Positions 1-64,000 of a stretch of 64,000 nt of DNA are shown here, in pieces. The stretch is from Roseburia sp. (lineage in GTDB: Bacteria; Bacillota; Clostridia; Lachnospirales; Lachnospiraceae). The stretch covers positions 1-64,000 of the forward strand of contig JAPFDX010000023.1 in the NCBI GenBank assembly GCA_026168605.1, given 5' to 3'. The first letter of the stretch is position 1; every line of letters begins with the position of its first letter. The notes below the pieces were generated by a model. It ran no database searches, was not told the origin of the DNA, and worked only from the letters and a program-made list of their open reading frames with translations. The translations under genes and the position numbers were made by a program.

Positions 1-1121
1 AGACCCTGCTCCATAGCTACCGGATGGATCAGCTCGATCGTCATCTCGATGTTATCGCCCGGCATACACATCTCTGTACCTGCTGGTAAGTTACATACAC
101 CAGTTACGTCTGTTGTTCTGAAGTAGAACTGCGGACGGTAGTTGTTGAAGAACGGAGTATGACGACCACCCTCGTCCTTTGTCAGAACGTAAACCTGAGC
201 GGTAAACTTTCTGTGGCAGGTAACGCTGCCCGGTTTTGCAAGAACCTGACCACGAACGATCTGGTCACGGTTGATACCACGAAGAAGTGCACCGATGTTA
301 TCACCAGCCTGAGCCTCGTCTAACATCTTACGGAACATCTCTATACCGGTAACAACGGTCTTCTGTACGTCTTCCTTCACACCAAGGATCTCAAGCTCGT
401 CGCTTAAGTGCAGAGTACCTCTCTCAACACGTCCGGTAGCAACTGTACCACGACCTGTGATTGTGAATACGTCCTCGACTGGCATAAGGAATGGCTTGTC
501 TGTATCGCGCTCCGGATCCGGAATATACTCGTCAACAGTGCTCATTAACTCCATGATCTTGTCGCCCCACTCGCCGTGCGGATCCTCAAGAGCCTTCAGA
601 GCGGAACCCTTAATGATCGGGCATCCCTCGAAACCGTACTCCTCTAACTGCTCTGTGATCTCCATCTCTACGAGCTCAAGCAGCTCCTCGTCGTCAACCA
701 TGTCACACTTGTTCATGAATACAACGATGTAAGGAACGCCTACCTGACGGGAAAGTAAGATGTGCTCTTTTGTCTGAGCCATAACACCGTCAGTTGCAGC
801 TACTACAAGGATAGCGCCGTCCATCTGAGCAGCACCGGTGATCATGTTCTTAACGTAGTCAGCATGTCCCGGGCAGTCAACGTGTGCGTAATGTCTCTTC
901 TCTGTCTCGTACTCAACGTGAGAAGTAGAGATGGTGATACCACGCTCTCTCTCTTCCGGAGCCTTATCGATGTTCTCGAAATCTGTTGCTGTGTTACCTG
1001 CAACTCTCTCGGAAAGAACCTTTGTGATAGCTGCTGTCAAAGTTGTTTTACCATGGTCTACGTGTCCAATGGTACCGATATTACAATGTGGTTTTGTTCT
1101 GTCAAACTTAGCTTTTGCCAT
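1..1121 (-). CDS. tuf: Elongation factor Tu (partial, 3' end outside window)
   Basis: EF-Tu is the GTPase that carries aminoacyl-tRNA to the ribosomal A site in the cytoplasm. About 373 of the usual ~397 residues are visible; the C-terminus lies beyond base 1. The protein starts [19 protein letters not shown], followed by the P-loop GHVDHGKT (residues 19-26). The switch II motif DCPGH and the NKCD guanine-specificity motif also read cleanly, and most of domains 2 and 3 is present. The ATG at 1121 is preceded by AAGGAGG about 6 bases upstream. It is the last visible gene of the rpsL-rpsG-fusA-tuf series but also has its own near-consensus promoter in the fusA-tuf gap. Identity is certain. Confidence 0.98.
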
Positions 1122-1191
1122 TTTGAATATCCTCCTTAAATTGATGCCACATGGGCTGTTGTTATTATTTAAAATAACTCGGTTAATTCTG

Positions 1192-1220
1192 ATTATATAA
1201 AATAATCATAGGTTTTTCAA
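1192..1220 (-). promoter_or_regulatory. Sigma-A promoter of tuf
   Basis: On the minus strand TTGAAA (1220-1215) is followed after exactly 17 bases by TATAAT (1197-1192). This lies about 70 bases ahead of the tuf start codon, so tuf can be transcribed independently of the upstream str genes. Confidence 0.75.
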
Positions 1221-1231
1221 GCTATTTCTTG

Positions 1232-1263
1232 CCGGATTTCCTATAATTTCATAGGAAATCCGG
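1232..1263 (-). terminator. Strong hairpin after fusA
   Basis: A perfect 13-bp inverted repeat (CCGGATTTCCTAT / ATAGGAAATCCGG, 6-base loop) lies 30 bases after the fusA stop and just upstream of the tuf promoter. In the fusA direction it is not followed by a T-run; the T-rich tract (TTATTTTTT) is on the plus-strand side. It may be a bidirectional or processing hairpin rather than a simple terminator of fusA. Confidence 0.5.
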
Positions 1264-1292
1264 TTATTTTTTCAGAAATCTGTACGAAAAGA

Positions 1293-3410
1293 TTATTTTG
1301 CCTTGTCAGCAAGAACCTTCTCCTGTACATTCTTCGGTACCTGCTCATATTTCTCAAAGAACATTGAGTAGTTACCACGTCCCTGTGTTCTGGAACGCAA
1401 GTCGGTAGAATAACCGAACATCTCTGCAAGCGGAACGAATGCGCGTACAATCTTACCGCCGCCGAGATCATCCATACCCTCGATACGTCCACGACGGGAG
1501 TTGATGTCACCGATTACATCGCCCATGTATTCCTCAGGCATTGTAACCTCGACTTTCATGATCGGCTCAAGCAGCACGGCACCTGCCTTGTGCATAGCCT
1601 CCTTGAAACACATGGATCCTGCGATGTGGAATGCCATCTCGGAGGAGTCGACCTCATGGTAAGAACCATCGTATACATTGGCGTGTACGCCAAGTACCGG
1701 GAAACCACCAAGAATACCAGCCTGCGCTGCTTCCTCGATACCTTCTCCGACTGCCGGGATATATTCCTTCGGAATCGCACCGCCGACAACGGTAGACTCA
1801 AACTTGAATGTCTCCTCTGCGTTTGGATCCATCGGCTCAAACTTAACCTTACAGTGTCCGTACTGTCCACGTCCACCGGACTGCTTTGCGTACTTGTACT
1901 CAACGTCAACCGGCTTTGTGAATGTCTCCTTGTAAGCAACCTGCGGCGCACCAACGTTTGCCTCAACCTTGAACTCACGGAGCAGACGGTCTACGATGAT
2001 TTCCAGATGGAGCTCACCCATACCTGCGATGATCGTCTGACCAGTCTCCTGATCGGTATGTGCACGGAATGTCGGATCCTCCTCTGCAAGTTTTGCAAGA
2101 GCCTCACCCATCTTGCCCTGTCCAGCCTTTGTCTTCGGCTCGATCGCAAGCTCGATAACCGGCTCAGGGAATTCCATGGACTCTAAGATTACCGGATGCT
2201 GCTCATCACAGATGGTATCACCGGTTGCTGTGAACTTGAATCCGACTGCTGCTGCGATATCGCCGGCATAAACCTTGTCCAGCTCGGCTCTCTTATTCGC
2301 GTGCATCTGAAGGATACGTCCTACACGCTCCTTCTTGTCTTTTGTTGCATTCAGTACATAGGAACCGGAGTTCATTGTACCAGAGTAAACTCTGAAGAAT
2401 GCCAGCTTACCAACAAACGGGTCAGCCATGATCTTGAATGCCAGAGCGGAGAACGGCTCTTCATCAGAAGAATGTCTCTCCACTTCATTGCCTTCCAGAT
2501 CCGTACCCTTGATCGCAGGTACGTCTACCGGAGACGGCATATACTCGATGATCGCATCGAGAAGCTTCTGCACACCCTTATTTCTGTAAGCGGTACCACA
2601 GCATACCGGGATTGCACGGCACTCGCAGGTAGCTGTTCTCAATGCTTTCTTCATTTCCTCAACAGATGGTTCCTCACCCTCAAGGTACATCATCATCAGA
2701 TCGTCATCCAGCTCGCAGACCTTCTCTACCAGCTCGCTGCGGTAAAGTTCTGCCTCCTCTGCCATATCGCCAAGATCATCGGTAACGGTGATGTCATCAC
2801 CCTTATCGTCGTTGTAGATATACGCTTTCATCTCAAAGAGATCGATGATTCCCTTGAACTCATCCTCCTTGCCGATCGGCAACTGGATGATGATCGCATT
2901 TTTCCCTAAACGGGTACGGATCTGGTCTACACATCCGTAGAAGTTTGCACCTAAAATATCCATCTTATTGACAAATGCCATTCTAGGTACGTTGTAGGTG
3001 TCAGCCTGACGCCATACGTTCTCAGACTGAGGCTCTACACCACCCTTTGCACAGAAGACGCCGACAGCGCCGTCGAGCACGCGGAGTGAACGCTCTACCT
3101 CAACCGTGAAGTCAACGTGTCCCGGAGTATCAATGATATTGATACGGTGCTCCAACGCACCCTCCTTTGGCTTTGTAAACTCCTGCAAAGTCCAGTGACA
3201 GGTCGTAGCGGCTGATGTGATTGTGATACCTCTTTCCTGCTCCTGCTCCATCCAGTCCATGGTCGCAGTACCCTCATGAGTATCACCGATTTTGTAATTA
3301 ACACCGGTATAGTAAAGAATACGCTCTGTCGTCGTGGTCTTACCCGCATCGATGTGAGCCATAATACCAATGTTTCTGGTTCTCTCTAATGGATATTCTC
3401 TTCCAGCCAA
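1293..3410 (-). CDS. fusA: Elongation factor G
   Basis: EF-G is the translocase GTPase that moves tRNA-mRNA through the ribosome and also acts in ribosome recycling. The 705-residue length is normal. The G domain has AHIDAGKT (residues 18-25), DTPGHVDF (near 95) and NKMD (near 145), followed by the other EF-G domains and a C-terminus that reads [19 protein letters not shown]. The start codon is TTG, preceded by GGGAGGAAATACC. No ATG gives a sensible start, and the N-terminus [19 protein letters not shown] is typical. It lies 17 bases after rpsG in the str operon. Confidence 0.98.
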
Positions 3411-3427
3411 GGTATTTCCTCCCTAAA

Positions 3428-3922
<495 letters not shown>

Positions 3923-3929
3923 TTACTAT

Positions 3930-3961
3930 ACAGACGTGTCTGTACGCAGACACCTGTCTGC
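3930..3961 (-). promoter_or_regulatory. Twin hairpins in rpsG leader
   Basis: Just upstream of the rpsG ribosome site are two adjacent perfect palindromic stems: GCAGACA-CC-TGTCTGC (3946-3961) and ACAGACGTGTCTGT (3930-3943). Their arms share the AGAC/GTCT core, so they could form alternative pairings. Position and symmetry suggest a translational control element, possibly for S7 feedback. The remainder of the 3899-4149 spacer shows no gene. Confidence 0.4.
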
Positions 3962-4149
3962 ATTGCCCGGCTCCACACTCCGAACCGGCGGACTTCATTT
4001 CGATTAATTCAACGGTACTCACATAGTGTTCGCGCGGAAATATATCTCATTGTGAAACAATCCCAACACTAACCTCTAGTTTATGCGGTCTGATAAAAAA
4101 ATACACAGACACACAGATATGTGATACTATTGGTTGCTAAATCACTCCA

Positions 4150-4569
4150 TTATTTAGCTGCTTTTGGTCTCTTAGCGCCGTACTTGGAACGAGCCTGCTT
4201 TCTGTTAGCGACACCTGCTGTATCAAGAGTACCACGGATAATGTGATATCTTGTACCTGGTAAGTCCCTAACACGACCACCACGGATCAGAACAACGCTG
4301 TGCTCCTGTAAGTTGTGTCCCTCTCCCGGAATGTAGCTTGTTACCTCGATTCCGTTGGAAAGACGTACTCTGGCGATCTTTCTAAGAGCTGAGTTAGGTT
4401 TTTTAGGAGTTGCTGTCTTAACAGCGGTACATACACCTCTCTTCTGCGGAGAAGAAGTATTGGTTGCTTTCTTCTGTAAAGAGTTGTAACCCTTCTGAAG
4501 TGCCGGTGCAGTAGACTTCTTAACAGATGTCTGACGTCCTTTTCTTACTAACTGGTTAAATGTTGGCAT
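4150..4569 (-). CDS. rpsL: 30S ribosomal protein S12
   Basis: S12 sits at the decoding centre of the 30S subunit and is the classical streptomycin-resistance protein. The 139-residue product starts [12 protein letters not shown] and contains the conserved loops [11 protein letters not shown] and [14 protein letters not shown]. In these, the lysines at positions equivalent to E. coli 42 and 87 are wild type as far as can be read (KKPNS) or replaced by arginine (GGRVRD). The start is the ATG at 4569, 7 bases after AGGAGGTG. An in-frame GTG three codons upstream is part of that ribosome site. It is the first gene of the str cluster, read from a perfect consensus promoter at 4631-4659. Confidence 0.97.
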
Positions 4570-4630
4570 TATTTTCACCTCCTGTAATTAAAATGAATAC
4601 GTAAACGCGCGCTCTTATGCACGCTAAATC

Positions 4631-4659
4631 ATTATATAAAGGCAGCCCCCGGATGTCAA
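4631..4659 (-). promoter_or_regulatory. Perfect consensus sigma-A promoter of the str operon
   Basis: On the minus strand TTGACA (4659-4654), a 17-base spacer (4653-4637) and TATAAT (4636-4631) form an exact consensus promoter about 60 bases ahead of rpsL. The -35 element and spacer lie inside the hairpin that follows rpoC, so terminator and promoter overlap physically. Confidence 0.88.
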
Positions 4660-4681
4660 GTGTTTTCTTGCATCCGGGGGC
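4645..4681 (-). terminator. Hairpin terminator after rpoC
   Basis: An 11-bp GC-rich stem (GCCCCCGGATG / CATCCGGGGGC) is extended inward by CAAG/CTTG. It is centred about 50 bases past the rpoC stop. The rpoC-side tail reads TTTATATAAT, so the T-run is modest. It separates the rpoBC and str transcription units. Confidence 0.65.
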
Positions 4682-4712
4682 AGTTTTTACTGCGCAGGCT
4701 GTCTTTTTTCAT

Positions 4713-8396
<3,684 letters not shown>

Positions 8397-8437
8397 TATG
8401 ACACTCCCTTCTAATGCTCCGCCTGCGGCGGCACTGT

Positions 8438-11400
8438 TTATTCTTCGTCAAGAACATCCTCTGCATCATCGTAGAAATCGGCATCGTCCTCCTCTGCCTC
8501 CTCCTCAATATCGACCAGCTCCTCGTTCTCTGTATCAAACTCTTTCTGGGAGAATCCCATCTTCGCGAAGGATTCACTGTCCTCGAAAGCAAAATCCTTA
8601 TCACCGGAAATGATAGAGTTGAGATCCGTGTTGCCGTACTCGCTGGTCTCTATCAACTCTACTTCATTTCTGTCCTCGTCTAACACCTTAACGTCCAGAC
8701 CGAGTGACTGAAGCTCTTTTAAGAGCACCTTAAAGGACTCCGGAATACCCGGCTCAGGGATATTGTCTCCCTTGATGATCGCCTCGTAGGTCTTGACACG
8801 TCCGACCACGTCATCGGACTTCACTGTCAGGATCTCCTGCAGGGTATAGGATGCACCATATGCTTCCAGCGCCCATACCTCCATCTCTCCGAAACGCTGT
8901 CCGCCGAACTGCGCTTTACCGCCGAGCGGCTGCTGTGTTACCAGAGAGTACGGTCCGGTAGAACGCGCATGGATCTTATCGTCTACCAGGTGGTGCAGTT
9001 TCAGGTAGTGCATATGTCCGATGGTTACCGGTGAATCAAACGGCTCTCCGGTACGTCCGTCGCGGAGCTGCACCTTTCCGTCACGGGAGATCGGTACGCC
9101 CTTCCAAAGCGCTCTGTGCGCACGGTTATCATATAAGTATTTCAACACATCCTCGCTCAGTGTGTCTTTATATTTTGCCTCAAACTCTTCCCACTCGAAG
9201 TTTACATAGTCATTTGCAAGCTCCAGGGTATCCTGGATATCGATCTCCTTCGCGCCGTCAAACACCGGGGTCTCAATATTGAATCCAAGCGCTTTGGCAG
9301 CAAGGCTTAAGTGGATCTCAAGCACCTGACCGATGTTCATTCGGGAAGGTACGCCCAACGGGTTTAACACGATGTCAAGCGGGCGTCCGTTCGGCAGGAA
9401 CGGCATATCCTCCACCGGGAGCACGCGGGAAACAACACCCTTGTTACCGTGACGGCCTGCCATCTTATCGCCGACGGAGATCTTTCTCTTCTGGGCAATG
9501 TAGATGCGCACCGCCTGGTTTACGCCCGGAGACAGCTCGTCGCCGTTCTCTCTCGTAAACACCTTGGCGTCCACAACGATACCGTACTCGCCATGCGGCA
9601 CCTTCAGGGAGGTATCGCGCACCTCTCTCGCCTTTTCACCAAAGATCGCGCGCAACAGTCTCTCCTCTGCGGTCAGCTCTGTCTCTCCCTTCGGGGTAAC
9701 CTTGCCGACCAGAATATCTCCGGCTCTCACCTCCGCACCGATGCGGATGATTCCGCGCTCGTCGAGATCCTTAAGCGCATCGTCGCCGACACCCGGAACG
9801 TCTCTTGTGATCTCTTCCGGTCCCAGCTTCGTGTCGCGCGCCTCCGCCTCGTATTCCTCAATATGGATGGATGTATACACATCATCCTGTACCAGTCTCT
9901 CACTCAAAAGGACAGCATCCTCGTAGTTGTAGCCTTCCCATGTCATAAATCCGATCAGCGGATTCTTTCCGAGGGCAAGCTCACCGTTCTGGGTGGACGG
10001 ACCATCCGCGATCACCTCGCCCGCTTCCACGCGGTCGCCCTTAAACACGATCGGTCTCTGATTGTAGCAGTTGGACTGGTTACTTCTGGAGAACTTCGTC
10101 AGCTTGTAGACGTCTCTTGTTCCCTCGTCGTTCTTGATCACGATCTTGTTGGACTCAGAGCTCTCCACAACTCCTGATTTCTTCGCAACCACACAGACAC
10201 CGGAGTCTACCGCAGCCTTGGTCTCCATACCGGTACCAACAACCGGAGCATCTGTCGTCAGAAGCGGCACCGCCTGACGCTGCATATTGGAACCCATCAG
10301 CGCACGGTTCGCATCATCGTTCTGCAGGAACGGGATCAGCGCCGTAGCGACGGAGAATACCATCTTCGGGGATACGTCCATGTAATCAAACATGGTCTTC
10401 TCATACTCCTGCGTCTCATCCAGATAACGACCGGACACAGAATTACGGATAAAATGACCTTCCTCATCCAATGCCTCATTCGCCTGCGCCACATGATAAT
10501 TGTCCTCCTCATCCGCCGTCATATAGACAACTTCGTCGGTGACACGCGGATTCTTAGGGTCAGTCTTATCAATCTTGCGGTACGGCGCCTCGATAAATCC
10601 GTACTCGTTGATCCTCGCATAGCTTGCAAGAGAGTTGATCAGACCGATGTTCGGTCCCTCGGGCGTCTCGATCGGACACATTCTTCCGTAGTGGGAATAG
10701 TGTACGTCTCGCACCTCAAAGCCTGCACGGTCTCTGGAAAGACCTCCCGGTCCCAGCGCAGACAGACGTCTCTTGTGGGTCAGCTCACCCAGCGGGTTGT
10801 TCTGATCCATAAACTGCGAAAGCTGGGAAGAACCGAAAAACTCCTTCACCGCAGCCGTCACCGGCTTGATATTGATCAGGCTCTGCGGAGAGATTCCGTC
10901 CAGATCCAGCGTCGTCATACGCTCGCGCACCACGCGCTCCAGTCTGGAAAGACCGATTCTGTACTGGTTCTGCAACAGCTCGCCGACTGCACGGATACGT
11001 CTGTTGCCCAGATGATCGATGTCATCGTCATGCCCGATCGCATACTCCAAATGCATATTATAGTTAATAGAAGCAAAAATATCGTCCTTTGTAATGTGCT
11101 TCGGAACCAGATCATGCACATTTTTGCGGATCGCTTCCTTTAAGTCTTCCACATCGGTATACTGCTCCAGCAACTGTGCCAGCACCGGATAATACACGAG
11201 TTCCGTGATACCAAGCTCCTTCGGATTACAGTCTACATAATGCCTTAAATCTACCATCATAGAGGACAGAACCTTAACATTTCTGGTCTCGCCCTGAATC
11301 CATACAAAAGGAACTGCCGCATTCTGGATGTCGTCTGCAAGGGAACGGGTCACCTCTGTGCCCGCCTCCGCGATGATCTCCCCCGTATTCACATCAACGA

Positions 11401-12292
11401 CATCCTCCGCAAGAACATGTCCGTTGATACGGTTCTTAAGCGCCAGCTTTTTATTGAATTTATAGCGTCCGACCTTTGCCAGATCATATCTTCTCGGATC
11501 AAAAAACATCGCATTGATCAGGCTCTCCGCACTCTCAACAGTCAGCGGCTCGCCCGGTCTGATCTTCTTATATAATTCAAGAAGTCCCTCTTCGTAATTG
11601 GTCGCAACGTCCTTGCCAAAGCTTGCAAGGATCTTCGGCTCCTCGCCGAACATATCGACGATCTCCTGGTTGCTTCCGACGCCGAGCGCACGGATCAGCA
11701 CAGTGATCGGCACCTTTCTGGTTCTGTCTACACGAACATAAAACACGTCATTGGAGTCTGTCTCATACTCTAACCATGCGCCACGGTTAGGGATCACAGT
11801 ACAGGAATACAATGTCTTACCCACTTTATCATGGGCAATTCCGTAATAGATACCCGGAGAACGCACCAACTGGCTTACGATCACTCGCTCCGCACCGTTG
11901 ATCACGAACGTGCCCGTCTCTGTCATCAGAGGAAGGTCACCCATGAATATCTCATGCTCGTTAATCTCATCAGTCTCTTTGTTGTGAAGTCTGACCTTGA
12001 CCTTCAAAGGAGCTGCGTATGTGGCATCTCTCTCTTTGCACTCCGGAATCGTGTACTTCACATCGTCTTCACACAATGTAAAATCAACAAATTCCAGACT
12101 CAGATGACCGCTGTAATCCGCGATCGGAGAGATATCATCGAAAACTTCTTTTAAGCCCTCTTTCAGGAACCACTGATAGGAGTCTTTCTGGACCTCTATC
12201 AGATTCGGCATCTCTAATACCTCTTTCTGTCTTGAGTAACTCATACGCATGCCTTTTCCAGCTTTCACCGGACGTATTCTGTTTTTCTCCAT
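8438..12292 (-). CDS. rpoB: RNA polymerase subunit beta
   Basis: This is the second-largest RNA polymerase subunit, 1284 residues, forming one jaw of the active-site cleft. The rifampicin region reads [31 protein letters not shown]. The residues usually altered in resistance (Q, D, H, R, S/A) are in the sensitive configuration, with alanine rather than serine in RRLSALG, which is normal in these bacteria. The C-terminal [21 protein letters not shown] block and an acidic tail are present. ATG at 12292 follows GAGAGGTG. Unlike the usual order, rplJ-rplL do not precede it; the upstream neighbour is a two-component system. Confidence 0.98.
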
Positions 12293-12461
12293 TGACGTTT
12301 CACCTCTCGTTTTTATTAAAATAAGAATAATAAAAAATTGTAGCTTTCATCATTCCCCGCCCAAATCCCCTAAAACCACAAGATAAAGTATTAAGAGATT
12401 GCAGCGTACACTAGGAAAAAAGGGCGCAATAAGCCTAAAGTTCCACAATAGTGCAACTTAT

Positions 12462-12491
12462 ATGTTAGCACAAGTGTCAAGTGCACGTCAA
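12462..12491 (-). promoter_or_regulatory. Candidate rpoBC promoter
   Basis: On the minus strand TTGACG (12491-12486), an 18-base spacer and TAACAT (12467-12462) form a plausible but imperfect promoter, with an additional TTGACA nearby at 12480-12475. It would give a leader of about 165 bases before rpoB in which no ribosomal protein gene is present. The choice of hexamers is uncertain. Confidence 0.35.
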
Positions 12492-12503
12492 GGAGTTTTC
12501 TCC

Positions 12504-12544
12504 GAAAAAAATGAACATTCCCATCGGACGGCGGAAATGTTCAT
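12504..12544 (-). terminator. Rho-independent terminator of the response regulator gene
   Basis: The stem ATGAACATT / AATGTTCAT, extended by GC pairs, is followed on the minus strand by seven T residues. It lies 18 bases past the stop of the regulator gene. Confidence 0.85.
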
Positions 12545-12561
12545 TTTCTCTGTATCTTTTC

Positions 12562-13251
12562 CTATAATTTAAAGCGGTAACCCACGCCCCAGATCGTCTC
12601 GATATACTGCGGCTTGTTCGTGTTCATCTCAATCTTCTCGCGGATCTTCTTGATATGAACAGTCACAGTCGCGATGTCCCCGATCGATTCCATATCCCAG
12701 ATCTCACGGAACAGCTCCTCCTTCGTAAACACATGGTTCGGGTTCTCGGCAAGAAACGTCAGCAGATCAAACTCTTTCGTCGTAAACTGCTTCTCCTCGC
12801 CATTGACCCAGACGCGTCTTGCCGTCTTGTCAATGCGGATGCCGCGGATCTCGATCACATCATTCTCCGGCGAATTGCTTCCGATCAGGCGCTCATACCG
12901 CGCCAGATGCGCCTTGACACGGGCAACCAGCTCGCTCGGCGAAAACGGCTTCGTGATGTAGTCGTCCGCGCCAAGTCCCAGTCCGCGGATCTTATCAATG
13001 TCGTCCTTTTTCGCGGAGACCATCAGGATCGGCGTATTTTTTTCCGCCCTGATCTGGCGGCAGATCTCAAACCCGTCCACCCCCGGGAGCATCAGATCCA
13101 GAATAAACATATCAAAGTCCTCGGAAAGCGCACGCTTCAACCCGACCAGTCCGTCATTTTCCGTATCCACATCAAAACCGCTCAGCTCCAGATAATCCCG
13201 CTCCAGATCGGCGATCGCCACCTCATCCTCAATAATCAACACTTTACTCAT
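12562..13251 (-). CDS. OmpR/PhoB-family response regulator
   Basis: A 229-residue DNA-binding response regulator. The receiver domain (1-120) has the acidic pair EDE near residue 8, the phosphoacceptor Asp in MFILDLMLPG (near 53), the Ser/Lys switch residues (MVSAKK, ITKPF) and a C-terminal winged-helix domain ending IWGVGYRFKL. The chosen start, ATG at 13251 (MSKVLIIEDE), follows AGGAGGTG. The frame is open further upstream inside the kinase gene, but that part is not homologous sequence. It overlaps the sensor kinase stop by 8 bases, so it is translationally coupled as the second gene of the pair. Its target genes are unknown. Confidence 0.92.
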   Translation of the reverse strand: MSKVLIIEDEVAIADLERDYLELSGFDVDTENDGLVGLKRALSEDFDMFILDLMLPGVDGFEICRQIRAEKNTPILMVSAKKDDIDKIRGLGLGADDYITKPFSPSELVARVKAHLARYERLIGSNSPENDVIEIRGIRIDKTARRVWVNGEEKQFTTKEFDLLTFLAENPNHVFTKEELFREIWDMESIGDIATVTVHIKKIREKIEMNTNKPQYIETIWGVGYRFKL

Positions 13252-14731
13252 TTGGCACCTCCTGATATTTTCGTATGACAAAATACATGACTGTTCCCAT
13301 GTCCTCTTTGCTGGTCGCCCAGATCTTGCCGCCGTGATCCTCAATGATCTTCTTCACGATCGACAGTCCGATACCGCTCCCTCCGGTCGCGGAATTGCGC
13401 GACGCATCCGCGCGGTAGAACCGGTCAAAAATGTACGGCAGATCACGCGACGCGATGCCGCGCCCGTTGTCCTCGATCTCCACCTGGATAAAATCGCCGA
13501 CATCCTTGATCCGGATATTGATCAGCCCCTTCGGTTTGTCCAGATACTTGACGGAATTGCCGACAATATTGTTCACCACCCGCTTCAACTGCTCCGGGTC
13601 CGCGATGATCTGCACCTTCTCGTCCGCATAGTTAAAATACGCAAGCCCGATATTTTTCTCCTCAAGGTCAAGACTCAGCTCCTCCACACAGTCACCGAAA
13701 TATGCCGACACATTCAGTTTCGCAAAATTATACGGGATGCGGTTCGTGTCGATCTTCGAGTACAGCGTCAGTTCATTTAAAAGCGTGTCCATCTCGTTCG
13801 CCTTGTTGTAAATCGTGCGGATATACCGGTCCCGCTTCTCCTGCGTATCTGCAACGCCGTCGATCAGCCCCTCCGCATAGCCCTTGACCGCAGTGATCGG
13901 CGTTTTCAGATCGTGTGCGATATTGCTGATCAGCGCCCGGTTCTCCTTCTCGCTCGCAAGTTTCTCCTCCGCATTGTCCTTCAGCCTCTGGCGCATCTCC
14001 TCGAAATTCTTACAGAGTTCTCCGATCTCATCGTTGCTCTCCGCCTCCACGGTAAAGTCAAGATTACCATCCTTGATGTTCTGCGCCGCCACCTGAAGGC
14101 GCTTGATCGGATTGATCAGGCTCGTATAAATCCAGATCGTCAGCATACACGCCGTCAGCACAAGGATCATAACGATCGAGATAATGATGTCCGCCAGCAG
14201 CGTCTTCACCTCCGGGACAGTCTCCTCGATCAGAGTGACGATAAACGCGCTGCCCTCCGTGCTGTCGGGATATTTGAAATCAATCTGCTTCACCAGCGCC
14301 TGCTGCTCGCCGTCAATATACATCCCGCTGTCGACGCTGCCGTCCGCTTCCCCGTATCCCGGAAGCTCCAGCAGAAGCGAGGACGCCGTATCCTCACCGA
14401 TGTAAGTCAGCATATCCGCCCGGCGCACAACGAGATAGGAGCTCTTCTCCTCCAGAATACTGTTGAGGTGCTCCAGATAGGACTGGTTCTCCATCTGCTC
14501 CGGATGCTCCCGTACCGTCTCCGAAATCTCCGTGTACGCCTCCTTCGCAAAGCTGCTGAACAACTGCATGGGATTGGAAAAATAACTGTAATCGGTATCC
14601 TCCACCCCGTAAGTCTGCTCGATCGCCCGGATCTGGATCTGCTGAAAGCTGAAGATCACGACCAGAGCCAGTAAAATCGGAACAAATATGATAATACAGA
14701 AAGAAATAATGATCTTATTCCGAAACTTCAT
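13244..14731 (-). CDS. Sensor histidine kinase (HAMP, membrane-bound)
   Basis: A 495-residue membrane kinase partner of the adjacent OmpR-type regulator. Transmembrane helix 1 spans about residues 7-27, then an extracytoplasmic sensor region of ~150 residues, then helix 2 near 180-205 and a HAMP linker (INPIKRLQVAAQNIKDGNL). The phosphoacceptor box is SNIAHDLKTPITAVKGYAEG, and the ATPase domain has the N box (NIVGNSVKYLD), G1 (DNGRGI) and G2 (GIGLSIVKKI). Start ATG follows GAGAGAGGGA. The sensor region is not recognised, so the signal is unknown. The long extracellular part suggests envelope sensing (inference). Confidence 0.92.
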   Translation of the reverse strand: MKFRNKIIISFCIIIFVPILLALVVIFSFQQIQIRAIEQTYGVEDTDYSYFSNPMQLFSSFAKEAYTEISETVREHPEQMENQSYLEHLNSILEEKSSYLVVRRADMLTYIGEDTASSLLLELPGYGEADGSVDSGMYIDGEQQALVKQIDFKYPDSTEGSAFIVTLIEETVPEVKTLLADIIISIVMILVLTACMLTIWIYTSLINPIKRLQVAAQNIKDGNLDFTVEAESNDEIGELCKNFEEMRQRLKDNAEEKLASEKENRALISNIAHDLKTPITAVKGYAEGLIDGVADTQEKRDRYIRTIYNKANEMDTLLNELTLYSKIDTNRIPYNFAKLNVSAYFGDCVEELSLDLEEKNIGLAYFNYADEKVQIIADPEQLKRVVNNIVGNSVKYLDKPKGLINIRIKDVGDFIQVEIEDNGRGIASRDLPYIFDRFYRADASRNSATGGSGIGLSIVKKIIEDHGGKIWATSKEDMGTVMYFVIRKYQEVPNE

Positions 14732-14780
14732 GCTTATTTCCCTCTCTCAAATAATTTAGAACAACCGCTTACTTTACATA

Positions 14781-14813
14781 AAAACGGATCATAGGAATTC
14801 TATCCTATGATCC
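14781..14813 (-). terminator. Terminator of metK
   Basis: A perfect 11-bp stem GGATCATAGGA / TCCTATGATCC (14786-14813) is followed on the minus strand by GTTTTT. It lies about 75 bases after the metK stop and upstream of the kinase gene. Confidence 0.75.
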
Positions 14814-14822
14814 ATTATAACA
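14814..14822 (-). promoter_or_regulatory. Extended -10 promoter candidate for the two-component genes
   Basis: The minus strand reads TGT-TATAAT, an extended -10 element, 83 bases upstream of the kinase start. No good -35 is seen 17 bases further up. It directly abuts the metK terminator stem, so the transcript would begin within that palindrome. Confidence 0.45.
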
Positions 14823-14887
14823 CGAAAAATTCGGAATCCTATTTATTTTGTGTAAATTTGTCTAAACTTTTCATAAACCATATTTTT

Positions 14888-16069
14888 TTACAAATACTTG
14901 CGCAACAGTTCCGCCTTATCCGTCGCCTCCCACGGAAGATTTAAGTCGGTGCGTCCGAAATGTCCGTATGCTGCTGTCCCGCGGTAAATCGGTCTTCTCA
15001 GGTCAAGCATACGGATAATGCCCGCCGGGCGCAGATCAAAGTTCTCGCGGATGATCTCCACCAGTCTCTCATCCGAAAGCTTACCAGTTCCATCGGTGTC
15101 CACCATGACAGAAGTTGGCTGTGCCACGCCGATCGCGTAGGAAAGCTGGATCTCACAGCGGTCCGCCAGTCCGGCTGCAACAATATTTTTTGCAACATAG
15201 CGCGCCGCATAAGCTGCGGAGCGGTCCACCTTCGTGCAGTCCTTGCCGGAGAAAGCACCGCCGCCGTGGCGGGCATATCCGCCGTAGGTATCGACGATCA
15301 GCTTGCGTCCGGTCAGTCCCGCATCGCCGTGCGGCCCGCCGATCACAAAGCGTCCGGTCGGATTGATATAAAACTTCGTCTTATCATCCACCATCTCCTC
15401 CGGAAGCACCGGATCAAACACATATTTCTTAATGTCGGCGTGGATCTGCTCCTGCGTCACATCCTCATCGTGTTGGGTAGAGAGTACAACCGCCTCAAGG
15501 CGCATCGGTCTGCCTTCCTCGTCGTACTCCACAGAGACCTGCGTCTTGCCGTCCGGTCTCAAATAGCCAATCGTGCCGTCCTTGCGCACTTTTGCAAGCT
15601 GCAGTGCCAGCTTGTGTGCAAGAGAGATCGGATACGGCATCAGCTCCGGCGTCTCATTCGTCGCATAGCCGAACATCATACCCTGGTCACCCGCTCCGGT
15701 GTCAAGCTCGTCCGTCAGTTCCCCCTCGCGCGCCTCAAGCGCCTTGTCAACGCCCATCGCAATATCCGGTGACTGCTGATCCAGCGCGACCATCACCGCG
15801 CAGGTATTTCCGTCAAATCCCGTCTTTGCATCATCGTATCCGATCTCCTTCACGGTCTTTCTCACAATACCCGGAATGTCAAGCTGTGCCTTCGTCGTAA
15901 TCTCTCCCGTCACCAGCACAAATCCCGTGCAGCTTGCCGTCTCGCAGGCAACGCGGCTCATCGGATCCTCCGCCATGCAGGCGTCAAGAATTGCATCTGA
16001 AATTGCATCGCAGACTTTGTCCGGATGTCCTTCGGTCACTGATTCTGAGGTAAATAATCTCTTCTCCAT
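14888..16069 (-). CDS. metK: S-adenosylmethionine synthetase
   Basis: MetK makes SAM from methionine and ATP in the cytoplasm. The 393-residue length is standard. Landmarks are the N-terminal [21 protein letters not shown] (methionine/ATP binding), the hexapeptide GAGDQG, the P-loop-like [14 protein letters not shown] and the GGGAFSGKD motif. ATG at 16069 follows AAGGAG with 6 bases spacing. A complete SAM-I riboswitch with its own terminator precedes it, so expression should fall when SAM is plentiful. It is a single-gene unit with its own promoter and terminator. Confidence 0.97.
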
Positions 16070-16092
16070 CGTTTTCTCCTTTTCTGTAAATC

Positions 16093-16118
16093 AAAAAACC
16101 GCTTGTGGCAACAAGCGG
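16093..16118 (-). terminator. Riboswitch expression-platform terminator
   Basis: The perfect stem CCGCTTGT-TGCC-ACAAGCGG (16099-16118) is followed on the minus strand by six T residues. It lies between the SAM aptamer and the metK ribosome site, where it can stop transcription when the aptamer is occupied. Confidence 0.9.
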
Positions 16119-16146
16119 ACATGACAATTATAGATAATCAAATCCT

Positions 16147-16288
16147 CTTATTGTTCGAACTATTGCAGACATCTCTGCCGACTCCGGCAGTGTGACTATA
16201 ACAGCATTTGCTCGCTCAGGCTGGCACCTTCCATCTTGGGGTTGCCGTGACTTCATCGATCCTATGTATCTCCATCACTCTGAATAAG
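16147..16288 (-). promoter_or_regulatory. SAM-I (S-box) riboswitch aptamer
   Basis: On the minus strand the leader carries the S-box core: GATGAAGTCACGGCAACC followed by AAGGTGCCA with a GAGCGAG segment. It is closed by a P1 helix formed by CTTATT (16288-16283) and AATAAG (16152-16147). The P1 3' arm is close enough to compete with an antiterminator. S-box riboswitches bind S-adenosylmethionine and repress downstream methionine/SAM genes, which fits the metK context exactly. Sub-class (SAM-I versus SAM-I/IV) was not resolved by eye. Confidence 0.9.
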
Positions 16289-16328
16289 AAAATTTTGCAC
16301 AATATTGAATTTTCAAATCTACGCAAAT

Positions 16329-16357
16329 ACAATACACCGATTCCGCAAGTCTGTCAA
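16329..16357 (-). promoter_or_regulatory. Sigma-A promoter of the metK riboswitch leader
   Basis: TTGACA (16357-16352), a 17-base spacer and TATTGT (16334-16329) on the minus strand. Transcription would start about 35 bases ahead of the aptamer. Confidence 0.8.
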
Positions 16358-16385
16358 GCATTTTATCAGCTTTCGTTTCGCATTG

Positions 16386-16433
16386 AAAAAGGATTTTATC
16401 CGAACCGGATACCGACCCAGACAAAATCCTTTT
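16386..16433 (-). terminator. Terminator of murA
   Basis: The inverted repeat AAAAGGATTTTGTC / GATAAAATCCTTTT with a ~20-base loop is followed on the minus strand by a T-run, starting 9 bases after the murA stop. Confidence 0.75.
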
Positions 16434-16441
16434 CACGGCTT

Positions 16442-17734
16442 CTATGAAACCTTGAGTGTAAACTTCTGTATCTCTTTCTCGGTGCTCACCTTCTCGATCA
16501 GTGCGCCAAGCGCCGATAATTTCCGCTCAAACTCCTCATAGCCCCGCTCGATATAATAAATATCATCCACGACCGTGATACCCTCCGCCGCAAGTCCGGC
16601 GATGACAAGCGCCGCTCCCGCGCGAAGATCCGGCGCGTTGACGCGTGCGCCCGTATACTGCTGCACCCCGCTGATGATCGCGATGTTGCTCTCCACCTTG
16701 ATGCTCGCGCCCATGCGCGTCAGCTCATCCACATACTTAAAACGGTTCTCAAAAATGCTCTCCGTCACCGTGCTTGTGCCGTCCGCGATGCCGAGCACAA
16801 CCGCCATCTGCGGCTGCATATCCGTCGGAAATCCCGGGTATACCAGCGTGGTGACCTGTGTGTGATGCAGTGGTTTGGACGCCACGACACGCACGGCATC
16901 GTCAAACTCCTCCACCTCACAGCCGATCTCAAGCAGCTTTGCGCTGATGGCCTCCAGATGCTTCGGGATCACATTCTTCACCGTCACATCGCCCTTGGTC
17001 GCCGCCGCCGCCAGCATAAACGTTCCCGCCTCGATCTGATCCGGGATAATAGAATACTCGGTCTTGTGCAGTTTCTCCACGCCCACGATACGGATCACAT
17101 CCGTCCCTGCACCGCGGATATTTGCACCCATACTGTTCAAAAAGTTTGCCACATCCACAACGTGCGGTTCTTTTGCCGCATTCTCGATCACTGTTTTGCC
17201 ATCCGCCATGGAGGCAGCCATCATAATATTGATGGTCGCACCCACTGACGCTTTATCCAGATAAATATGCGTGCCCCGCAGCTTCTCCGCCGTCGCCATC
17301 ACGAGACCGTATTTGATGTCTACCACCGCGCCGAGTGCACGAAATCCCTTGATGTGCAGATCGATCGGTCTGCTGCCGATGTCGCATCCGCCGGGAAGCG
17401 CCACTCCCGCTCTCTTATATTTGCCGAGAAGCGCTCCGATCAGATAGTAGGAAGCGCGTATCTTGCGGATATATTCATTGTCTACGTTCAGATCCTGGAT
17501 GAACGAACCGTTCACCCGCACGGTATGCGCATCGGGGCGTTCTACCTTTGCCCCGATCTCCTGCATTGCATTGAGGAGTACATTCACATCCCTGACATTC
17601 GGTACATTCTCTATCGTAACAGTCTCATCCGTCATAACAGCCGCCGCCAGAATCGCTAACGCCGCATTCTTCGCGCCGCCAATCTCGACTTCGCCGACCA
17701 ACGGATTGCCACCCTTAATTATATACTGTTCCAT
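16442..17734 (-). CDS. murA: UDP-N-acetylglucosamine 1-carboxyvinyltransferase
   Basis: MurA transfers enolpyruvate from PEP to UDP-GlcNAc, the first committed step of peptidoglycan synthesis, and is the target of fosfomycin. The product is 430 residues. The catalytic Cys117 lies in GGCDIGSRPIDLHIKG, so the fosfomycin-sensitive cysteine (not aspartate) form is present. The N-terminal GGAKNAALAIL substrate-binding segment and DLRAGAALVIAGL near the C-terminus are typical of the family. ATG at 17734 follows GAGGTG. It is transcribed alone from a consensus promoter and ends in a clear terminator. A second paralogue (murZ) may exist elsewhere, as is common in Firmicutes. Confidence 0.96.
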   Translation of the reverse strand: MEQYIIKGGNPLVGEVEIGGAKNAALAILAAAVMTDETVTIENVPNVRDVNVLLNAMQEIGAKVERPDAHTVRVNGSFIQDLNVDNEYIRKIRASYYLIGALLGKYKRAGVALPGGCDIGSRPIDLHIKGFRALGAVVDIKYGLVMATAEKLRGTHIYLDKASVGATINIMMAASMADGKTVIENAAKEPHVVDVANFLNSMGANIRGAGTDVIRIVGVEKLHKTEYSIIPDQIEAGTFMLAAAATKGDVTVKNVIPKHLEAISAKLLEIGCEVEEFDDAVRVVASKPLHHTQVTTLVYPGFPTDMQPQMAVVLGIADGTSTVTESIFENRFKYVDELTRMGASIKVESNIAIISGVQQYTGARVNAPDLRAGAALVIAGLAAEGITVVDDIYYIERGYEEFERKLSALGALIEKVSTEKEIQKFTLKVS

Positions 17735-17772
17735 ATCACACCTCTATGAACAACTTTCATACAAACACGTAA

Positions 17773-17802
17773 TTATAGTAACTATTATGTGCTTTTGTCA
17801 AG
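17773..17802 (-). promoter_or_regulatory. Sigma-A promoter of murA
   Basis: TTGACA (17802-17797), an 18-base spacer and TATAAT (17778-17773) on the minus strand, 39 bases before the start codon. Confidence 0.85.
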
Positions 17803-17836
17803 CGATTCTTCGATTTTACAAGCCGCGTGCCTGCTG

Positions 17837-19393
17837 CTAATAGCTGATGTATTTTAGTGCATCGACGGCAGAGCCGTTGATATACAGCTCAAAATGCACG
17901 TGCGGTCCGGTCGAACGCCCCGTATTGCCGCTGAGTGCGATCGCTTCTCCCTGTTCTACCTGTTGCCCGGTCTTTACCAGCAATTTACTGTTATGCGCGT
18001 ACCGTGTCATTCTGCCGTCCGGGTGGCTGATGACCACGCAGTTTCCATAGCCGCCGCTGTAAGACGCCTGAATGACTGTGCCGCCGCAGGAAGCATAGAC
18101 CGTCGTACCTACCGGACAAGCCCAGTCCGTTCCTTTGTGCATACGTCCCCAGCGCCGTCCGAAGCCCGAGGTAAATCTGCCCCCGGCAATCGGCTTGATG
18201 TAGGTCGGCGGCACAACCGTTCCCCGCTCGATCACTGCCGGAGCCGATGCAACCATAATATTTTCATGTATCATCTCGCGGCTCACTTCCATGCCGTTCT
18301 GGTACACGACAACGTCGTTTCGCTCACGGTGTCCCACCGTACCCTCATCATGTACGACCTCCTTGGTCGTATACCATGAATCGTTCTCAATGATCGTCGG
18401 CTCCTCGGTGTAATCCTCCTCGTATACCTCGCCCATCGTCAGAAGGAGCTGCAAATCCGGTTCCGGAACTGCGATCACCAGCTCCTGCCCGTCACGGATC
18501 ATCTGATCCGGGTCAGACATCCCATTTAACTTCACGATGGAGTCAACCGTCGTGTCGTGATCCATCGCAATGACGGAAAGACAGTCGCCGCTCTGTACTA
18601 CATATATTTTATTCGATTCTTTTTGTTTTGTTACTTCGGCAACCTGCTCCTCGATGTCACAGAGTTCTTCCGGTGCGACAAAATTCTCATAGACCCGGAC
18701 ATTTTCCACAAATTCCAGATCCAGAATCCCCGTCTGGTACGCACCTGCGGACGGATTCGCCTGCGCGTATGCCAGCGCATACGCAAACTCGGACTGCGCG
18801 CCGGAACTCAACGTATCCGCAAGCGTCTCCTCCGGTATCGTCCGGGCGTCCGTCTCCGACGCCGTCTCCTCAAGCACAGCCGTCATAATACCGCTGATAT
18901 GCCAGTCCGTCGCGGTCATCTCCGTCCGGTACGCCCCCGTCTCATCGAGCGGCGCCTTGACCTCATTTAAGAACTTCTCCACCTCCTCCAGTGTGGAAAA
19001 ATTCGCCCGGTAGCCGTCGATCGCAACCGTGTATGCACGCCTCATTCCGCCTGCATTTTCTTCTCTTATGGTGTCCTTAAAAACCTCTTTTAATTCATCT
19101 TCTGACAGAAACTTCTGAAACGGGCGGCGGGCGGTGTCGCTCTCCCAGTCCAGCTCTACGCTCACGCGCTCTCCCGTCTCCAGCGAGATCTCACGCCTCG
19201 CCTCCTGCATCACCTTTTTCACATCCATGTCACCGGGAACAAAGCCCGCCTGGGTTCCGTTGATGCGCACACACTGGTACGCCTGTCCGATTCCCGTGAC
19301 CTGCGTCACGCCGCACAACACCAGCAAAGCTGCCGCTGCACCGACAACCGCAGCCTGCACCTTCGCTTTTCCGGTAAATTCTATTCTTTTCAT
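17837..19393 (-). CDS. Exported M23 peptidase with LysM and G5 domains
   Basis: A 518-residue cell-wall protein, probably a DD-endopeptidase of peptidoglycan cross-links. The order is an N-terminal membrane anchor or signal segment (residues 10-35); an alpha/beta region of unknown type (60-250); a LysM repeat beginning YVVQSGDCLSVIA (near 263-307) for glycan binding; a G5-like region (about 320-390); and an M23 domain (390-518). The M23 domain has the zinc ligands in MHKGTDWA and HVHFEL, so it looks catalytically complete. Its ATG overlaps the stop of the shikimate kinase gene (ATGA), so the two are coupled. Similar proteins act in growth or sporulation wall remodelling; which one applies here is not shown. 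Confidence 0.9.
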   Translation of the reverse strand: MKRIEFTGKAKVQAAVVGAAAALLVLCGVTQVTGIGQAYQCVRINGTQAGFVPGDMDVKKVMQEARREISLETGERVSVELDWESDTARRPFQKFLSEDELKEVFKDTIREENAGGMRRAYTVAIDGYRANFSTLEEVEKFLNEVKAPLDETGAYRTEMTATDWHISGIMTAVLEETASETDARTIPEETLADTLSSGAQSEFAYALAYAQANPSAGAYQTGILDLEFVENVRVYENFVAPEELCDIEEQVAEVTKQKESNKIYVVQSGDCLSVIAMDHDTTVDSIVKLNGMSDPDQMIRDGQELVIAVPEPDLQLLLTMGEVYEEDYTEEPTIIENDSWYTTKEVVHDEGTVGHRERNDVVVYQNGMEVSREMIHENIMVASAPAVIERGTVVPPTYIKPIAGGRFTSGFGRRWGRMHKGTDWACPVGTTVYASCGGTVIQASYSGGYGNCVVISHPDGRMTRYAHNSKLLVKTGQQVEQGEAIALSGNTGRSTGPHVHFELYINGSAVDALKYISY

Positions 19394-19887
19394 TGAAACA
19401 ACTCCATGATTTTTTCAATCGTCTGCTCTACATTCAACTGATTCTCATCCACGGTAATATCCGCGTATTTTTCATACAAGGGCACGCGCTCCTCATACAG
19501 ATCGCGCAGCGTCTGCCCTTCCCTCAGCACGACTCCCCTGCCTCTGATGTCGGAAAGTCTGCGCTCAAGTTCCTCATAGGGAAGCTTTAAGTATAAGACC
19601 GTACCGTTTTCTTTTAGATGACGCATCGCCTCCGCGCCATACACGACGCTTCCTCCGGTCGCAATGATCGCGTGCTCTGCCTCAATCTGACTGTTGATGC
19701 GGTTCTCCACCGCTATAAAGCCGTCCGTGCCGGATTCCTCTATGATCTCCCGCAGCAGCTTTCCCGTTCTCTCCTGAATGACGAGATCTGCGTCCACGAA
19801 CTGGTAACCGAGCACCTTTGCGAGCACTACGCCGATCGTGCTCTTTCCAACTCCCGGCATTCCGATCAGTACAATATTATCTTTCAT
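19390..19887 (-). CDS. aroK: Shikimate kinase
   Basis: Phosphorylates shikimate at the 3-hydroxyl in the chorismate pathway for aromatic amino acids. At 165 residues it has normal length. The P-loop GMPGVGKST is at residues 9-17, the shikimate-binding D-x-D equivalent is in FVDADLVIQ, and the conserved GGS motif is in IATGGSVVYG. The lid region carries IRGRGVVLREG. ATG at 19887 follows GAGAGGA. It shares an operon with the downstream M23 protein, overlapping it by 4 bases. A weak promoter (TTGCGA-17-TATTCT) lies just upstream. Confidence 0.92.
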   Translation of the reverse strand: MKDNIVLIGMPGVGKSTIGVVLAKVLGYQFVDADLVIQERTGKLLREIIEESGTDGFIAVENRINSQIEAEHAIIATGGSVVYGAEAMRHLKENGTVLYLKLPYEELERRLSDIRGRGVVLREGQTLRDLYEERVPLYEKYADITVDENQLNVEQTIEKIMELFQ

Positions 19888-20018
19888 CGTATTCCTCTCA
19901 GTATTTCCCTACGTTTCATTTTAGAATAGCATACCTTGTCCAAAATCGCAACGATTTTGCAATCCACTCTTATGTCCGTAAAACTTTGTGGGAAAATGCA
20001 GGTTTTTCTTTTCTGTGG

Positions 20019-20420
20019 TTAGCAATCAAGTGGGTTTGCCAAATCAGTTAGCGCAAGAACGTCTGCCTCAATTTGGAAATATATAGCAATCCATAAATGC
20101 CTGCCTATTTTTGTAATATCATAAAAAGCGTCTAAGACTTCCTTTTTTCGTTCCAGTCGCACATCTACATAACATGCAGTAATGGCTTCAAAGTTCATAG
20201 ACAGTCCAAGTGATACTCCGATACCCGTAAGCGTGTCTCCCAAGACTTCGCCAACGGTATAGAAGTCGCCCGTTAATTGGTGCATATTGGTAACTGCGGC
20301 GTGGCAGAAGCGGAGATAGGTGCGCCGTCCGGCTTTGCTACAACAAGGTCATTATCGTAGTAAGGCTTTCCGTCTTTCTCTGCCAGTTCGCGCTGCGCTT
20401 CCGCATGGCAAACTGTTTGA
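20019..20420 (-). pseudogene. Tyrosine recombinase (integrase), C-terminal remnant
   Basis: Two frames together resemble the C-terminal half of integrases of Firmicute conjugative elements. The upstream frame reads ...AQRELAEKDGKPYYDNDLVVAKPDGAPIS and stops. A second frame then gives CHAAVTNMHQLTGDFYTVGEVLG followed by YVDVRLERKKEVLDAFY. The part between them that should hold the catalytic Arg and His (HDLRH-type box) has been deleted, and the reading frame shifts. The catalytic domain N-terminal part and the arm-binding domain are missing. It cannot be active. It marks the left end of the decayed element. Confidence 0.75.
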
Positions 20421-20548
20421 GAAAGAACGGGCGGTGGGGCTTTTTTGATCAGTCAAAGAATGTAAGAATTTGTTGATGTGGTTTATAACTCATGGCGGCT
20501 TTAGGAGGTAGCTGCCATGTCTGCATGGTTAAGGGTTGTCGTACAGAC

Positions 20549-20578
20549 AAAAAAGCAGGCAGTTTTAAAACTGCCCGC
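20549..20578 (-). terminator. Terminator of the ABC transporter operon
   Basis: The palindrome GCGGGCAGTTTTAAAACTGCCTGC is followed on the minus strand by six T residues, 19 bases after the permease stop. Confidence 0.88.
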
Positions 20579-20596
20579 CAAAGATAATTTGAAAAA

Positions 20597-22957
20597 TTAT
20601 TGTGCGCTGATATTTTCGACAATAGACATCTTTTGAAACCGCTTGACGGGTCTATATACTGCAAAGATAATAGAGAAAAGCATAATCAAAACAATAATTC
20701 CCAGTTCCGTCCAAGGAATAGCCCAAGGGTCACCCCACCTATAACTTATTATCATTCCGAATAGGAGCTTGTGGAAAATCAGCCCTAATATCGTTCCTGT
20801 AACAGCTCCCGAAATCGTATAAGTCAACGCCTCTGCGATTATCATTTTTGTAAGCTGCTTCATACTTAGACCGATTGCACGAAATGCTCCGTATTGTTTT
20901 ACCCTTGCCGTAACGCTTAATGAAATGTTATTGATAATGTTAAAAACAGTAATGAACGCAATCACTGCCAAAAAACCATAAATGAACAACCACATACAAT
21001 AGTAAATGCCCCTTGTACTTTCGTTTCCCATGCGTTCATCAGAGAAAGTAACATCTGTTCCTACCATTTGACGAATTGTATTTACTTCATTGTCTGTTGC
21101 ATTTCTATTGAGTTGCATATCAATAATTGTATAATCAGACTGTCCTGTTATGTTTTGGAACGTATTTTCGGAACAAATAATAGTTTCAACATCAGCAGCG
21201 TTATTAAACGGACAATCGGAAAGCATACCTACAATTTTAACCTCTGTTGTTCTACCTTGTATATCTATTTTTACAATATCGCCTACATTTACAGCACTTT
21301 GCGGCTCATATACAATTAGTCCGGTATTTTCTTCGTCCAATGCGGCTTGTACGGAGCCACTCAAAAGATATTCTTCTGCCCAATCAAATTGCTTCTGTTC
21401 ATAGGAAATAACATCAGTCATTTTATCAATGTCATTCACCATAAGTGGAACATCATAAGCAAACATTCTGCCATAGGCGTGATTAACAGCAGGATTTTCC
21501 TGTAAATTTTCAAGTAATCCCCTATCAATGGAACAAGTGTTATCCGGGCTTATAACGGATATATCCGCAGTCCAAGGACGTAACGGTGTAAGTACATGGT
21601 TCATAAATGTAACCGCAACAGAAAAAGATAGGAAAAGGATAACGCTAAGAGAAAAAGAGGTTATCGTTAAAAAGAAGTTTTTCCTGCTGGATTTTGCGTG
21701 ATGAATACCAAGAGCAGTATCAACCTTGAAAAACTTAGTATTTGCCGCAGTTCGTACAGGTTGCAAGTTAATAGCATTCCCTGAAACTGCCGCCAAGGGC
21801 GAAACTTTTGCTGCTTTTTTTGCCGGAGAACAGGACGCTAATAATACGGTCAATATTCCGATTGCACTTCCGGCGGCAATACTCGGTATGCTGATACCGA
21901 ATATCGGCATGGCTGAAAAAAATTCTGGACTTAGGACGCGCAAAAGCGCACATAAAATCCATATAATCAAAACTCCCGTTATAATTCCGATAGGAATAGC
22001 AAATTTACACCAATTAAGAGCCTCTTTGCGAACAAATTTCATAATTTGCTTTGGCGTTGCTCCAACACACCGCATTAACCCAAAAAATTCTGTCCTTTGA
22101 GCAACATTACTGTTCAAACTGCTTGTAATCATCATAATACTCGCAGTCAAAACCAATACGAATAAAACAAACGCAGAGATATAAACTTGCATCATAAATG
22201 AATTAGAACTTTGTCCCAATAACCCAAGTAACTTCGTATTTTCTGAAATTTGTTCTTCTGAAAGGTTACAATCTTCTTTCAGTCTGTTAATTGTATTTTG
22301 GATATTATATGTCTTTGTAAATTGAACAAATAATACCATGTTGTGGTCTGCAAGAACTGTACTATCGCCTATATCGTCAATTTCACGAAAAGCAGAAGTT
22401 GTCACAAAAACACCATAGGCGTCCTCGCTCATTATTTTAGAAGTATTGTTACAGAAGCCGGAAATCTGATAAGAAAGCTCTGGTTCTCCGGGTCTTTTTA
22501 TGGTTACTGTATCGCCAATCTGTAAACCTAAATTCTCTCTGGCATTTTTTGTAATCATAGCTTCATTATCATTTTGAGGAAAATTTCCCTCGTTAATAAC
22601 TCCCATCTGTAATTGGGTAACAAATTCTTCATCAGCACCGACAATGATAGATTTTTTGTCTAAAATGGTATATCCCTTATCATCATTAAAATTCAACACA
22701 CCGTAACGTGCGGCAGCTTTTACATCTGGACGTTTTTTGATAAGCCCCGCTTCTTCATCAGTAATACCCTGAACAGTAATATGAAAATCTCCATTTTCAA
22801 TTTTGGCTTGTATGATTTGACTGCGGATAAACATATCAGCCATTCCAAAAATAGTAGTGATTAGAAATACCGCTAAAATGATACAGAATATGGACATTCT
22901 GTTTTGTTTCCTGTGTACTTTGGCAGATATAGGTACAAGGTCAAGATAATGTTTCAT
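20597..22957 (-). CDS. FtsX-family ABC transporter permease
   Basis: A 786-residue inner-membrane protein with two FtsX-type units. A transmembrane helix near 25-45 is followed by an extracellular domain of ~200 residues and three helices (about 260-380). A second helix (near 430), another extracellular domain and three helices (660-785) follow. This MacB/LolC-like duplicated layout is typical of transporters that export or sense peptides, including antimicrobial-peptide and lantibiotic immunity pumps. The start is taken as the ATG at 22957 (MKHYLDLVP), 8 bases after AGGAGG; an ATG two codons earlier is too close. It overlaps the ATPase gene by 17 bases. Substrate unknown. Confidence 0.88.
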   Translation of the reverse strand: MKHYLDLVPISAKVHRKQNRMSIFCIILAVFLITTIFGMADMFIRSQIIQAKIENGDFHITVQGITDEEAGLIKKRPDVKAAARYGVLNFNDDKGYTILDKKSIIVGADEEFVTQLQMGVINEGNFPQNDNEAMITKNARENLGLQIGDTVTIKRPGEPELSYQISGFCNNTSKIMSEDAYGVFVTTSAFREIDDIGDSTVLADHNMVLFVQFTKTYNIQNTINRLKEDCNLSEEQISENTKLLGLLGQSSNSFMMQVYISAFVLFVLVLTASIMMITSSLNSNVAQRTEFFGLMRCVGATPKQIMKFVRKEALNWCKFAIPIGIITGVLIIWILCALLRVLSPEFFSAMPIFGISIPSIAAGSAIGILTVLLASCSPAKKAAKVSPLAAVSGNAINLQPVRTAANTKFFKVDTALGIHHAKSSRKNFFLTITSFSLSVILFLSFSVAVTFMNHVLTPLRPWTADISVISPDNTCSIDRGLLENLQENPAVNHAYGRMFAYDVPLMVNDIDKMTDVISYEQKQFDWAEEYLLSGSVQAALDEENTGLIVYEPQSAVNVGDIVKIDIQGRTTEVKIVGMLSDCPFNNAADVETIICSENTFQNITGQSDYTIIDMQLNRNATDNEVNTIRQMVGTDVTFSDERMGNESTRGIYYCMWLFIYGFLAVIAFITVFNIINNISLSVTARVKQYGAFRAIGLSMKQLTKMIIAEALTYTISGAVTGTILGLIFHKLLFGMIISYRWGDPWAIPWTELGIIVLIMLFSIIFAVYRPVKRFQKMSIVENISAQ

Positions 22958-23636
22958 TCCCATTCCCTCCTAAATCTGTAAGTACACCGTCGCTTACTTG
23001 AAATACTCTGTCTACGGACACCGTAAGATCCTTATTGTGTGTAATAAGCAGGATTGTTTGTTGATATTGACGGGAAGCTTTTATCAGCATATCCATAACA
23101 TCTTGACTATTTTTACTGTCAAGATTGCCTGTTGGTTCATCTGCTAAAATAAGTTTCGGTTTTGTGATCAAGGCTCTGCCGATTGCTACACGTTGCTGTT
23201 GTCCTCCCGACAACTGGCTCGGTAAGTGATAACGGCGTTCGGTTAATCCAAGAAGATTTAGGATTTCGTCTACTTCTTTCGGGTCGGGTTTACGATAGTC
23301 CAGCAGAAGCGGAAACATGATATTTTGCTCTACATTTAATTCTGATACAAGCTGAAATGACTGGAAAATAAACCCGATATTGCGTCGTCTGAAAATTGTT
23401 CGTTCTTCCTCTTTCATTGAAAATAGGTTTTGACCATCCATTAAAATTATCCCGGAAGTCGGCGTGTCTAATGCACCGATACAATTTAACAGGGTGCTTT
23501 TCCCGGAGCCGGATTCTCCAACAATAGCAGCAAATTCTCCTTTCTCCAAAGAAAAGGATACGTTCTTTAAGGCGTTTACCTTTACTTCGCTTTCTCCATA
23601 AGTCTTACATAAATTGTTTACTTTTAATAATTCCAT
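22941..23636 (-). CDS. ABC transporter ATP-binding protein (MacB/LolD type)
   Basis: A 231-residue ATPase that energises the adjacent FtsX-type permease. Walker A is GESGSGKST (near 40-48), the Q-loop reads [17 protein letters not shown], the signature is LSGGQQQR, Walker B is [13 protein letters not shown] and the switch His is in LLITHNKD. This is the subfamily that pairs with large extracellular-domain permeases. ATG at 23636 follows AAAGGAGG. It lies between the sensor kinase and permease genes in one operon. Expression under the linked two-component system is an inference from layout. Confidence 0.93.
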
Positions 23637-23699
23637 AAGATAATAACCTCCTTTCTCAAAAGGATAACAAAGGCAGCTTACAATCCAGTGAATTTCATC

Positions 23700-24929
23700 T
23701 TACGATTTTGTAAGGAAAGAAATTGTAAACGTTGTTCCTCTGTGCAAATCACTTTGTACAGATATAAGCCCTCCCTGTCCCTCTATGATAGATTTTGCAA
23801 GAGGAAGTCCTAAACCTATTCCCGGAGTATCAAGAGAGTGTTTACTACGATAAAACCTCTTGAAGATATGGTGTATATCTTCCGGAGCAATACCGTTTCC
23901 ATTATCAGAAACAAAAATACGCAGCATAGTAGGCGATTTTTCCCAAGTAATGTGGATAGTTTTTCCCGGCTCGGTATGGTCTAAGGCATTTTTTACAAGG
24001 TTTCCAATGGCTTCACTCGTCCAATCCATATCACAAATAAGCATTTGGTTAGCTTCTCCGTATATGATGATTTGCTTTTCCTCATGTGTTGCCCTTGTTG
24101 TCAGTTCATTTATGGCGTTTTCAACCACCTCTTTTACAGGACAAAGAGTTTTCTCAAACACAATGTTTCCTGTATCTAAGCGCGTTATTTTCAGCATGGA
24201 TAAAATAAGCTGTTCCATACGCTTTAACGCAGCTCCTATTTTCATGCTAAATTCTTTTACGGTTTCGACGTTATCGGGTTCAGCTTCAATAATTTCCTGA
24301 TACATTGCAAGTGCAGCTAACGGGGTTTTTAATTGATGTGAAATATCAGAAATCGTATTTTTCAAAAACTCTTTTGTCCTGTGTTCTGTTTCTTTTTGAG
24401 ATTGAAGCATAGTAGCAAGCTGTTCAACGGACGCAAATACGTGGAAAATTTCGCCTTCACTATTTTGTGGTAAATGACAGGAATAATCATTTTGAATATA
24501 GTTGTTTATAACTTTGCCTGCTTGTTGAAATAATTGGTTTCTGCTCCATAGAAAAACGAAAATACCTAATAATAAAACGAATATCAAAACAATACAAATG
24601 AAGCATATTTTAATCAATGAATAGTGATGAAATTGTGAAAAATAGGGAAGTGAATTTTCGATACTGTTTTCTCCAATTCCCAAAAATTTCAATAATTCTG
24701 TTCCGTTTGTACTAACTTCCGTATTAAAAATAGCAGTAGCAATCACTTCATTAGAAACGCCTTGCTCTAATAAAGATGATATAATCGCCGTATCATGCTC
24801 CACAAACATAGATTTTGTTTCAACTATTTGATTTTGGCAGAACCAAGAAGCAATTCCTACAAGAAAAATATTATATATAGCAACAAAAATCAAAAAGTGT
24901 TTTATTTGCTTATCACGAAAAATACTCAT
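23700..24929 (-). CDS. Sensor histidine kinase of the transporter cluster
   Basis: A 409-residue kinase. Two transmembrane helices (about 8-27 and 102-126 from the chosen start) flank a short ~70-residue extracellular loop. The H box is ISDISHQLKTPLAALAMYQ, and the N box (IGNLVKNALDHT), G1 (DNGNGI) and G2 (GIGLGLPLAKS) are complete. The start is the ATG at 24929 (MSIFRDKQ), which follows AAAGAGGT with 6 bases spacing. The six codons upstream overlap the regulator gene and contain that site. Kinases in such VanS/antibiotic-sensing modules respond to cell-wall or peptide stress (family knowledge); the ligand here is unknown. Confidence 0.92.
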   Translation of the reverse strand: MSIFRDKQIKHFLIFVAIYNIFLVGIASWFCQNQIVETKSMFVEHDTAIISSLLEQGVSNEVIATAIFNTEVSTNGTELLKFLGIGENSIENSLPYFSQFHHYSLIKICFICIVLIFVLLLGIFVFLWSRNQLFQQAGKVINNYIQNDYSCHLPQNSEGEIFHVFASVEQLATMLQSQKETEHRTKEFLKNTISDISHQLKTPLAALAMYQEIIEAEPDNVETVKEFSMKIGAALKRMEQLILSMLKITRLDTGNIVFEKTLCPVKEVVENAINELTTRATHEEKQIIIYGEANQMLICDMDWTSEAIGNLVKNALDHTEPGKTIHITWEKSPTMLRIFVSDNGNGIAPEDIHHIFKRFYRSKHSLDTPGIGLGLPLAKSIIEGQGGLISVQSDLHRGTTFTISFLTKS

Positions 24930-24931
24930 AT

Positions 24932-25624
24932 TTATACCTCTTTCCACTGATACCCAAAGCCCCGAATGGTTATTAAGTGCTGTGGGTGGGAAGCGTCAGT
25001 TTCCACTTTTTCACGAAGCCGCCGGATATAAACTGATAAGGTATTATCATCAACAAAATTCCCTGTACTATCCCACAAATCATTCAGAATAATATCTCTT
25101 GAAACAATACGGTTTGCATTTCGTACCAACAGGCAAAGCAGGCGATACTCTGCATTTGTTAGTTCTAATATTCGTCTATTTAAGACTACGCGACAGCTCA
25201 AAAGGTTAATCGAAATATCGCCACACTCCAGTACGTTTATTTTGTCTTGTGGCGATACTCCCGCGCGTCGCAATAAAGCTCGAATACGGGAACATAATTC
25301 GCCTAACGTAAAAGGCTTTGTAACATAATCGTCCCCTCCGCAGTCCAATCCCCGAATTATGTTAACTTCTTCATCAGAAGCAGTCAGAAAAATAATCGGT
25401 ATTTGCTTGTTCTGCTTCCGAACATTTTCACAAACATCAAAACCTGTCCCGTCCGGCAACGTTACATCAAGGATAAGCAAATCATATTTTTCAATCTTGC
25501 ATAAATATTTTTTTGCTTCTTCAACGGTACGGGCAATCTCAACATAAAAGCCATTTTTGTTTAGAGAGTAATGCAACCCGTCTATTAAACTAATATCATC
25601 TTCTAAAAGTAATATGTTACTCAT
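24932..25624 (-). CDS. OmpR-family response regulator of the transporter cluster
   Basis: A 230-residue regulator starting MSNILLLEDDISLIDG. The phosphoacceptor Asp is in LLILDVTLPDG (near 51), followed by FLTASDEE and the Lys in YVTKPFTLGEL. The C-terminal winged helix ends HLITIRGFGYQWKEV. Start ATG 25624 follows AAAGGA; codons further upstream lie in the preceding small gene. The stop is two bases before the kinase start, and the gene overlaps the upstream HTH gene by 8 bases, so all are one operon. It probably activates the downstream ABC genes or its own promoter. Confidence 0.92.
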   Translation of the reverse strand: MSNILLLEDDISLIDGLHYSLNKNGFYVEIARTVEEAKKYLCKIEKYDLLILDVTLPDGTGFDVCENVRKQNKQIPIIFLTASDEEVNIIRGLDCGGDDYVTKPFTLGELCSRIRALLRRAGVSPQDKINVLECGDISINLLSCRVVLNRRILELTNAEYRLLCLLVRNANRIVSRDIILNDLWDSTGNFVDDNTLSVYIRRLREKVETDASHPQHLITIRGFGYQWKEV

Positions 25625-25796
25625 GCGTACATTCCTTTCTCCTTGCGTCAATAGGTTTCTCTGCGTCTTTCGGTATCAGCCACATATATCCAAGTTTTGA
25701 AACGCCCGGTATGCGGTTTTCTCTGCAAAGTACTTGTACCCTCCGTTCAGAAATTCCCCATTTTGCCGCGGCTTCGGGGCAAGACATATATTCCAT
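25617..25796 (-). CDS. Small excisionase/MerR-like HTH protein
   Basis: A 59-residue basic protein, MEYMSCPEAAAKWGISERR at the N-terminus, continuing with VQVLCRENRIPGVSKLGYMWLIPKDAEKP. This is the helix-turn-helix plus wing of the excisionase (AlpA/Xis, MerR-like) fold. Start ATG 25796 follows AAAGGA with 9 bases spacing. It is the first gene of the five-gene cargo operon and overlaps the response regulator. It may be a leftover excisionase of the element or a local regulator of the operon. The same gene order is known from other Clostridia (recollection, not searched). Confidence 0.75.
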   Translation of the reverse strand: MEYMSCPEAAAKWGISERRVQVLCRENRIPGVSKLGYMWLIPKDAEKPIDARRKECTHE

Positions 25797-25831
25797 AGTC
25801 AATCGTCCTTTCCTCAAAATCTATTAGTATA

Positions 25832-25860
25832 ATTATAATCGGACAAACGAATAATATCAA
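25832..25860 (-). promoter_or_regulatory. Promoter of the cargo operon
   Basis: TTGATA (25860-25855), a 17-base spacer and TATAAT (25837-25832) on the minus strand, 36 bases upstream of the HTH gene. It lies in the divergent gap before the plus-strand XRE remnant. Confidence 0.8.
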
Positions 25861-25955
25861 ATGTATATCATGCTCTATTTTTATCCTCACTATGATGTGT
25901 GTAATCATATCTCGAAGGGGAGATGAAATATGCAATGTAGTTTAGTGAAATAACT

Positions 25956-26144
25956 ATGAAGCAGAACAAGAAAAAATTTGATTTTAAGGCTTTGGGGCAA
26001 GCCATTAAAGCAGCAAGAAAAGCAAAGGGAATATCACGCAATCAGTTAGCCGACACGCTGAATATTGCGCCCCGATATATTGCGTCCATTGAGAACAGCG
26101 GGCAACACCCAAGTTTACAGAGTCTGCTACTGCAAAAAGCATAG
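25956..26144 (+). pseudogene. XRE-family regulator, truncated
   Basis: An open frame of 62 codons whose first ~52 residues are a normal Cro/CI helix-turn-helix ([19 protein letters not shown] followed by [22 protein letters not shown]). It then breaks off where intact relatives continue with a second helical segment, ending SLLLQKA and a stop. The following bases (26145-26417) contain only scraps of coding-like sequence in changing frames, so this looks like the fusion point of a deletion. It may still make a small DNA-binding peptide. Confidence 0.6.
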
Positions 26145-26417
26145 AGGAAGCCAACAACGACAGGACGTGGGAATAAAGTTCCCTCGTTTTTGTCTGCATA
26201 AAGTGATTGAAGCGTCGCAGGATTACGGCGTTTTTCTTTTACTCTTTTTGGGCATACTGAGAGTTTTGTTATAGTAATAAGTGAGGAAAATTTTTCTTAG
26301 CAAGCATAGGAAAATAATCTATTTTCTGTACTTTCGTCCTCCCGTCCTGCGGTGCGTCGGTTGAAAATTGCTTGTTGGGAAATCTCCCAAACCCTCGGAA
26401 TGGAAAGGAGCGATTGC

Positions 26418-26558
26418 ATGAACGGACGCAAAAGAAAAATACAAATCAAATTCTATGTAACAGAGGAAGAACGGGCATTGATTGAGCAAAGCCCTTGCCT
26501 AGATCCAAAACCCGGAAAAGACAGACGGGAAAATGCTTGTGTCCTCCTTTGGGTATAG
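26418..26558 (+). pseudogene. MobC-like mobilisation protein fragment
   Basis: MNGRKRKIQIKFYVTEEE begins like the ribbon-helix-helix N-terminus of MobC-type accessory proteins of mobilisable elements. After about 25 residues (ERALIEQ) the similarity ends, and the sequence runs in another frame into relaxase-like sequence. An internal deletion evidently fused mobC to the relaxase gene out of frame. It starts 6 bases after a GGAG-like site. Not expected to be functional. Confidence 0.55.
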
Positions 26559-26873
26559 CTATGAAACGGCAGATATTGAGTTTGAATATACCTTGTCGCA
26601 GGCTCGGCAAAAAGGGAACAACTTAGCCTTTCATCTGATACAATCTTTTGAGCCGGGAGAGGTGGACTGATATTGTCAATATTACTGAAAGCGGCGGGCA
26701 TTACTAAGCTCCCCAATCTCGCCGCCATGCAGAAAGAATACGGGAAGCTCCAAGCGCAGAAAGAAGCCCTTTACGCCGATTATAGCAAGCCGAAAAAACA
26801 GGTCACGGAATACGGCGTTATCAAGCAGAACATAGACAGTAGTATTTTAAGTCTGGAAAAAGAGCCGGAATAG
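26503..26873 (+). pseudogene. Relaxase remnants (N-terminal and C-terminal pieces)
   Basis: The frame starting at 26503 reads IQNPEKTDGKMLVSSFG, then YETADIEFEYTLSQARQ and LAFHLIQSFEPGEVD, then stops at 26670. This is the N-terminal region of the MobA/relaxase family of Firmicute mobilisable elements (the HLIQSF-PGE box). From 26673 another frame gives a coiled C-terminal relaxase tail (LPNLAAMQKEYGKLQAQKE ... VIKQNIDSSILS). The catalytic core and middle of the protein are deleted. Adjacent scraps (26874-26960) show nothing intact. Confidence 0.6.
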
Positions 26874-26960
26874 GAGAGGGAAACCGAACGCTTACAGTAG
26901 AAATATTCATAAAAGCGTGGCAGGATAAAGGGATTCCAATACAGACAAGAGTGTGAAAAC

Positions 26961-27260
26961 ATGGCAGACCAAACGATACCCGATTATGAAACCATACGCA
27001 CCGCTGTTGCCGGGAAACATGGGCAGTGGAAAAGGTGCTTATGTGTTACAAGGGCGAACTTGACAAGCGGGCAACTGTAAAGAAACGCCAGCCGGACGGA
27101 ACATTCAAAATGGAAATTGATGAAGATATGCGCCAGTATATCACAATAAAGCTGATAGAAGCCCTCCCCACATTTCCCCTTGAAGAAATGGAAAGAGAGG
27201 AAAAAGAAATCGGGACAAAAAATCATAAAAAGGTAGATGGGAAACTGATGCGGACAGATA
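26961..27260 (+). pseudogene. HTH_16-type conjugative-element regulator, frameshifted
   Basis: ATG at 26961 opens MADQTIPDYETIRTAVAG. One base then appears to be missing near 27004, and the family sequence resumes in the next frame as WAVEKVLMCYKGELDKR followed by DEDMRQYITIKLIEALPTFPLEE. This is the small sigma-70-like helix-turn-helix protein common in Tn916-like and related elements. The following bases (to about 27340) resemble another element protein (TDKQFRHLKQRQKE) in fragments. It marks the right part of the decayed element. Confidence 0.55.
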
Positions 27261-27404
27261 AGCAGTTCCGGCATTTGAAGCAACGTCAGAAAGAAACTGT
27301 CAGTACATGGCTCTTTATGAGGAATACCGCCGTGTTTGGGCAGAAAAGGGAAATGGGAGATACACAGATATTTGTGCAATCTCCCATATTGTTTTTAGTG
27401 TCAT

Positions 27405-27444
27405 ATAAAAATGACTGCCGCCCGGAAAACTCCGGATACGGCAG
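27405..27444 (-). terminator. Terminator of the prsA-like gene
   Basis: The stem CTGCCGTATCCGG / CCGGGCGGCAG is followed on the minus strand by TCATTTTTA, 10 bases past the stop. A separate hairpin (GGGAGAT...ATCTCCC) lies at 27356-27386. Confidence 0.75.
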
Positions 27445-27453
27445 CCGTATCTT

Positions 27454-28491
27454 TTACTGCTCGGTGGACTCTGCATCCTCTGTCGACGGAACGATCGTCG
27501 TAAACAGTCTGTCAAATGTGACGTCCTTCCAGACATCCTCTTTTACTTCCCATGTATGTGATTCCTGCCAGCCGGAGAGCACCTCTTTGTAAAGCGCTGT
27601 CTCCCTCTCGCTGATGATGCTCTCGCGCGTCGCCTCGGTCGCAGCCGCATCTGTCTTTGCATCCAAACGCACCACATAATAAGCGCTGTCCGTATCGATC
27701 ACGCCGGACACCGCGCCTTCCTCCAGACCCTTTAACGCGGTGAGCACCTTCGCATCCAGAATGTCATCGTCCGCCGTGAACGTTCCCTGGCTGACGGTAT
27801 AGGAATGTGCCTCCGCCGCATCCTCCAGCGTGCCCTCTTTCGCCTCCGCCGCAAATGTCTCCACGGTATCTGCAAGCTTCTTCAACTCATCCTCTGTGTA
27901 CTCGACAGATTTTCCCTCTTCATCCGTGTAGGTCGTCTTTGAGATCCGCACGTAGCTGTACGCGCTTGTGTTCGCCTCCTCGTCGCTGACGTTTGTGTCT
28001 GCCTCGGCGATAATGGCGTCATGCATCTTCTGCTGCACCGTCAGAAGTCTTAAATACTCCTCCACGATCTCCTGGTCTGCGCCGAGCTCCTCAAGCGCCT
28101 CGCTGCTGTTCGCCGCAAGAAACTCTGACGCCACATCGGAAATCTCTGTCAGCTCCTCCTCGGAAACCGTCACGCCGTACTCGTCCATATGCGCCTCAAG
28201 CGTGTACATCGCAAACAGATTGTCCATCACGGTATTCTTGACATCATCCTGCACCGTCACACCGGTTCCGGAGAGGTCGGTATTCCAGACATTTCCGCCA
28301 AAATAATACGCGTAAAGGTCATCGTCCTGCGCCTGCTGTAAGCGGGCGGCAAAATTCGGAACGCCAAGCGCAATCTCCTGACCGTCAAAAACTGCTGCCA
28401 CCGCATCTTTATCCACACTGCCGCACCCTGCAAACACAGATGCCGCCATAACACCGCCAAGCAATAACGCGGTAAGTTTTGCTTTTTTCAT
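27454..28491 (-). CDS. PrsA-like foldase lipoprotein
   Basis: A 345-residue secreted lipoprotein. The signal peptide MKKAKLTALLLGGVMAASV ends in a lipobox with the modified Cys in VFAGCGS (near residue 23). It is followed by a SurA_N-like helical region (residues 30-170) and a degenerate parvulin (PpiC) region (about 190-300: YVRISKTTYTDEEGKS, LEEGAVSGVIDTDSAYYVV). PrsA-type proteins help secreted proteins fold at the outer face of the membrane. The prolyl isomerase residues are not clearly conserved, so it may be a chaperone only. Start ATG 28491 follows GGAGGAG. A consensus-like promoter (28566-28594) precedes it. Confidence 0.8.
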   Translation of the reverse strand: MKKAKLTALLLGGVMAASVFAGCGSVDKDAVAAVFDGQEIALGVPNFAARLQQAQDDDLYAYYFGGNVWNTDLSGTGVTVQDDVKNTVMDNLFAMYTLEAHMDEYGVTVSEEELTEISDVASEFLAANSSEALEELGADQEIVEEYLRLLTVQQKMHDAIIAEADTNVSDEEANTSAYSYVRISKTTYTDEEGKSVEYTEDELKKLADTVETFAAEAKEGTLEDAAEAHSYTVSQGTFTADDDILDAKVLTALKGLEEGAVSGVIDTDSAYYVVRLDAKTDAAATEATRESIISERETALYKEVLSGWQESHTWEVKEDVWKDVTFDRLFTTIVPSTEDAESTEQ

Positions 28492-28565
28492 AATTCTCCT
28501 CCATATCGGCACGACCACTTTCCGTCACGCCCGTTCTCCCTGATCCAAGGGGCAATTACCTGCTT

Positions 28566-28594
28566 ATTATAGAGCCTTTTGCCAAAAGCCGCAA
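28566..28594 (-). promoter_or_regulatory. Promoter of the prsA-like gene
   Basis: TTGCGG (28594-28589), a 17-base spacer and TATAAT (28571-28566) on the minus strand, 75 bases upstream of the start codon and just past the mfd stop. Confidence 0.7.
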
Positions 28595-28617
28595 TATATT
28601 TCATGATTTTTTCACAG

Positions 28618-31600
28618 TCACTCCCCGGAGTTCTCCGGCAGAAGCGTCTGGGCCGCGGCGAGGAACTCCTCGAGCACCTCCTTGACGCCGGTGTTTTTCT
28701 CGCGCGTATTCTGTTTCAGAAAATAGGTGAAATACGGTGCTTTCGCATCTGCCGTAAAACGCACCTTCTGCCCAAATCCAGCCACAAATTCCGGGATTTT
28801 GGTGACGTCGATCCCCGCCTTTTCATAGAGCGTGAATTTAATCGTCTCCGCCTTCTGCGAAACCTCCGTGAAATAGACGCGGTGCGCCATCGACTTGATC
28901 TTTGCGATATAGAGCAGATTTTCCACCGACTTCGGCGGGTCTCCGAAGCGGTCGATCAGCTCCTCTAACATCTCCTCGACCTCATCCATCGTCTCGATTC
29001 CCGCAATGCGCTTATAGATATCAAGCTTCTGGAATTCGTTGGGAATGTACCCCATCGGAATATAGGCGTCGATCACGATGTCGATCGAGGTGTCGAAGTG
29101 CTCCGCGACAGAGATGCCCTTCGCCTCCTTGACTGCCTCATTTAACATCTTGCAGTACAGATCGTATCCGACCGCCTCCATGTGACCGTGCTGCTTTGCC
29201 CCGAGCAGATTTCCCGCCCCGCGGATCTCCAGATCGCGCATGGCGATCTTAAAGCCGCTGCCAAGCTCCGTGTACTCCTTGATCGCCGCGAGACGCTTCT
29301 CCGCGATCTCCTTTAGCATCTTGTCCCGCTTGTACATCAAAAACGCATACGCCGTGCGGTTGGAGCGCCCCACGCGCCCACGTAGCTGGTAAAGCTGCGA
29401 GAGTCCCATATTGTCGGCGTCGTGGATGATCATCGTGTTGACGTTTGAGATGTCAAGTCCCGTCTCGATGATCGTCGTCGAGACCAGGACGTTGATCTCC
29501 CCGTTGATAAAGCGGTACATGATATTTTCCAGCTCGCTCTCTTTCATCTGCCCGTGCGCGTACGCCACGCTCGCCTCCGGCACAAGCTCCGCGATCTTCG
29601 TCGCGACGTCCGCGATCTCCCGGACACGGTTGTACACATAGTACGCCTGTCCCCCGCGGGAGAGCTCTCTGGAAATCGCCTCGCGCACCAGCTCCTCATT
29701 GTATTCCATGACATAGGTCTGGATCGGGAGACGATCCATCGGCGGCTCCTCGAGCACACTCATGTCGCGGATGCCGATCAGGCTCATGTGGAGTGTCCGT
29801 GGGATCGGCGTCGCCGTCAGCGTCAGCACGTCGATATTCGTCTTTAACTGCTTGAGTTTTTCCTTGTGCGCGACGCCGAACCGCTGCTCCTCGTCGATCA
29901 TCAGAAGTCCCAGATCCTTATACACCACGTCCTTGGAAAGTAAACGATGTGTTCCGACGATGATATCAACCTGACCTTTTTTAAGTTTTTCCAGCGTCTT
30001 TTTCTGCTCCGCTGTGCTGCGGAAGCGGCAGAGCAGATCGACGTTGACCGGAAAGTCCTTCATCCGCTGTGCAAAATTATTGTAGTGCTGCTGTGCCAGG
30101 ATCGTCGTCGGCACGAGAAACGCCACCTGTTTGCCATCCTGCACTGCCTTAAACGCCGCGCGGATCGCGATCTCCGTCTTGCCGTAGCCGACGTCCCCGC
30201 AGATCAGACGGTCCATGATCTTCGTGCTCTCCATGTCCGCCTTCGTCGCCGCAATCGCGATATCCTGATCCTCCGTCTCCTCAAACGGAAACATTTCCTC
30301 AAACTCCCGCTGCCAGACGGTATCCGGTCCGTATGCGAACCCGGTCTCGCTCTGGCGCGCCGCGTAAAGCTTCACCAGATCCTGCGCAATCTCCTTCACC
30401 GCGCCGCGCACCTTTGACTTTGTCTTGTTCCACTCCTGCCCGCCCAGCTTGTTGAGCTTCGGCTTTTTCGCATCCGCGCCCGCGTATTTCTGGATCAACT
30501 CCAACTGCGTCGCCAGAATATAGAGATTGCCGCCCCCAGCATACTCGATCTTGATATAATCCTTTTCGGTCTTATCGACCTCTATCTTTTCAATTCCCCG
30601 GTAAATCCCAAGTCCGTGGCTCTCATGCACGACGTAGTCGCCGATGCTCAAGTCGGTAAAACTTGCAATCTTCTCCCCCTCGTAGATACGGCGGCGTTTC
30701 TTTTTCTTCTTTTCCCCGCCGAAAATATCACTCTCGGAGATCACGACAAACTTGATCACCGGATATTCGTAGCCCTTCTTGATCTTGCCGTAGCCGGTCA
30801 TGATCTCTCCCGGCTTCACCTCGTGCGCAAACTCCTCGCTGTAAAACGCGTTTAGCCCCTCGTCCATCAGATCCTCGGCGAGACGCTTCGCCCTCGTTCT
30901 GGAACTGGAAAGGAGTACCACGCCATAGCCGTTTTTCTTGTAGCGGAGCAGATCCTTCACCAGAAGTTCAAAGCTGTTGTTGTAGGGATTCACCGTCTTG
31001 GTCTGGATGTTCAGGCGCATCCGGATATCCAGATGCGGGTTTTTCATATCAAGCGCCACCAGAGAGATACATTTGCACCGTTCCAGCTTCGCCAGGATCT
31101 CCCTGCACGTAAAAAGCTCCTTCATCTGTCCGGGCAGGATATAGCCTTTTTCCAGACGCTGCTTCATGCTCTCCGAAAACTCTGTCTCCGTCGCCATTCC
31201 CCGCTCGATGCTGCGCGGGGTCTCGTCCAGAAATACCAGTGTGTTTTCCGCATCAAAATAGTCGAGCAGCGACGCGCGCTCCTCGCAGAAATAGGACAGA
31301 TACGCGTCCAGTCCCGCGCTGACGCCAAGCTCGCCCACCTCCTCGGCAAGCTCGTCGGCGGCAGCCCGGATCCGGTGCGCCTCCTCCGTTTTCATCTCCC
31401 TGCGGAGCTTGTCGGAGACCCGCTTCGCCTCCTTCCGGATGCGCTCGATCCCCGCCCTGCGCTCCTCCCCTGTCAGCACAAGCTCGCACGCCGGATAGAT
31501 ATGCACTTCCTCCAGATTCTCAATGGAGCGCTGGCTCTCCGCGTCAAACGAGCGGATGGAGTCCACCTCATCGCCCCACAGCTCAATACGGATGGGATTC

Positions 31601-32157
31601 TCCTCCGTCAGCGGAAAAATATCGACGATGCCGCCGCGCACGGAGAACTCCCCCTGCGTCTGCGCCTGATAATTCTTCTCATAGCCGAGCTCCGCGAGAT
31701 GCCTTGCGAATTCATCCAGTTCAAGGGCATCGCCCACAGCGACCTTCCGCACCGCCTGGATAAACTTTTCGGGACTGGGCATCGGGTTCATCAGTCCGTC
31801 AAACGTGGTGATCACCGTACATTCCTTCTCCTCGGCGATCAGCTTCAGCGCATTGATGCGCTCCGCCGTCAGCACGTTTCCACGGATGTCCGACTGGTAA
31901 AACAAAATGTCCTTCGCCGGATAGTACGCTGCTTTTTTGTCAAAAAAGCGGTACTCCTCCCACAGTTCCCTCGCTTTCTGCTCATGAAAAGTCACAATGA
32001 TCCTGTTTCCGGAACCATTGTGAATACTGTGCATCATATGTGGTTTTGCCGCATCAATACAGCCTGAGACCTGGATCACACCCGCCAGCTTTGGCAGCGC
32101 CTCCTCCAGATCGCAGACCTCCTTTAACCCCTTTAGGGGTTCTGTGAATGTACGCAC
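28618..32157 (-). CDS. mfd: Transcription-repair coupling factor
   Basis: Mfd removes RNA polymerase stalled at DNA damage and recruits UvrA. The product is 1179 residues. The order is UvrB-like N-terminal domains ([15 protein letters not shown]), an RNA-polymerase-interacting CarD-like domain ([17 protein letters not shown], near 500) and a RecG-type helicase: Walker [16 protein letters not shown], the DEEQRFGV box, and [17 protein letters not shown] motif and a C-terminal domain follow. The start codon is GTG at 32157, immediately after the pth stop, with AGGAGG inside the end of pth. The two are evidently one operon, a common Firmicute arrangement. Confidence 0.97.
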
Positions 32158-32736
32158 TTAACCCTCCTGCTTCTTTCCATTAAATTCGTTCATCGCCCTA
32201 TCGACCTCACCGGAGAGCACCAGCTCCGTCGCCGCAACCGCATCGCCGATGGCAGTCTCCACCCTCTCCCGGTCCGCCGCGTCAAAGCGCCCCAGCACAT
32301 GATCCGCCAGATCCCAGCCCTTCGGCTTCTCGCCGACGCCGACCTTCACACGCATGAAGTTCTGCGTCCCCGTCTGCGCAATGATATTCTTGATCCCGTT
32401 GTGTCCGCCTGCGCTTCCCTTCTTGCGGATGCGGATGCCGCCCGGCGCGAGACTGATGTCATCAAAAATGACGAGCATCTCACTTTCCGGGTCGAGCTTA
32501 TAATAATGTAAAAGCTCCGCCACGCTCTCCCCGCTCAAATTCATATACGTCTGCGGTTTCGCCAGCACAACCTTCTGTCCCCCGATCACGCCTTTTCCGC
32601 AGAGCGCCCGGTGCTTCTTCTCACTGATACTGATATTATATTTATCTGCAAGGGCGTCCATGACATCAAACCCGACGTTGTGTCTGGTGTGCTCATACTG
32701 TCTGCCCGGATTGCCAAGTCCTACGATCAAAAACAT
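32158..32736 (-). CDS. pth: Peptidyl-tRNA hydrolase
   Basis: Releases tRNA from peptidyl-tRNA that dropped off the ribosome. From the chosen start (MFLIVGLGNPGRQYEHTRH) it is 192 residues, the usual length. The catalytic His is in RHNVGFDV, Asn in PQTYMNLSGES, Asp in IFDDISLAPG, and the GSAGGHNGIKNI loop is intact. The frame is open 11 codons further upstream. The ATG at 32736 has AGGAG at the right distance, and the likely transcription start lies near the upstream candidate, which argues against the longer form. Followed without a gap by mfd. Confidence 0.95.
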   Translation of the reverse strand: MFLIVGLGNPGRQYEHTRHNVGFDVMDALADKYNISISEKKHRALCGKGVIGGQKVVLAKPQTYMNLSGESVAELLHYYKLDPESEMLVIFDDISLAPGGIRIRKKGSAGGHNGIKNIIAQTGTQNFMRVKVGVGEKPKGWDLADHVLGRFDAADRERVETAIGDAVAATELVLSGEVDRAMNEFNGKKQEG

Positions 32737-32774
32737 CTCATTCTCCTGCAAATCATATTTTCTGTCCATGTTCC

Positions 32775-32802
32775 ATTTTACAGAACTTTTTAAATTTTAC
32801 AA
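32775..32802 (-). promoter_or_regulatory. Candidate promoter of pth-mfd
   Basis: TTGTAA (32802-32797), a 16-base spacer and TAAAAT (32780-32775) on the minus strand, about 40 bases upstream of the pth start. Confidence 0.5.
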
Positions 32803-32808
32803 GTAAAA

Positions 32809-32933
32809 AGAGTTTCGCCTGCGAAACTCTCCGCCTGCGGCGGGTCGCATCAGCGACACAGTTCCTCTCCGCCGCAGTGCAATCCCCCGGAGGGTTTTAC
32901 TTTATAGGGAACGAAGTTTCCTATAAAGTAAAA
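32809..32933. repeat. Array of intergenic hairpins between spoVG and pth
   Basis: Several inverted repeats follow one another. AGAGTTTCGC-CT-GCGAAACTCT is at 32809-32830. Small stems CCGCC/GGCGG and GTCGC/GCGAC follow. Then come 18-base arms (32895-32912 and 32916-32933, TTTTACTTTATAGG... / ...CCTATAAAGTAAAA) around a 3-base GAA loop with a single mismatch. No coding potential is seen. The composition suggests a mobile hairpin repeat (REP/MITE-like) or a structured RNA. Confidence 0.6.
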
Positions 32934-32962
32934 AAATGGGGATGCCGCATTGCGGCATCCCC
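32929..32962 (-). terminator. Terminator of spoVG
   Basis: A perfect 11-bp stem GGGGATGCCGC / GCGGCATCCCC with a 3-base loop is followed on the minus strand by a run of T residues, 9 bases after the spoVG stop. Confidence 0.9.
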
Positions 32963-32970
32963 ACGAAATC

Positions 32971-33237
32971 TTATTCCTCTGCTTCCATTGTCTCACGGTA
33001 TCTGTCAAGGATCAGTCTCTGGATCTTCTCTCTCGTATCCGAATTGATCGGATGCGCAATATCGCGGTACTCTCCGTCAGCAGCCTTACGGCTTGGCATT
33101 GCGATAAACAATCCCTTCTCCCCCTCGATCACCTTGATGTCGTGAACCACAAATTCTTCATCAATCGTGATGGAAACAACTGCTTTCATCTTGCCTTCTT
33201 TTTCAACTTTTCTGACTCTCACGTCCGTAATCTGCAT
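32971..33237 (-). CDS. spoVG: SpoVG septation/RNA-binding regulator
   Basis: SpoVG is a small nucleic-acid-binding protein that influences asymmetric septation, sporulation and virulence genes in Firmicutes. The 88-residue protein starts [19 protein letters not shown] and contains the signature region [21 protein letters not shown] followed by the [14 protein letters not shown] helix. Length and sequence match the family throughout. ATG follows GGGGGA. It lies 25 bases after glgD in the same orientation and is closed by a strong terminator, so it may be cotranscribed with glgC-glgD. Its presence supports a spore-forming host lineage. Confidence 0.95.
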
Positions 33238-33262
33238 ATCTTATGTCCCCCATGTCCTATAA

Positions 33263-34381
33263 TTAAAGCATATATCTCTGATTGTTCTCAAGTACGATCT
33301 TGATACCGTTATCTCCGCAGTAGTAGGTATTCGCCTTCAGCGTATCCCTGCTCTCCACGATACAGTTCTCAATGTGCGTATTGTCTCCGATATACACGTC
33401 ATTAAGAATGATCGAATTCTTGATGACGCAATTCTTGCCGACAAATACTTTCTTAAACAAAACAGAATTCTCCACTTTGCTGTTGATGATACATCCGCTT
33501 GCGATCAGACTGTTGTGCACGTCCGAACCGACGTTATATTTTGCCGGCGGAAGATCGTCCACCTTTGAGCAGATCTTCGGGTCATCCCGGAAGAAATATT
33601 TGCGCACATCCGGATTCAGGAAATCCATGTTCGTCTGGTAATAGGATTCCACCGTCGCGATATTGCTCCAGTATTCCTTCATCTTATAGCCGTAGATCTG
33701 TTTCATGTTCTTATAACGGATCAGAATGTCCGTGACGAAATCCCAGCGGTCCTCCGCTGCGCTGCGCTCCAGCATCTCGATCAACTGTCTCCGGCGCACG
33801 ATATAGATACCGGTCGATATCGTGTTGGAACGGGAAACCATCGGTTTCTCCTCGAACTCGATGATCTTCGAGTCCTCATTCATGCGGACAACGCCGAACC
33901 TGCTGACATCCACACCCGCCGGCATATCCTTGCACACCACGGTAATGTCCGCTTTCTTCTCGATATGATAATCAAGAACCTCGTTGTAATCCATCTTGTA
34001 TACACAGTCGCCGCTTGTGATGATGACGTACGGCTCATGACGCTTTTTCAGGAAATTGATGTTCTGGTACATCGCATCTGCAGTTCCACGGTACCACCAA
34101 CTGTTATCCACGGTCACCGTCGGATTGAACACAAAGAGTCCACCCTGCTTTCTGCCAAAATTCCACCACTTCGAAGAGCTTAAGTGTTCATTGAGGGAGC
34201 GCGCGCTGTACTGCGTCAGCACCGCCACCGTCTGAATGTGGGAATTGCTCATATTGCTGAGCGCAAAATCAATACTGCGGTAGCTTCCGCCGATCGGCAT
34301 GGCTGCTATCGCCCGTTTATTGGATAATTCCTGCATACGGCTGTTATTACCGCCAGCTAAAATAATACCTATTGCCTTCAT
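33263..34381 (-). CDS. glgD: Glucose-1-phosphate adenylyltransferase regulatory subunit
   Basis: GlgD is the non-catalytic partner of GlgC in Firmicute ADP-glucose pyrophosphorylase, modulating the first step of glycogen synthesis. The 372-residue product has a nucleotidyltransferase-like N-terminus ([21 protein letters not shown]). Here the classical GGxGxRL loop is altered to GGNNSRM, as expected for GlgD. It is followed by [13 protein letters not shown] and a left-handed beta-helix C-terminal part ([17 protein letters not shown] ... [14 protein letters not shown]). Its ATG overlaps the glgC stop by 4 bases, ensuring paired synthesis. Confidence 0.95.
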
Positions 34382-35652
34382 ACCGAGTCACCTGCCTTAA
34401 TAATTACTTCACCGCTCTCAAGAACTCCATCCGGGTAATCCTCTTTCACAGTCACGCCGGAAATCGCCGTATTCCTGCCAATGGTAACGCCATCCGGCAC
34501 TGTCGAATCCTCCCCGATCGTCACAAGACCAAAGGAATAGATACCGGCATTCAGTTTGTTCGGCGCTTCCTCTCCGACACCGAGCACGGCGCCGCTGCCA
34601 ATCTGACAGTTCTCCGCGATGATCGCCTTGTCAACCGTAGTGCCATCCCCGATCTGTGTGCCTCTCATGATGATCGAGTCGCGGATCACTGCGCCCTTGC
34701 CAACAGTAACTCCCGGCCCAATCACGGAATTATGTACATCGCCGTAGATCTCAGAGCCCTCTCCGATGATGCTCTTCTCGATCACGGACTCCGCCGATAC
34801 ATACTGCGGTTCGATGATGTCGCTCTTGGTATAGATCTTCCAGTATTCCTCGTAAAGATTAAACTCAGGGATCAGGTCGATCAGCTCCATATTGGCTTCC
34901 CAGTAGGAGCCGAGTGTGCCGACATCCTTCCAGTAGCCATTGTACTCATATGCAAAAAGCCTCTTGCCATTCTCGTGGCAATACGGAATGATATGCTTGC
35001 CAAAGTCACATCCGCTCTGGTCCTTCATCGCATAGAGCGCTTCTTTTAAGACTTTCCAGCTAAAAATATAAATCCCCATCGACGCGAGGTTACTGCGCGG
35101 ATGCTCCGGCTTCTCCTCAAATTCATGGATCCGCTTGTCATCGTCTGCGATCACGATACCAAACCGGCTCGCCTCCTCAATCGGGACCGGCATCGTGGCG
35201 ATCGTCACGTCCGCATGGTTCTCCTTATGGAAATCCAGCATGACCTCATAATCCATCTTATAGATATGGTCTCCCGACAAGATCAGCACATATTCCGGAT
35301 TGTAGCTCTCCATATAGTTCATGTTCTGGAATATGGCGTTCGCCGTACCGGTATACCACTCACTGTTGTTACTCTTCTCATACGGCGGCAGGATCGTCAC
35401 TCCGCCGTTATTGCGGTCCAGATCCCAAGGGATACCGATCCCGATATGGGAATTCAGACGCAGCGGCTGATACTGGGTCAGCACGCCGACCGTATCGATC
35501 CCTGAATTGATGCAGTTGCTCAATGGAAAGTCAATGATCCGGTACTTCCCGCCAAACGCAACTGCCGGCTTCGCAACCTTAGCCGTGAGCACACCCAGAC
35601 GGCTGCCCTGTCCTCCGGCTAATAACATGGCAATCATTTCTTTTTTAATCAC
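34378..35652 (-). CDS. glgC: Glucose-1-phosphate adenylyltransferase catalytic subunit
   Basis: Makes ADP-glucose from ATP and glucose-1-phosphate for glycogen synthesis. At 424 residues from the chosen GTG start ([20 protein letters not shown]) it has the intact GGQGSRLG loop, [22 protein letters not shown], the [12 protein letters not shown] motif, and the [11 protein letters not shown] and FEEKP active-site segments. A C-terminal beta-helix has hexapeptide-type repeats. The GTG at 35652 has GAGGTG 6 bases upstream; an earlier in-frame GTG is part of that site. The two-gene operon with glgD indicates that the host stores glycogen. Confidence 0.95.
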
Positions 35653-35708
35653 GTCTTTCACCTCTGTCTCTTTCTAGCTAGTCCTAACTTACTATATTGG
35701 CACTTCAA

Positions 35709-35717
35709 ATTATACCA
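35709..35717 (-). promoter_or_regulatory. Extended -10 promoter of glgC-glgD
   Basis: The minus strand reads TGG-TATAAT about 57 bases ahead of glgC. No convincing -35 was found. The remainder of the 275-base gap between glgC and murC is A+T-rich with divergent promoters. Confidence 0.55.
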
Positions 35718-35851
35718 CAAGTGTTTGTTTTTGTATATATTTTCACAATTATATTTACCTATTTTTTCTTTTTTTGACATTTTGCACAAAAATCTACTTC
35801 ATTTTCTCAGCACAATTTTTAAATGTCGAAAAGATTTTATAGCAAAAGAAT

Positions 35852-35879
35852 TTGCAAAATAATAAGATAGGTTTATAAT
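35852..35879 (+). promoter_or_regulatory. Promoter of murC
   Basis: TTGCAA (35852-35857), a 16-base spacer and TATAAT (35874-35879) on the plus strand, 57 bases upstream of the murC start. Confidence 0.75.
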
Positions 35880-35936
35880 GGGATAGCAGGCAGCCATTCG
35901 CCTGCGCGATCAATCAAACAGGCAGGTATTTCCAAT

Positions 35937-37316
35937 ATGTATAAAATTGATTTTAACAGACCGGTCCACGTACACTTTATCGGCATCGGCGGTATCAGCA
36001 TGAGCGGTCTCGCAGAGATCCTTCTCGCGGAGCACTTTACTGTCTCCGGCTCCGATTCCAGGGAATCCGAGCTGACCAGACAGCTCGCCGCAAAGGGTGT
36101 GACCATATTTTACGGTCAGCAGGCATCCAATATCATTCCGGGCATCGACCTCGTGGTCTACACCGCCGCGATCCACGAAAGCAATCCAGAATTTGTGCGT
36201 GCACGGGAGGCAGGTCTTCCTATGATAAGCCGCGCCGAACTGCTTGGACAGATTATGGACAATTACAAAAATTCCATCGCTGTCGCAGGCACGCATGGCA
36301 AGACGACAACCACCTCCATGATCAGCCAGATCCTTCTGACCGCCCAGTGCGACCCGACCATCACGGTAGGAGGCATCCTCGCCGCCATTGACGGCAATCT
36401 GCACGTCGGCAGATCGGACGTCTTTATCTCGGAGGCGTGTGAATACACAAACAGCTTTCTGCATTTTTATCCGAAGTACAGTGTGATCCTAAATGTGGAA
36501 GCGGAGCATCTCGACTTTTTTAAAGATATTCACGAGATCCGCCATTCATTCCACCAATTTGCCGCAAACACGCGCGCGGACGGCGCCGTCATCATAAACG
36601 GCGATATTCCTGATTATACCGAACTCACCGAGGGGCTCGCGCCGCAGGTGATCTCCTTTGGACTTGGCGCACACTGCGATTTCCACCCGGCGGACATCAC
36701 CTTCGACGAGAAATCCTGCGCCACCTTTACGGCAATGTACCGCGACAAAGAGATCATGACAGTCACTCTTGGCGTGCCGGGAATGCACAATGTCTCAAAC
36801 GCGCTCGCCGCGATCGCGCTCTCGCTGGACTTAAAGCTTCCGAAGGACGCCATCCGCGAGGGACTGCTCGCATTCGGAGGCGCCAACCGCCGTTTTCAGT
36901 ACAAGGGCTGCGTGGACGGCGTGACCATTATCGACGATTATGCGCATCACCCGACGGAGATCCGCGCGACACTGACCGCCGCCGCAGGTTATCCACACCG
37001 GCGTCTCGTGCTCGCTTTCCAGCCGCATACATACTCCCGCACCAGCGCGTTTCTCGACGACTTCGCCGAGGTTCTCTCAATGGCAGACCTCGTGGTGCTC
37101 GCAGATATCTATGCCGCCAGAGAAAAGAACACCTACGGGATCTCCTCGCGCGACCTTCTCGCAAAGCTTAAGGAAAAGGGCACGGAGTGTTACTATTTTC
37201 CGTCCTTTGAAGAAATTGAAAAATTTTTATTAAAAAATTGTATAAACGGCGACTTGTTGATAACTATGGGTGCCGGAGACATCGTAAATGTCGGCGAACA
37301 CCTGCTTGGCAAATAA
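35937..37316 (+). CDS. murC: UDP-N-acetylmuramate--L-alanine ligase
   Basis: MurC adds the first amino acid of the peptidoglycan stem peptide. The product has 459 residues. The N-terminal Rossmann motif is HFIGIGGISMSGLAEIL (near 12-28), and the ATP-binding loop VAGTHGKTTTTSM (near 117) is complete. The central ENxxD/H region (EACEYTNSF, NVEAEHLDFF) and the C-terminal DDYAHHPTEI motif are all present. The start MYKIDFNRPVHVHF has only a weak ribosome site (GGCAGG). It is divergent from glgC and ends in a terminator that overlaps DnaA boxes. Confidence 0.96.
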   Translation: MYKIDFNRPVHVHFIGIGGISMSGLAEILLAEHFTVSGSDSRESELTRQLAAKGVTIFYGQQASNIIPGIDLVVYTAAIHESNPEFVRAREAGLPMISRAELLGQIMDNYKNSIAVAGTHGKTTTTSMISQILLTAQCDPTITVGGILAAIDGNLHVGRSDVFISEACEYTNSFLHFYPKYSVILNVEAEHLDFFKDIHEIRHSFHQFAANTRADGAVIINGDIPDYTELTEGLAPQVISFGLGAHCDFHPADITFDEKSCATFTAMYRDKEIMTVTLGVPGMHNVSNALAAIALSLDLKLPKDAIREGLLAFGGANRRFQYKGCVDGVTIIDDYAHHPTEIRATLTAAAGYPHRRLVLAFQPHTYSRTSAFLDDFAEVLSMADLVVLADIYAAREKNTYGISSRDLLAKLKEKGTECYYFPSFEEIEKFLLKNCINGDLLITMGAGDIVNVGEHLLGK

Positions 37317-37317
37317 C

Positions 37318-37423
37318 TTATCCACATTATCCACATCCGATTGGGGAAAACTTCAACTTTAGGATGTGGATTTTTTATTTCACATTTTCCAAAGGCGTGC
37401 GGTTGTTATCCACACTATCCACA
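37318..37423 (+). promoter_or_regulatory. Cluster of tandem DnaA boxes
   Basis: Two abutting pairs of 9-mers in the same orientation: TTATCCACA at 37318-37326 and 37327-37335, then TTATCCACA at 37406-37414 and CTATCCACA at 37415-37423. Three are exact strong-class DnaA boxes (TTATNCACA) and one has a single change. A weaker reverse match (TGTGGATTT) lies at 37365-37373. The cluster precedes the DnaD-like and DnaC-like genes and overlaps the murC terminator. Confidence 0.75.
37329..37377 (+). terminator. Terminator of murC
   Basis: The arms ATCCACATCC (37329-37338) and GGATGTGGAT (37362-37371) are followed by a T-run on the plus strand. The left arm reuses part of the second DnaA box. Confidence 0.7.
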
Positions 37424-37489
37424 ATTCCCGCAGCGCCCGTTTTTACTGGTACTGTGTCAAAAATGGTACTTCTCTTTCCCGGAGTCATA

Positions 37490-37498
37490 TGCTATAAT
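37490..37498 (+). promoter_or_regulatory. Extended -10 promoter of the DnaD-like operon
   Basis: TGC-TATAAT on the plus strand, 61 bases upstream of the DnaD-like gene and 67 bases downstream of the last DnaA box. The -35 region is poor, which fits a promoter that might need help or be repressible. Confidence 0.5.
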
Positions 37499-37558
37499 GC
37501 ATGACGACAGAAAACTGTCACCCCATATGATTTACGAAGAGAGAGGTTATGATTTGTC

Positions 37559-38668
37559 ATGGCAAAGATCACATTGCACAGTGACGCGCCAAATGCCGCC
37601 ACAAGTGTTTCCAATATTTTTATTGATGAATATATGTCTGACGCCAACGGAGAGTTCGTCAAAATTTATCTCTATCTCCTGCGTCTGATGAATATGCCGG
37701 ACGCCTCTTTTTCTATTTCGTCCATCGCGGACAAGTTTGAGCATACAGAGAAAGATATCCGGCGTGCCTTAAGCTACTGGGAGCGTATGCACCTGCTGCG
37801 GCTCGAATACGACGACCACAGGAATCTGACCGGCGTATGCCTGCTGGATTCCCAGAGCGTTTCCGCACCGGAGAGCCGCCCGGCAGAGATCCCTTCTGCT
37901 GCGGAGACGACGGCGCCGGAGCACCGGACTGTGGAAGCCGCTGCCGCAGACACCAGTCTGGCGCCGGCAGTTCCCGTCGCGCCGGAAAAGAAACAGTACT
38001 CCGCCGACGATATCCGGGGCTTCCGCCAGAATGAATCGGTCGCCGAGCTTTTCTTTATCGCGGAGCGTTATTTAAACCGTACTTTAAGCGCTACGGATAT
38101 TCAGACAATCTTATATTTTTACGACGGACTCGGCTTTTCCACAGATCTGATCGAATATCTTGTGGAATACTGTGTGAGCAAGGGACACACGAGCATCCGC
38201 TACATAGAGAAGGTTGCGCTGGCATGGGCGGACAGCCATATTTCGACGGTCGCCGAGGCGAAGCAGAACGCCGGTATGCATAGCCAGTCCTATTTCATGG
38301 TGATGAAGGCGCTTGGCATCTCCGGCAGGAACCTCGTTCCGTCAGAGACAAGCCTCATCGAGAAATGGAAATCCGAATACGGTTTTTCCTGCCAGTTGAT
38401 CGAGGAGGCGTGCAGACGCACGATCTCTGCGATCCACCAGCCAAGCTTTGAGTACACCGATACCATCCTAAACAACTGGCACAAGAAGCAGATCAAGACT
38501 CTTGAGGATGTCGCGAGAGCCGACGCCGAGCACCAGAGCCGGAAGCGCGCCGCTGCGCAGACGCTCTCCGCAAGCGCGTCCCCAAAGAACAAGTTTAACA
38601 ATTTCTCCCAGCGTTCTTACGATTATGACCAGTTGGAGAAAATGCTTTTGACCACTACCGTTCACTAA
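37559..38668 (+). CDS. DnaD-domain replication protein
   Basis: A 369-residue protein with the layout of Firmicute DnaD/DnaB-type helicase-loading factors. An N-terminal winged-helix region (residues 15-100: EFVKIYLYLLRLMNMPDAS, SISSIADKFEHTEKDIRRAL) is followed by a Pro/Ala/Glu-rich linker (100-150). One or two DnaD C-terminal (DnaB_2) domains come next (about 160-320: VAELFFIAERYLNRTLSATD, YIEKVALAW, then IEEACRRTI...NWHKKQIKTL with the YxxxIxxxW-type motif). It is followed 17 bases later by a DnaC-like ATPase, so the two probably cooperate in primosome assembly. Start ATG has AGAGAGG at a rather long distance. Confidence 0.85.
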   Translation: MAKITLHSDAPNAATSVSNIFIDEYMSDANGEFVKIYLYLLRLMNMPDASFSISSIADKFEHTEKDIRRALSYWERMHLLRLEYDDHRNLTGVCLLDSQSVSAPESRPAEIPSAAETTAPEHRTVEAAAADTSLAPAVPVAPEKKQYSADDIRGFRQNESVAELFFIAERYLNRTLSATDIQTILYFYDGLGFSTDLIEYLVEYCVSKGHTSIRYIEKVALAWADSHISTVAEAKQNAGMHSQSYFMVMKALGISGRNLVPSETSLIEKWKSEYGFSCQLIEEACRRTISAIHQPSFEYTDTILNNWHKKQIKTLEDVARADAEHQSRKRAAAQTLSASASPKNKFNNFSQRSYDYDQLEKMLLTTTVH

Positions 38669-38685
38669 CCGCAGGAGGATGACCC

Positions 38686-39666
38686 ATGCCTTTGAGCAAT
38701 TCCCAATACGATGAGATCCGCCGCTCCTACGACGCGAGACAACTGCGCAACCAGCGCATCCTTGAGGAGCGGACAAAGGAAGCATACGAAAAGCTCCCGC
38801 GACTGAAAGAAATCGACGACGCCATCGCCTCCTGCTCCGTCGCGCAGGCGAGACGGCTCTTAGACGGCGATCCTGCGGCTCTCGCCGCCCTTCACGGACA
38901 GCTCGACGTCTACCGCATGGAGAAAGCCGCCCTGCTTAAGGCAAACGGCTACCCGGACGACTATTTCACTCCCGCCTACACCTGCCCGGACTGCAAGGAT
39001 ACCGGGTATATCGGCTCAAAACGCTGTCACTGTCTGGAGCAGGCAGCGATCGACTTAGTCTACACACAGTCGAATCTCAGGGAGATTTTAAAGACCGAAA
39101 ATTTTGGTACATTTTCTTTTGACTATTATTCAGACAGCGACGTCAACCCGGCGACCGGTCTTTCTTCCCGGCAGACGGCGCAGGACGCCGTTGCAAAATG
39201 CCGTGATTTTATCGCACATTTTGGCGATACCTTCTCCAACCTCTATTTTTATGGAGATACAGGGATCGGAAAAACATTTTTATCAAACTGCGTCGCCAAG
39301 GAGCTGATGGACCGCGGATATTCCGTCATTTACTTTACGGCATTCCAATTATTTGATATATTAAGCAGGGGAGTCTTCCAGAAGGACGAGGACTCGATCG
39401 CGGCGCACCAGAATATTTTTAACTGTGATCTGCTGATCATCGACGACCTCGGCACGGAGCTGACCAACTCGTTTACGACCTCACAGCTTTTTCTGTGCTT
39501 AAACGAGCGCATCCTGCGGAAGAGATCGACGATCATCTCCACCAACCTTGGAATGAACCAGATGGCGGATATCTACTCCGAGCGTGTGCTCTCGAGAATT
39601 TCCAGCCATTACACACTGATCAAGCTGTTCGGCGCTGATATCCGCATTTTAAAGCGCCACCGTTAA
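38686..39666 (+). CDS. DnaC/DnaI-like helicase-loader ATPase
   Basis: A 326-residue AAA+ protein. An N-terminal coiled region precedes a zinc-ribbon-like motif CPDCKDTGYIGSKRCHC (near 101-117), which resembles the N-terminal zinc site of the B. subtilis helicase loader DnaI. The ATPase domain has Walker A YGDTGIGKTFLSN (near 188), Walker B LLIIDDLGTE and a sensor Asn in IISTNLGMNQM. It loads the replicative helicase together with DnaD/DnaB-type proteins in this lineage (family knowledge). The start ATG follows AGGAGG with ideal spacing. IstB-type transposition ATPases are similar, but no transposase is nearby. Confidence 0.87.
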   Translation: MPLSNSQYDEIRRSYDARQLRNQRILEERTKEAYEKLPRLKEIDDAIASCSVAQARRLLDGDPAALAALHGQLDVYRMEKAALLKANGYPDDYFTPAYTCPDCKDTGYIGSKRCHCLEQAAIDLVYTQSNLREILKTENFGTFSFDYYSDSDVNPATGLSSRQTAQDAVAKCRDFIAHFGDTFSNLYFYGDTGIGKTFLSNCVAKELMDRGYSVIYFTAFQLFDILSRGVFQKDEDSIAAHQNIFNCDLLIIDDLGTELTNSFTTSQLFLCLNERILRKRSTIISTNLGMNQMADIYSERVLSRISSHYTLIKLFGADIRILKRHR

Positions 39667-39737
39667 CATCTGTACCTTCAATTAGAGCAATCTATTGAAA
39701 TATACCAATGTCACTATTTATTATGGAGGAATCATTC

Positions 39738-40916
39738 ATGCCAAACGATGAAAGAAACTTAGAAACCATCCCTGACGGTGCTCTCGGTCTCATCCCCCTT
39801 GAGAGCTGCAAAGAACTGGGGCTTAAAGTGAACCAGTACCTTGTAGGCTGGCGCGACAAAAGACAGCACCAGCACGAAACAGACCCTGCATTCAAGGATT
39901 ACCGCCGTGATTCTTACATCATTTCCACCACGGTTCCGCGTTTCGGAACCGGTGAAGCAAAGGGTGTGATCAAGGAATCTGTCCGCGGCTATGACCTCTA
40001 TCTCATGGTAGACGTCACCAATTACAGCCTCACCTATTCGGTATGCGGTCATCAGAACCATATGTCTCCGGACGACCACTATGCGGACTTAAAGCGTATC
40101 ATCGCCGCTGTGGGCGGAAAGGCAAAACGCATCACCGTTATCATTCCGTTCTTGTATGAGAGCCGCCAGCACAAGCGCACCGCGCGCGAGTCCTTAGACT
40201 GTGCACTTGCTCTCCAGGAACTCACCGCGATGGGCGTTGACAATATCATCACTTTCGACGCGCATGACCCGCGTGTACAGAATGCGATCCCGTTAAAGGG
40301 CTTTGAGACGGTACAGCCGGCATACCAGTTTATCAAGGGCATTTTAAAGGAGGTTTCCGATCTTCAGATCGACGCCGACCACATGATGATCATCAGCCCG
40401 GACGAGGGCGGTACAAACCGTGCCGTATATCTCGCAAACGTGCTCGGACTGGATATGGGTATGTTCTATAAACGCCGCGATTACAGTAAGATCGTGGACG
40501 GCCGCAACCCGATCGTCGCGCATGAGTTCCTCGGCGCATCCGTGGAGGGAAAAGATGTGATCATCATCGACGATATGATTTCCTCCGGCGAGAGTATGAT
40601 CGATGTTGCAACGGAGTTGAAGAAGAGAAAGGCAAACCGCATCTTTGTCGTTGCCACATTCGGTCTGTTCACAAACGGTCTGGAGCGCTTTGACCAGGCA
40701 GTCGCAGACGGTGTGATCTACAAGGTTGTAACCACAAACCTGACCTACCAGACGCCGGAGCTTCTCTCCAAGCCTTACTATATCAGTTGTGACATGAGCA
40801 AATATATCGCTTATATCATTGATACCTTAAATCACGACAGCTCGATCAGCGATCTTCTGAATCCGTATGACCGCATCCAGCGTCTCGTATCCAGATACAA
40901 AGCAAACCAGAAATAG
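39738..40916 (+). CDS. prs: Ribose-phosphate pyrophosphokinase
   Basis: Makes PRPP from ribose-5-phosphate and ATP for nucleotide, His and Trp synthesis. The 392-residue product is longer than the usual ~315 because of an N-terminal extension and insertions, a form I associate with Lachnospiraceae. It has the PRPP-binding loop VIIIDDMISSGESM (near 280), the flexible-loop equivalent ESRQHKRTARESL, and the SPDEGGTNRA metal/ribose-phosphate segment. The start MPNDERN is chosen because GGAGG lies 8 bases upstream of ATG 39738. The ATG at 39708 has no ribosome site. It is followed by a strong bidirectional terminator. Confidence 0.92.
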   Translation: MPNDERNLETIPDGALGLIPLESCKELGLKVNQYLVGWRDKRQHQHETDPAFKDYRRDSYIISTTVPRFGTGEAKGVIKESVRGYDLYLMVDVTNYSLTYSVCGHQNHMSPDDHYADLKRIIAAVGGKAKRITVIIPFLYESRQHKRTARESLDCALALQELTAMGVDNIITFDAHDPRVQNAIPLKGFETVQPAYQFIKGILKEVSDLQIDADHMMIISPDEGGTNRAVYLANVLGLDMGMFYKRRDYSKIVDGRNPIVAHEFLGASVEGKDVIIIDDMISSGESMIDVATELKKRKANRIFVVATFGLFTNGLERFDQAVADGVIYKVVTTNLTYQTPELLSKPYYISCDMSKYIAYIIDTLNHDSSISDLLNPYDRIQRLVSRYKANQK

Positions 40917-40927
40917 TGTGACACACC

Positions 40928-40965
40928 AAAAAGACCATGCAGATATCATCTGCACGGTCTTTTTC
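40928..40965. terminator. Bidirectional terminator
   Basis: AAAAAGACC-A-TGCAGAT-ATC-ATCTGCA-C-GGTCTTTTT forms a long stem with A-run and T-run flanks. It serves both prs on the plus strand and the DUF6465 gene on the minus strand. Confidence 0.9.
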
Positions 40966-40991
40966 ATAGTTCCAATCAAAATCTAATCTAT

Positions 40992-41459
40992 TTAAAATAA
41001 GTCAACTCTTCCAGCAAATTTGTGGTTGATCACATAATATGCGGCATCCTCTTCCGGCTTTAAGTATACCTGAAGTGATTTGATGGTAGATACACGGTGT
41101 CCGTCTGCCACGAACTCTGCTTTTGCCTTCTCGATCGCATCCGCAACCATCGCCTCCCTGCCCTGGTACTGGATAAATACTTCCGGCTTCAGCTCTTCCT
41201 TTACCGCCTTCTTCGCAGTCTTAGAGCCTCTCGGCGCTCTTGTTTTCTTTGCCGGCTTCTCCTCCGCCACGGTCTTTGTCTCCGCTGCCGGTTCTGCCTC
41301 TGCCGCAACCTCTGCGACTGTCTTTGTCTCTTCCTGCTTCTCCGCAGCCTTTACTTCCGGCGCTGCCTTTGTCTCCGCTGCTGGCACTGTTGTCTCTCCC
41401 GCTGTTGTCTTTACTGGCGTCTTTGTTCCGTCAAATTTCACTGCTGGTCTCTTTTTCAT
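40992..41459 (-). CDS. DUF6465 family protein
   Basis: A 155-residue protein in two parts. Residues 1-90 are a low-complexity Ala/Glu/Lys/Thr/Pro region (ETKAAPEVKAAEKQEETKT) ending in a basic stretch (AKKTRAPRGSKTAKKAVK) reminiscent of histone H1-like tails. Residues 90-155 are a compact domain (EVFIQYQGREAMVADAIEK ... SLQVYLKPEEDAAYYVINHK) that I recognise as DUF6465. The domain is conserved in Lachnospiraceae; its function is unknown. The basic tail suggests nucleic-acid binding (inference). ATG follows GGAGGAGG. Confidence 0.8.
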   Translation of the reverse strand: MKKRPAVKFDGTKTPVKTTAGETTVPAAETKAAPEVKAAEKQEETKTVAEVAAEAEPAAETKTVAEEKPAKKTRAPRGSKTAKKAVKEELKPEVFIQYQGREAMVADAIEKAKAEFVADGHRVSTIKSLQVYLKPEEDAAYYVINHKFAGRVDLF

Positions 41460-41486
41460 AGTGATCCTCCTCCATCAACGTACAAA

Positions 41487-41741
41487 TCACTCACACACTA
41501 AAAACTTCTCCATTGCCACTAAGGCTTCCTCCTCGTCGCTTCCTTCCGCAACGATGTTCACAGCCATCCCCTTGGATGGGTTAAATGCCATGATTCCCAT
41601 AATACTCTTCGCATTGATGCGGCGGTTGTTGCTCTCGAGTATGATCTCGCTGTCAAAGCGGCACGCAACCTGCACTAACTCTGCAACCGGATTATTATGC
41701 TCTTCAGATACATTTGATACAATGATTTCTTTTCTGCTCAT
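41487..41741 (-). CDS. HPr-like phosphocarrier paralogue with altered active site
   Basis: An 84-residue protein with the HPr fold pattern. Numbering from the chosen start (MSRKEIIVSN), residue 15 is His as in HPr, but the usual H-A-R-P becomes H15-N16-N17-P18, so Arg17 and Ala16 are lost. Ser46, the HPr-kinase site in Bacillus HPr, is present in the conserved context KSIMGIMAF. The lack of Arg17 predicts poor PTS phosphotransfer at His15, while regulation through Ser46 could persist, much like B. subtilis Crh (which has Gln15). The start is ATG 41741 after GGGAGA. An open frame upstream is not HPr sequence. Confidence 0.82.
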   Translation of the reverse strand: MSRKEIIVSNVSEEHNNPVAELVQVACRFDSEIILESNNRRINAKSIMGIMAFNPSKGMAVNIVAEGSDEEEALVAMEKFLVCE

Positions 41742-41779
41742 AATCTCCCATTTCCTCTTTATTTTCAAGTACTTCTTGA

Positions 41780-41808
41780 AGAATAACGCATATATTTGTA
41801 ATTTGCAA
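41780..41808 (-). promoter_or_regulatory. Promoter of the HPr-like gene
   Basis: TTGCAA (41808-41803), a 17-base spacer and TATTCT (41785-41780) on the minus strand, 39 bases ahead of the start. Confidence 0.6.
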
Positions 41809-41875
41809 GGGGTGTCACTGAAATCTGTTAAACTTCCACAAACTATTTTTTCTAACGCACTTTTTTTAGGCATTT

Positions 41876-44404
41876 TTATTCAACCAGATAAGTGAAAAAT
41901 ATATTTCCCGAACTTTCAAACAGTGCGTTGACATCTGCCAGCGTCCGGTAGGACGTCTGGTTCGTCACCGGGTCATAGAGCGCCACATCCTTGCTGTCGT
42001 ATCCGGTCACCAGAACCGCGTCGTTGCGCCCCGTCATCGCGAACACCGGCGTGCCGCAGCTCACATAATAAAGGATCTCCTCCGCACTGCATCCGGTGAG
42101 GTCGAGAACCGTCGTACCGTTTAACGTATTATGGAGAATGTCCTTCGGCGTCTCACCGCTTTCCAGCAGCGCCTGAACGTTGATGTTGATCCCCTCTCTC
42201 TGCAACATGACATTCAGGCACTGTGCGATGCTGCCGGCTCCCGCATCCTCCGTGCTCACCGCAATGTCTGCAAATGCCTGCTGCGCTGTCTTTCTGGAAC
42301 GCTTCCAGATATACTGCTGGTCCTCTCCTACCACCACTCCCATCTGCTCATTGGCTGTCCGCACTGCCTCCGCCACATTTCTGGTCGCCGTCACCACATT
42401 TCCCTTGACGTAGACATAATAAACGCCGCCTTCCTCCTCTGCAGGAAGTGTCACCACCCGCTCCTCCGGAAGGATCGTCTCCTTCGGCGTCAGGATCCTC
42501 GGCGCTTTCTCATTGTTGTTCTCCGCAAACTTTAACTGCACCTGGGTCTGCTTCTCCTCGGATTCGGAAGTGACAACTGTCACAAATTTGCCCTCTTCAC
42601 CCTCACGGTTCATGATCATATCCATATCCGCAGGCACATAAGCAGTTCCGTTGTACCGGATACGGTCTAAGTACATAGTACTTCCCTCCATCCGGATATC
42701 CTCGACATAATAGCCGGTCTTTTCGTAGGTCTTTAACTCTGTCAGCTCATCCGCTCCCACGTCGACGATCTTCACCTGATACATCGGGAAGGTCACGTTT
42801 CCCGCTGCATCCAAAAAGACGTCGCTCTCTCTGGCAATGCCATAGACAAAGTCCTCCTCCATAAACCCTAACGGCTTTACAAGCTCTCCGCTCCCTGCCG
42901 TGATCTCGGATACCTTCTGGTCGGAAAGATTCATCACGCGAACGGACGACGCGCCTCCACCCTCATTCGCCTCGCACCAGGCGATATAACGGCAGGATTC
43001 CGAAACGGCAAACGCCCCCTCCGGCAGATCGCGGATGACCTCGCGCACCGCAAGCGTATTCAGATCGATCCCATAAACGGTTCCGTTTATCATGAGGAAC
43101 AGCTCTCCGCCCTCATTGACATACATCAACTGACCCAGCTCTGATTTTACGATCTCATAGGATCTGTCGGACGCGATAAATACGCGCTCCTCATTTGTAT
43201 TGGAGACGCTGTCGTAGTGATAGACCGCAAGACCGACCTCACCTTCATGGATCCCACGATTCATGTAACCGTATACGATGTAGTCCACACTTCCCATCTC
43301 GTCAATTCCGGCGATCTTGATATCATGTTCTCCATAATTTTCCCGCTCGTCCACGCCCTCATATCCACGGAAGCCAAAAATCTTCGCCAGTGTATTTGCC
43401 TGCGTGTTGTAGCCCCACAGCTCGCCCTCCTGCACGAACGCAACTGCCGTGCCGGATTCATTCGCCTTGTACTCCACATCCCCGGAGCGGATGCCAAGCT
43501 GTAAGCACTGCTGTTCGAGTTCAAAGCTCTCCCCGCGGAAAATCCGCTCCATCGTGCGCTCAAAATTGAGCAGATAGATGCGGCTGTCGGTGTAGCGGAC
43601 ACGGTAATATTCTTCTATATTGTAATACTCCATCTCACCGGTTTCCCCAACGTGCGTGACCACATAGTCAAGCACGATGACATTGTAGGTATCGGTGATC
43701 TCCTTCACGGACGGCACGGGATCCGTCAGCCGCTCCACCTTAAAACCCGCCCATCCCACCTGCTTTAGGGAGGAGTTTAAGGACACATACTGTAACGTAC
43801 TGTTGTCCCCCGTCGTCTTTTCCATATAAGTGCTAAGAGAGCCCGTCGTCTCATCATTGAAGGTCTTATCGTTAAAATCGAGTACAAAGTCGATGCACTC
43901 CTCAATATGACCATCCAGCGGCTCTATGATCCTCGTGTAATAATAGATGACGTCGCTGCCGCTCTCCAGTTGTATGATCAAAAGATATTCCTGTCCTGCC
44001 TCAAGAAGGTTCTGGATCTCAAGCTCCGCATGGATCCTGCCGCGCACCTCCTCATAGGAACTGACCTCCGCATTTGCGATCAGACGCTCCCCGTCAAGGC
44101 TCCGTATCTCATAAGAAATCGTATCCACCGGCATCTGATAGGTCTGTATGGCGATCGGCAGTCTGCGGTCTGCGGTGACCGGCGTGATCGCATCCCGCAT
44201 ATATGCGCTATCCATCTCGTCTGCATACCCGTGCAGCCTGTTTAACTCCGTGTCATTCTGATACAGAGAGATAACCGGAAATGACGCCTCCTCCATCTCC
44301 GTTGTCAGATCTGCATTCGTATGATTGGTCAGTTTGCCAAACACAAATACCGCAATGATAAATATAATAAATAGGACGGCAGCCTTTATCGTTCCCTTCC
44401 GCAC
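41876..44404 (-). CDS. Large membrane-anchored exported protein with C39-like C-terminus
   Basis: An 842-residue protein of unknown function. One transmembrane helix (residues 8-26, AAVLFIIFIIAVFVFG) is followed by a long extracellular part with beta-rich, propeller-like segments (about 300-600; WGYNTQANTLAKIFGF, VRVMNLSDQKVSEI). The last ~120 residues resemble a peptidase C39-like fold. SIAQCLNVMLQREG holds a Cys at the catalytic position, and VLVTGYDSKDVALYDP follows, but the expected His before the VLVTGYD strand is an Asp (NDAVLVTGYD). It may therefore be a non-catalytic relative. The start is the GTG at 44404, 7 bases after GGAGG; a longer frame would encode that ribosome site. Confidence 0.8.
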   Translation of the reverse strand: MRKGTIKAAVLFIIFIIAVFVFGKLTNHTNADLTTEMEEASFPVISLYQNDTELNRLHGYADEMDSAYMRDAITPVTADRRLPIAIQTYQMPVDTISYEIRSLDGERLIANAEVSSYEEVRGRIHAELEIQNLLEAGQEYLLIIQLESGSDVIYYYTRIIEPLDGHIEECIDFVLDFNDKTFNDETTGSLSTYMEKTTGDNSTLQYVSLNSSLKQVGWAGFKVERLTDPVPSVKEITDTYNVIVLDYVVTHVGETGEMEYYNIEEYYRVRYTDSRIYLLNFERTMERIFRGESFELEQQCLQLGIRSGDVEYKANESGTAVAFVQEGELWGYNTQANTLAKIFGFRGYEGVDERENYGEHDIKIAGIDEMGSVDYIVYGYMNRGIHEGEVGLAVYHYDSVSNTNEERVFIASDRSYEIVKSELGQLMYVNEGGELFLMINGTVYGIDLNTLAVREVIRDLPEGAFAVSESCRYIAWCEANEGGGASSVRVMNLSDQKVSEITAGSGELVKPLGFMEEDFVYGIARESDVFLDAAGNVTFPMYQVKIVDVGADELTELKTYEKTGYYVEDIRMEGSTMYLDRIRYNGTAYVPADMDMIMNREGEEGKFVTVVTSESEEKQTQVQLKFAENNNEKAPRILTPKETILPEERVVTLPAEEEGGVYYVYVKGNVVTATRNVAEAVRTANEQMGVVVGEDQQYIWKRSRKTAQQAFADIAVSTEDAGAGSIAQCLNVMLQREGININVQALLESGETPKDILHNTLNGTTVLDLTGCSAEEILYYVSCGTPVFAMTGRNDAVLVTGYDSKDVALYDPVTNQTSYRTLADVNALFESSGNIFFTYLVE

Positions 44405-44436
44405 AGTCGTTCCTCCTGTCTTTTCTCCCCGCACAA

Positions 44437-44462
44437 ATAGCTATCGCAGGCGCGATAGCTAT
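44437..44462 (-). promoter_or_regulatory. 5'-terminal hairpin of the exported-protein mRNA
   Basis: A perfect 11-bp stem ATAGCTATCGC / GCGATAGCTAT with a 4-base loop begins right after the -10 element of the promoter at 44463-44491. It would form the very 5' end of the transcript and could protect it from degradation. Confidence 0.5.
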
Positions 44463-44491
44463 ATTGTATGCATTTTTTGCAAAATCTGCAA
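44463..44491 (-). promoter_or_regulatory. Promoter of the exported-protein gene
   Basis: TTGCAG (44491-44486), a 17-base spacer and TACAAT (44468-44463) on the minus strand. Confidence 0.65.
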
Positions 44492-44517
44492 TGATTTTCT
44501 ATTTTGTTTTACAATGT

Positions 44518-44946
44518 CTACCACCAGCGTCTGCATCTGCGGTGACGGCAGCGCCTGCGGTACATCTCATTGTTCAAAAGCACCCCGATCAGATTTCTAA
44601 GGTCATGCCGGCGGCGTGAACGCTCTCCCCGGTATTCCTCCGCCTCCAGATCGTCCTGCTCATCCTCTATCTTCTGGCGGATCCGGTCAACCACCATTTC
44701 AATCATCAGGCGGTCAGGATATTCGTCAAACATGAGGCTTCCCTCATATTCCATCTTGTCACATTCGTCCTCCACGTAGTCTAAGATTGTCTTTACCTCA
44801 CGTGGATACAGCTCCTTCATCCGGTCCATATCTTTCTCGTATTCCATCTCTGTCAAATACAGATTCTGCATGGGATAGCTCATATAAAAAGGCATTTTCG
44901 GCACGGAAAACTGCGCTCCCAAAAACTGCTCCTGATTGTAGTCCAC
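44518..44946 (-). CDS. Hypothetical protein with Arg/Cys/Trp-rich tail
   Basis: A 142-residue protein. The N-terminus contains aromatic and Met residues (PKMPFYMSYPMQNLYLTE). The middle is acidic and helical (EMEYEKDMDRMKELYPREVK, DEYPDRLMIEMVVDRIRQK). The C-terminus is strikingly basic (YRRRCRHRRCRRWW) before the stop. I do not recognise a named family; the general pattern (Met/Tyr/Pro start, acidic helix) recalls small spore-associated proteins of Lachnospiraceae, but that is only an impression. A likely start ATG (MDYNQEQFLG) follows a weak AAGGAG-like site. Its downstream neighbour has its own promoter. Confidence 0.7.
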   Translation of the reverse strand: MDYNQEQFLGAQFSVPKMPFYMSYPMQNLYLTEMEYEKDMDRMKELYPREVKTILDYVEDECDKMEYEGSLMFDEYPDRLMIEMVVDRIRQKIEDEQDDLEAEEYRGERSRRRHDLRNLIGVLLNNEMYRRRCRHRRCRRWW

Positions 44947-45013
44947 TCTATACTCCTTAAAATAGGTAACCTCAATCCTATGTTATGCCGCCGCCCCGCA
45001 GATGGTTCCTGCG

Positions 45014-45244
45014 CTACCGCGCGATGTCTTCAAGCTCCCGCATCAGCTCAAGATCCGACTGCTGCACCCTCATATTTGTCGTGATCGGCTCCTCGCCCGG
45101 TCTGGTCACGGTGATCTCGATTATCGTCCCCTCCGTCATGCCCAGCGAAAAAACTCTTTCCAGAAAGGCGACAAATTTCGGGTGGTTCGCCGTAAATTTG
45201 TTTTTTGCATTCATAATTTTTATCATCGAAGCCGGATTTATCAT
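45014..45244 (-). CDS. Small conserved-looking hypothetical protein
   Basis: A 76-residue protein beginning MINPASMIKIMNAKNKFTAN, with a predicted amphipathic helix followed by beta strands (GTIIEITVTRPGEEPITTN) and a C-terminal helix (QSDLELMRELEDIAR). Start ATG 45244 has GGAGG 5 bases upstream; codons before that overlap the peroxiredoxin gene region and contain the ribosome site. It lies 38 bases after the peroxiredoxin gene in the same direction. No family recognised. The conserved-looking ribosome site and compact amphipathic composition support a real gene. Confidence 0.7.
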   Translation of the reverse strand: MINPASMIKIMNAKNKFTANHPKFVAFLERVFSLGMTEGTIIEITVTRPGEEPITTNMRVQQSDLELMRELEDIAR

Positions 45245-45281
45245 AATTTCCTCCATTCTTTCCCAAAAACATTCTCTGTAT

Positions 45282-45737
45282 TTACGAAAGTTCCGCAAGC
45301 ATCTGCGCAGGATTCTCCGCAGCCTTCACTTTCTCAAAGACTTTGGCGATCATTCCCTCTTCGTCGATCAGGTAGGTCGTGCGCACCACGCCCATCGAAA
45401 CCTTTCCGTAATTCTTTTTCTCCTGCCACACATCGTATGCCCGGATCGCCGCAAGCTCCGGATCTGACAGCAGCGTAAATCCGAGACCATATTTTTCCTC
45501 GAATCTTTTGTGTGACGCCACGGAGTCCTTGCTGACGCCGAGCACAACCGCACCCTTCTCCACAAACTGTGGGTACAGCTCGCTAAAACCGCACGCCTGC
45601 TTCGTGCAGCCCGGTGTGTTGTCCCTCGGATAAAAATAGAGGATCACTTTCTTCCCCGCATATTCGCTCAACGTGTGCATCGTTCCATTCGCATCCGGCA
45701 GTGAAAAATCCGGTGCCTTCATTCCTGCTTTTAACAT
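45282..45737 (-). CDS. bcp: Thiol peroxidase, BCP/PrxQ-type peroxiredoxin
   Basis: Reduces peroxides using thioredoxin. The 151-residue length is typical. The peroxidatic Cys is in YPRDNTPGCTKQACGF (near 44). The second Cys five residues later (CTKQAC) is the resolving Cys of the alpha-2 PrxQ class. The thioredoxin-fold core is seen in KVILYFYPRDNTPGC and VVRTTYLIDEEGMI. ATG at 45737 follows GGAGG. It stands at the left edge of the defence island and appears to be a housekeeping gene. Confidence 0.93.
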   Translation of the reverse strand: MLKAGMKAPDFSLPDANGTMHTLSEYAGKKVILYFYPRDNTPGCTKQACGFSELYPQFVEKGAVVLGVSKDSVASHKRFEEKYGLGFTLLSDPELAAIRAYDVWQEKKNYGKVSMGVVRTTYLIDEEGMIAKVFEKVKAAENPAQMLAELS

Positions 45738-45805
45738 TTGTCTGCCTCCTTTCTGTTGTTCACGATGTAATTATTTTTCTATTTTCTTTCTCAACGAACT
45801 TTCTA

Positions 45806-47587
45806 TCATTGCAAAAAACCATTTAATATATAAGGTATCTCTTCATACTCATCTATCCAGATAATATTCAGACCTAGGTTTTTGTAATATGCTGTCTGAA
45901 TGTTATCATCAATTCTCCGATACACATTCAGAATCTCTTTATTTACACTCTCCCCATTTTGTTTCCTCTCCAGTTTTCGCTTCTTCAAAAACGCATAGTG
46001 CCTTGGCTTTTCGTCTATTCTGGCGGCCACATCAAGCAGTCTTCTTAAATTAGGATCTGTCAGAGAACACCCGATAAAAAGACATGTATTTTCTCTCAGT
46101 GCACTTAGCTGCGCCAAATTCGACCATGAATAAGAGTCCTGATAAACCCGATGATAATCCTCTTCCGAGAAAATAAGATTTGGTTTATCTCCAGTTTGCG
46201 AAAAATCACTCGGCAAATACCCATGAACATGGTAAATATTTAATTTATCAACCATTTGTCTGTCCATTTCATCCGAGATAACATGATACTGAATATCTCT
46301 TTGCGCAAGCTTTCTTTCCAGTAAATCATCAAAATTATAAGTAATAATACTTTTAATACCGCAATATGCCCTTTGCGGTGTACTTATTTTGGCGATTGCA
46401 TTCAAAAGCTTCGTGTCAATATTGATCGCTTGTCCATATAATGCAGAATGTACTAATTTATAGTACTCATTGTTTGAAAATGCTGCTCTAATATACCTCA
46501 TTTGTATTAATGGAGATTCCATCCCATTGTATTCTGCAAGTTCTCTTATCATTTCCTGCTGCTTAAAACTCAGTTTGTCATCCTTTGTAAGCCCTGACAG
46601 CATAGAGATATGCAATGTCTTTATCAGTGACTCCCACAATGGTACGCCTCCATCAATCGAAACACCAGCCCCCAGAAACAATACCATGTCCTGTTTATGA
46701 AATGCATCCTTTATCTGTCTGATATACTGATTCCGTTTAATGTGCCTTTTCTCCTCCGACTCACCATTCACAACCACATCTTTAATCAGTGCCTGCTGTG
46801 GGTTAATCAGATACTGTGCATACGACGCTTCTGGTTCAATTCTGTCAAGCAAATCCTCTCTGTCCCAAATCAGAACCCTATCGCCAAAAATCCCTTTGTC
46901 TTCCTCTGGAATAAAAATATTTGTTATCACCAGGATCTTATCTTCCTCAAAAAAATTGGCAAGCCGCTCTTTCACTTTATCAAAAAACTCTTGTATCATT
47001 TGTTTTGACTCACCTATGTATTGAATCACACATTTCATCTCTTCTGCATTATTTTCTAATCCATTTGGCAGAAGCACATCATATGCAAAATTTCCCGCCG
47101 CCAACTCATCTTTCGGAACGCATCTTTCCTCTTTGCCCGCTGTTTCATGCAACAATCCCTTTACCATATTTTCAAACGCAAGAGCAGACTCAAACCCAGT
47201 AAGCCTTAGCTTTGCATCTCCATCACTTTCACTACCGCTTCTCACTTTCTGCACAATTTCATCAACGTCAATCTTCCCAATATCCCCATCAAACTTGTCT
47301 GTAAGTTCCCAAATACCTCTGGCTCTGTTCGTAATCAGACCGTATTTTTTTAGATATGTTCTTCCCCAAGCCATACGGTACTCAATTTCTTTCCGATTCC
47401 TTGAGCCTTTATGCATAATCTCAAGTACTTCCGGGGACAAATTCATGATTCTAATTACCACTTCATCCAGTTCAGAAACCGACGCCTTGCCTCCCAGTTC
47501 CTTCAATGCAAGCAATATTGGTTTTATTGTCTGCTCAAACCCCGGTACACCTATTTTGTTGTCATCATCATTAAAAAAGAAAAACAT
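45806..47587 (-). CDS. Mrr_N / degenerate REase / SIR2 fusion protein
   Basis: A 593-residue probable anti-phage effector. Residues 15-97 are the winged-helix Mrr_N domain (FEQTIKPILLALKELGGKA ... RTYLKKYGLI ... GIWELT). Residues 135-250 look like the Mrr-type PD-(D/E)xK nuclease fold (FENMVKGLLHE, Asp170, VIQY, ILVITNIFIPEEDKG, VLIWDREDLLDRI). The catalytic Lys expected two residues after Gln189 is Ile, so it is probably inactive. Residues 288-590 are a SIR2 domain with GAGVS (306-310), NFDD (418-421), the catalytic His455 in YHVHGYL and FIGCSLTDPNLRR near the end. SIR2 proteins in defence degrade NAD+ (family knowledge). It is the last gene of the LlaJI-like operon, but its DNA is visibly A+T-richer than the upstream genes. 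Confidence 0.82.
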   Translation of the reverse strand: MFFFFNDDDNKIGVPGFEQTIKPILLALKELGGKASVSELDEVVIRIMNLSPEVLEIMHKGSRNRKEIEYRMAWGRTYLKKYGLITNRARGIWELTDKFDGDIGKIDVDEIVQKVRSGSESDGDAKLRLTGFESALAFENMVKGLLHETAGKEERCVPKDELAAGNFAYDVLLPNGLENNAEEMKCVIQYIGESKQMIQEFFDKVKERLANFFEEDKILVITNIFIPEEDKGIFGDRVLIWDREDLLDRIEPEASYAQYLINPQQALIKDVVVNGESEEKRHIKRNQYIRQIKDAFHKQDMVLFLGAGVSIDGGVPLWESLIKTLHISMLSGLTKDDKLSFKQQEMIRELAEYNGMESPLIQMRYIRAAFSNNEYYKLVHSALYGQAINIDTKLLNAIAKISTPQRAYCGIKSIITYNFDDLLERKLAQRDIQYHVISDEMDRQMVDKLNIYHVHGYLPSDFSQTGDKPNLIFSEEDYHRVYQDSYSWSNLAQLSALRENTCLFIGCSLTDPNLRRLLDVAARIDEKPRHYAFLKKRKLERKQNGESVNKEILNVYRRIDDNIQTAYYKNLGLNIIWIDEYEEIPYILNGFLQ

Positions 47588-47602
47588 ATGCCCCTCCCTT
47601 TC

Positions 47603-48049
47603 TCACCAAAAGATATCATCCTGCTGTGTCATGATGTCAAAGACCGTCTCATCCACCACCCGCACGCACTCATCCAGATTTTTCCTGATCTCATCGCCCC
47701 AGAAACGGATCACCGTCCACCCCTCAAATAGCAGCCGCTTATTCACCTCGTCGTCCCGCTCGCGGTTTCTGGAAATCTTGTTGATCCAGAACTGGCTGTT
47801 GTTGCTTTTCTCAAGACGCGGCTTTAACACCTCCCAGTCCTTCCCGTGGAAAAATTCGCCGTCACAGAAAATGGCTATTTTGTATCTGGTCAAAACGATG
47901 TCCGGCTTTCCCGGCAGGGCATTGTAATTTTTCCGGTAACGGTAACCCCTCGCCCACAGCGCCTTCCGCAGCAGCACCTCAATTTTTGTGTCTTTGGAAT
48001 GAATATGCTGCATATTTTTCCGGCGCTGTTCCTTTGTCAGTACATCCAT
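47603..48049 (-). CDS. vsr: Very-short-patch repair (Vsr) endonuclease
   Basis: Vsr nicks next to T:G mismatches that arise from deamination of 5-methylcytosine. The 148-residue product has the family landmarks QRRKNMQHIHSKDTKIE, the metal-binding LPGKPDIVLTRYKIAIFCDG, an EFFHGKDW segment in place of the usual CFWHxCH, and a C-terminal WTVIRFWGDEI. The active-site Asp (PGKPD) is intact; the zinc-ligand pattern is less clear. It sits between the LlaJI-type nuclease and the SIR2 gene, beside two m5C methyltransferases and close to an EcoRII-type methyltransferase. Start ATG follows GACAGG. Confidence 0.9.
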   Translation of the reverse strand: MDVLTKEQRRKNMQHIHSKDTKIEVLLRKALWARGYRYRKNYNALPGKPDIVLTRYKIAIFCDGEFFHGKDWEVLKPRLEKSNNSQFWINKISRNRERDDEVNKRLLFEGWTVIRFWGDEIRKNLDECVRVVDETVFDIMTQQDDIFW

Positions 48050-48062
48050 AACCTGTCATCCC

Positions 48063-49271
48063 CTATACAAACCGCCCGATTTTATCTGCCAGTTCCAGAA
48101 TTTCCTCCCCGCCGCACCCCGCGTTCGCCTTCATAAGGTACTTCGTGTCGACGAGAATCCCCTGCACCCGCTCGTAGGGCTTTTTGTTTGACTTCCAGTC
48201 CCCGCAGGCTTCCCCGATCCTCACAATGTGTTCCAGCTCCGCGCAAAAAGGCATCAGAAACGCATTGTACACCTGAAAATCATCCCCGTACATCTGCCGG
48301 AATTTCTCCTGCTCTGCGATATATTCCGCGTAGGTGATCTGCTTGTTGACCGACGCGGAGCCGGGCAGATCGCTGTCTTTTCCAGTGACACCGTATTTAT
48401 AATATTTCGCATCGAGCACATACACGGTGCTGCCGCTCACCATGATGGTGTCGGGTTCCAGGGGCGCCTTCGCGCGCACCCCCTGCGCGGTATTCCAGTA
48501 TACCCGCGGAAAATAGTCCGCCTTGCCGCGGATCCCATAAACCCTATCGATCATTGCTTCCCAGACGTACTCAAACCGGTGTGTGCCGTATTCATAATTT
48601 TCCCCGGGGCTGTCGGCTTCCTGATTGTTTACAATGGCAAGCATGGCGAGCAGCAACCCTCTGTCCCTGTCCCGAAACGTATGTACAAGCCGGTCGCGCA
48701 GTACGCTTTGGAATAATTTTTCGTGATATTGCAGTGTGGGTCTTAGGGGAAGCGCCCCCGTAAACAGCCACCCGATCTTCGAAAAGCTCTCGTACACACA
48801 GTACTCGTGGATCCTTGTGATCAGCGCGTCGCTGCTCATGGTACTTTTCTTTGTTACAAAATCAAGATAATACGCATTTGCGCCCTGAATATAGGCTTTC
48901 TGGCTTCCGATCGTTTTATTCCAGTCGATCCTGCCACTTTTTGCCACGGAGTGGATCGTCTGGCGCTCTCTGTAATATCCGCGGGCGTAATAGTCATAGA
49001 TCACCGTCAGATATGCCTGCATGGGAAACGCACTCTCGCGATATGCCCTCCCACCATCCGGCAACACGGCATCCTTGCGCGCCGTCGTCGTTTTGATCGT
49101 CTGCAACAGCAGAAGAATGTCTTTCCGCAGTTCCCGCTCATTTTCTGAAATTTTGTATCCGAGCGGAAAATTGATGCGGATATCTCCGTCCTCACACTGG
49201 ACACCCACAAACACGTCGGCGTCACGGTTCGTATTCACCCTGCATTTTTCACGTATCGAAAACCGGCTCAT
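48063..49271 (-). CDS. LlaJI-family restriction endonuclease subunit
   Basis: A 402-residue protein resembling the R2 subunit of LlaJI-type systems (RE_LlaJI family). These need both this subunit and a McrB-like partner, together with two m5C methyltransferases. A PD-(D/E)xK core is visible as LEPDTIMVSG followed by VYVLDAKYYKYG, giving Pro-Asp and Asp-x-Lys. Upstream is a helical region (ALITRIHEYCVYESFSKIG; FEYVWEAMIDRVYG). It overlaps the AAA subunit gene by 23 bases, so the two are coupled. AGGAGG abuts the ATG at 49271, so the real start could be the GTG ten codons later. Confidence 0.82.
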   Translation of the reverse strand: MSRFSIREKCRVNTNRDADVFVGVQCEDGDIRINFPLGYKISENERELRKDILLLLQTIKTTTARKDAVLPDGGRAYRESAFPMQAYLTVIYDYYARGYYRERQTIHSVAKSGRIDWNKTIGSQKAYIQGANAYYLDFVTKKSTMSSDALITRIHEYCVYESFSKIGWLFTGALPLRPTLQYHEKLFQSVLRDRLVHTFRDRDRGLLLAMLAIVNNQEADSPGENYEYGTHRFEYVWEAMIDRVYGIRGKADYFPRVYWNTAQGVRAKAPLEPDTIMVSGSTVYVLDAKYYKYGVTGKDSDLPGSASVNKQITYAEYIAEQEKFRQMYGDDFQVYNAFLMPFCAELEHIVRIGEACGDWKSNKKPYERVQGILVDTKYLMKANAGCGGEEILELADKIGRFV

Positions 49272-50586
49272 CCTCCTGCCTTTCCTTCTCCTGCGTCACT
49301 CTCAGCATCCTCCGGTAAACCTCACGTTTTAACACCGCCGCAAGCTTGTCCTCTGTCGTCTTTTCATATCTTTCAAGCACACGCTCAAGCGACCGGAAGT
49401 CCTCCGCAAACATGGCGTCCCGCTCCATCTGGAACACGTCATCCCACAGATATTTCAGCACCTTTTCCGGGAAACGGTCTGCCGCAAGCTCCCCACGCTT
49501 TACAAAGTACGCGCCAAGCCGCTTGTCCTCTGTGATCATCATGTCCCGGTTCATTTCCACGATCACTTCATTGACAACCGATGCAAACGCTCCCCACGAA
49601 ACCTGCGAGCCTGCTATCTTCTGCCGTGCGTGCCCTGCCGCCCAAATGTCATTTTTCATACAGCGCATCTTCCATCTTCGCTGAAAAGCCGTGTCCATCG
49701 TAAAAACATTCTGATCCGCCGTGTTGATGGTTGCGATCAGCCACAGATTGGACGGTATCCGGACGCCATGCTCTCTGTCACTATAGACAATCTCCGCAAT
49801 CTCCTGATTGGAGATCGCATACTCGCTCTCGCCGTATTCCTCCGGCGCACAGCCCGGATCGTCCGCGCTTTTCCGGTCGAGAAGCTGAAAGATCTCCCCG
49901 AAGATCGCCGGGGCATTTCCCCGATTGAGCTCCTCGATCACAAGATAATATTGCTCTTTCGGATTCTCCCATGCCGTTTTCATCGCTCTCGTAAACGGCC
50001 CCGGCGTAAAACGATACTCCAGCTTGTCCTTTTTAACCACCGGAAGGATCTGCCCCACAAAATCGGAATAGGTGTAATCAGGATGAAATACCACCCGTTC
50101 CATGCGCCGCGCATCCCCGCAATAATTCCGGTTGATCTCGTGGCTCTTTCCAACCCCCGAAACTCCATACAGGAGCACGTTCTCCGCTCCCGTGATCCGC
50201 TCCGCACCCGCCTTGGGCATTTCTGACACTGTCTCAAAGTCTGCGATCATCTGCCTGCATATCGCCTGAAATCTGTCCGCATCAATCTCCGTGATGACCT
50301 GTAATTCCAGCTTCCCCTGCTCCGGCGTCACGGAAACGCCACCCGCGACCTCGAGCATTTTCTGAAGGCACAGACTGTCCCCATTCCGCCGGAGTACCTG
50401 AAAGTACATATTGATCTTCGCAACCGGACTCTTTCTGTAAACCAAAAGCCGGTCTCCCGTCTGCACATCGTCAAACACATTCTCATGGTTCTGGATCTGC
50501 AGTGAAAAGTTCATTGCCGTGGCGGAATCCATCGCAGAAAAGGCATCCATATAGGAATCGACGGATAAGATATAATAGTTTCCCAT
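49249..50586 (-). CDS. McrB-like AAA+ GTPase with EVE-like N-terminus
   Basis: A 445-residue NTPase subunit of the restriction complex. Residues 1-95 (YYILSVDSYMDAFSAMD; TGDRLLVYRKSPVAKINMY) resemble an EVE/PUA-like domain, a fold that often binds modified bases. The motor has Walker A GVSGVGKS (141-148), Walker B LVIEELNRGNAPAIFGE and the McrB-type NTAD motif in ATINTADQNVFTMD, followed by the arginine stretch FQRRWKM. McrB-like proteins use GTP to translocate and activate the nuclease partner. ATG follows GAGGAG. It lies 3 bases after the B3-like gene and overlaps the nuclease gene. Confidence 0.85.
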   Translation of the reverse strand: MGNYYILSVDSYMDAFSAMDSATAMNFSLQIQNHENVFDDVQTGDRLLVYRKSPVAKINMYFQVLRRNGDSLCLQKMLEVAGGVSVTPEQGKLELQVITEIDADRFQAICRQMIADFETVSEMPKAGAERITGAENVLLYGVSGVGKSHEINRNYCGDARRMERVVFHPDYTYSDFVGQILPVVKKDKLEYRFTPGPFTRAMKTAWENPKEQYYLVIEELNRGNAPAIFGEIFQLLDRKSADDPGCAPEEYGESEYAISNQEIAEIVYSDREHGVRIPSNLWLIATINTADQNVFTMDTAFQRRWKMRCMKNDIWAAGHARQKIAGSQVSWGAFASVVNEVIVEMNRDMMITEDKRLGAYFVKRGELAADRFPEKVLKYLWDDVFQMERDAMFAEDFRSLERVLERYEKTTEDKLAAVLKREVYRRMLRVTQEKERQEDEPVFDT

Positions 50587-50589
50587 CTC

Positions 50590-51213
50590 CTACTCCTCCA
50601 TTTCGTATTCACACTTTTTCCAGCCGTAAAAATATTGCCAGACAAGTTCTCCGCCTCTCACATCCAGCTCCATAAGCTCTTTCTTCCCCCTGGCGAAGTC
50701 CAGAATACTCTCGCCGTCTATGCACACATCATAAAAATCCGTCGTTTCCGGGGAATCATTCCTCTTTTTTTCTGATCCCAGATACCGGATTTCCACATCG
50801 CAGCCTGCGCGCAGTGCCTTTTCACGAAAAGTCTCCAGACGCTCCGGTGTAAGGATCTCAAACCCATGTCTTGATTTCTGAATGACCAGACCATCCCGCT
50901 TTTTACAGGTGGAGATATAGTACTCTGCGCTCTCTGCCCGGACTCTTTTCTCAAAAATAATCTCGTCCCCGGCACACAGCTCCTCTTTTCTGTAATACTG
51001 CCCCAGTCCAACGATCCGCGTTTCCCTGCCCACAGTCTTGCGCACCGTCACCTTTTGCCCGGAATACCTGTCCGTAAATTCCACCGGAACATCAGTTTTC
51101 TCAAAAATACCGGAAACATCCAGATCAGCCGGGACGAGCACATAGGTATCGTGTGTTCCGCTTTTTCCAAGTTCCGTGTTATTTAACTGCTTGACGATCT
51201 GCACTACCTTCAT
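50590..51213 (-). CDS. B3-like DNA-binding protein of the restriction locus
   Basis: A 207-residue protein not assigned to a named family. Residues 1-100 follow the B3/EcoRII-N pseudo-barrel pattern: LNNTELGKSGTHDTYVLVP (compare SANDTGATGGHQSGILI in the EcoRII-like protein of this window), then VPVEFTDRYSGQKVTV, GLGQYYRKEELCAGDEIIF and a strand ending YYIST. The C-terminal half is mixed alpha/beta. This suggests a separate sequence-recognition subunit for the LlaJI-like complex (inference). Start ATG 51213 has AAGGTG upstream; an ATG seven codons earlier is possible. It is packed between a methyltransferase and the McrB-like gene. Confidence 0.6.
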   Translation of the reverse strand: MKVVQIVKQLNNTELGKSGTHDTYVLVPADLDVSGIFEKTDVPVEFTDRYSGQKVTVRKTVGRETRIVGLGQYYRKEELCAGDEIIFEKRVRAESAEYYISTCKKRDGLVIQKSRHGFEILTPERLETFREKALRAGCDVEIRYLGSEKKRNDSPETTDFYDVCIDGESILDFARGKKELMELDVRGGELVWQYFYGWKKCEYEMEE

Positions 51214-51255
51214 GACTGCCACCTTCTCCCCCATATCGTGCCGCCATCCTATATC

Positions 51256-52764
51256 TTACAAGTATTTCTTAATCTCTTTTGCGATTCCCCGCGCCATCAT
51301 GACCGGAACGGCGTTCCCGATCTGCATATAGGTCTTGAGATAAGCCCCCCAGAACAGATAATCGTCCGGAAACGACTGGACTCTCGCTGCCTCTCTCGGC
51401 GTGATCGCGCGCACCTGAAACGGATGGATATGCGAATGGCAGTCCATCCGCAAATGTGCCGTGATCGTCCGGCACGGGCGGTCTGCGACCAGTTTATAAT
51501 ATTTGTCCTTAAAGCAGTGGTTGCGGTGCGCATACGGCATGATGTCCTTCACTTTCTCGTCCGTCGCGTCGTCCCCCTGCCCAAGTCTCCGGTAGATCTC
51601 ATAATTCACGTCACTGCAATATCTTGCCTTGTGGTTAAACACATACGGGATTTTTCTTCCCTGATTGATCAGCTTTAAGTATTCGTTGTCATTCTCTTCG
51701 TAGCGGTTGACGTCTATCTTCTTTCCGGTAATGTCGCTGTCAATCTCATTCGTATTTTTCACGCGCGGCGCCTCCAGCGGCTTGATATCCGCGAGCGCAT
51801 CTGCCAGAAGAAACTTCTTGTTGCCCGCACAGTTTTCTCCGATCCGCTCAAAAATATCCTCCGGGGTGATCCGGTGTTCTTCCATCACATCATTTCTGAC
51901 GGCGATGTAGATCAGCCGCTCCCGGCTCTGCGCCACAGAAAAATCCTGCGCGTTCAGTATGCGGTATGCCACCTTGTAAAAGTATGTTCTGCCATCCTTC
52001 CTGATCCTGAGGTTCCCATAGTCCTCCACCACCTGATCGGCAACCTTTAACATCCCTTTTACATTTTCCATGACCACGATTTTGGGCGCGATCTTTTCCA
52101 CTGCCCGCACAAAATATTTGTACAGCTTATTTCTCGGATCGTCGATCACCCGCTGCCGGTTCGCCTCGCTGAATCCCTGACAGGGCGGTCCGCCCACCAC
52201 GAGATCGATCGCACCGGAAACATAGTCGCCGATATTGTCTACAATCTCCTTGATGTCCCCCTGCACCAGTTTTTCCGACGGAAGCTCGGGATGGTTGTAT
52301 TTGTACGTCTGGATGCAGACGTCCTCAATGTCGTTGGCAAGCTGCACACGAAATCCCTCCTGCAAAAATCCGAGGCTCAAGCCTCCCGCTCCACAAAAGA
52401 AATCAACCAGTGTGTAACCTTTCTTCTCCCGCGCCCGCTTCTGACACTCCCGTCTTTTGGAGTTGTACAGCCCGTCCACCAGACTGCCCACCTTTTCCCT
52501 GTTGGAGATCACAAAATTGACAGCAAGCGCAAAGCGCGGATAGCGTTTCCCCAGAAATCCTTTCAGCTTTTCCACTTCGTCCACATGGTCAATGACCCCC
52601 ATCGCCTGCAGCTCCTCTGTGTAACTGCCGCTCTCTTCCGCCTGCAACTCGCATCCGTTTTTTTCACAAAAGACCTCGACGAGTCTGATATATACCTGGA
52701 TCTGCTCCTGAAAAAACGCTCTCTCGGTCTTATTTTCCAGTCTCCCTATGGATTTAAATATCAT
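51256..52764 (-). CDS. DNA (cytosine-5) methyltransferase, second of the LlaJI-like pair
   Basis: A 502-residue m5C methyltransferase. An N-terminal helical region of ~115 residues (ENKTERAFFQEQIQVYIRL) precedes the catalytic domain. Motif I is DFFCGAGGLSLGF, motif IV GGPPCQGFSEANR with the catalytic Cys, motif VI MENVKGM, motif VIII QSRERLIYIAVR and motif X QIGNAVPVMMARGI. The target-recognition region lies between VIII and IX. In LlaJI two such enzymes protect the two strands of an asymmetric site. The start ATG 52764 follows GGAGG and overlaps the first methyltransferase gene by 11 bases. Confidence 0.93.
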   Translation of the reverse strand: MIFKSIGRLENKTERAFFQEQIQVYIRLVEVFCEKNGCELQAEESGSYTEELQAMGVIDHVDEVEKLKGFLGKRYPRFALAVNFVISNREKVGSLVDGLYNSKRRECQKRAREKKGYTLVDFFCGAGGLSLGFLQEGFRVQLANDIEDVCIQTYKYNHPELPSEKLVQGDIKEIVDNIGDYVSGAIDLVVGGPPCQGFSEANRQRVIDDPRNKLYKYFVRAVEKIAPKIVVMENVKGMLKVADQVVEDYGNLRIRKDGRTYFYKVAYRILNAQDFSVAQSRERLIYIAVRNDVMEEHRITPEDIFERIGENCAGNKKFLLADALADIKPLEAPRVKNTNEIDSDITGKKIDVNRYEENDNEYLKLINQGRKIPYVFNHKARYCSDVNYEIYRRLGQGDDATDEKVKDIMPYAHRNHCFKDKYYKLVADRPCRTITAHLRMDCHSHIHPFQVRAITPREAARVQSFPDDYLFWGAYLKTYMQIGNAVPVMMARGIAKEIKKYL

Positions 52765-54013
52765 TGCAAGCCTCCAGCCCATCCAGTTTCTCTTTCATGC
52801 ACTTCGCGAGCGCCTCCGCGAGCAGCGGCGGAACCGCATTTCCGATCTGCTTGTACTGCTCTGTCCTCGGTCCTTCAAACACAAAGTCATCGGGAAACGA
52901 CTGTAACCTTGCGGCTTCCCTCACGGTGAAAGTGCGCGCCTGCGCGCTGTCCGGATGGATAAACTGATTGCCGTCCTTGTACAGATGCGCAATGATCGTC
53001 TTGGACGGCAGATCCCACCACTGTACCGCATAGCTGTTTCCAAAAACCCTTGGCTTCTCATGCCCCAGATCGGGACGGTTACAGAGCAGTTCCTGAAACG
53101 TCCAGTGGTTTGCGCTCATAGCGGCATACCGCTCCATGTCGCGCGCATTGTGCCTGCGCGCCACATGATCCCTTAAAATCTGATTGTCCGGCGGGCTGAT
53201 CTTTTTTAAAAACGCATTGTCCCGTCTGAACGAAAAGGCAACTTCCGCCTCGCCCTCCCCCGGTCGCAAATGCGGCAGTTCTCCGATGGCATCCTTAACC
53301 GTCACATATTTGGCGAGCCCGTCCCGCTCCTCCTCCGGCATTTCGGGGTCATAGTGCGTTTTGATGATGCCCGCATACATCTCCTCAGGCTCTATATCAA
53401 TTCCCTTTTTCACACCGATGATGATGACGCGCTTTCTCACCTGCGGCACGCCGTAATGCGCCGAATTGAGCACGTTCATCCCGGCATCAAATTTCACCTT
53501 GTAATTTTCGCTGAGCGCCTCCACAATCTTATCGACAATGTGCGTGCCGTTGATCTTTGCCGTCAGCATCCCCGTCACGTTCTCAAAGACAAAAAACTTC
53601 GGCTGATAGTGATTTAAAACCTTCACATAACTCTCAAACAGATAGTTCCTCGGATCATCCTGCATGGCGTGGTCGTCCTTCGCCCGCCCGAGACTCGAAT
53701 ACGCCTGACACGGCGGACCTCCGATAATAATATCCACCGTTCTGCCGCAAACCGCCTCATCCAGCCGCCTGATCACATCATCTCCCGTGATATCCAGATT
53801 CAGCACCGCCTGTTCGGCGTCCTCATATCCGTAGTGCCGCATCCTTGTTCTCAGTGTGCGGCAGGCCGTCCCGTCGATCTCCACATGGGCAAGCGCCCGG
53901 AAGCCCTGCATATAAAAGCCCTCGCTAAGACCGCCGCAGCCCGCAAATAAATCAATAAAATTGTGCTGCGCGGCGCGAACGGTCACTCCTGCACAGGCAG
54001 CTTCTCTGCCCAC
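52754..54013 (-). CDS. DNA (cytosine-5) methyltransferase, first of the LlaJI-like pair
   Basis: A 419-residue m5C methyltransferase with motif I DLFAGCGGLSEGF (near 20), motif IV GGPPCQAYSSLGR, motif VI FENVTGML, motif VIII VPQVRKRVIIIG, motif IX VREAARLQSFPDDF and motif X QIGNAVPPLLAEAL. The start is a GTG at 54013, 4 bases after AAGGAGG. That site lies inside the 3' end of the arsC-like gene, which this gene overlaps by 31 bases. The two methyltransferases differ in sequence, as expected for enzymes modifying opposite strands of a non-palindromic site such as the LlaJI GACGC/GCGTC. The actual site here is not known. Confidence 0.93.
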   Translation of the reverse strand: MGREAACAGVTVRAAQHNFIDLFAGCGGLSEGFYMQGFRALAHVEIDGTACRTLRTRMRHYGYEDAEQAVLNLDITGDDVIRRLDEAVCGRTVDIIIGGPPCQAYSSLGRAKDDHAMQDDPRNYLFESYVKVLNHYQPKFFVFENVTGMLTAKINGTHIVDKIVEALSENYKVKFDAGMNVLNSAHYGVPQVRKRVIIIGVKKGIDIEPEEMYAGIIKTHYDPEMPEEERDGLAKYVTVKDAIGELPHLRPGEGEAEVAFSFRRDNAFLKKISPPDNQILRDHVARRHNARDMERYAAMSANHWTFQELLCNRPDLGHEKPRVFGNSYAVQWWDLPSKTIIAHLYKDGNQFIHPDSAQARTFTVREAARLQSFPDDFVFEGPRTEQYKQIGNAVPPLLAEALAKCMKEKLDGLEACNDI

Positions 54014-54342
54014 TCTGCCTCCTTAAATCCGGTCAGCACCGTAGTCCCGTCCACGATCAGCGGACGCTTTACGAGCATTCCGTTCGTGGCAAGCAGGCGA
54101 AGCTGCTCCTCCTCACTCATTGTCTTGAGCTTGTCCTTTAACTGCATCTCCTTATATAACATTCCGCTTGTATTAAAAAATTTCTTAAGCGGCAGACCGC
54201 TCGCCTCGTACCACTGTTTTAACTCGTCATAGGTCGGATTATCCTCGACGATATGACGGTCAGTGTAAGTCAGGTTGTTGGCATCCAGCCACTTTTTTGC
54301 CTTCTGGCAGGTGGAACATTTTGGATATTGGATAAATAACAT
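53983..54342 (-). CDS. ArsC/Spx-family thioredoxin-fold protein
   Basis: A 119-residue protein starting MLFIQYPKCSTCQKAKKWLD with a CxxC (CSTC) at the active site. The ArsC/Spx family pattern continues through LKKFFNTSGMLYKEM, MLVKRPLIVDG (the cis-Pro loop) and a C-terminal GFKEAEWAE. Members include arsenate reductases and the Spx/MgsR redox regulators; which activity this has cannot be told. ATG at 54342 follows AGGAGG. It heads the defence operon: its strong promoter is the only one seen upstream, and its 3' end overlaps the first methyltransferase gene. Confidence 0.88.
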   Translation of the reverse strand: MLFIQYPKCSTCQKAKKWLDANNLTYTDRHIVEDNPTYDELKQWYEASGLPLKKFFNTSGMLYKEMQLKDKLKTMSEEEQLRLLATNGMLVKRPLIVDGTTVLTGFKEAEWAEKLPVQE

Positions 54343-54362
54343 AGGAAACCTCCTTTTTTTAA

Positions 54363-54391
54363 ATTCTATAAAGATATTTGTTTGTTGTCAA
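54363..54391 (-). promoter_or_regulatory. Promoter of arsC-like gene and the LlaJI-like operon
   Basis: TTGACA (54391-54386), a 17-base spacer and TAGAAT (54368-54363) on the minus strand, 21 bases before the arsC-like start. Confidence 0.8.
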
Positions 54392-54436
54392 TCAGTTGTT
54401 TTGTATCTGCGTGTCATGCGCAGGATTCTCTGTGGG

Positions 54437-55498
54437 CTACTCACACGGATAAAATTCATAGCTGCAAACGGCAGAATAATCCCCCTCTTCGCCCGGTATC
54501 ACCTTTTCTTCCGTGCCCACATTCTCGCCGCATCCCCAGTACGAGCCGTCTGCTTTCTGAATCACCGTGTTATTTAAAAATACTGGATATACCTCGTCAA
54601 ACTCTGCAATGTTCTCGTATTCCGTATCATACTTCAGCTTTCCGGTCCACGCCATTGCCCGCTCTTCTGCCCCCGGCTGCGGATAACCGTCCACGGCAAA
54701 ATCTGTCCAGACCATAACGACGTTTTCTGCGATCATCGTCGGCTCACTGATCACAGCAGGTTTCGCAACACCACAGTTGCCGGCACTGTTGTCACCCCAT
54801 GTCCAGACCGTTCCATCCCGGAGCAGTGCCGCATGATTGAACCAGCCTCCGGTGACCAACACCGCATCTTCCAAAAGCTTTTCCGGATTGTAGTAAGAAT
54901 ACATCGGTGCTGTATTTCCGCCCGCGTAGCCTCCCCGCCACGTCCAGACCGTTGCATCTTCTTTGAGGCAGACAATATCATCCCTGCCACAGCACGCATA
55001 CGCCACGTCTTCCATCAGCAAAGCCGGCGCCGTTCCTATGTATGCTCCCACACCATAGAGTTCGTGCTCCTCTGTCAGAAAAATCACAAACCCTCTCTGG
55101 GAATCGTCGACGTGGATGACATTTTCTGCGATTTTTACATTTTCACTGTAAAATTCATCGTCCTGCGTTCCCTGCCCCAACTGTCCGCACGCATTGTTTC
55201 CACCTCCCCACAGCACATGGTTCCCGTCAATATAGTAGAGGTTTCCCGGATCTCCCGTATGCGTGGCATAGTGTTTTGCAATGTTTACGGAAACCGTAAG
55301 TGGTTCCTGCCCGGCACCCCCGCCGGGCGTCTCGCTGCTTTCCGTAACTCCTGCTCCCGGATCCGAGTCGTCCGTACCCGAAATGAGGGGGCTGGTCTTG
55401 CGGGTGAAAGCAACACATAGGATAAGAAGGACAACTACAACGGCAAGGACTGCAAGTATCACTTTGGCATTTTTCTTTTGTCTTTTTATATCCGCCAT
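54437..55498 (-). CDS. Membrane-anchored RCC1-repeat protein
   Basis: A 353-residue protein with a single N-terminal transmembrane helix (residues ~11-32, VILAVLAVVVVLLILCVAF), a Ser/Gly/Glu linker, then RCC1/BLIP-II-type beta-propeller repeats recognisable by LWGGGNNACGQLGQG, ATVWTWRGGYAGG and TVWTWGDNSAGNCG. Such propellers bind proteins or peptides outside the cell in Firmicutes; the partner is unknown. The start is taken as ATG 55498 (MADIKRQK) in a GAGGTGGAGG context; an in-frame GTG three codons earlier is possible. It lies 18 bases after the EcoRII-like nuclease and may be read from the same promoter. Confidence 0.8.
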   Translation of the reverse strand: MADIKRQKKNAKVILAVLAVVVVLLILCVAFTRKTSPLISGTDDSDPGAGVTESSETPGGGAGQEPLTVSVNIAKHYATHTGDPGNLYYIDGNHVLWGGGNNACGQLGQGTQDDEFYSENVKIAENVIHVDDSQRGFVIFLTEEHELYGVGAYIGTAPALLMEDVAYACCGRDDIVCLKEDATVWTWRGGYAGGNTAPMYSYYNPEKLLEDAVLVTGGWFNHAALLRDGTVWTWGDNSAGNCGVAKPAVISEPTMIAENVVMVWTDFAVDGYPQPGAEERAMAWTGKLKYDTEYENIAEFDEVYPVFLNNTVIQKADGSYWGCGENVGTEEKVIPGEEGDYSAVCSYEFYPCE

Positions 55499-55516
55499 TT
55501 CCTCCACCTCACTATC

Positions 55517-56692
55517 TTATTTGCCCTCGATCGTTTTTACATATTCCACAAACCGGGTCAATGTCCATATTCTATCTCTACGATCCCTTGGATATGTCAC
55601 TATATAAGGTTTCGGTACAACCAATATGACATTCTCCGCCTGCATTTCATCCATCTGGGTTCCCGATACTCCTTGTTGAAGTGTACAGAGATATTTAGGT
55701 TTATCCCGTAGACGATCCGCTTCATTCAACACCTGTCTCCATCTGTCTTTACAAGTTGTCTTTGCTGCGAGAGAAATAATATTATCTGTCGGAAAATCAT
55801 AATTATGATATGCCTCGTGCGAGGGAAACAGAAAATCCGGCTTCTTATTTCCCTCCGTAACTGCCTGTGACGAATATTCTAACCCATTTCCATCAAATAT
55901 TGCTGACAAATGATGTTCAAGACTCTTTCCAGCGCGACTCTTACGACGATTTAACACCACATTTGCAACTCTGACAAATTCATCCACTGACTGAAATCCT
56001 TTTGTAATCATATTGCCATATCTCGCATATTCCAATGCCCGGAAAAGCGTATACTCCATATTTGTCCAACTGATAAGCTTCTCATCAGGATTTGTAATGA
56101 TATATTCTGCATGGTCATAGACTTTTTCTTCAATTGCCCTGGCTGCCGCAGACATTAAAGCCGATGCCGGAAAATCCACATCGAGACCACTGATAAACTC
56201 TTGTATTGCCAGCTTTTCCTGCGCCTCTGGCAAAACTTTTTTTATATCAATAAGACTGTTCGTCTCTGTAGGACTGATACCGAATGCATCAAGAAATTCT
56301 TCTATTTCCTCATCCGTATCCAGAAAATATCCGCTGTAATCAACATCTGTCTGTTGTGTAAATACAAATAATGCCCCTGTCTGTTCTGGTTTCAGAAACG
56401 GAAAGCCTCTACCGAATCGCGTAATTCTCAACTCATTTTTACTTTCATAATATGTAAAGCAGCTTTCTGTTTCCAAATCGTCCTGCCATCTGATTTTCAC
56501 TGTCCTTTTCGGAATCCCGGTCCGTTCAAGCTCCTGTTTTCTGAACAACATCACCATTGCTGATTTTGAAATCAAAATACCCGACTGATGACCGCCCGTT
56601 GCTCCCGTATCATTTGCAGAAAGAAATTTGCAAAATCCTTTTTCACTGTTAAGAACAGATTTTATCGCTTGTCCTGCATATCCTGTAATCAC
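55517..56692 (-). CDS. EcoRII-like restriction endonuclease
   Basis: A 391-residue type IIE-like endonuclease. The N-terminal effector domain (B3-like, residues ~1-150) has the signature LSANDTGATGGHQSGILISK. The C-terminal domain holds the PD-(D/E)xK site, read as KKPDFLFPS followed by IISLAAKTTCKDRWRQVL, which also matches the EcoRII-C family (R/K residues in TTCKDRWRQ). EcoRII cuts at CCWGG and needs two sites; the same specificity is likely here given the adjacent Dcm-like methyltransferase, but is not proven. The start is a GTG at 56692, directly after the methyltransferase stop. The DNA is A+T-richer than the LlaJI-like genes. Confidence 0.92.
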   Translation of the reverse strand: MITGYAGQAIKSVLNSEKGFCKFLSANDTGATGGHQSGILISKSAMVMLFRKQELERTGIPKRTVKIRWQDDLETESCFTYYESKNELRITRFGRGFPFLKPEQTGALFVFTQQTDVDYSGYFLDTDEEIEEFLDAFGISPTETNSLIDIKKVLPEAQEKLAIQEFISGLDVDFPASALMSAAARAIEEKVYDHAEYIITNPDEKLISWTNMEYTLFRALEYARYGNMITKGFQSVDEFVRVANVVLNRRKSRAGKSLEHHLSAIFDGNGLEYSSQAVTEGNKKPDFLFPSHEAYHNYDFPTDNIISLAAKTTCKDRWRQVLNEADRLRDKPKYLCTLQQGVSGTQMDEMQAENVILVVPKPYIVTYPRDRRDRIWTLTRFVEYVKTIEGK

Positions 56693-57844
56693 CTAAATCA
56701 CCATCCCATGCAATTCTTTTTCATCTGCCGGATCCATCTCTTCTAATTTTCTTACTATCAGCTTTGCCACATTTTCCATCAACGGCACTACGACAGAATT
56801 TCCAAATTGTTTATATGCCTGCGTGTCGGATACCGGAATTTTGAAATCGTCCGGAAACCCCTGCAATCTCGCACATTCACGCGGTGTCAGACGTCTGGGA
56901 TTTTTCCCGTCTTGTGCAATCAGTATTTCCGACCCATCTTTGTAATATCTTGCACTAATGGTTCTTGATATACCGTCCAATGGCGCAAGACCATATCCGA
57001 ACCCATTTCCTGCCGCTTTATGCTTCGCAGCATAACTCTGAAGATACGTCCAAAGCTTATCTGACAATGTGTATTTTTCATCAACGTTTTCATCTAAAAT
57101 GTCACGTATAACAGGTTTGGGATATTGTGGTGTCAAAGCAAAATCAAACTGTACCTTTTTTCCATACTTTTTACGATCAAATCCCACGATTAAAATACGT
57201 TCTCTATGCTGTGGTACATAATTCTGTCCATCCAAAACAGAATAAAATACGCTGTAATCCAGTTCTTCCAATGATTCCAGTATTATCTGAAAGGTTCTGC
57301 CTTTGTCATGGCTACATAAATTTTTTACATTCTCAAGCATAAAAGCCCTTGGACGTTTCTCTTTTAGAACCCGGCAAACGTCAAAAAAAAGTGTTCCTTG
57401 TGTTTTATCCTCAAAGCCAGTTGCCCTTCCAAGACTATTCTTTTTAGAAACTCCGGCAATAGAAAATGGCTGACAAGGAAATCCCGCGACCAGAATATCG
57501 TGATCTGGTATGGTTGAAGCTTCCACCTGAGTAATGTCCCCTTCCGGCTGCTCTCCAAAATTAGCAAAATATGTCTGCTGGCTGTATTTGTTCCATTCAT
57601 TGGAATAAACACAATGACCTCCAGCCCGCTCAAATGCAATCCGCATTCCACCTATCCCCGCAAACAGATCAATAAATGTAAACTGACGTTCCTTTATTTT
57701 CCGCTGCCTTTTTTTCATATCTGTAACATAATACGCAACAGCTTCTCTCACGCAATCCTGCATTGTTTGCTCTGTCATCATAGAATAGGAATTCAGTTCG
57801 TTATATAATTCATCGTCAACTCTTAAATGTACCTGTTTCATCAT
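56693..57844 (-). CDS. EcoRII/Dcm-like DNA (cytosine-5) methyltransferase with RHH N-terminus
   Basis: A 383-residue m5C methyltransferase protecting DNA from the adjacent nuclease. Motif I is [18 protein letters not shown], motif [14 protein letters not shown] with catalytic Cys, motif VI LENVKNL, motif [15 protein letters not shown], motif [18 protein letters not shown] and motif [10 protein letters not shown]. The first ~48 residues ([19 protein letters not shown] ... [13 protein letters not shown]) form a ribbon-helix-helix domain, not part of the catalytic core, suited to binding an operator. An inverted repeat overlaps its promoter. Autoregulation by m5C methyltransferases is known for M.EcoRII and M.SsoII. 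ATG 57844 is the first gene of this operon. Confidence 0.93.
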
Positions 57845-57853
57845 GTCGCTCCC

Positions 57854-57881
57854 GGGAAATATTTTATACCTTATTTTTCCC
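57854..57881 (-). promoter_or_regulatory. Operator-like inverted repeat at the EcoRII-like operon start
   Basis: GGGAAATAT (57854-57862) and ATTTTTCCC (57873-57881) form an imperfect inverted repeat, 8 of 9 pairs, with a 10-base centre. It covers the expected transcription start just downstream of the -10 element. It is a plausible binding site for the methyltransferase's ribbon-helix-helix domain. Confidence 0.5.
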
Positions 57882-57883
57882 TT

Positions 57884-57912
57884 ATTATACTATCAGGCAA
57901 TTCTGAAATCAA
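57884..57912 (-). promoter_or_regulatory. Promoter of the EcoRII-like operon
   Basis: TTGATT (57912-57907), a 17-base spacer and TATAAT (57889-57884) on the minus strand, 40 bases upstream of the methyltransferase start. Confidence 0.8.
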
Positions 57913-58097
57913 GCAAAATATCGCGAACATACATTCTTCGTTATAGGATTACAAGCAAAAACTGCCTCACAGCAAACACTATGCCCCCTTCCAATCTTTC
58001 CCCAGAAAATTTTCTCTATCCATTTCCTACACGTCGTTCCCTATTTCAAGCTGATATGTTAAAATACAGATATCCCTTTTATTCCTTGTAAAATCCG

Positions 58098-58162
58098 CTT
58101 ATGCAACCGATTAGCCCTATGAAACCGCCCGGAGGGAGAATATCGCACTAAAATTGCATAAG
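58098..58162 (+). promoter_or_regulatory. Possible structured leader of the nucleoside phosphorylase gene
   Basis: Perfect 9-base arms CTTATGCAA (58098-58106) and TTGCATAAG (58154-58162) enclose 47 bases that contain a second nested pairing CGAT/ATCG and a small CCC-GGA-GGG stem. It lies 52 bases upstream of the phosphorylase start. It matches no riboswitch class I can recall. The rest of the 57913-58214 gap shows no gene. Confidence 0.35.
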
Positions 58163-58214
58163 TGAAAAAGTTTCCGCAACCCCAAAACCCAGCTTGTCGA
58201 AAGGAGTTTTAAAA

Positions 58215-58997
58215 ATGAACGATCCTCAAAAGATTTTTACCATATTTGAAAAAACTGAAATCTCAGAACCGGCTTTATTCAGCCCGTCCGATACCACGAA
58301 AAAAATAGACCATTTTCCGGAAATATGTATATCCACGTTTTCAGAGAGTATCATCCAAAAATTCGCTTCACTTGATAATACCACAAAAATCGCGGAACTG
58401 CATACCGCAAACGGCGCCATACCAATTTATAAAATCCGTTATAAGGATACCGATATTGCGTTCTGTCTATCCATGGTAGGCGCACCAGCCTGTGTCGCCG
58501 AATTTGAGGAGATCATCGCCATGGGCGCTAAAAAGTTTGTTCTGTTCGGCTCATGCGGGGTGCTGGACGACGAGAAAGTAGCGGACAACATCATTATTCC
58601 CGTCTCCGCTGTTCGCGACGAGGGCACAAGCTACCACTATATCGCTCCGTCCCCGGAGATCGCAGCGGACACGCACGCCGTTCAGGTTTTAGAAAATGTT
58701 TTGGAAAACTGCGGCTATCTATACGTCAAGGGAAAAACATGGACTTCCGACGCCATTTATAGGGAAACGATGCCTATGATCCGGGAACGCAGGCAGGATG
58801 GCTGCATTGTCGTGGAGATGGAATGTGCCTCCATGCTGGCAGTTGCAAAATACCGGCACATTCCTTTTATCCAATTTTTGTACGGTGCAGACAACCTAAG
58901 TTCTGATATATGGGAGATCAGGGATTTGAGCCTATATGGTCTGAGCCATGCCGAAAAATATATGGTACTTGCCTTTGAATGTGGGCTTGCGCTATAA
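58215..58997 (+). CDS. Nucleoside phosphorylase (PNP/UDP family)
   Basis: A 260-residue phosphorylase that splits nucleosides into base and (deoxy)ribose-1-phosphate. Family landmarks are the phosphate/ribose loop VLFGSCGVLDD (near 113), the conserved SAVRDEGTSYHY, the purine/uridine-binding segment TWTSDAIYRET and the catalytic VVEMECASMLAVA (Glu-Met-Glu). Purine versus uridine specificity is not settled; the last motif is shared. Start ATG 58215 (MNDPQKIF) follows AAAGGAG, and the frame's upstream Met is not used. Its stop overlaps that of the convergent DUF6179 gene by six bases. Confidence 0.88.
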   Translation: MNDPQKIFTIFEKTEISEPALFSPSDTTKKIDHFPEICISTFSESIIQKFASLDNTTKIAELHTANGAIPIYKIRYKDTDIAFCLSMVGAPACVAEFEEIIAMGAKKFVLFGSCGVLDDEKVADNIIIPVSAVRDEGTSYHYIAPSPEIAADTHAVQVLENVLENCGYLYVKGKTWTSDAIYRETMPMIRERRQDGCIVVEMECASMLAVAKYRHIPFIQFLYGADNLSSDIWEIRDLSLYGLSHAEKYMVLAFECGLAL

Positions 58998-59777
58998 AAC
59001 CACCCGCCAAAGTGAACCGTTATCCGCCGCATTCTTCAGGCGGATTGTAATATCATGAACGGAACCCAAAAGATATTCCGACAATTCCTGACTGTTGTCA
59101 AAATATGTCTCCAGAAACGTTTTGACAACAGTTTTTAAGGAATCGCCGATCGTGTTCAAATCAAGTTCTGTCAGTGATTTTTCTGCCAGAATATGTCCTG
59201 TCACAGACAGCAAAACCACCTCGCAAATATTGTCTATCATCTCTTTGTAATGCTCGTCATACTTTGCCAAGATCGTTCTTATATAATCCTCGGAAAACTT
59301 CCCCAAAAATTTCTGTTCCAGAGAAATGCACTTGAGAAATTCATATATTTTATCGACTCCCGTGTATACAGAAATATCCTTTAATACCGGATAGTCAAGT
59401 GTCAAAATCGTATTTTGTGGTTCAAATTGGATGTTGTACCATTTAAAAAATTCCGGCAATCCTTTCATAACCGTATCACGCAAACAGTCGTTTCCGTAAT
59501 CAGAAAATTCCGGCAAAATCTTATGATATAGGTCCAGTGCTTTTTTCGTTTTTTCCTCCACGCATACTGCTCCGATCTCATACGCCCTCTGTGCCGGCAG
59601 CCGATTACCCGGCGCCAGACGATCACGTCTGGTTTGCTCCAGTTCCTGAATACAATACAAAACAGCCCCCATCAACTGTTCCGCCTTTTCATAGGTTATG
59701 GAAGTGCTTTCGTAAGCAGTATACTTTTCCGCTAATTTCCCCACAACCGGCACCAGTTCTTCCATCGTATATTCCAC
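58992..59777 (-). CDS. DUF6179-like protein
   Basis: A 261-residue mostly helical protein (MEELVPVVGKLAEKYTAYE; SITYEKAEQLMGAVLYCIQE; DYIRTILAKYDEHYKEMID). I place it in DUF6179, whose members appear next to DUF6323 proteins in Clostridia; the function is unknown. No membrane segment or catalytic motif is visible. It lies 4 bases after the DUF6323 gene, so they form an operon, and it converges with the nucleoside phosphorylase gene with a 6-base overlap at the stops. Confidence 0.7.
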   Translation of the reverse strand: MEYTMEELVPVVGKLAEKYTAYESTSITYEKAEQLMGAVLYCIQELEQTRRDRLAPGNRLPAQRAYEIGAVCVEEKTKKALDLYHKILPEFSDYGNDCLRDTVMKGLPEFFKWYNIQFEPQNTILTLDYPVLKDISVYTGVDKIYEFLKCISLEQKFLGKFSEDYIRTILAKYDEHYKEMIDNICEVVLLSVTGHILAEKSLTELDLNTIGDSLKTVVKTFLETYFDNSQELSEYLLGSVHDITIRLKNAADNGSLWRVVL

Positions 59778-59781
59778 AACG

Positions 59782-60315
59782 TTACCTCCAGCAAAGTTCT
59801 TTTAATGTTTCGAGATACAATTCATGATCCCATCTTTTTACCTCATCAAATTTAGAATATGCCCCATATCCCTCCGAACCTTTATATCCATCGTACCCCG
59901 CCCGGATTGCCTGAGAAAAACTCGCCAGACACGTGCTTTCCAGATAATCCAAATCTCCAAAACAGATGCTCTCAAACTGTTCTTTCATAAAATGGAGAAG
60001 TTCATCATCGGTAATTTCATCCTGCATCTCATTCTTGTACAGATAAAATATCTCCTGCAAACGAATTATGGTGTTCACATAATTGGTCTGATCGATATAA
60101 TCGGAATCACAAAATTCGTAGATAATTTTTGTCACAATCCCCTCCCCAAACTCAACTCGCTTTTGTTCCCGCAAAGAATTGCCGCGTTCTTCCAAAATCA
60201 ATCTGGCATCCTCTTCCGTCAAGACAAGTCCATACCGCTCCGTCGTCCGGTTCGTCTGAATCACTTTTTGAAGCTGATTTTGTTGCTGTAATAAAACCAT
60301 CCAGTCTTTACCCAT
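59782..60315 (-). CDS. DUF6323-like protein
   Basis: A 177-residue helical protein (MGKDWMVLLQQQNQLQKVIQ; YGLVLTEEDARLILEERG; DDELLHFMKEQFESICFGD; EGYGAYSKFDEVKRWDHELY). It is recognised from its pairing with the DUF6179 protein; I have no functional information. ATG 60315 follows GGGGAGGA. It is the first gene of a two-gene operon with an extended -10 promoter. The pair is intact and conserved-looking, suggesting a shared role, perhaps in sporulation or in a small regulatory complex (unsupported guess). Confidence 0.7.
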   Translation of the reverse strand: MGKDWMVLLQQQNQLQKVIQTNRTTERYGLVLTEEDARLILEERGNSLREQKRVEFGEGIVTKIIYEFCDSDYIDQTNYVNTIIRLQEIFYLYKNEMQDEITDDELLHFMKEQFESICFGDLDYLESTCLASFSQAIRAGYDGYKGSEGYGAYSKFDEVKRWDHELYLETLKELCWR

Positions 60316-60350
60316 AAGATCTTCCTCCCCACACTTGTATTTGGAGCACA

Positions 60351-60359
60351 ATTATAGCA
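60351..60359 (-). promoter_or_regulatory. Extended -10 promoter of the DUF6323-DUF6179 operon
   Basis: TGC-TATAAT on the minus strand, 36 bases before the start codon; the -35 match is weak. Confidence 0.5.
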
Positions 60360-60442
60360 TCACGCCAGTATCATTTACAGTCTTGTATTTTTCCATTTCG
60401 AGGTATTACAACAATTAAATAAACTACGTTTTCAAATCATTA

Positions 60443-60471
60443 TTGTCTTGTACTCTTTTTTGTACTACAAT
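60443..60471 (+). promoter_or_regulatory. Promoter of the GNAT gene
   Basis: TTGTCT (60443-60448), a 17-base spacer and TACAAT (60466-60471) on the plus strand, 36 bases ahead of the gene. Confidence 0.6.
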
Positions 60472-60506
60472 AGAAGAAACACCAAAAGATTTTTAGGAAA
60501 AGACTC

Positions 60507-60980
60507 ATGAAATATACGATACGGGCTATGCAAGAGCAGGAATACCCGCTGCTGGAAAATTTTTTATACGAAGCTATCTTTATCCCGGACGGTGTGGCAG
60601 CCCCACCCAAGAGCATTATTTTCCTGCCCGAATTGCAGACTTATATTCAAAATTTCGGATCATCAGAAAGTGACTTTGCGCTAGTTGCAGAGACGGAAAA
60701 TCAAATCGCTGGCGCTGTCTGGGTTCGCATGATCCATGATTATGGACACATCAACGATATCACTCCTTCCCTCGCGATTTCTCTCTATAAAGAATACCGC
60801 GGACAAGGGATCGGGAGCGCCTTATTGAAAGAAATGCTGTCTTTGTTGAAAGCACATGGTTATCCGAGTGTTTCGCTTTCCGTTCAAAAAGCGAATTATG
60901 CGGCTCAAATGTATCTGAAATCAGGATTTGAGATTGCAGAAGAGAAGGGAGATGAGTGGATCATGGTATGTTATTTGTAG
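60507..60980 (+). CDS. GNAT-family N-acetyltransferase
   Basis: A 157-residue acetyl-CoA-dependent acetyltransferase. It starts MKYTIRAMQEQEYPLLENFL. The acetyl-CoA pyrophosphate-binding motif A is AISLYKEYRGQGIGSALLKEML (R/Q-x-x-G-x-G/A pattern GQGIGSA), and motif B ends in VSLSVQKANYAAQMYLKSGFE. Substrate unknown. The ribosome site is only TTAGGAAAAG, about 6 bases upstream. It is followed by the RluA gene in the same direction, 170 bases away. Confidence 0.88.
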   Translation: MKYTIRAMQEQEYPLLENFLYEAIFIPDGVAAPPKSIIFLPELQTYIQNFGSSESDFALVAETENQIAGAVWVRMIHDYGHINDITPSLAISLYKEYRGQGIGSALLKEMLSLLKAHGYPSVSLSVQKANYAAQMYLKSGFEIAEEKGDEWIMVCYL

Positions 60981-61150
60981 TTTTAGCGACATACTCTGCC
61001 ACCCTCTTAGCAAAGCCCATAAAACCACTGCTTATAAAGATTTATCATCAAAAGTTCATTCACAATTTTTGCCTGAGCACCTTTGTTTTTCTTTGTATCT
61101 ATGTTAAAATCCAGATACTCTATTTTAACGTTTCAATCAAAGGAAATCTT

Positions 61151-62044
61151 ATGAACCGTACACTTACCTATACCATCCCGGAAGAATATGCCGGACTGCG
61201 TGTAGAGCAGTTTTTAAAACGCAAGGGGTATTCCCAGCAAAATATAACCGAGATCAAACGTATGCCAAAGAGCGTCATTTTAAACGGTTTGTATGTTTAT
61301 ATGCGGGATCCCATTGCCGCGGGAGACTGTCTGGAAATCCGCATCTGTGAAAATGATTCCTCCGAAAAAATCCCTCCGGTCAAACTGCCCCTGGATATCG
61401 TATATGAGGATGAGGACATCATTGTGATCAACAAACCCGCCGGTATGCCGATCCACCCATCCATGAAAAACTACACCAACTCCATGGCAAATGCGCTCGC
61501 CTGGTATTATATGGAGCAGGGAAAACCTTTTATCTTCCGCTGCAGCAACCGTCTGGACCGCGACACGTCCGGGCTTACGGTGGTTGCAAAGCATCTGGTC
61601 AGCGCGAGCATTCTCGCCTCTATGGTTTCCCGCAAGGAAGTTCACCGGGAATACCTCGCCATCGTATCCGGACACATCACGCCTGAATCCGGCACGATTG
61701 ATGCTCCGCTCGCCAGAAAGCCCGGCGTCCTGATCGAACGGATGGTAGACTTCGAGAACGGCGAGCGCGCCGTCACCCACTATCACCTTGTAAAAAAATT
61801 AAAAAGGCACAGTCTCGTCTCCTTACAACTGGAAACGGGCCGAACCCATCAGATACGAATCCATATGAAATATCTTGGCTACCCACTGATCGGCGATTAT
61901 CTCTACAATCCGGATATGGAGTTGATCAAACGGCAGGCGCTGCACTCACATAAGCTTAAGTTCCGGCACCCGATCACCGGGGAAGAGATGGCGTTCACTG
62001 CGGAAATGCCGGAGGATATGAGACGGGTGGAGGAGGTGGGATAA
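61151..62044 (+). CDS. RluA-family pseudouridine synthase
   Basis: Converts specific uridines of rRNA or tRNA to pseudouridine. The 297-residue protein has an N-terminal S4-like RNA-binding region (GLRVEQFLKRKGYSQQNITE; SVILNGLYVYMRDPIAAGD) and a catalytic domain with NKPAGMPIHPS, the catalytic Asp in RLDRDTSGLTVVAK and the LETGRTHQIRIHM motif. The start ATG 61151 follows AAAGGA; the preceding open frame overlaps the GNAT gene and is not homologous. Which of RluA, C or D it replaces cannot be told; the length fits the RluD/YtzG-like group. Confidence 0.92.
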   Translation: MNRTLTYTIPEEYAGLRVEQFLKRKGYSQQNITEIKRMPKSVILNGLYVYMRDPIAAGDCLEIRICENDSSEKIPPVKLPLDIVYEDEDIIVINKPAGMPIHPSMKNYTNSMANALAWYYMEQGKPFIFRCSNRLDRDTSGLTVVAKHLVSASILASMVSRKEVHREYLAIVSGHITPESGTIDAPLARKPGVLIERMVDFENGERAVTHYHLVKKLKRHSLVSLQLETGRTHQIRIHMKYLGYPLIGDYLYNPDMELIKRQALHSHKLKFRHPITGEEMAFTAEMPEDMRRVEEVG

Positions 62045-62063
62045 CCGTTGCTCTCTCCAGAGA

Positions 62064-62351
62064 TCACACCACCTTCACCGCTTCCTGCTCGAGCTTACAC
62101 CCTTTTTCCAGCATAAACCGGATCGTGGCTCTGTAATCCTCTGTCAGCGCTCCGGTCTGCGATTCCTGTTCCAGTTCTTTTTCCAAGCGTTCCAGCCGGA
62201 TCCGGTCGTGATTTGTCAGCGGTTTTGTGCAGTCTGCATACCGGCAAAGCGTCTCCGCGTCCATATATATGAAGTAAACGATATTTCTGTTTTTCTCTTT
62301 AAATGCTCCAGAATATAAAACAATTTTGTTTAGGGAATCAAGCTTTCCCAT
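62064..62351 (-). CDS. Hypothetical protein, 95 residues
   Basis: A predicted 95-residue protein: a short N-terminal strand region (LDSLNKIVLYSGAFKEKNR), then helical segments rich in Glu/Arg/Lys (DRIRLERLEKELEQESQTG; YRATIRFMLEKGCKLEQEAV). No family is recognised. The ATG at 62351 has no clear ribosome site; a shorter start at MDAETLCRYAD is possible. It converges with the RluA gene, whose stop is 19 bases away. Composition looks protein-like, but expression is not assured. Confidence 0.5.
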   Translation of the reverse strand: MGKLDSLNKIVLYSGAFKEKNRNIVYFIYMDAETLCRYADCTKPLTNHDRIRLERLEKELEQESQTGALTEDYRATIRFMLEKGCKLEQEAVKVV

Positions 62352-62444
62352 CTGTTTTATATTCCACCTTATACCAAATGGTCTTATGCCAAGATAAACA
62401 GCTTTGAATTATTTTGACTTATATTAAGAATCTAATGTGTAGTT

Positions 62445-62636
62445 CATATATCTCGTATATTCACTATTACTCTCAGAATATCTATATACTTCAAGAACAT
62501 ATGGTAAAGAAAATTCTTGCTTTTCCTCATATTCTCCTTTAAATTGCAAAACTTCCTTTTCAGATAAGTTCTTCTTTGCACGTTTTATTACAAAAGCACG
62601 ATTATTAAAAGTATTACAATTAGTTTTGTCACCGCA
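62445..62636 (-). pseudogene. Start-less coding fragment downstream of the DUF2357-like gene
   Basis: An open frame of about 63 codons with protein-like composition: it begins CGDKTNCNTFNNRAFVIKR and continues with KKNLSEKEVLQFKGEYEE. It has no ATG or other convincing start; stop codons lie just upstream in the frame. It could be the C-terminal remnant of a decayed gene of the A+T-rich right-hand region. The rest of 62352-62694 shows nothing. Confidence 0.25.
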
Positions 62637-62694
62637 TTATCATTCTATCACAGTGTAAACACAAATAATCACAATATATATTTGCTTGATTAGA

Positions 62695-64000
62695 TTAAAG
62701 CAAGGCCCCATCCACAGCCGTATCTATCTCCTTCAATAGCTCATTAATTACATTATCATGGTTTTTGCCTGGTATAAGTTGAACAAATTTAATCCCTTCA
62801 CTACCCTTATCTACAACATCTTCAGATGAGTGAGAAGGATTTAATACCCACACTCTGTCCACCGGATTTACTTTTCTCACGACAAATTCCTGATCCAATC
62901 CTCTACAATATTTCGACTTATAATCATTTTTATAAGCTCTAATTTGTTCTTTACATTTAGGATCATTATAAGCCCACAATTTTTGAATATTTCTATATTT
63001 CACTTCAAAAATCAGGGAACACCAATAGATATTATCTTTATATAAATCAAATTTTATATCTGGTCTTGTGTGCCTAGTAGCCGCAAATACTGGTGCATTT
63101 TCTTTATTTGTACTTCTTATTGCTTCTGGTATTTTTGCGTCATAATATACTTTTATTTTTATATTTTCTTTGTGAAACTCTACCTTCGTGCCAGGTACCA
63201 AATCAGGGATAAGGATACTTTCATTTCTAAATTCGTCAAATATCCAGCCTTGAGCTTCAAATCCAATTTCATCAGAAATCAAAAATCTACACATTTTTAT
63301 AAAACACCAAATTTCATACATCTTACTTGATAATTTCCATGAATAGGCATAATTCTCACTCCACTGGATACTCACATTATTCTGCTGCAACTCCTTGTAC
63401 ATTTTATAGAATGCATTATATCTTACATCAAAAATAAGCACATGCGGAACAATCAATGAATTAACAGCTTGTATTTGACTATACCACTCTTGACTTTTAA
63501 TCAACTCAGAAATACTTAATATTGTTCTTGCGGTTTCTAAATACTTATCTAGTTCTGTTAGTACCTTTTCCTTAGCACGAATCACTGCTTTATTTGCATT
63601 TTCAATTTTTTTTAGTTCAGATAATTCTTTATTAACATACTCATAATATTTATATGTGGATTCTTCAAATATTCTTAATTCATTTTCATATTCCCCAATG
63701 ATTTTTTTTAACCATCGATTTTCTGGCAAATCATAATTATAGATTCTTTTCGGAACAAGATATTCCTCCTCCCCTGTTCCTTTCATTAAATAGTCTTTAA
63801 CAGTCACATTATCTATGTATGTTGCTCTATACAATGGCTCCAATCTATATTCTTTTTGAACCTTATATTGGGGTTTATCTTTTAAATCAATTAATGCAGC
63901 TAAAATATGATTAAAATGTTTTTTAATTACAAAAAATTTATAAAGTTCCTGACTGGGTATAACTTCATTTTTATTATTACCTAATGATATATTTTTTCTA
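62695..64000 (-). CDS. DUF2357-like PD-(D/E)xK nuclease (partial, 5' end outside window)
   Basis: At least 434 residues; the reading frame runs off the window at base 64000, so the N-terminus is missing. A coiled-coil section (YKYYEYVNKELSELKKIEN ... KEKVLTELDKYLETART) is followed by a nuclease-type core: TRHTRPDIKFDLY then WCSLIFEVKYRNIQK, giving the Pro-Asp ... Glu-x-Lys signature of the PD-(D/E)xK superfamily (DUF2357/PF04411-like). DUF2357 proteins are commonly encoded beside McrB-type AAA ATPases and act like McrC. The DNA is very A+T-rich compared with its surroundings, pointing to horizontal acquisition. Its partner probably lies upstream beyond the window. Confidence 0.7.
   Translation of the reverse strand, partial: RKNISLGNNKNEVIPSQELYKFFVIKKHFNHILAALIDLKDKPQYKVQKEYRLEPLYRATYIDNVTVKDYLMKGTGEEEYLVPKRIYNYDLPENRWLKKIIGEYENELRIFEESTYKYYEYVNKELSELKKIENANKAVIRAKEKVLTELDKYLETARTILSISELIKSQEWYSQIQAVNSLIVPHVLIFDVRYNAFYKMYKELQQNNVSIQWSENYAYSWKLSSKMYEIWCFIKMCRFLISDEIGFEAQGWIFDEFRNESILIPDLVPGTKVEFHKENIKIKVYYDAKIPEAIRSTNKENAPVFAATRHTRPDIKFDLYKDNIYWCSLIFEVKYRNIQKLWAYNDPKCKEQIRAYKNDYKSKYCRGLDQEFVVRKVNPVDRVWVLNPSHSSEDVVDKGSEGIKFVQLIPGKNHDNVINELLKEIDTAVDGALL

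Follow-up and report, generated by a model that had tools for sequence, protein, structure and literature searches.

Can one polypeptide couple restriction-type DNA recognition to the loss of NAD+, and does it do so on behalf of the restriction operon behind which its gene lies? These questions are raised by P0001, a protein of 593 amino acids in which an Mrr_N domain, a nuclease fold of the restriction endonuclease (REase) type and a SIR2 domain follow one another. Its gene, an intact open reading frame with an ATG start, lies on the minus strand at 45806..47587 of a 64,000-nucleotide stretch of a Roseburia contig (the window), and the source of the gene is a gut bacterium. The explanation that we favour, with a confidence that stops just short of even, is a single-gene anti-phage effector, in which Mrr_N would sit on DNA, the dead-looking nuclease fold would sense and SIR2 would deplete NAD+. 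DNA binding, a lack of cleavage, NADase activity, the trigger and the role in defence are all features that we infer for P0001.

Domain architecture and the SIR2 family

The Mrr_N domain (residues 17-98; 47294..47539, minus strand) matches Pfam PF14338 at E 3.8e-18. The SIR2 NADase-type domain (residues about 283-593; 45806..46741, minus strand) is identified by the Pfam SIR2_2 family (PF13289; residues 413-543, E 1.9e-24) and by Foldseek, in which it resembles ThsA, KomC and DSR2. The REase-fold domain between them (residues about 131-250; 46838..47197, minus strand) is delimited by the AF2 model, VIA-align 2 and the alignment, and contains the alpha-beta core of the PD-(D/E)xK fold; the only Pfam match to this middle region is a sub-threshold one to R.HinP1I (E 0.029). 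Pfam, the AF2 model and fold comparison agree with the first-pass annotation, which had read Mrr_N, an REase fold and SIR2 in one chain and had left the N-terminal part to structure prediction, where the REase fold indeed appears. The model has a pTM of 0.60, and the arrangement of the domains in it is uncertain. In a scan of 49 nuclease-fold domains none fell into a Pfam family of its own; Mrr_cat (PF04471) is absent from P0001 and matches one of the 49 at E 0.0071. No PADLOC or NCBIfam model covers more than a single part of P0001, and across the nine proteins scanned PADLOC models matched only parts other than the nuclease-fold domain. Against PDB sequences Mrr_N alone had no significant match and no solved relative, and a profile of the REase domain returned only chance-looking matches (gp41, troponin C).

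The SIR2 domain had been called NADase-type on account of GAGVS, NFDD and His455, and these motifs are found at residues 306-310, 418-421 and 455, in keeping with PF13289 and the fold matches. Residues G306, G308, S310, N418, D420 and H455 are invariant in all 51 aligned proteins. The domain also matches ThsA (E 3.4e-08) and KomC (E 3.3e-05) in sequence, and H455 pairs, as counted by hand in the alignment, with KomC His146, which is changed in entry 9xvc and named in its title. NAD+ depletion by SIR2 domains of this type is described in passages of a published study (PMC10952713), and the domain of P0001 is predicted to be an NADase. A second, distant SIR2-type protein (L002, G000:C38:45859-46320; 542-aa open frame) is encoded elsewhere in the window's genome.

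A contig scan yielded 241 relatives. Among the best 80 of the 241, which were analysed, are ten intact Mrr_N-REase-SIR2 homologues (L025-L034), 40-67% identical to P0001, and a broken relative in two ORFs (L035); the homologue records are labelled Lachnospiraceae, Oscillospiraceae, Roseburia, an unplaced Clostridia bacterium and Enterococcus. Within the window's genus a full-length homologue occurs in two of the 59 other genomes searched (42-43% identity), in a genus sample of 60 genomes of which 30 are at least 90% complete and at most 5% contaminated and many are incomplete; there was no further full-length match in 299 genomes of the family. Eighty-five proteins fell into REase-SIR2 (42), Mrr_N-REase-SIR2 (12, including P0001 and the broken L035), TIR-SIR2 (11), Mrr_N-SIR2 (one, L076) and no class (19), with the unclassed including truncated ORFs and the class-assigning profiles matching, by construction, the sequences from which they were built. 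Going by record labels, the REase-SIR2 group (42 of 85) is spread over several phyla. Fifteen relatives lie on virus contigs, three being REase-SIR2, three TIR-SIR2 and nine unclassed. The unclassed L096 has a HARE-HTH match below the Pfam cut-off (E 0.00077). In L076 (335-1633; Longicatena caecimuris) Mrr_N is fused directly to SIR2 and the nuclease fold is absent, a hint that the middle domain was acquired or can drop out. Taken together, the front ends seen on SIR2 (REase alone, TIR, Mrr_N alone and a weak HARE-HTH) would, on the sequence evidence, suit an effector whose sensors can be exchanged.

The nuclease-fold domain: site, divergence and trigger

In the 38 aligned REase-SIR2 proteins without Mrr_N (40 less L076 and L096) the distance from the Asp to the next acidic residue of the site is always 17 residues, the same as from D170 to position 187 in P0001, so that the usual E-x-K corresponds to V187-I-Q189. 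The first-pass annotation had the catalytic Lys as lost; this is true of P0001 (Q189), and the Glu is gone as well (V187), its nuclease-site positions reading E139, D170, V187 and Q189. E139 and D170 are kept in 11 of 11 full-length Mrr_N-REase-SIR2 proteins. Position 187 is V, Y or I in eight of these and E in three (L032, L033 and L034), while at position 189 nine proteins have K, L034 has R and P0001 has Q, with K189 retained in seven of the eight proteins that have no Glu187. The full D-ExK is thus kept in two of the 11. Among the 38 relatives without Mrr_N, every one has E or D at position 187, 27 have K at 189, and the strict D...(E/D)xK site is present in 27. Since 27 of the 38 REase-SIR2 proteins and two of the 11 in the Mrr_N group keep D-ExK, a DNA-cutting fold may be present in most members of the family. 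That of P0001 itself is likely dead, judging from its residues; likely rather than proven, because six of the eight Glu-less proteins carry a shifted E183-x-K/R185. In a quick tree of 83 SIR2 domains, made without bootstraps and with SH-aLRT supports only (L035, also left out of the alignments, and L037 being excluded), the 11 intact Mrr_N-REase proteins group with L036, which is split over two ORFs (SH-aLRT 90), and the eight Glu187-less proteins form one branch inside that group (SH-aLRT 94, star level 95).

The mean pairwise identity of the 11 full-length proteins is 55.4% for Mrr_N, 31.7% for the REase domain and 56.4% for SIR2. The 38 REase-SIR2 proteins, 27 of them with the strict site, served as a control at matched SIR2 identity. 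At 45-55% SIR2 identity the mean REase identity of the Mrr_N group is 25.6% (37 pairs) and that of REase-SIR2 25.0% (142 pairs), against 42.3% (12 pairs) versus 36.1% (37 pairs) at 65-75% and 48.3% (two pairs) versus 51.7% (13 pairs) at 75-90%, while the eight Glu187-less proteins have 29.3% at 50.9% SIR2 identity (12 pairs), all these means being descriptive because the pairs share ancestry. Since relatives that keep the site diverge to a similar degree, the domain was not released from constraint when the usual site was lost, although the 75-90% bin, where the Mrr_N group has the lower identity, speaks against this. Neutral decay was considered as well and rejected on the same comparison, given that most of those relatives retain the site (27/38 strict). 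The fast-changing nuclease fold looks instead like a working sensing surface.

A phage-protein trigger is the main rival to our reading, with a moved nuclease site next. In the former P0001 would act in the manner of DSR2, which a published account describes as triggered by a phage tail tube protein (PMC11263360): the N-terminal domains would recognise a phage protein in place of DNA, the nuclease fold would be a protein-binding surface and SIR2 an NADase. Of the three domains the REase fold diverges fastest, at much the same pace in relatives of which most retain the site, and this is what one would expect of a part tracking invader proteins. However, Mrr_N is as conserved as SIR2 and is named for the DNA-cutting Mrr proteins, which a constant DNA ligand fits better, and we regard a phage-protein trigger as unlikely, albeit as an account to be taken seriously.

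The alternative in which the site has moved takes P0001 for a nuclease built on E183-x-K/R185, D170 and E139, and SIR2 for an additional toxin or a regulator dependent on NAD+. E183-M-K185 of P0001 (47033-47041, minus strand) lies just ahead of the usual site, four residues before its place and on the same strand of the fold, at and just before model strand 184-189, which carries K185. The pair of E183 and K/R185 is confined to P0001 and its five closest homologues (L025-L029), being absent from the 43 other aligned REase domains, and the invariance of E139 and D170 and the persistence of K189 speak for the same idea, so E183-x-K/R185 may be a moved active site. Yet L030 and L031 lost Glu187 without gaining E183-x-K/R185, and a site four residues nearer to the Asp would be unusual in view of the uniform spacing in the 38 relatives; as a whole this alternative appears improbable.

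The restriction operon and the probable independence of the SIR2 gene

Upstream of P0001, all on the minus strand, lie genes for two m5C DNA methyltransferases (the first at 52754..54013, PF00145 E 6e-64; the second at 51256..52782, PF00145 E 2.1e-66), a 214-aa protein of unknown type (50590..51234), the McrB-like AAA+ subunit of a LlaJI-type system (49249..50586; PADLOC REase_II E 2.7e-90, AAA_5, with the McrB model scoring below its cut-off), the LlaJI-type restriction endonuclease (48063..49271; PF09563 E 1.1e-34) and a Vsr endonuclease (47603..48049; PF03852 E 5.1e-33), the last of the restriction operon proper. The 214-aa protein has no Pfam, PADLOC or NCBIfam match, but three other LlaJI operons (L164, L166 and L167; 32-58% identity) encode it in the same place, flanked by methylase 2 and the McrB-like gene, and it is an undescribed part of some such operons. 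Further along, a gene for a 391-aa protein (55517-56692, minus strand) matches a PADLOC type II restriction enzyme model (E 2.7e-64) and has a GC3 of 0.35, unlike the left-hand RCC1-like and ArsC-like genes.

From the vsr stop to the SIR2 gene start there are 15 nucleotides (47588..47602, minus strand), with the Shine-Dalgarno-like sequence GGGAGGGG, which suggests read-through from vsr. A consensus scan of 45200-48200 gave seven promoter-like sites in total, 6.3 being expected by chance, with none on the minus strand ahead of the SIR2 gene, and the gene is probably read from the restriction operon transcript. Its composition differs sharply from that of the operon, with 38.4% GC and a GC3 of 0.37 against 49-55% and 0.57-0.68 for the operon genes.

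The first-pass annotation had proposed a suicide back-up for when restriction fails, that is, a protein dedicated to the LlaJI-type operon that would sense unrestricted or broken DNA and kill the cell. The shared strand, the short gap and the gene's own Shine-Dalgarno-like sequence agree with such a role, as does L038, a relative without Mrr_N that also ends a methylase-Vsr-helicase row. We compared eight window proteins, SIR2 included, with 98 loci (tblastn, E up to 1e-6). Matches to LlaJI, McrB-like, Vsr or m5C methylase were near none of the ten intact homologues in the flanks examined, those of L025, whose contig starts 113 bases before the gene, and of L027, with 1.4 kb downstream only, being short; restriction-gene matches were found only near L038 and L070, neither of which has Mrr_N. 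LlaJI occurs in 27 of 397 family genomes, the window's own included, and the SIR2 gene is in none of the 26 other LlaJI loci, at one stretch per genome, with several cut by contig ends, one of the two LlaJI places of G110 covered, and L157 and L175, which match no query, counted among the 26. In these loci and flanks the domain order does not co-occur with LlaJI-type genes. Genomes of the ten homologues have LlaJI in two cases, leaving eight with no match, Vsr in five and an m5C methylase in eight. Further, L167 is a related operon without SIR2 (first methylase 80%, second methylase 77%, 214-aa protein 58%, McrB-like 57%, LlaJI 62% and Vsr 88% identical); after its Vsr, where the window has SIR2, comes a gene that we take from its motif to be Nudix-like. 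The missing linkage, L167 and the contrast in GC make an operon back-up at most a local, recent use, and as a dedicated function we consider it very improbable.

Three loci met in this survey deserve mention on their own. On one strand of L038 (2879-11320) an m5C methylase, a 507-aa protein, Vsr, a 311-aa protein, a helicase and REase-SIR2 follow one another, so that another SIR2 gene closes a restriction-like row. Close behind the REase-SIR2 gene of L070, on the same strand, a 248-aa protein (11469-12212) has a winged-helix-like start by eye and no Pfam match; it may be the DNA-binding part encoded on its own. In L155 (15549-15779) a lone short Mrr_N-like stretch lies next to a LlaJI operon that includes two m5C methylases.

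As to other companions, a conserved partner gene was looked for and rejected, the neighbours of the ten homologues being different except that L027 and L028 share flanks and L032 and L033 share some. L028 lies two genes before a Wadjet jetA, L030 is flanked by integrase-like ORFs (read by eye), L032 overlaps a RecQ gene by 5 nucleotides (stop codon not counted) and L033 sits behind an SF1-type helicase with DUF2726. A search for the insertion site through the flanking AhpC and ArsC genes in 40 relatives gave no empty site: the two are on different contigs in the nine genus genomes with strong matches to both, and 27 kb apart in G426, of another family. The best reading is that the SIR2 gene is a mobile single-gene cassette which landed behind vsr, independent of the operon. 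A DNA-bound, sirtuin-like regulator of host genes, which would suit the several homologues standing alone among housekeeping-type genes, is hardly credible for an accessory gene so sparsely present in its genus (many of whose genomes are incomplete), with a SIR2_2-type domain closest to NAD+-hydrolysing defence proteins and with relatives of the REase-SIR2 and TIR-SIR2 types carried by virus contigs.

Proposed mechanism and relation to known systems

In the favoured reading of P0001 as a single-gene anti-phage effector, Mrr_N would dock the protein on DNA, and the middle fold, probably non-cutting, would be the fast-evolving, invader-facing part of the sensor; successful sensing would switch on the C-terminal SIR2, which would hydrolyse NAD+ so that the infected cell stops. 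Damaged or modified DNA, named as the trigger in the first-pass annotation, is a candidate for what is sensed. The putative role of Mrr_N in DNA binding rests on family knowledge. Winged helices fused to nucleases read N6-methyladenine in passages of PMC11037411, a lead for Mrr_N, which those passages leave out. The fuller version of this reading, which we hold to be plausible but somewhat doubtful, makes P0001 a type IV-like reader of DNA that would kill through NAD+ loss rather than through cleavage, its nuclease fold now a sensor after catalysis was lost or the site moved, and one branch of a single-gene SIR2 family with interchangeable REase, TIR, Mrr_N and HARE-HTH-like front ends. If true, a single polypeptide would link restriction-type DNA recognition to a metabolic suicide switch, and a nuclease would have turned sensor along a traceable branch, with the Glu kept in three proteins, lost in eight and a shifted E-x-K/R present in six of those; the role of a dead nuclease would become testable with natural pairs.

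Among known systems, Thoeris ThsA shares the SIR2 domain and comes closest in both structure and sequence. In ThsA SIR2 precedes SLOG, whereas P0001 has SIR2 last with Mrr_N and the REase fold in front; Pfam finds no SLOG in P0001, whose aligned SIR2 part reaches the C-terminus. In published descriptions, the SLOG domain of ThsA responds to a cyclic ADPR. Like P0001, DSR1 and DSR2 are single proteins with a sensor and a SIR2 effector, and there is a fold match, but the Dsr1 model (NF041818) spans 1263 positions with SIR2 near the start, against 593 residues with SIR2 at the C-terminus, and P0001 scores 25 bits on it against a cut-off of 1400. SPARSA, in which nucleic-acid sensing is coupled to SIR2, resembles what we propose for P0001. 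Partner proteins of Argonautes include both Sir2 and Mrr-family domains, which the passages of PMC2743648 that treat them describe as separate protein families, whereas P0001 has them in one chain; no Argonaute was found among the eight proteins scanned, the direct neighbours of the P0001 gene being Vsr and AhpC/TSA. Mrr type IV restriction enzymes have Mrr_N followed by a nuclease-fold domain, as does P0001, which in contrast has no Mrr_cat, lacks the usual E and K and continues into SIR2. The nuclease domains of Lamassu LmuA and Avs4 are found in multi-gene or STAND systems, which are not known to carry Mrr_N. The fusion had been thought undescribed, and we met no description of it in the full-text literature, a body with most subscription papers outside it and hence weak evidence of absence. 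SIR2 NADase effectors are already known; what is new here is the front end of Mrr_N and a nuclease fold placed on one.
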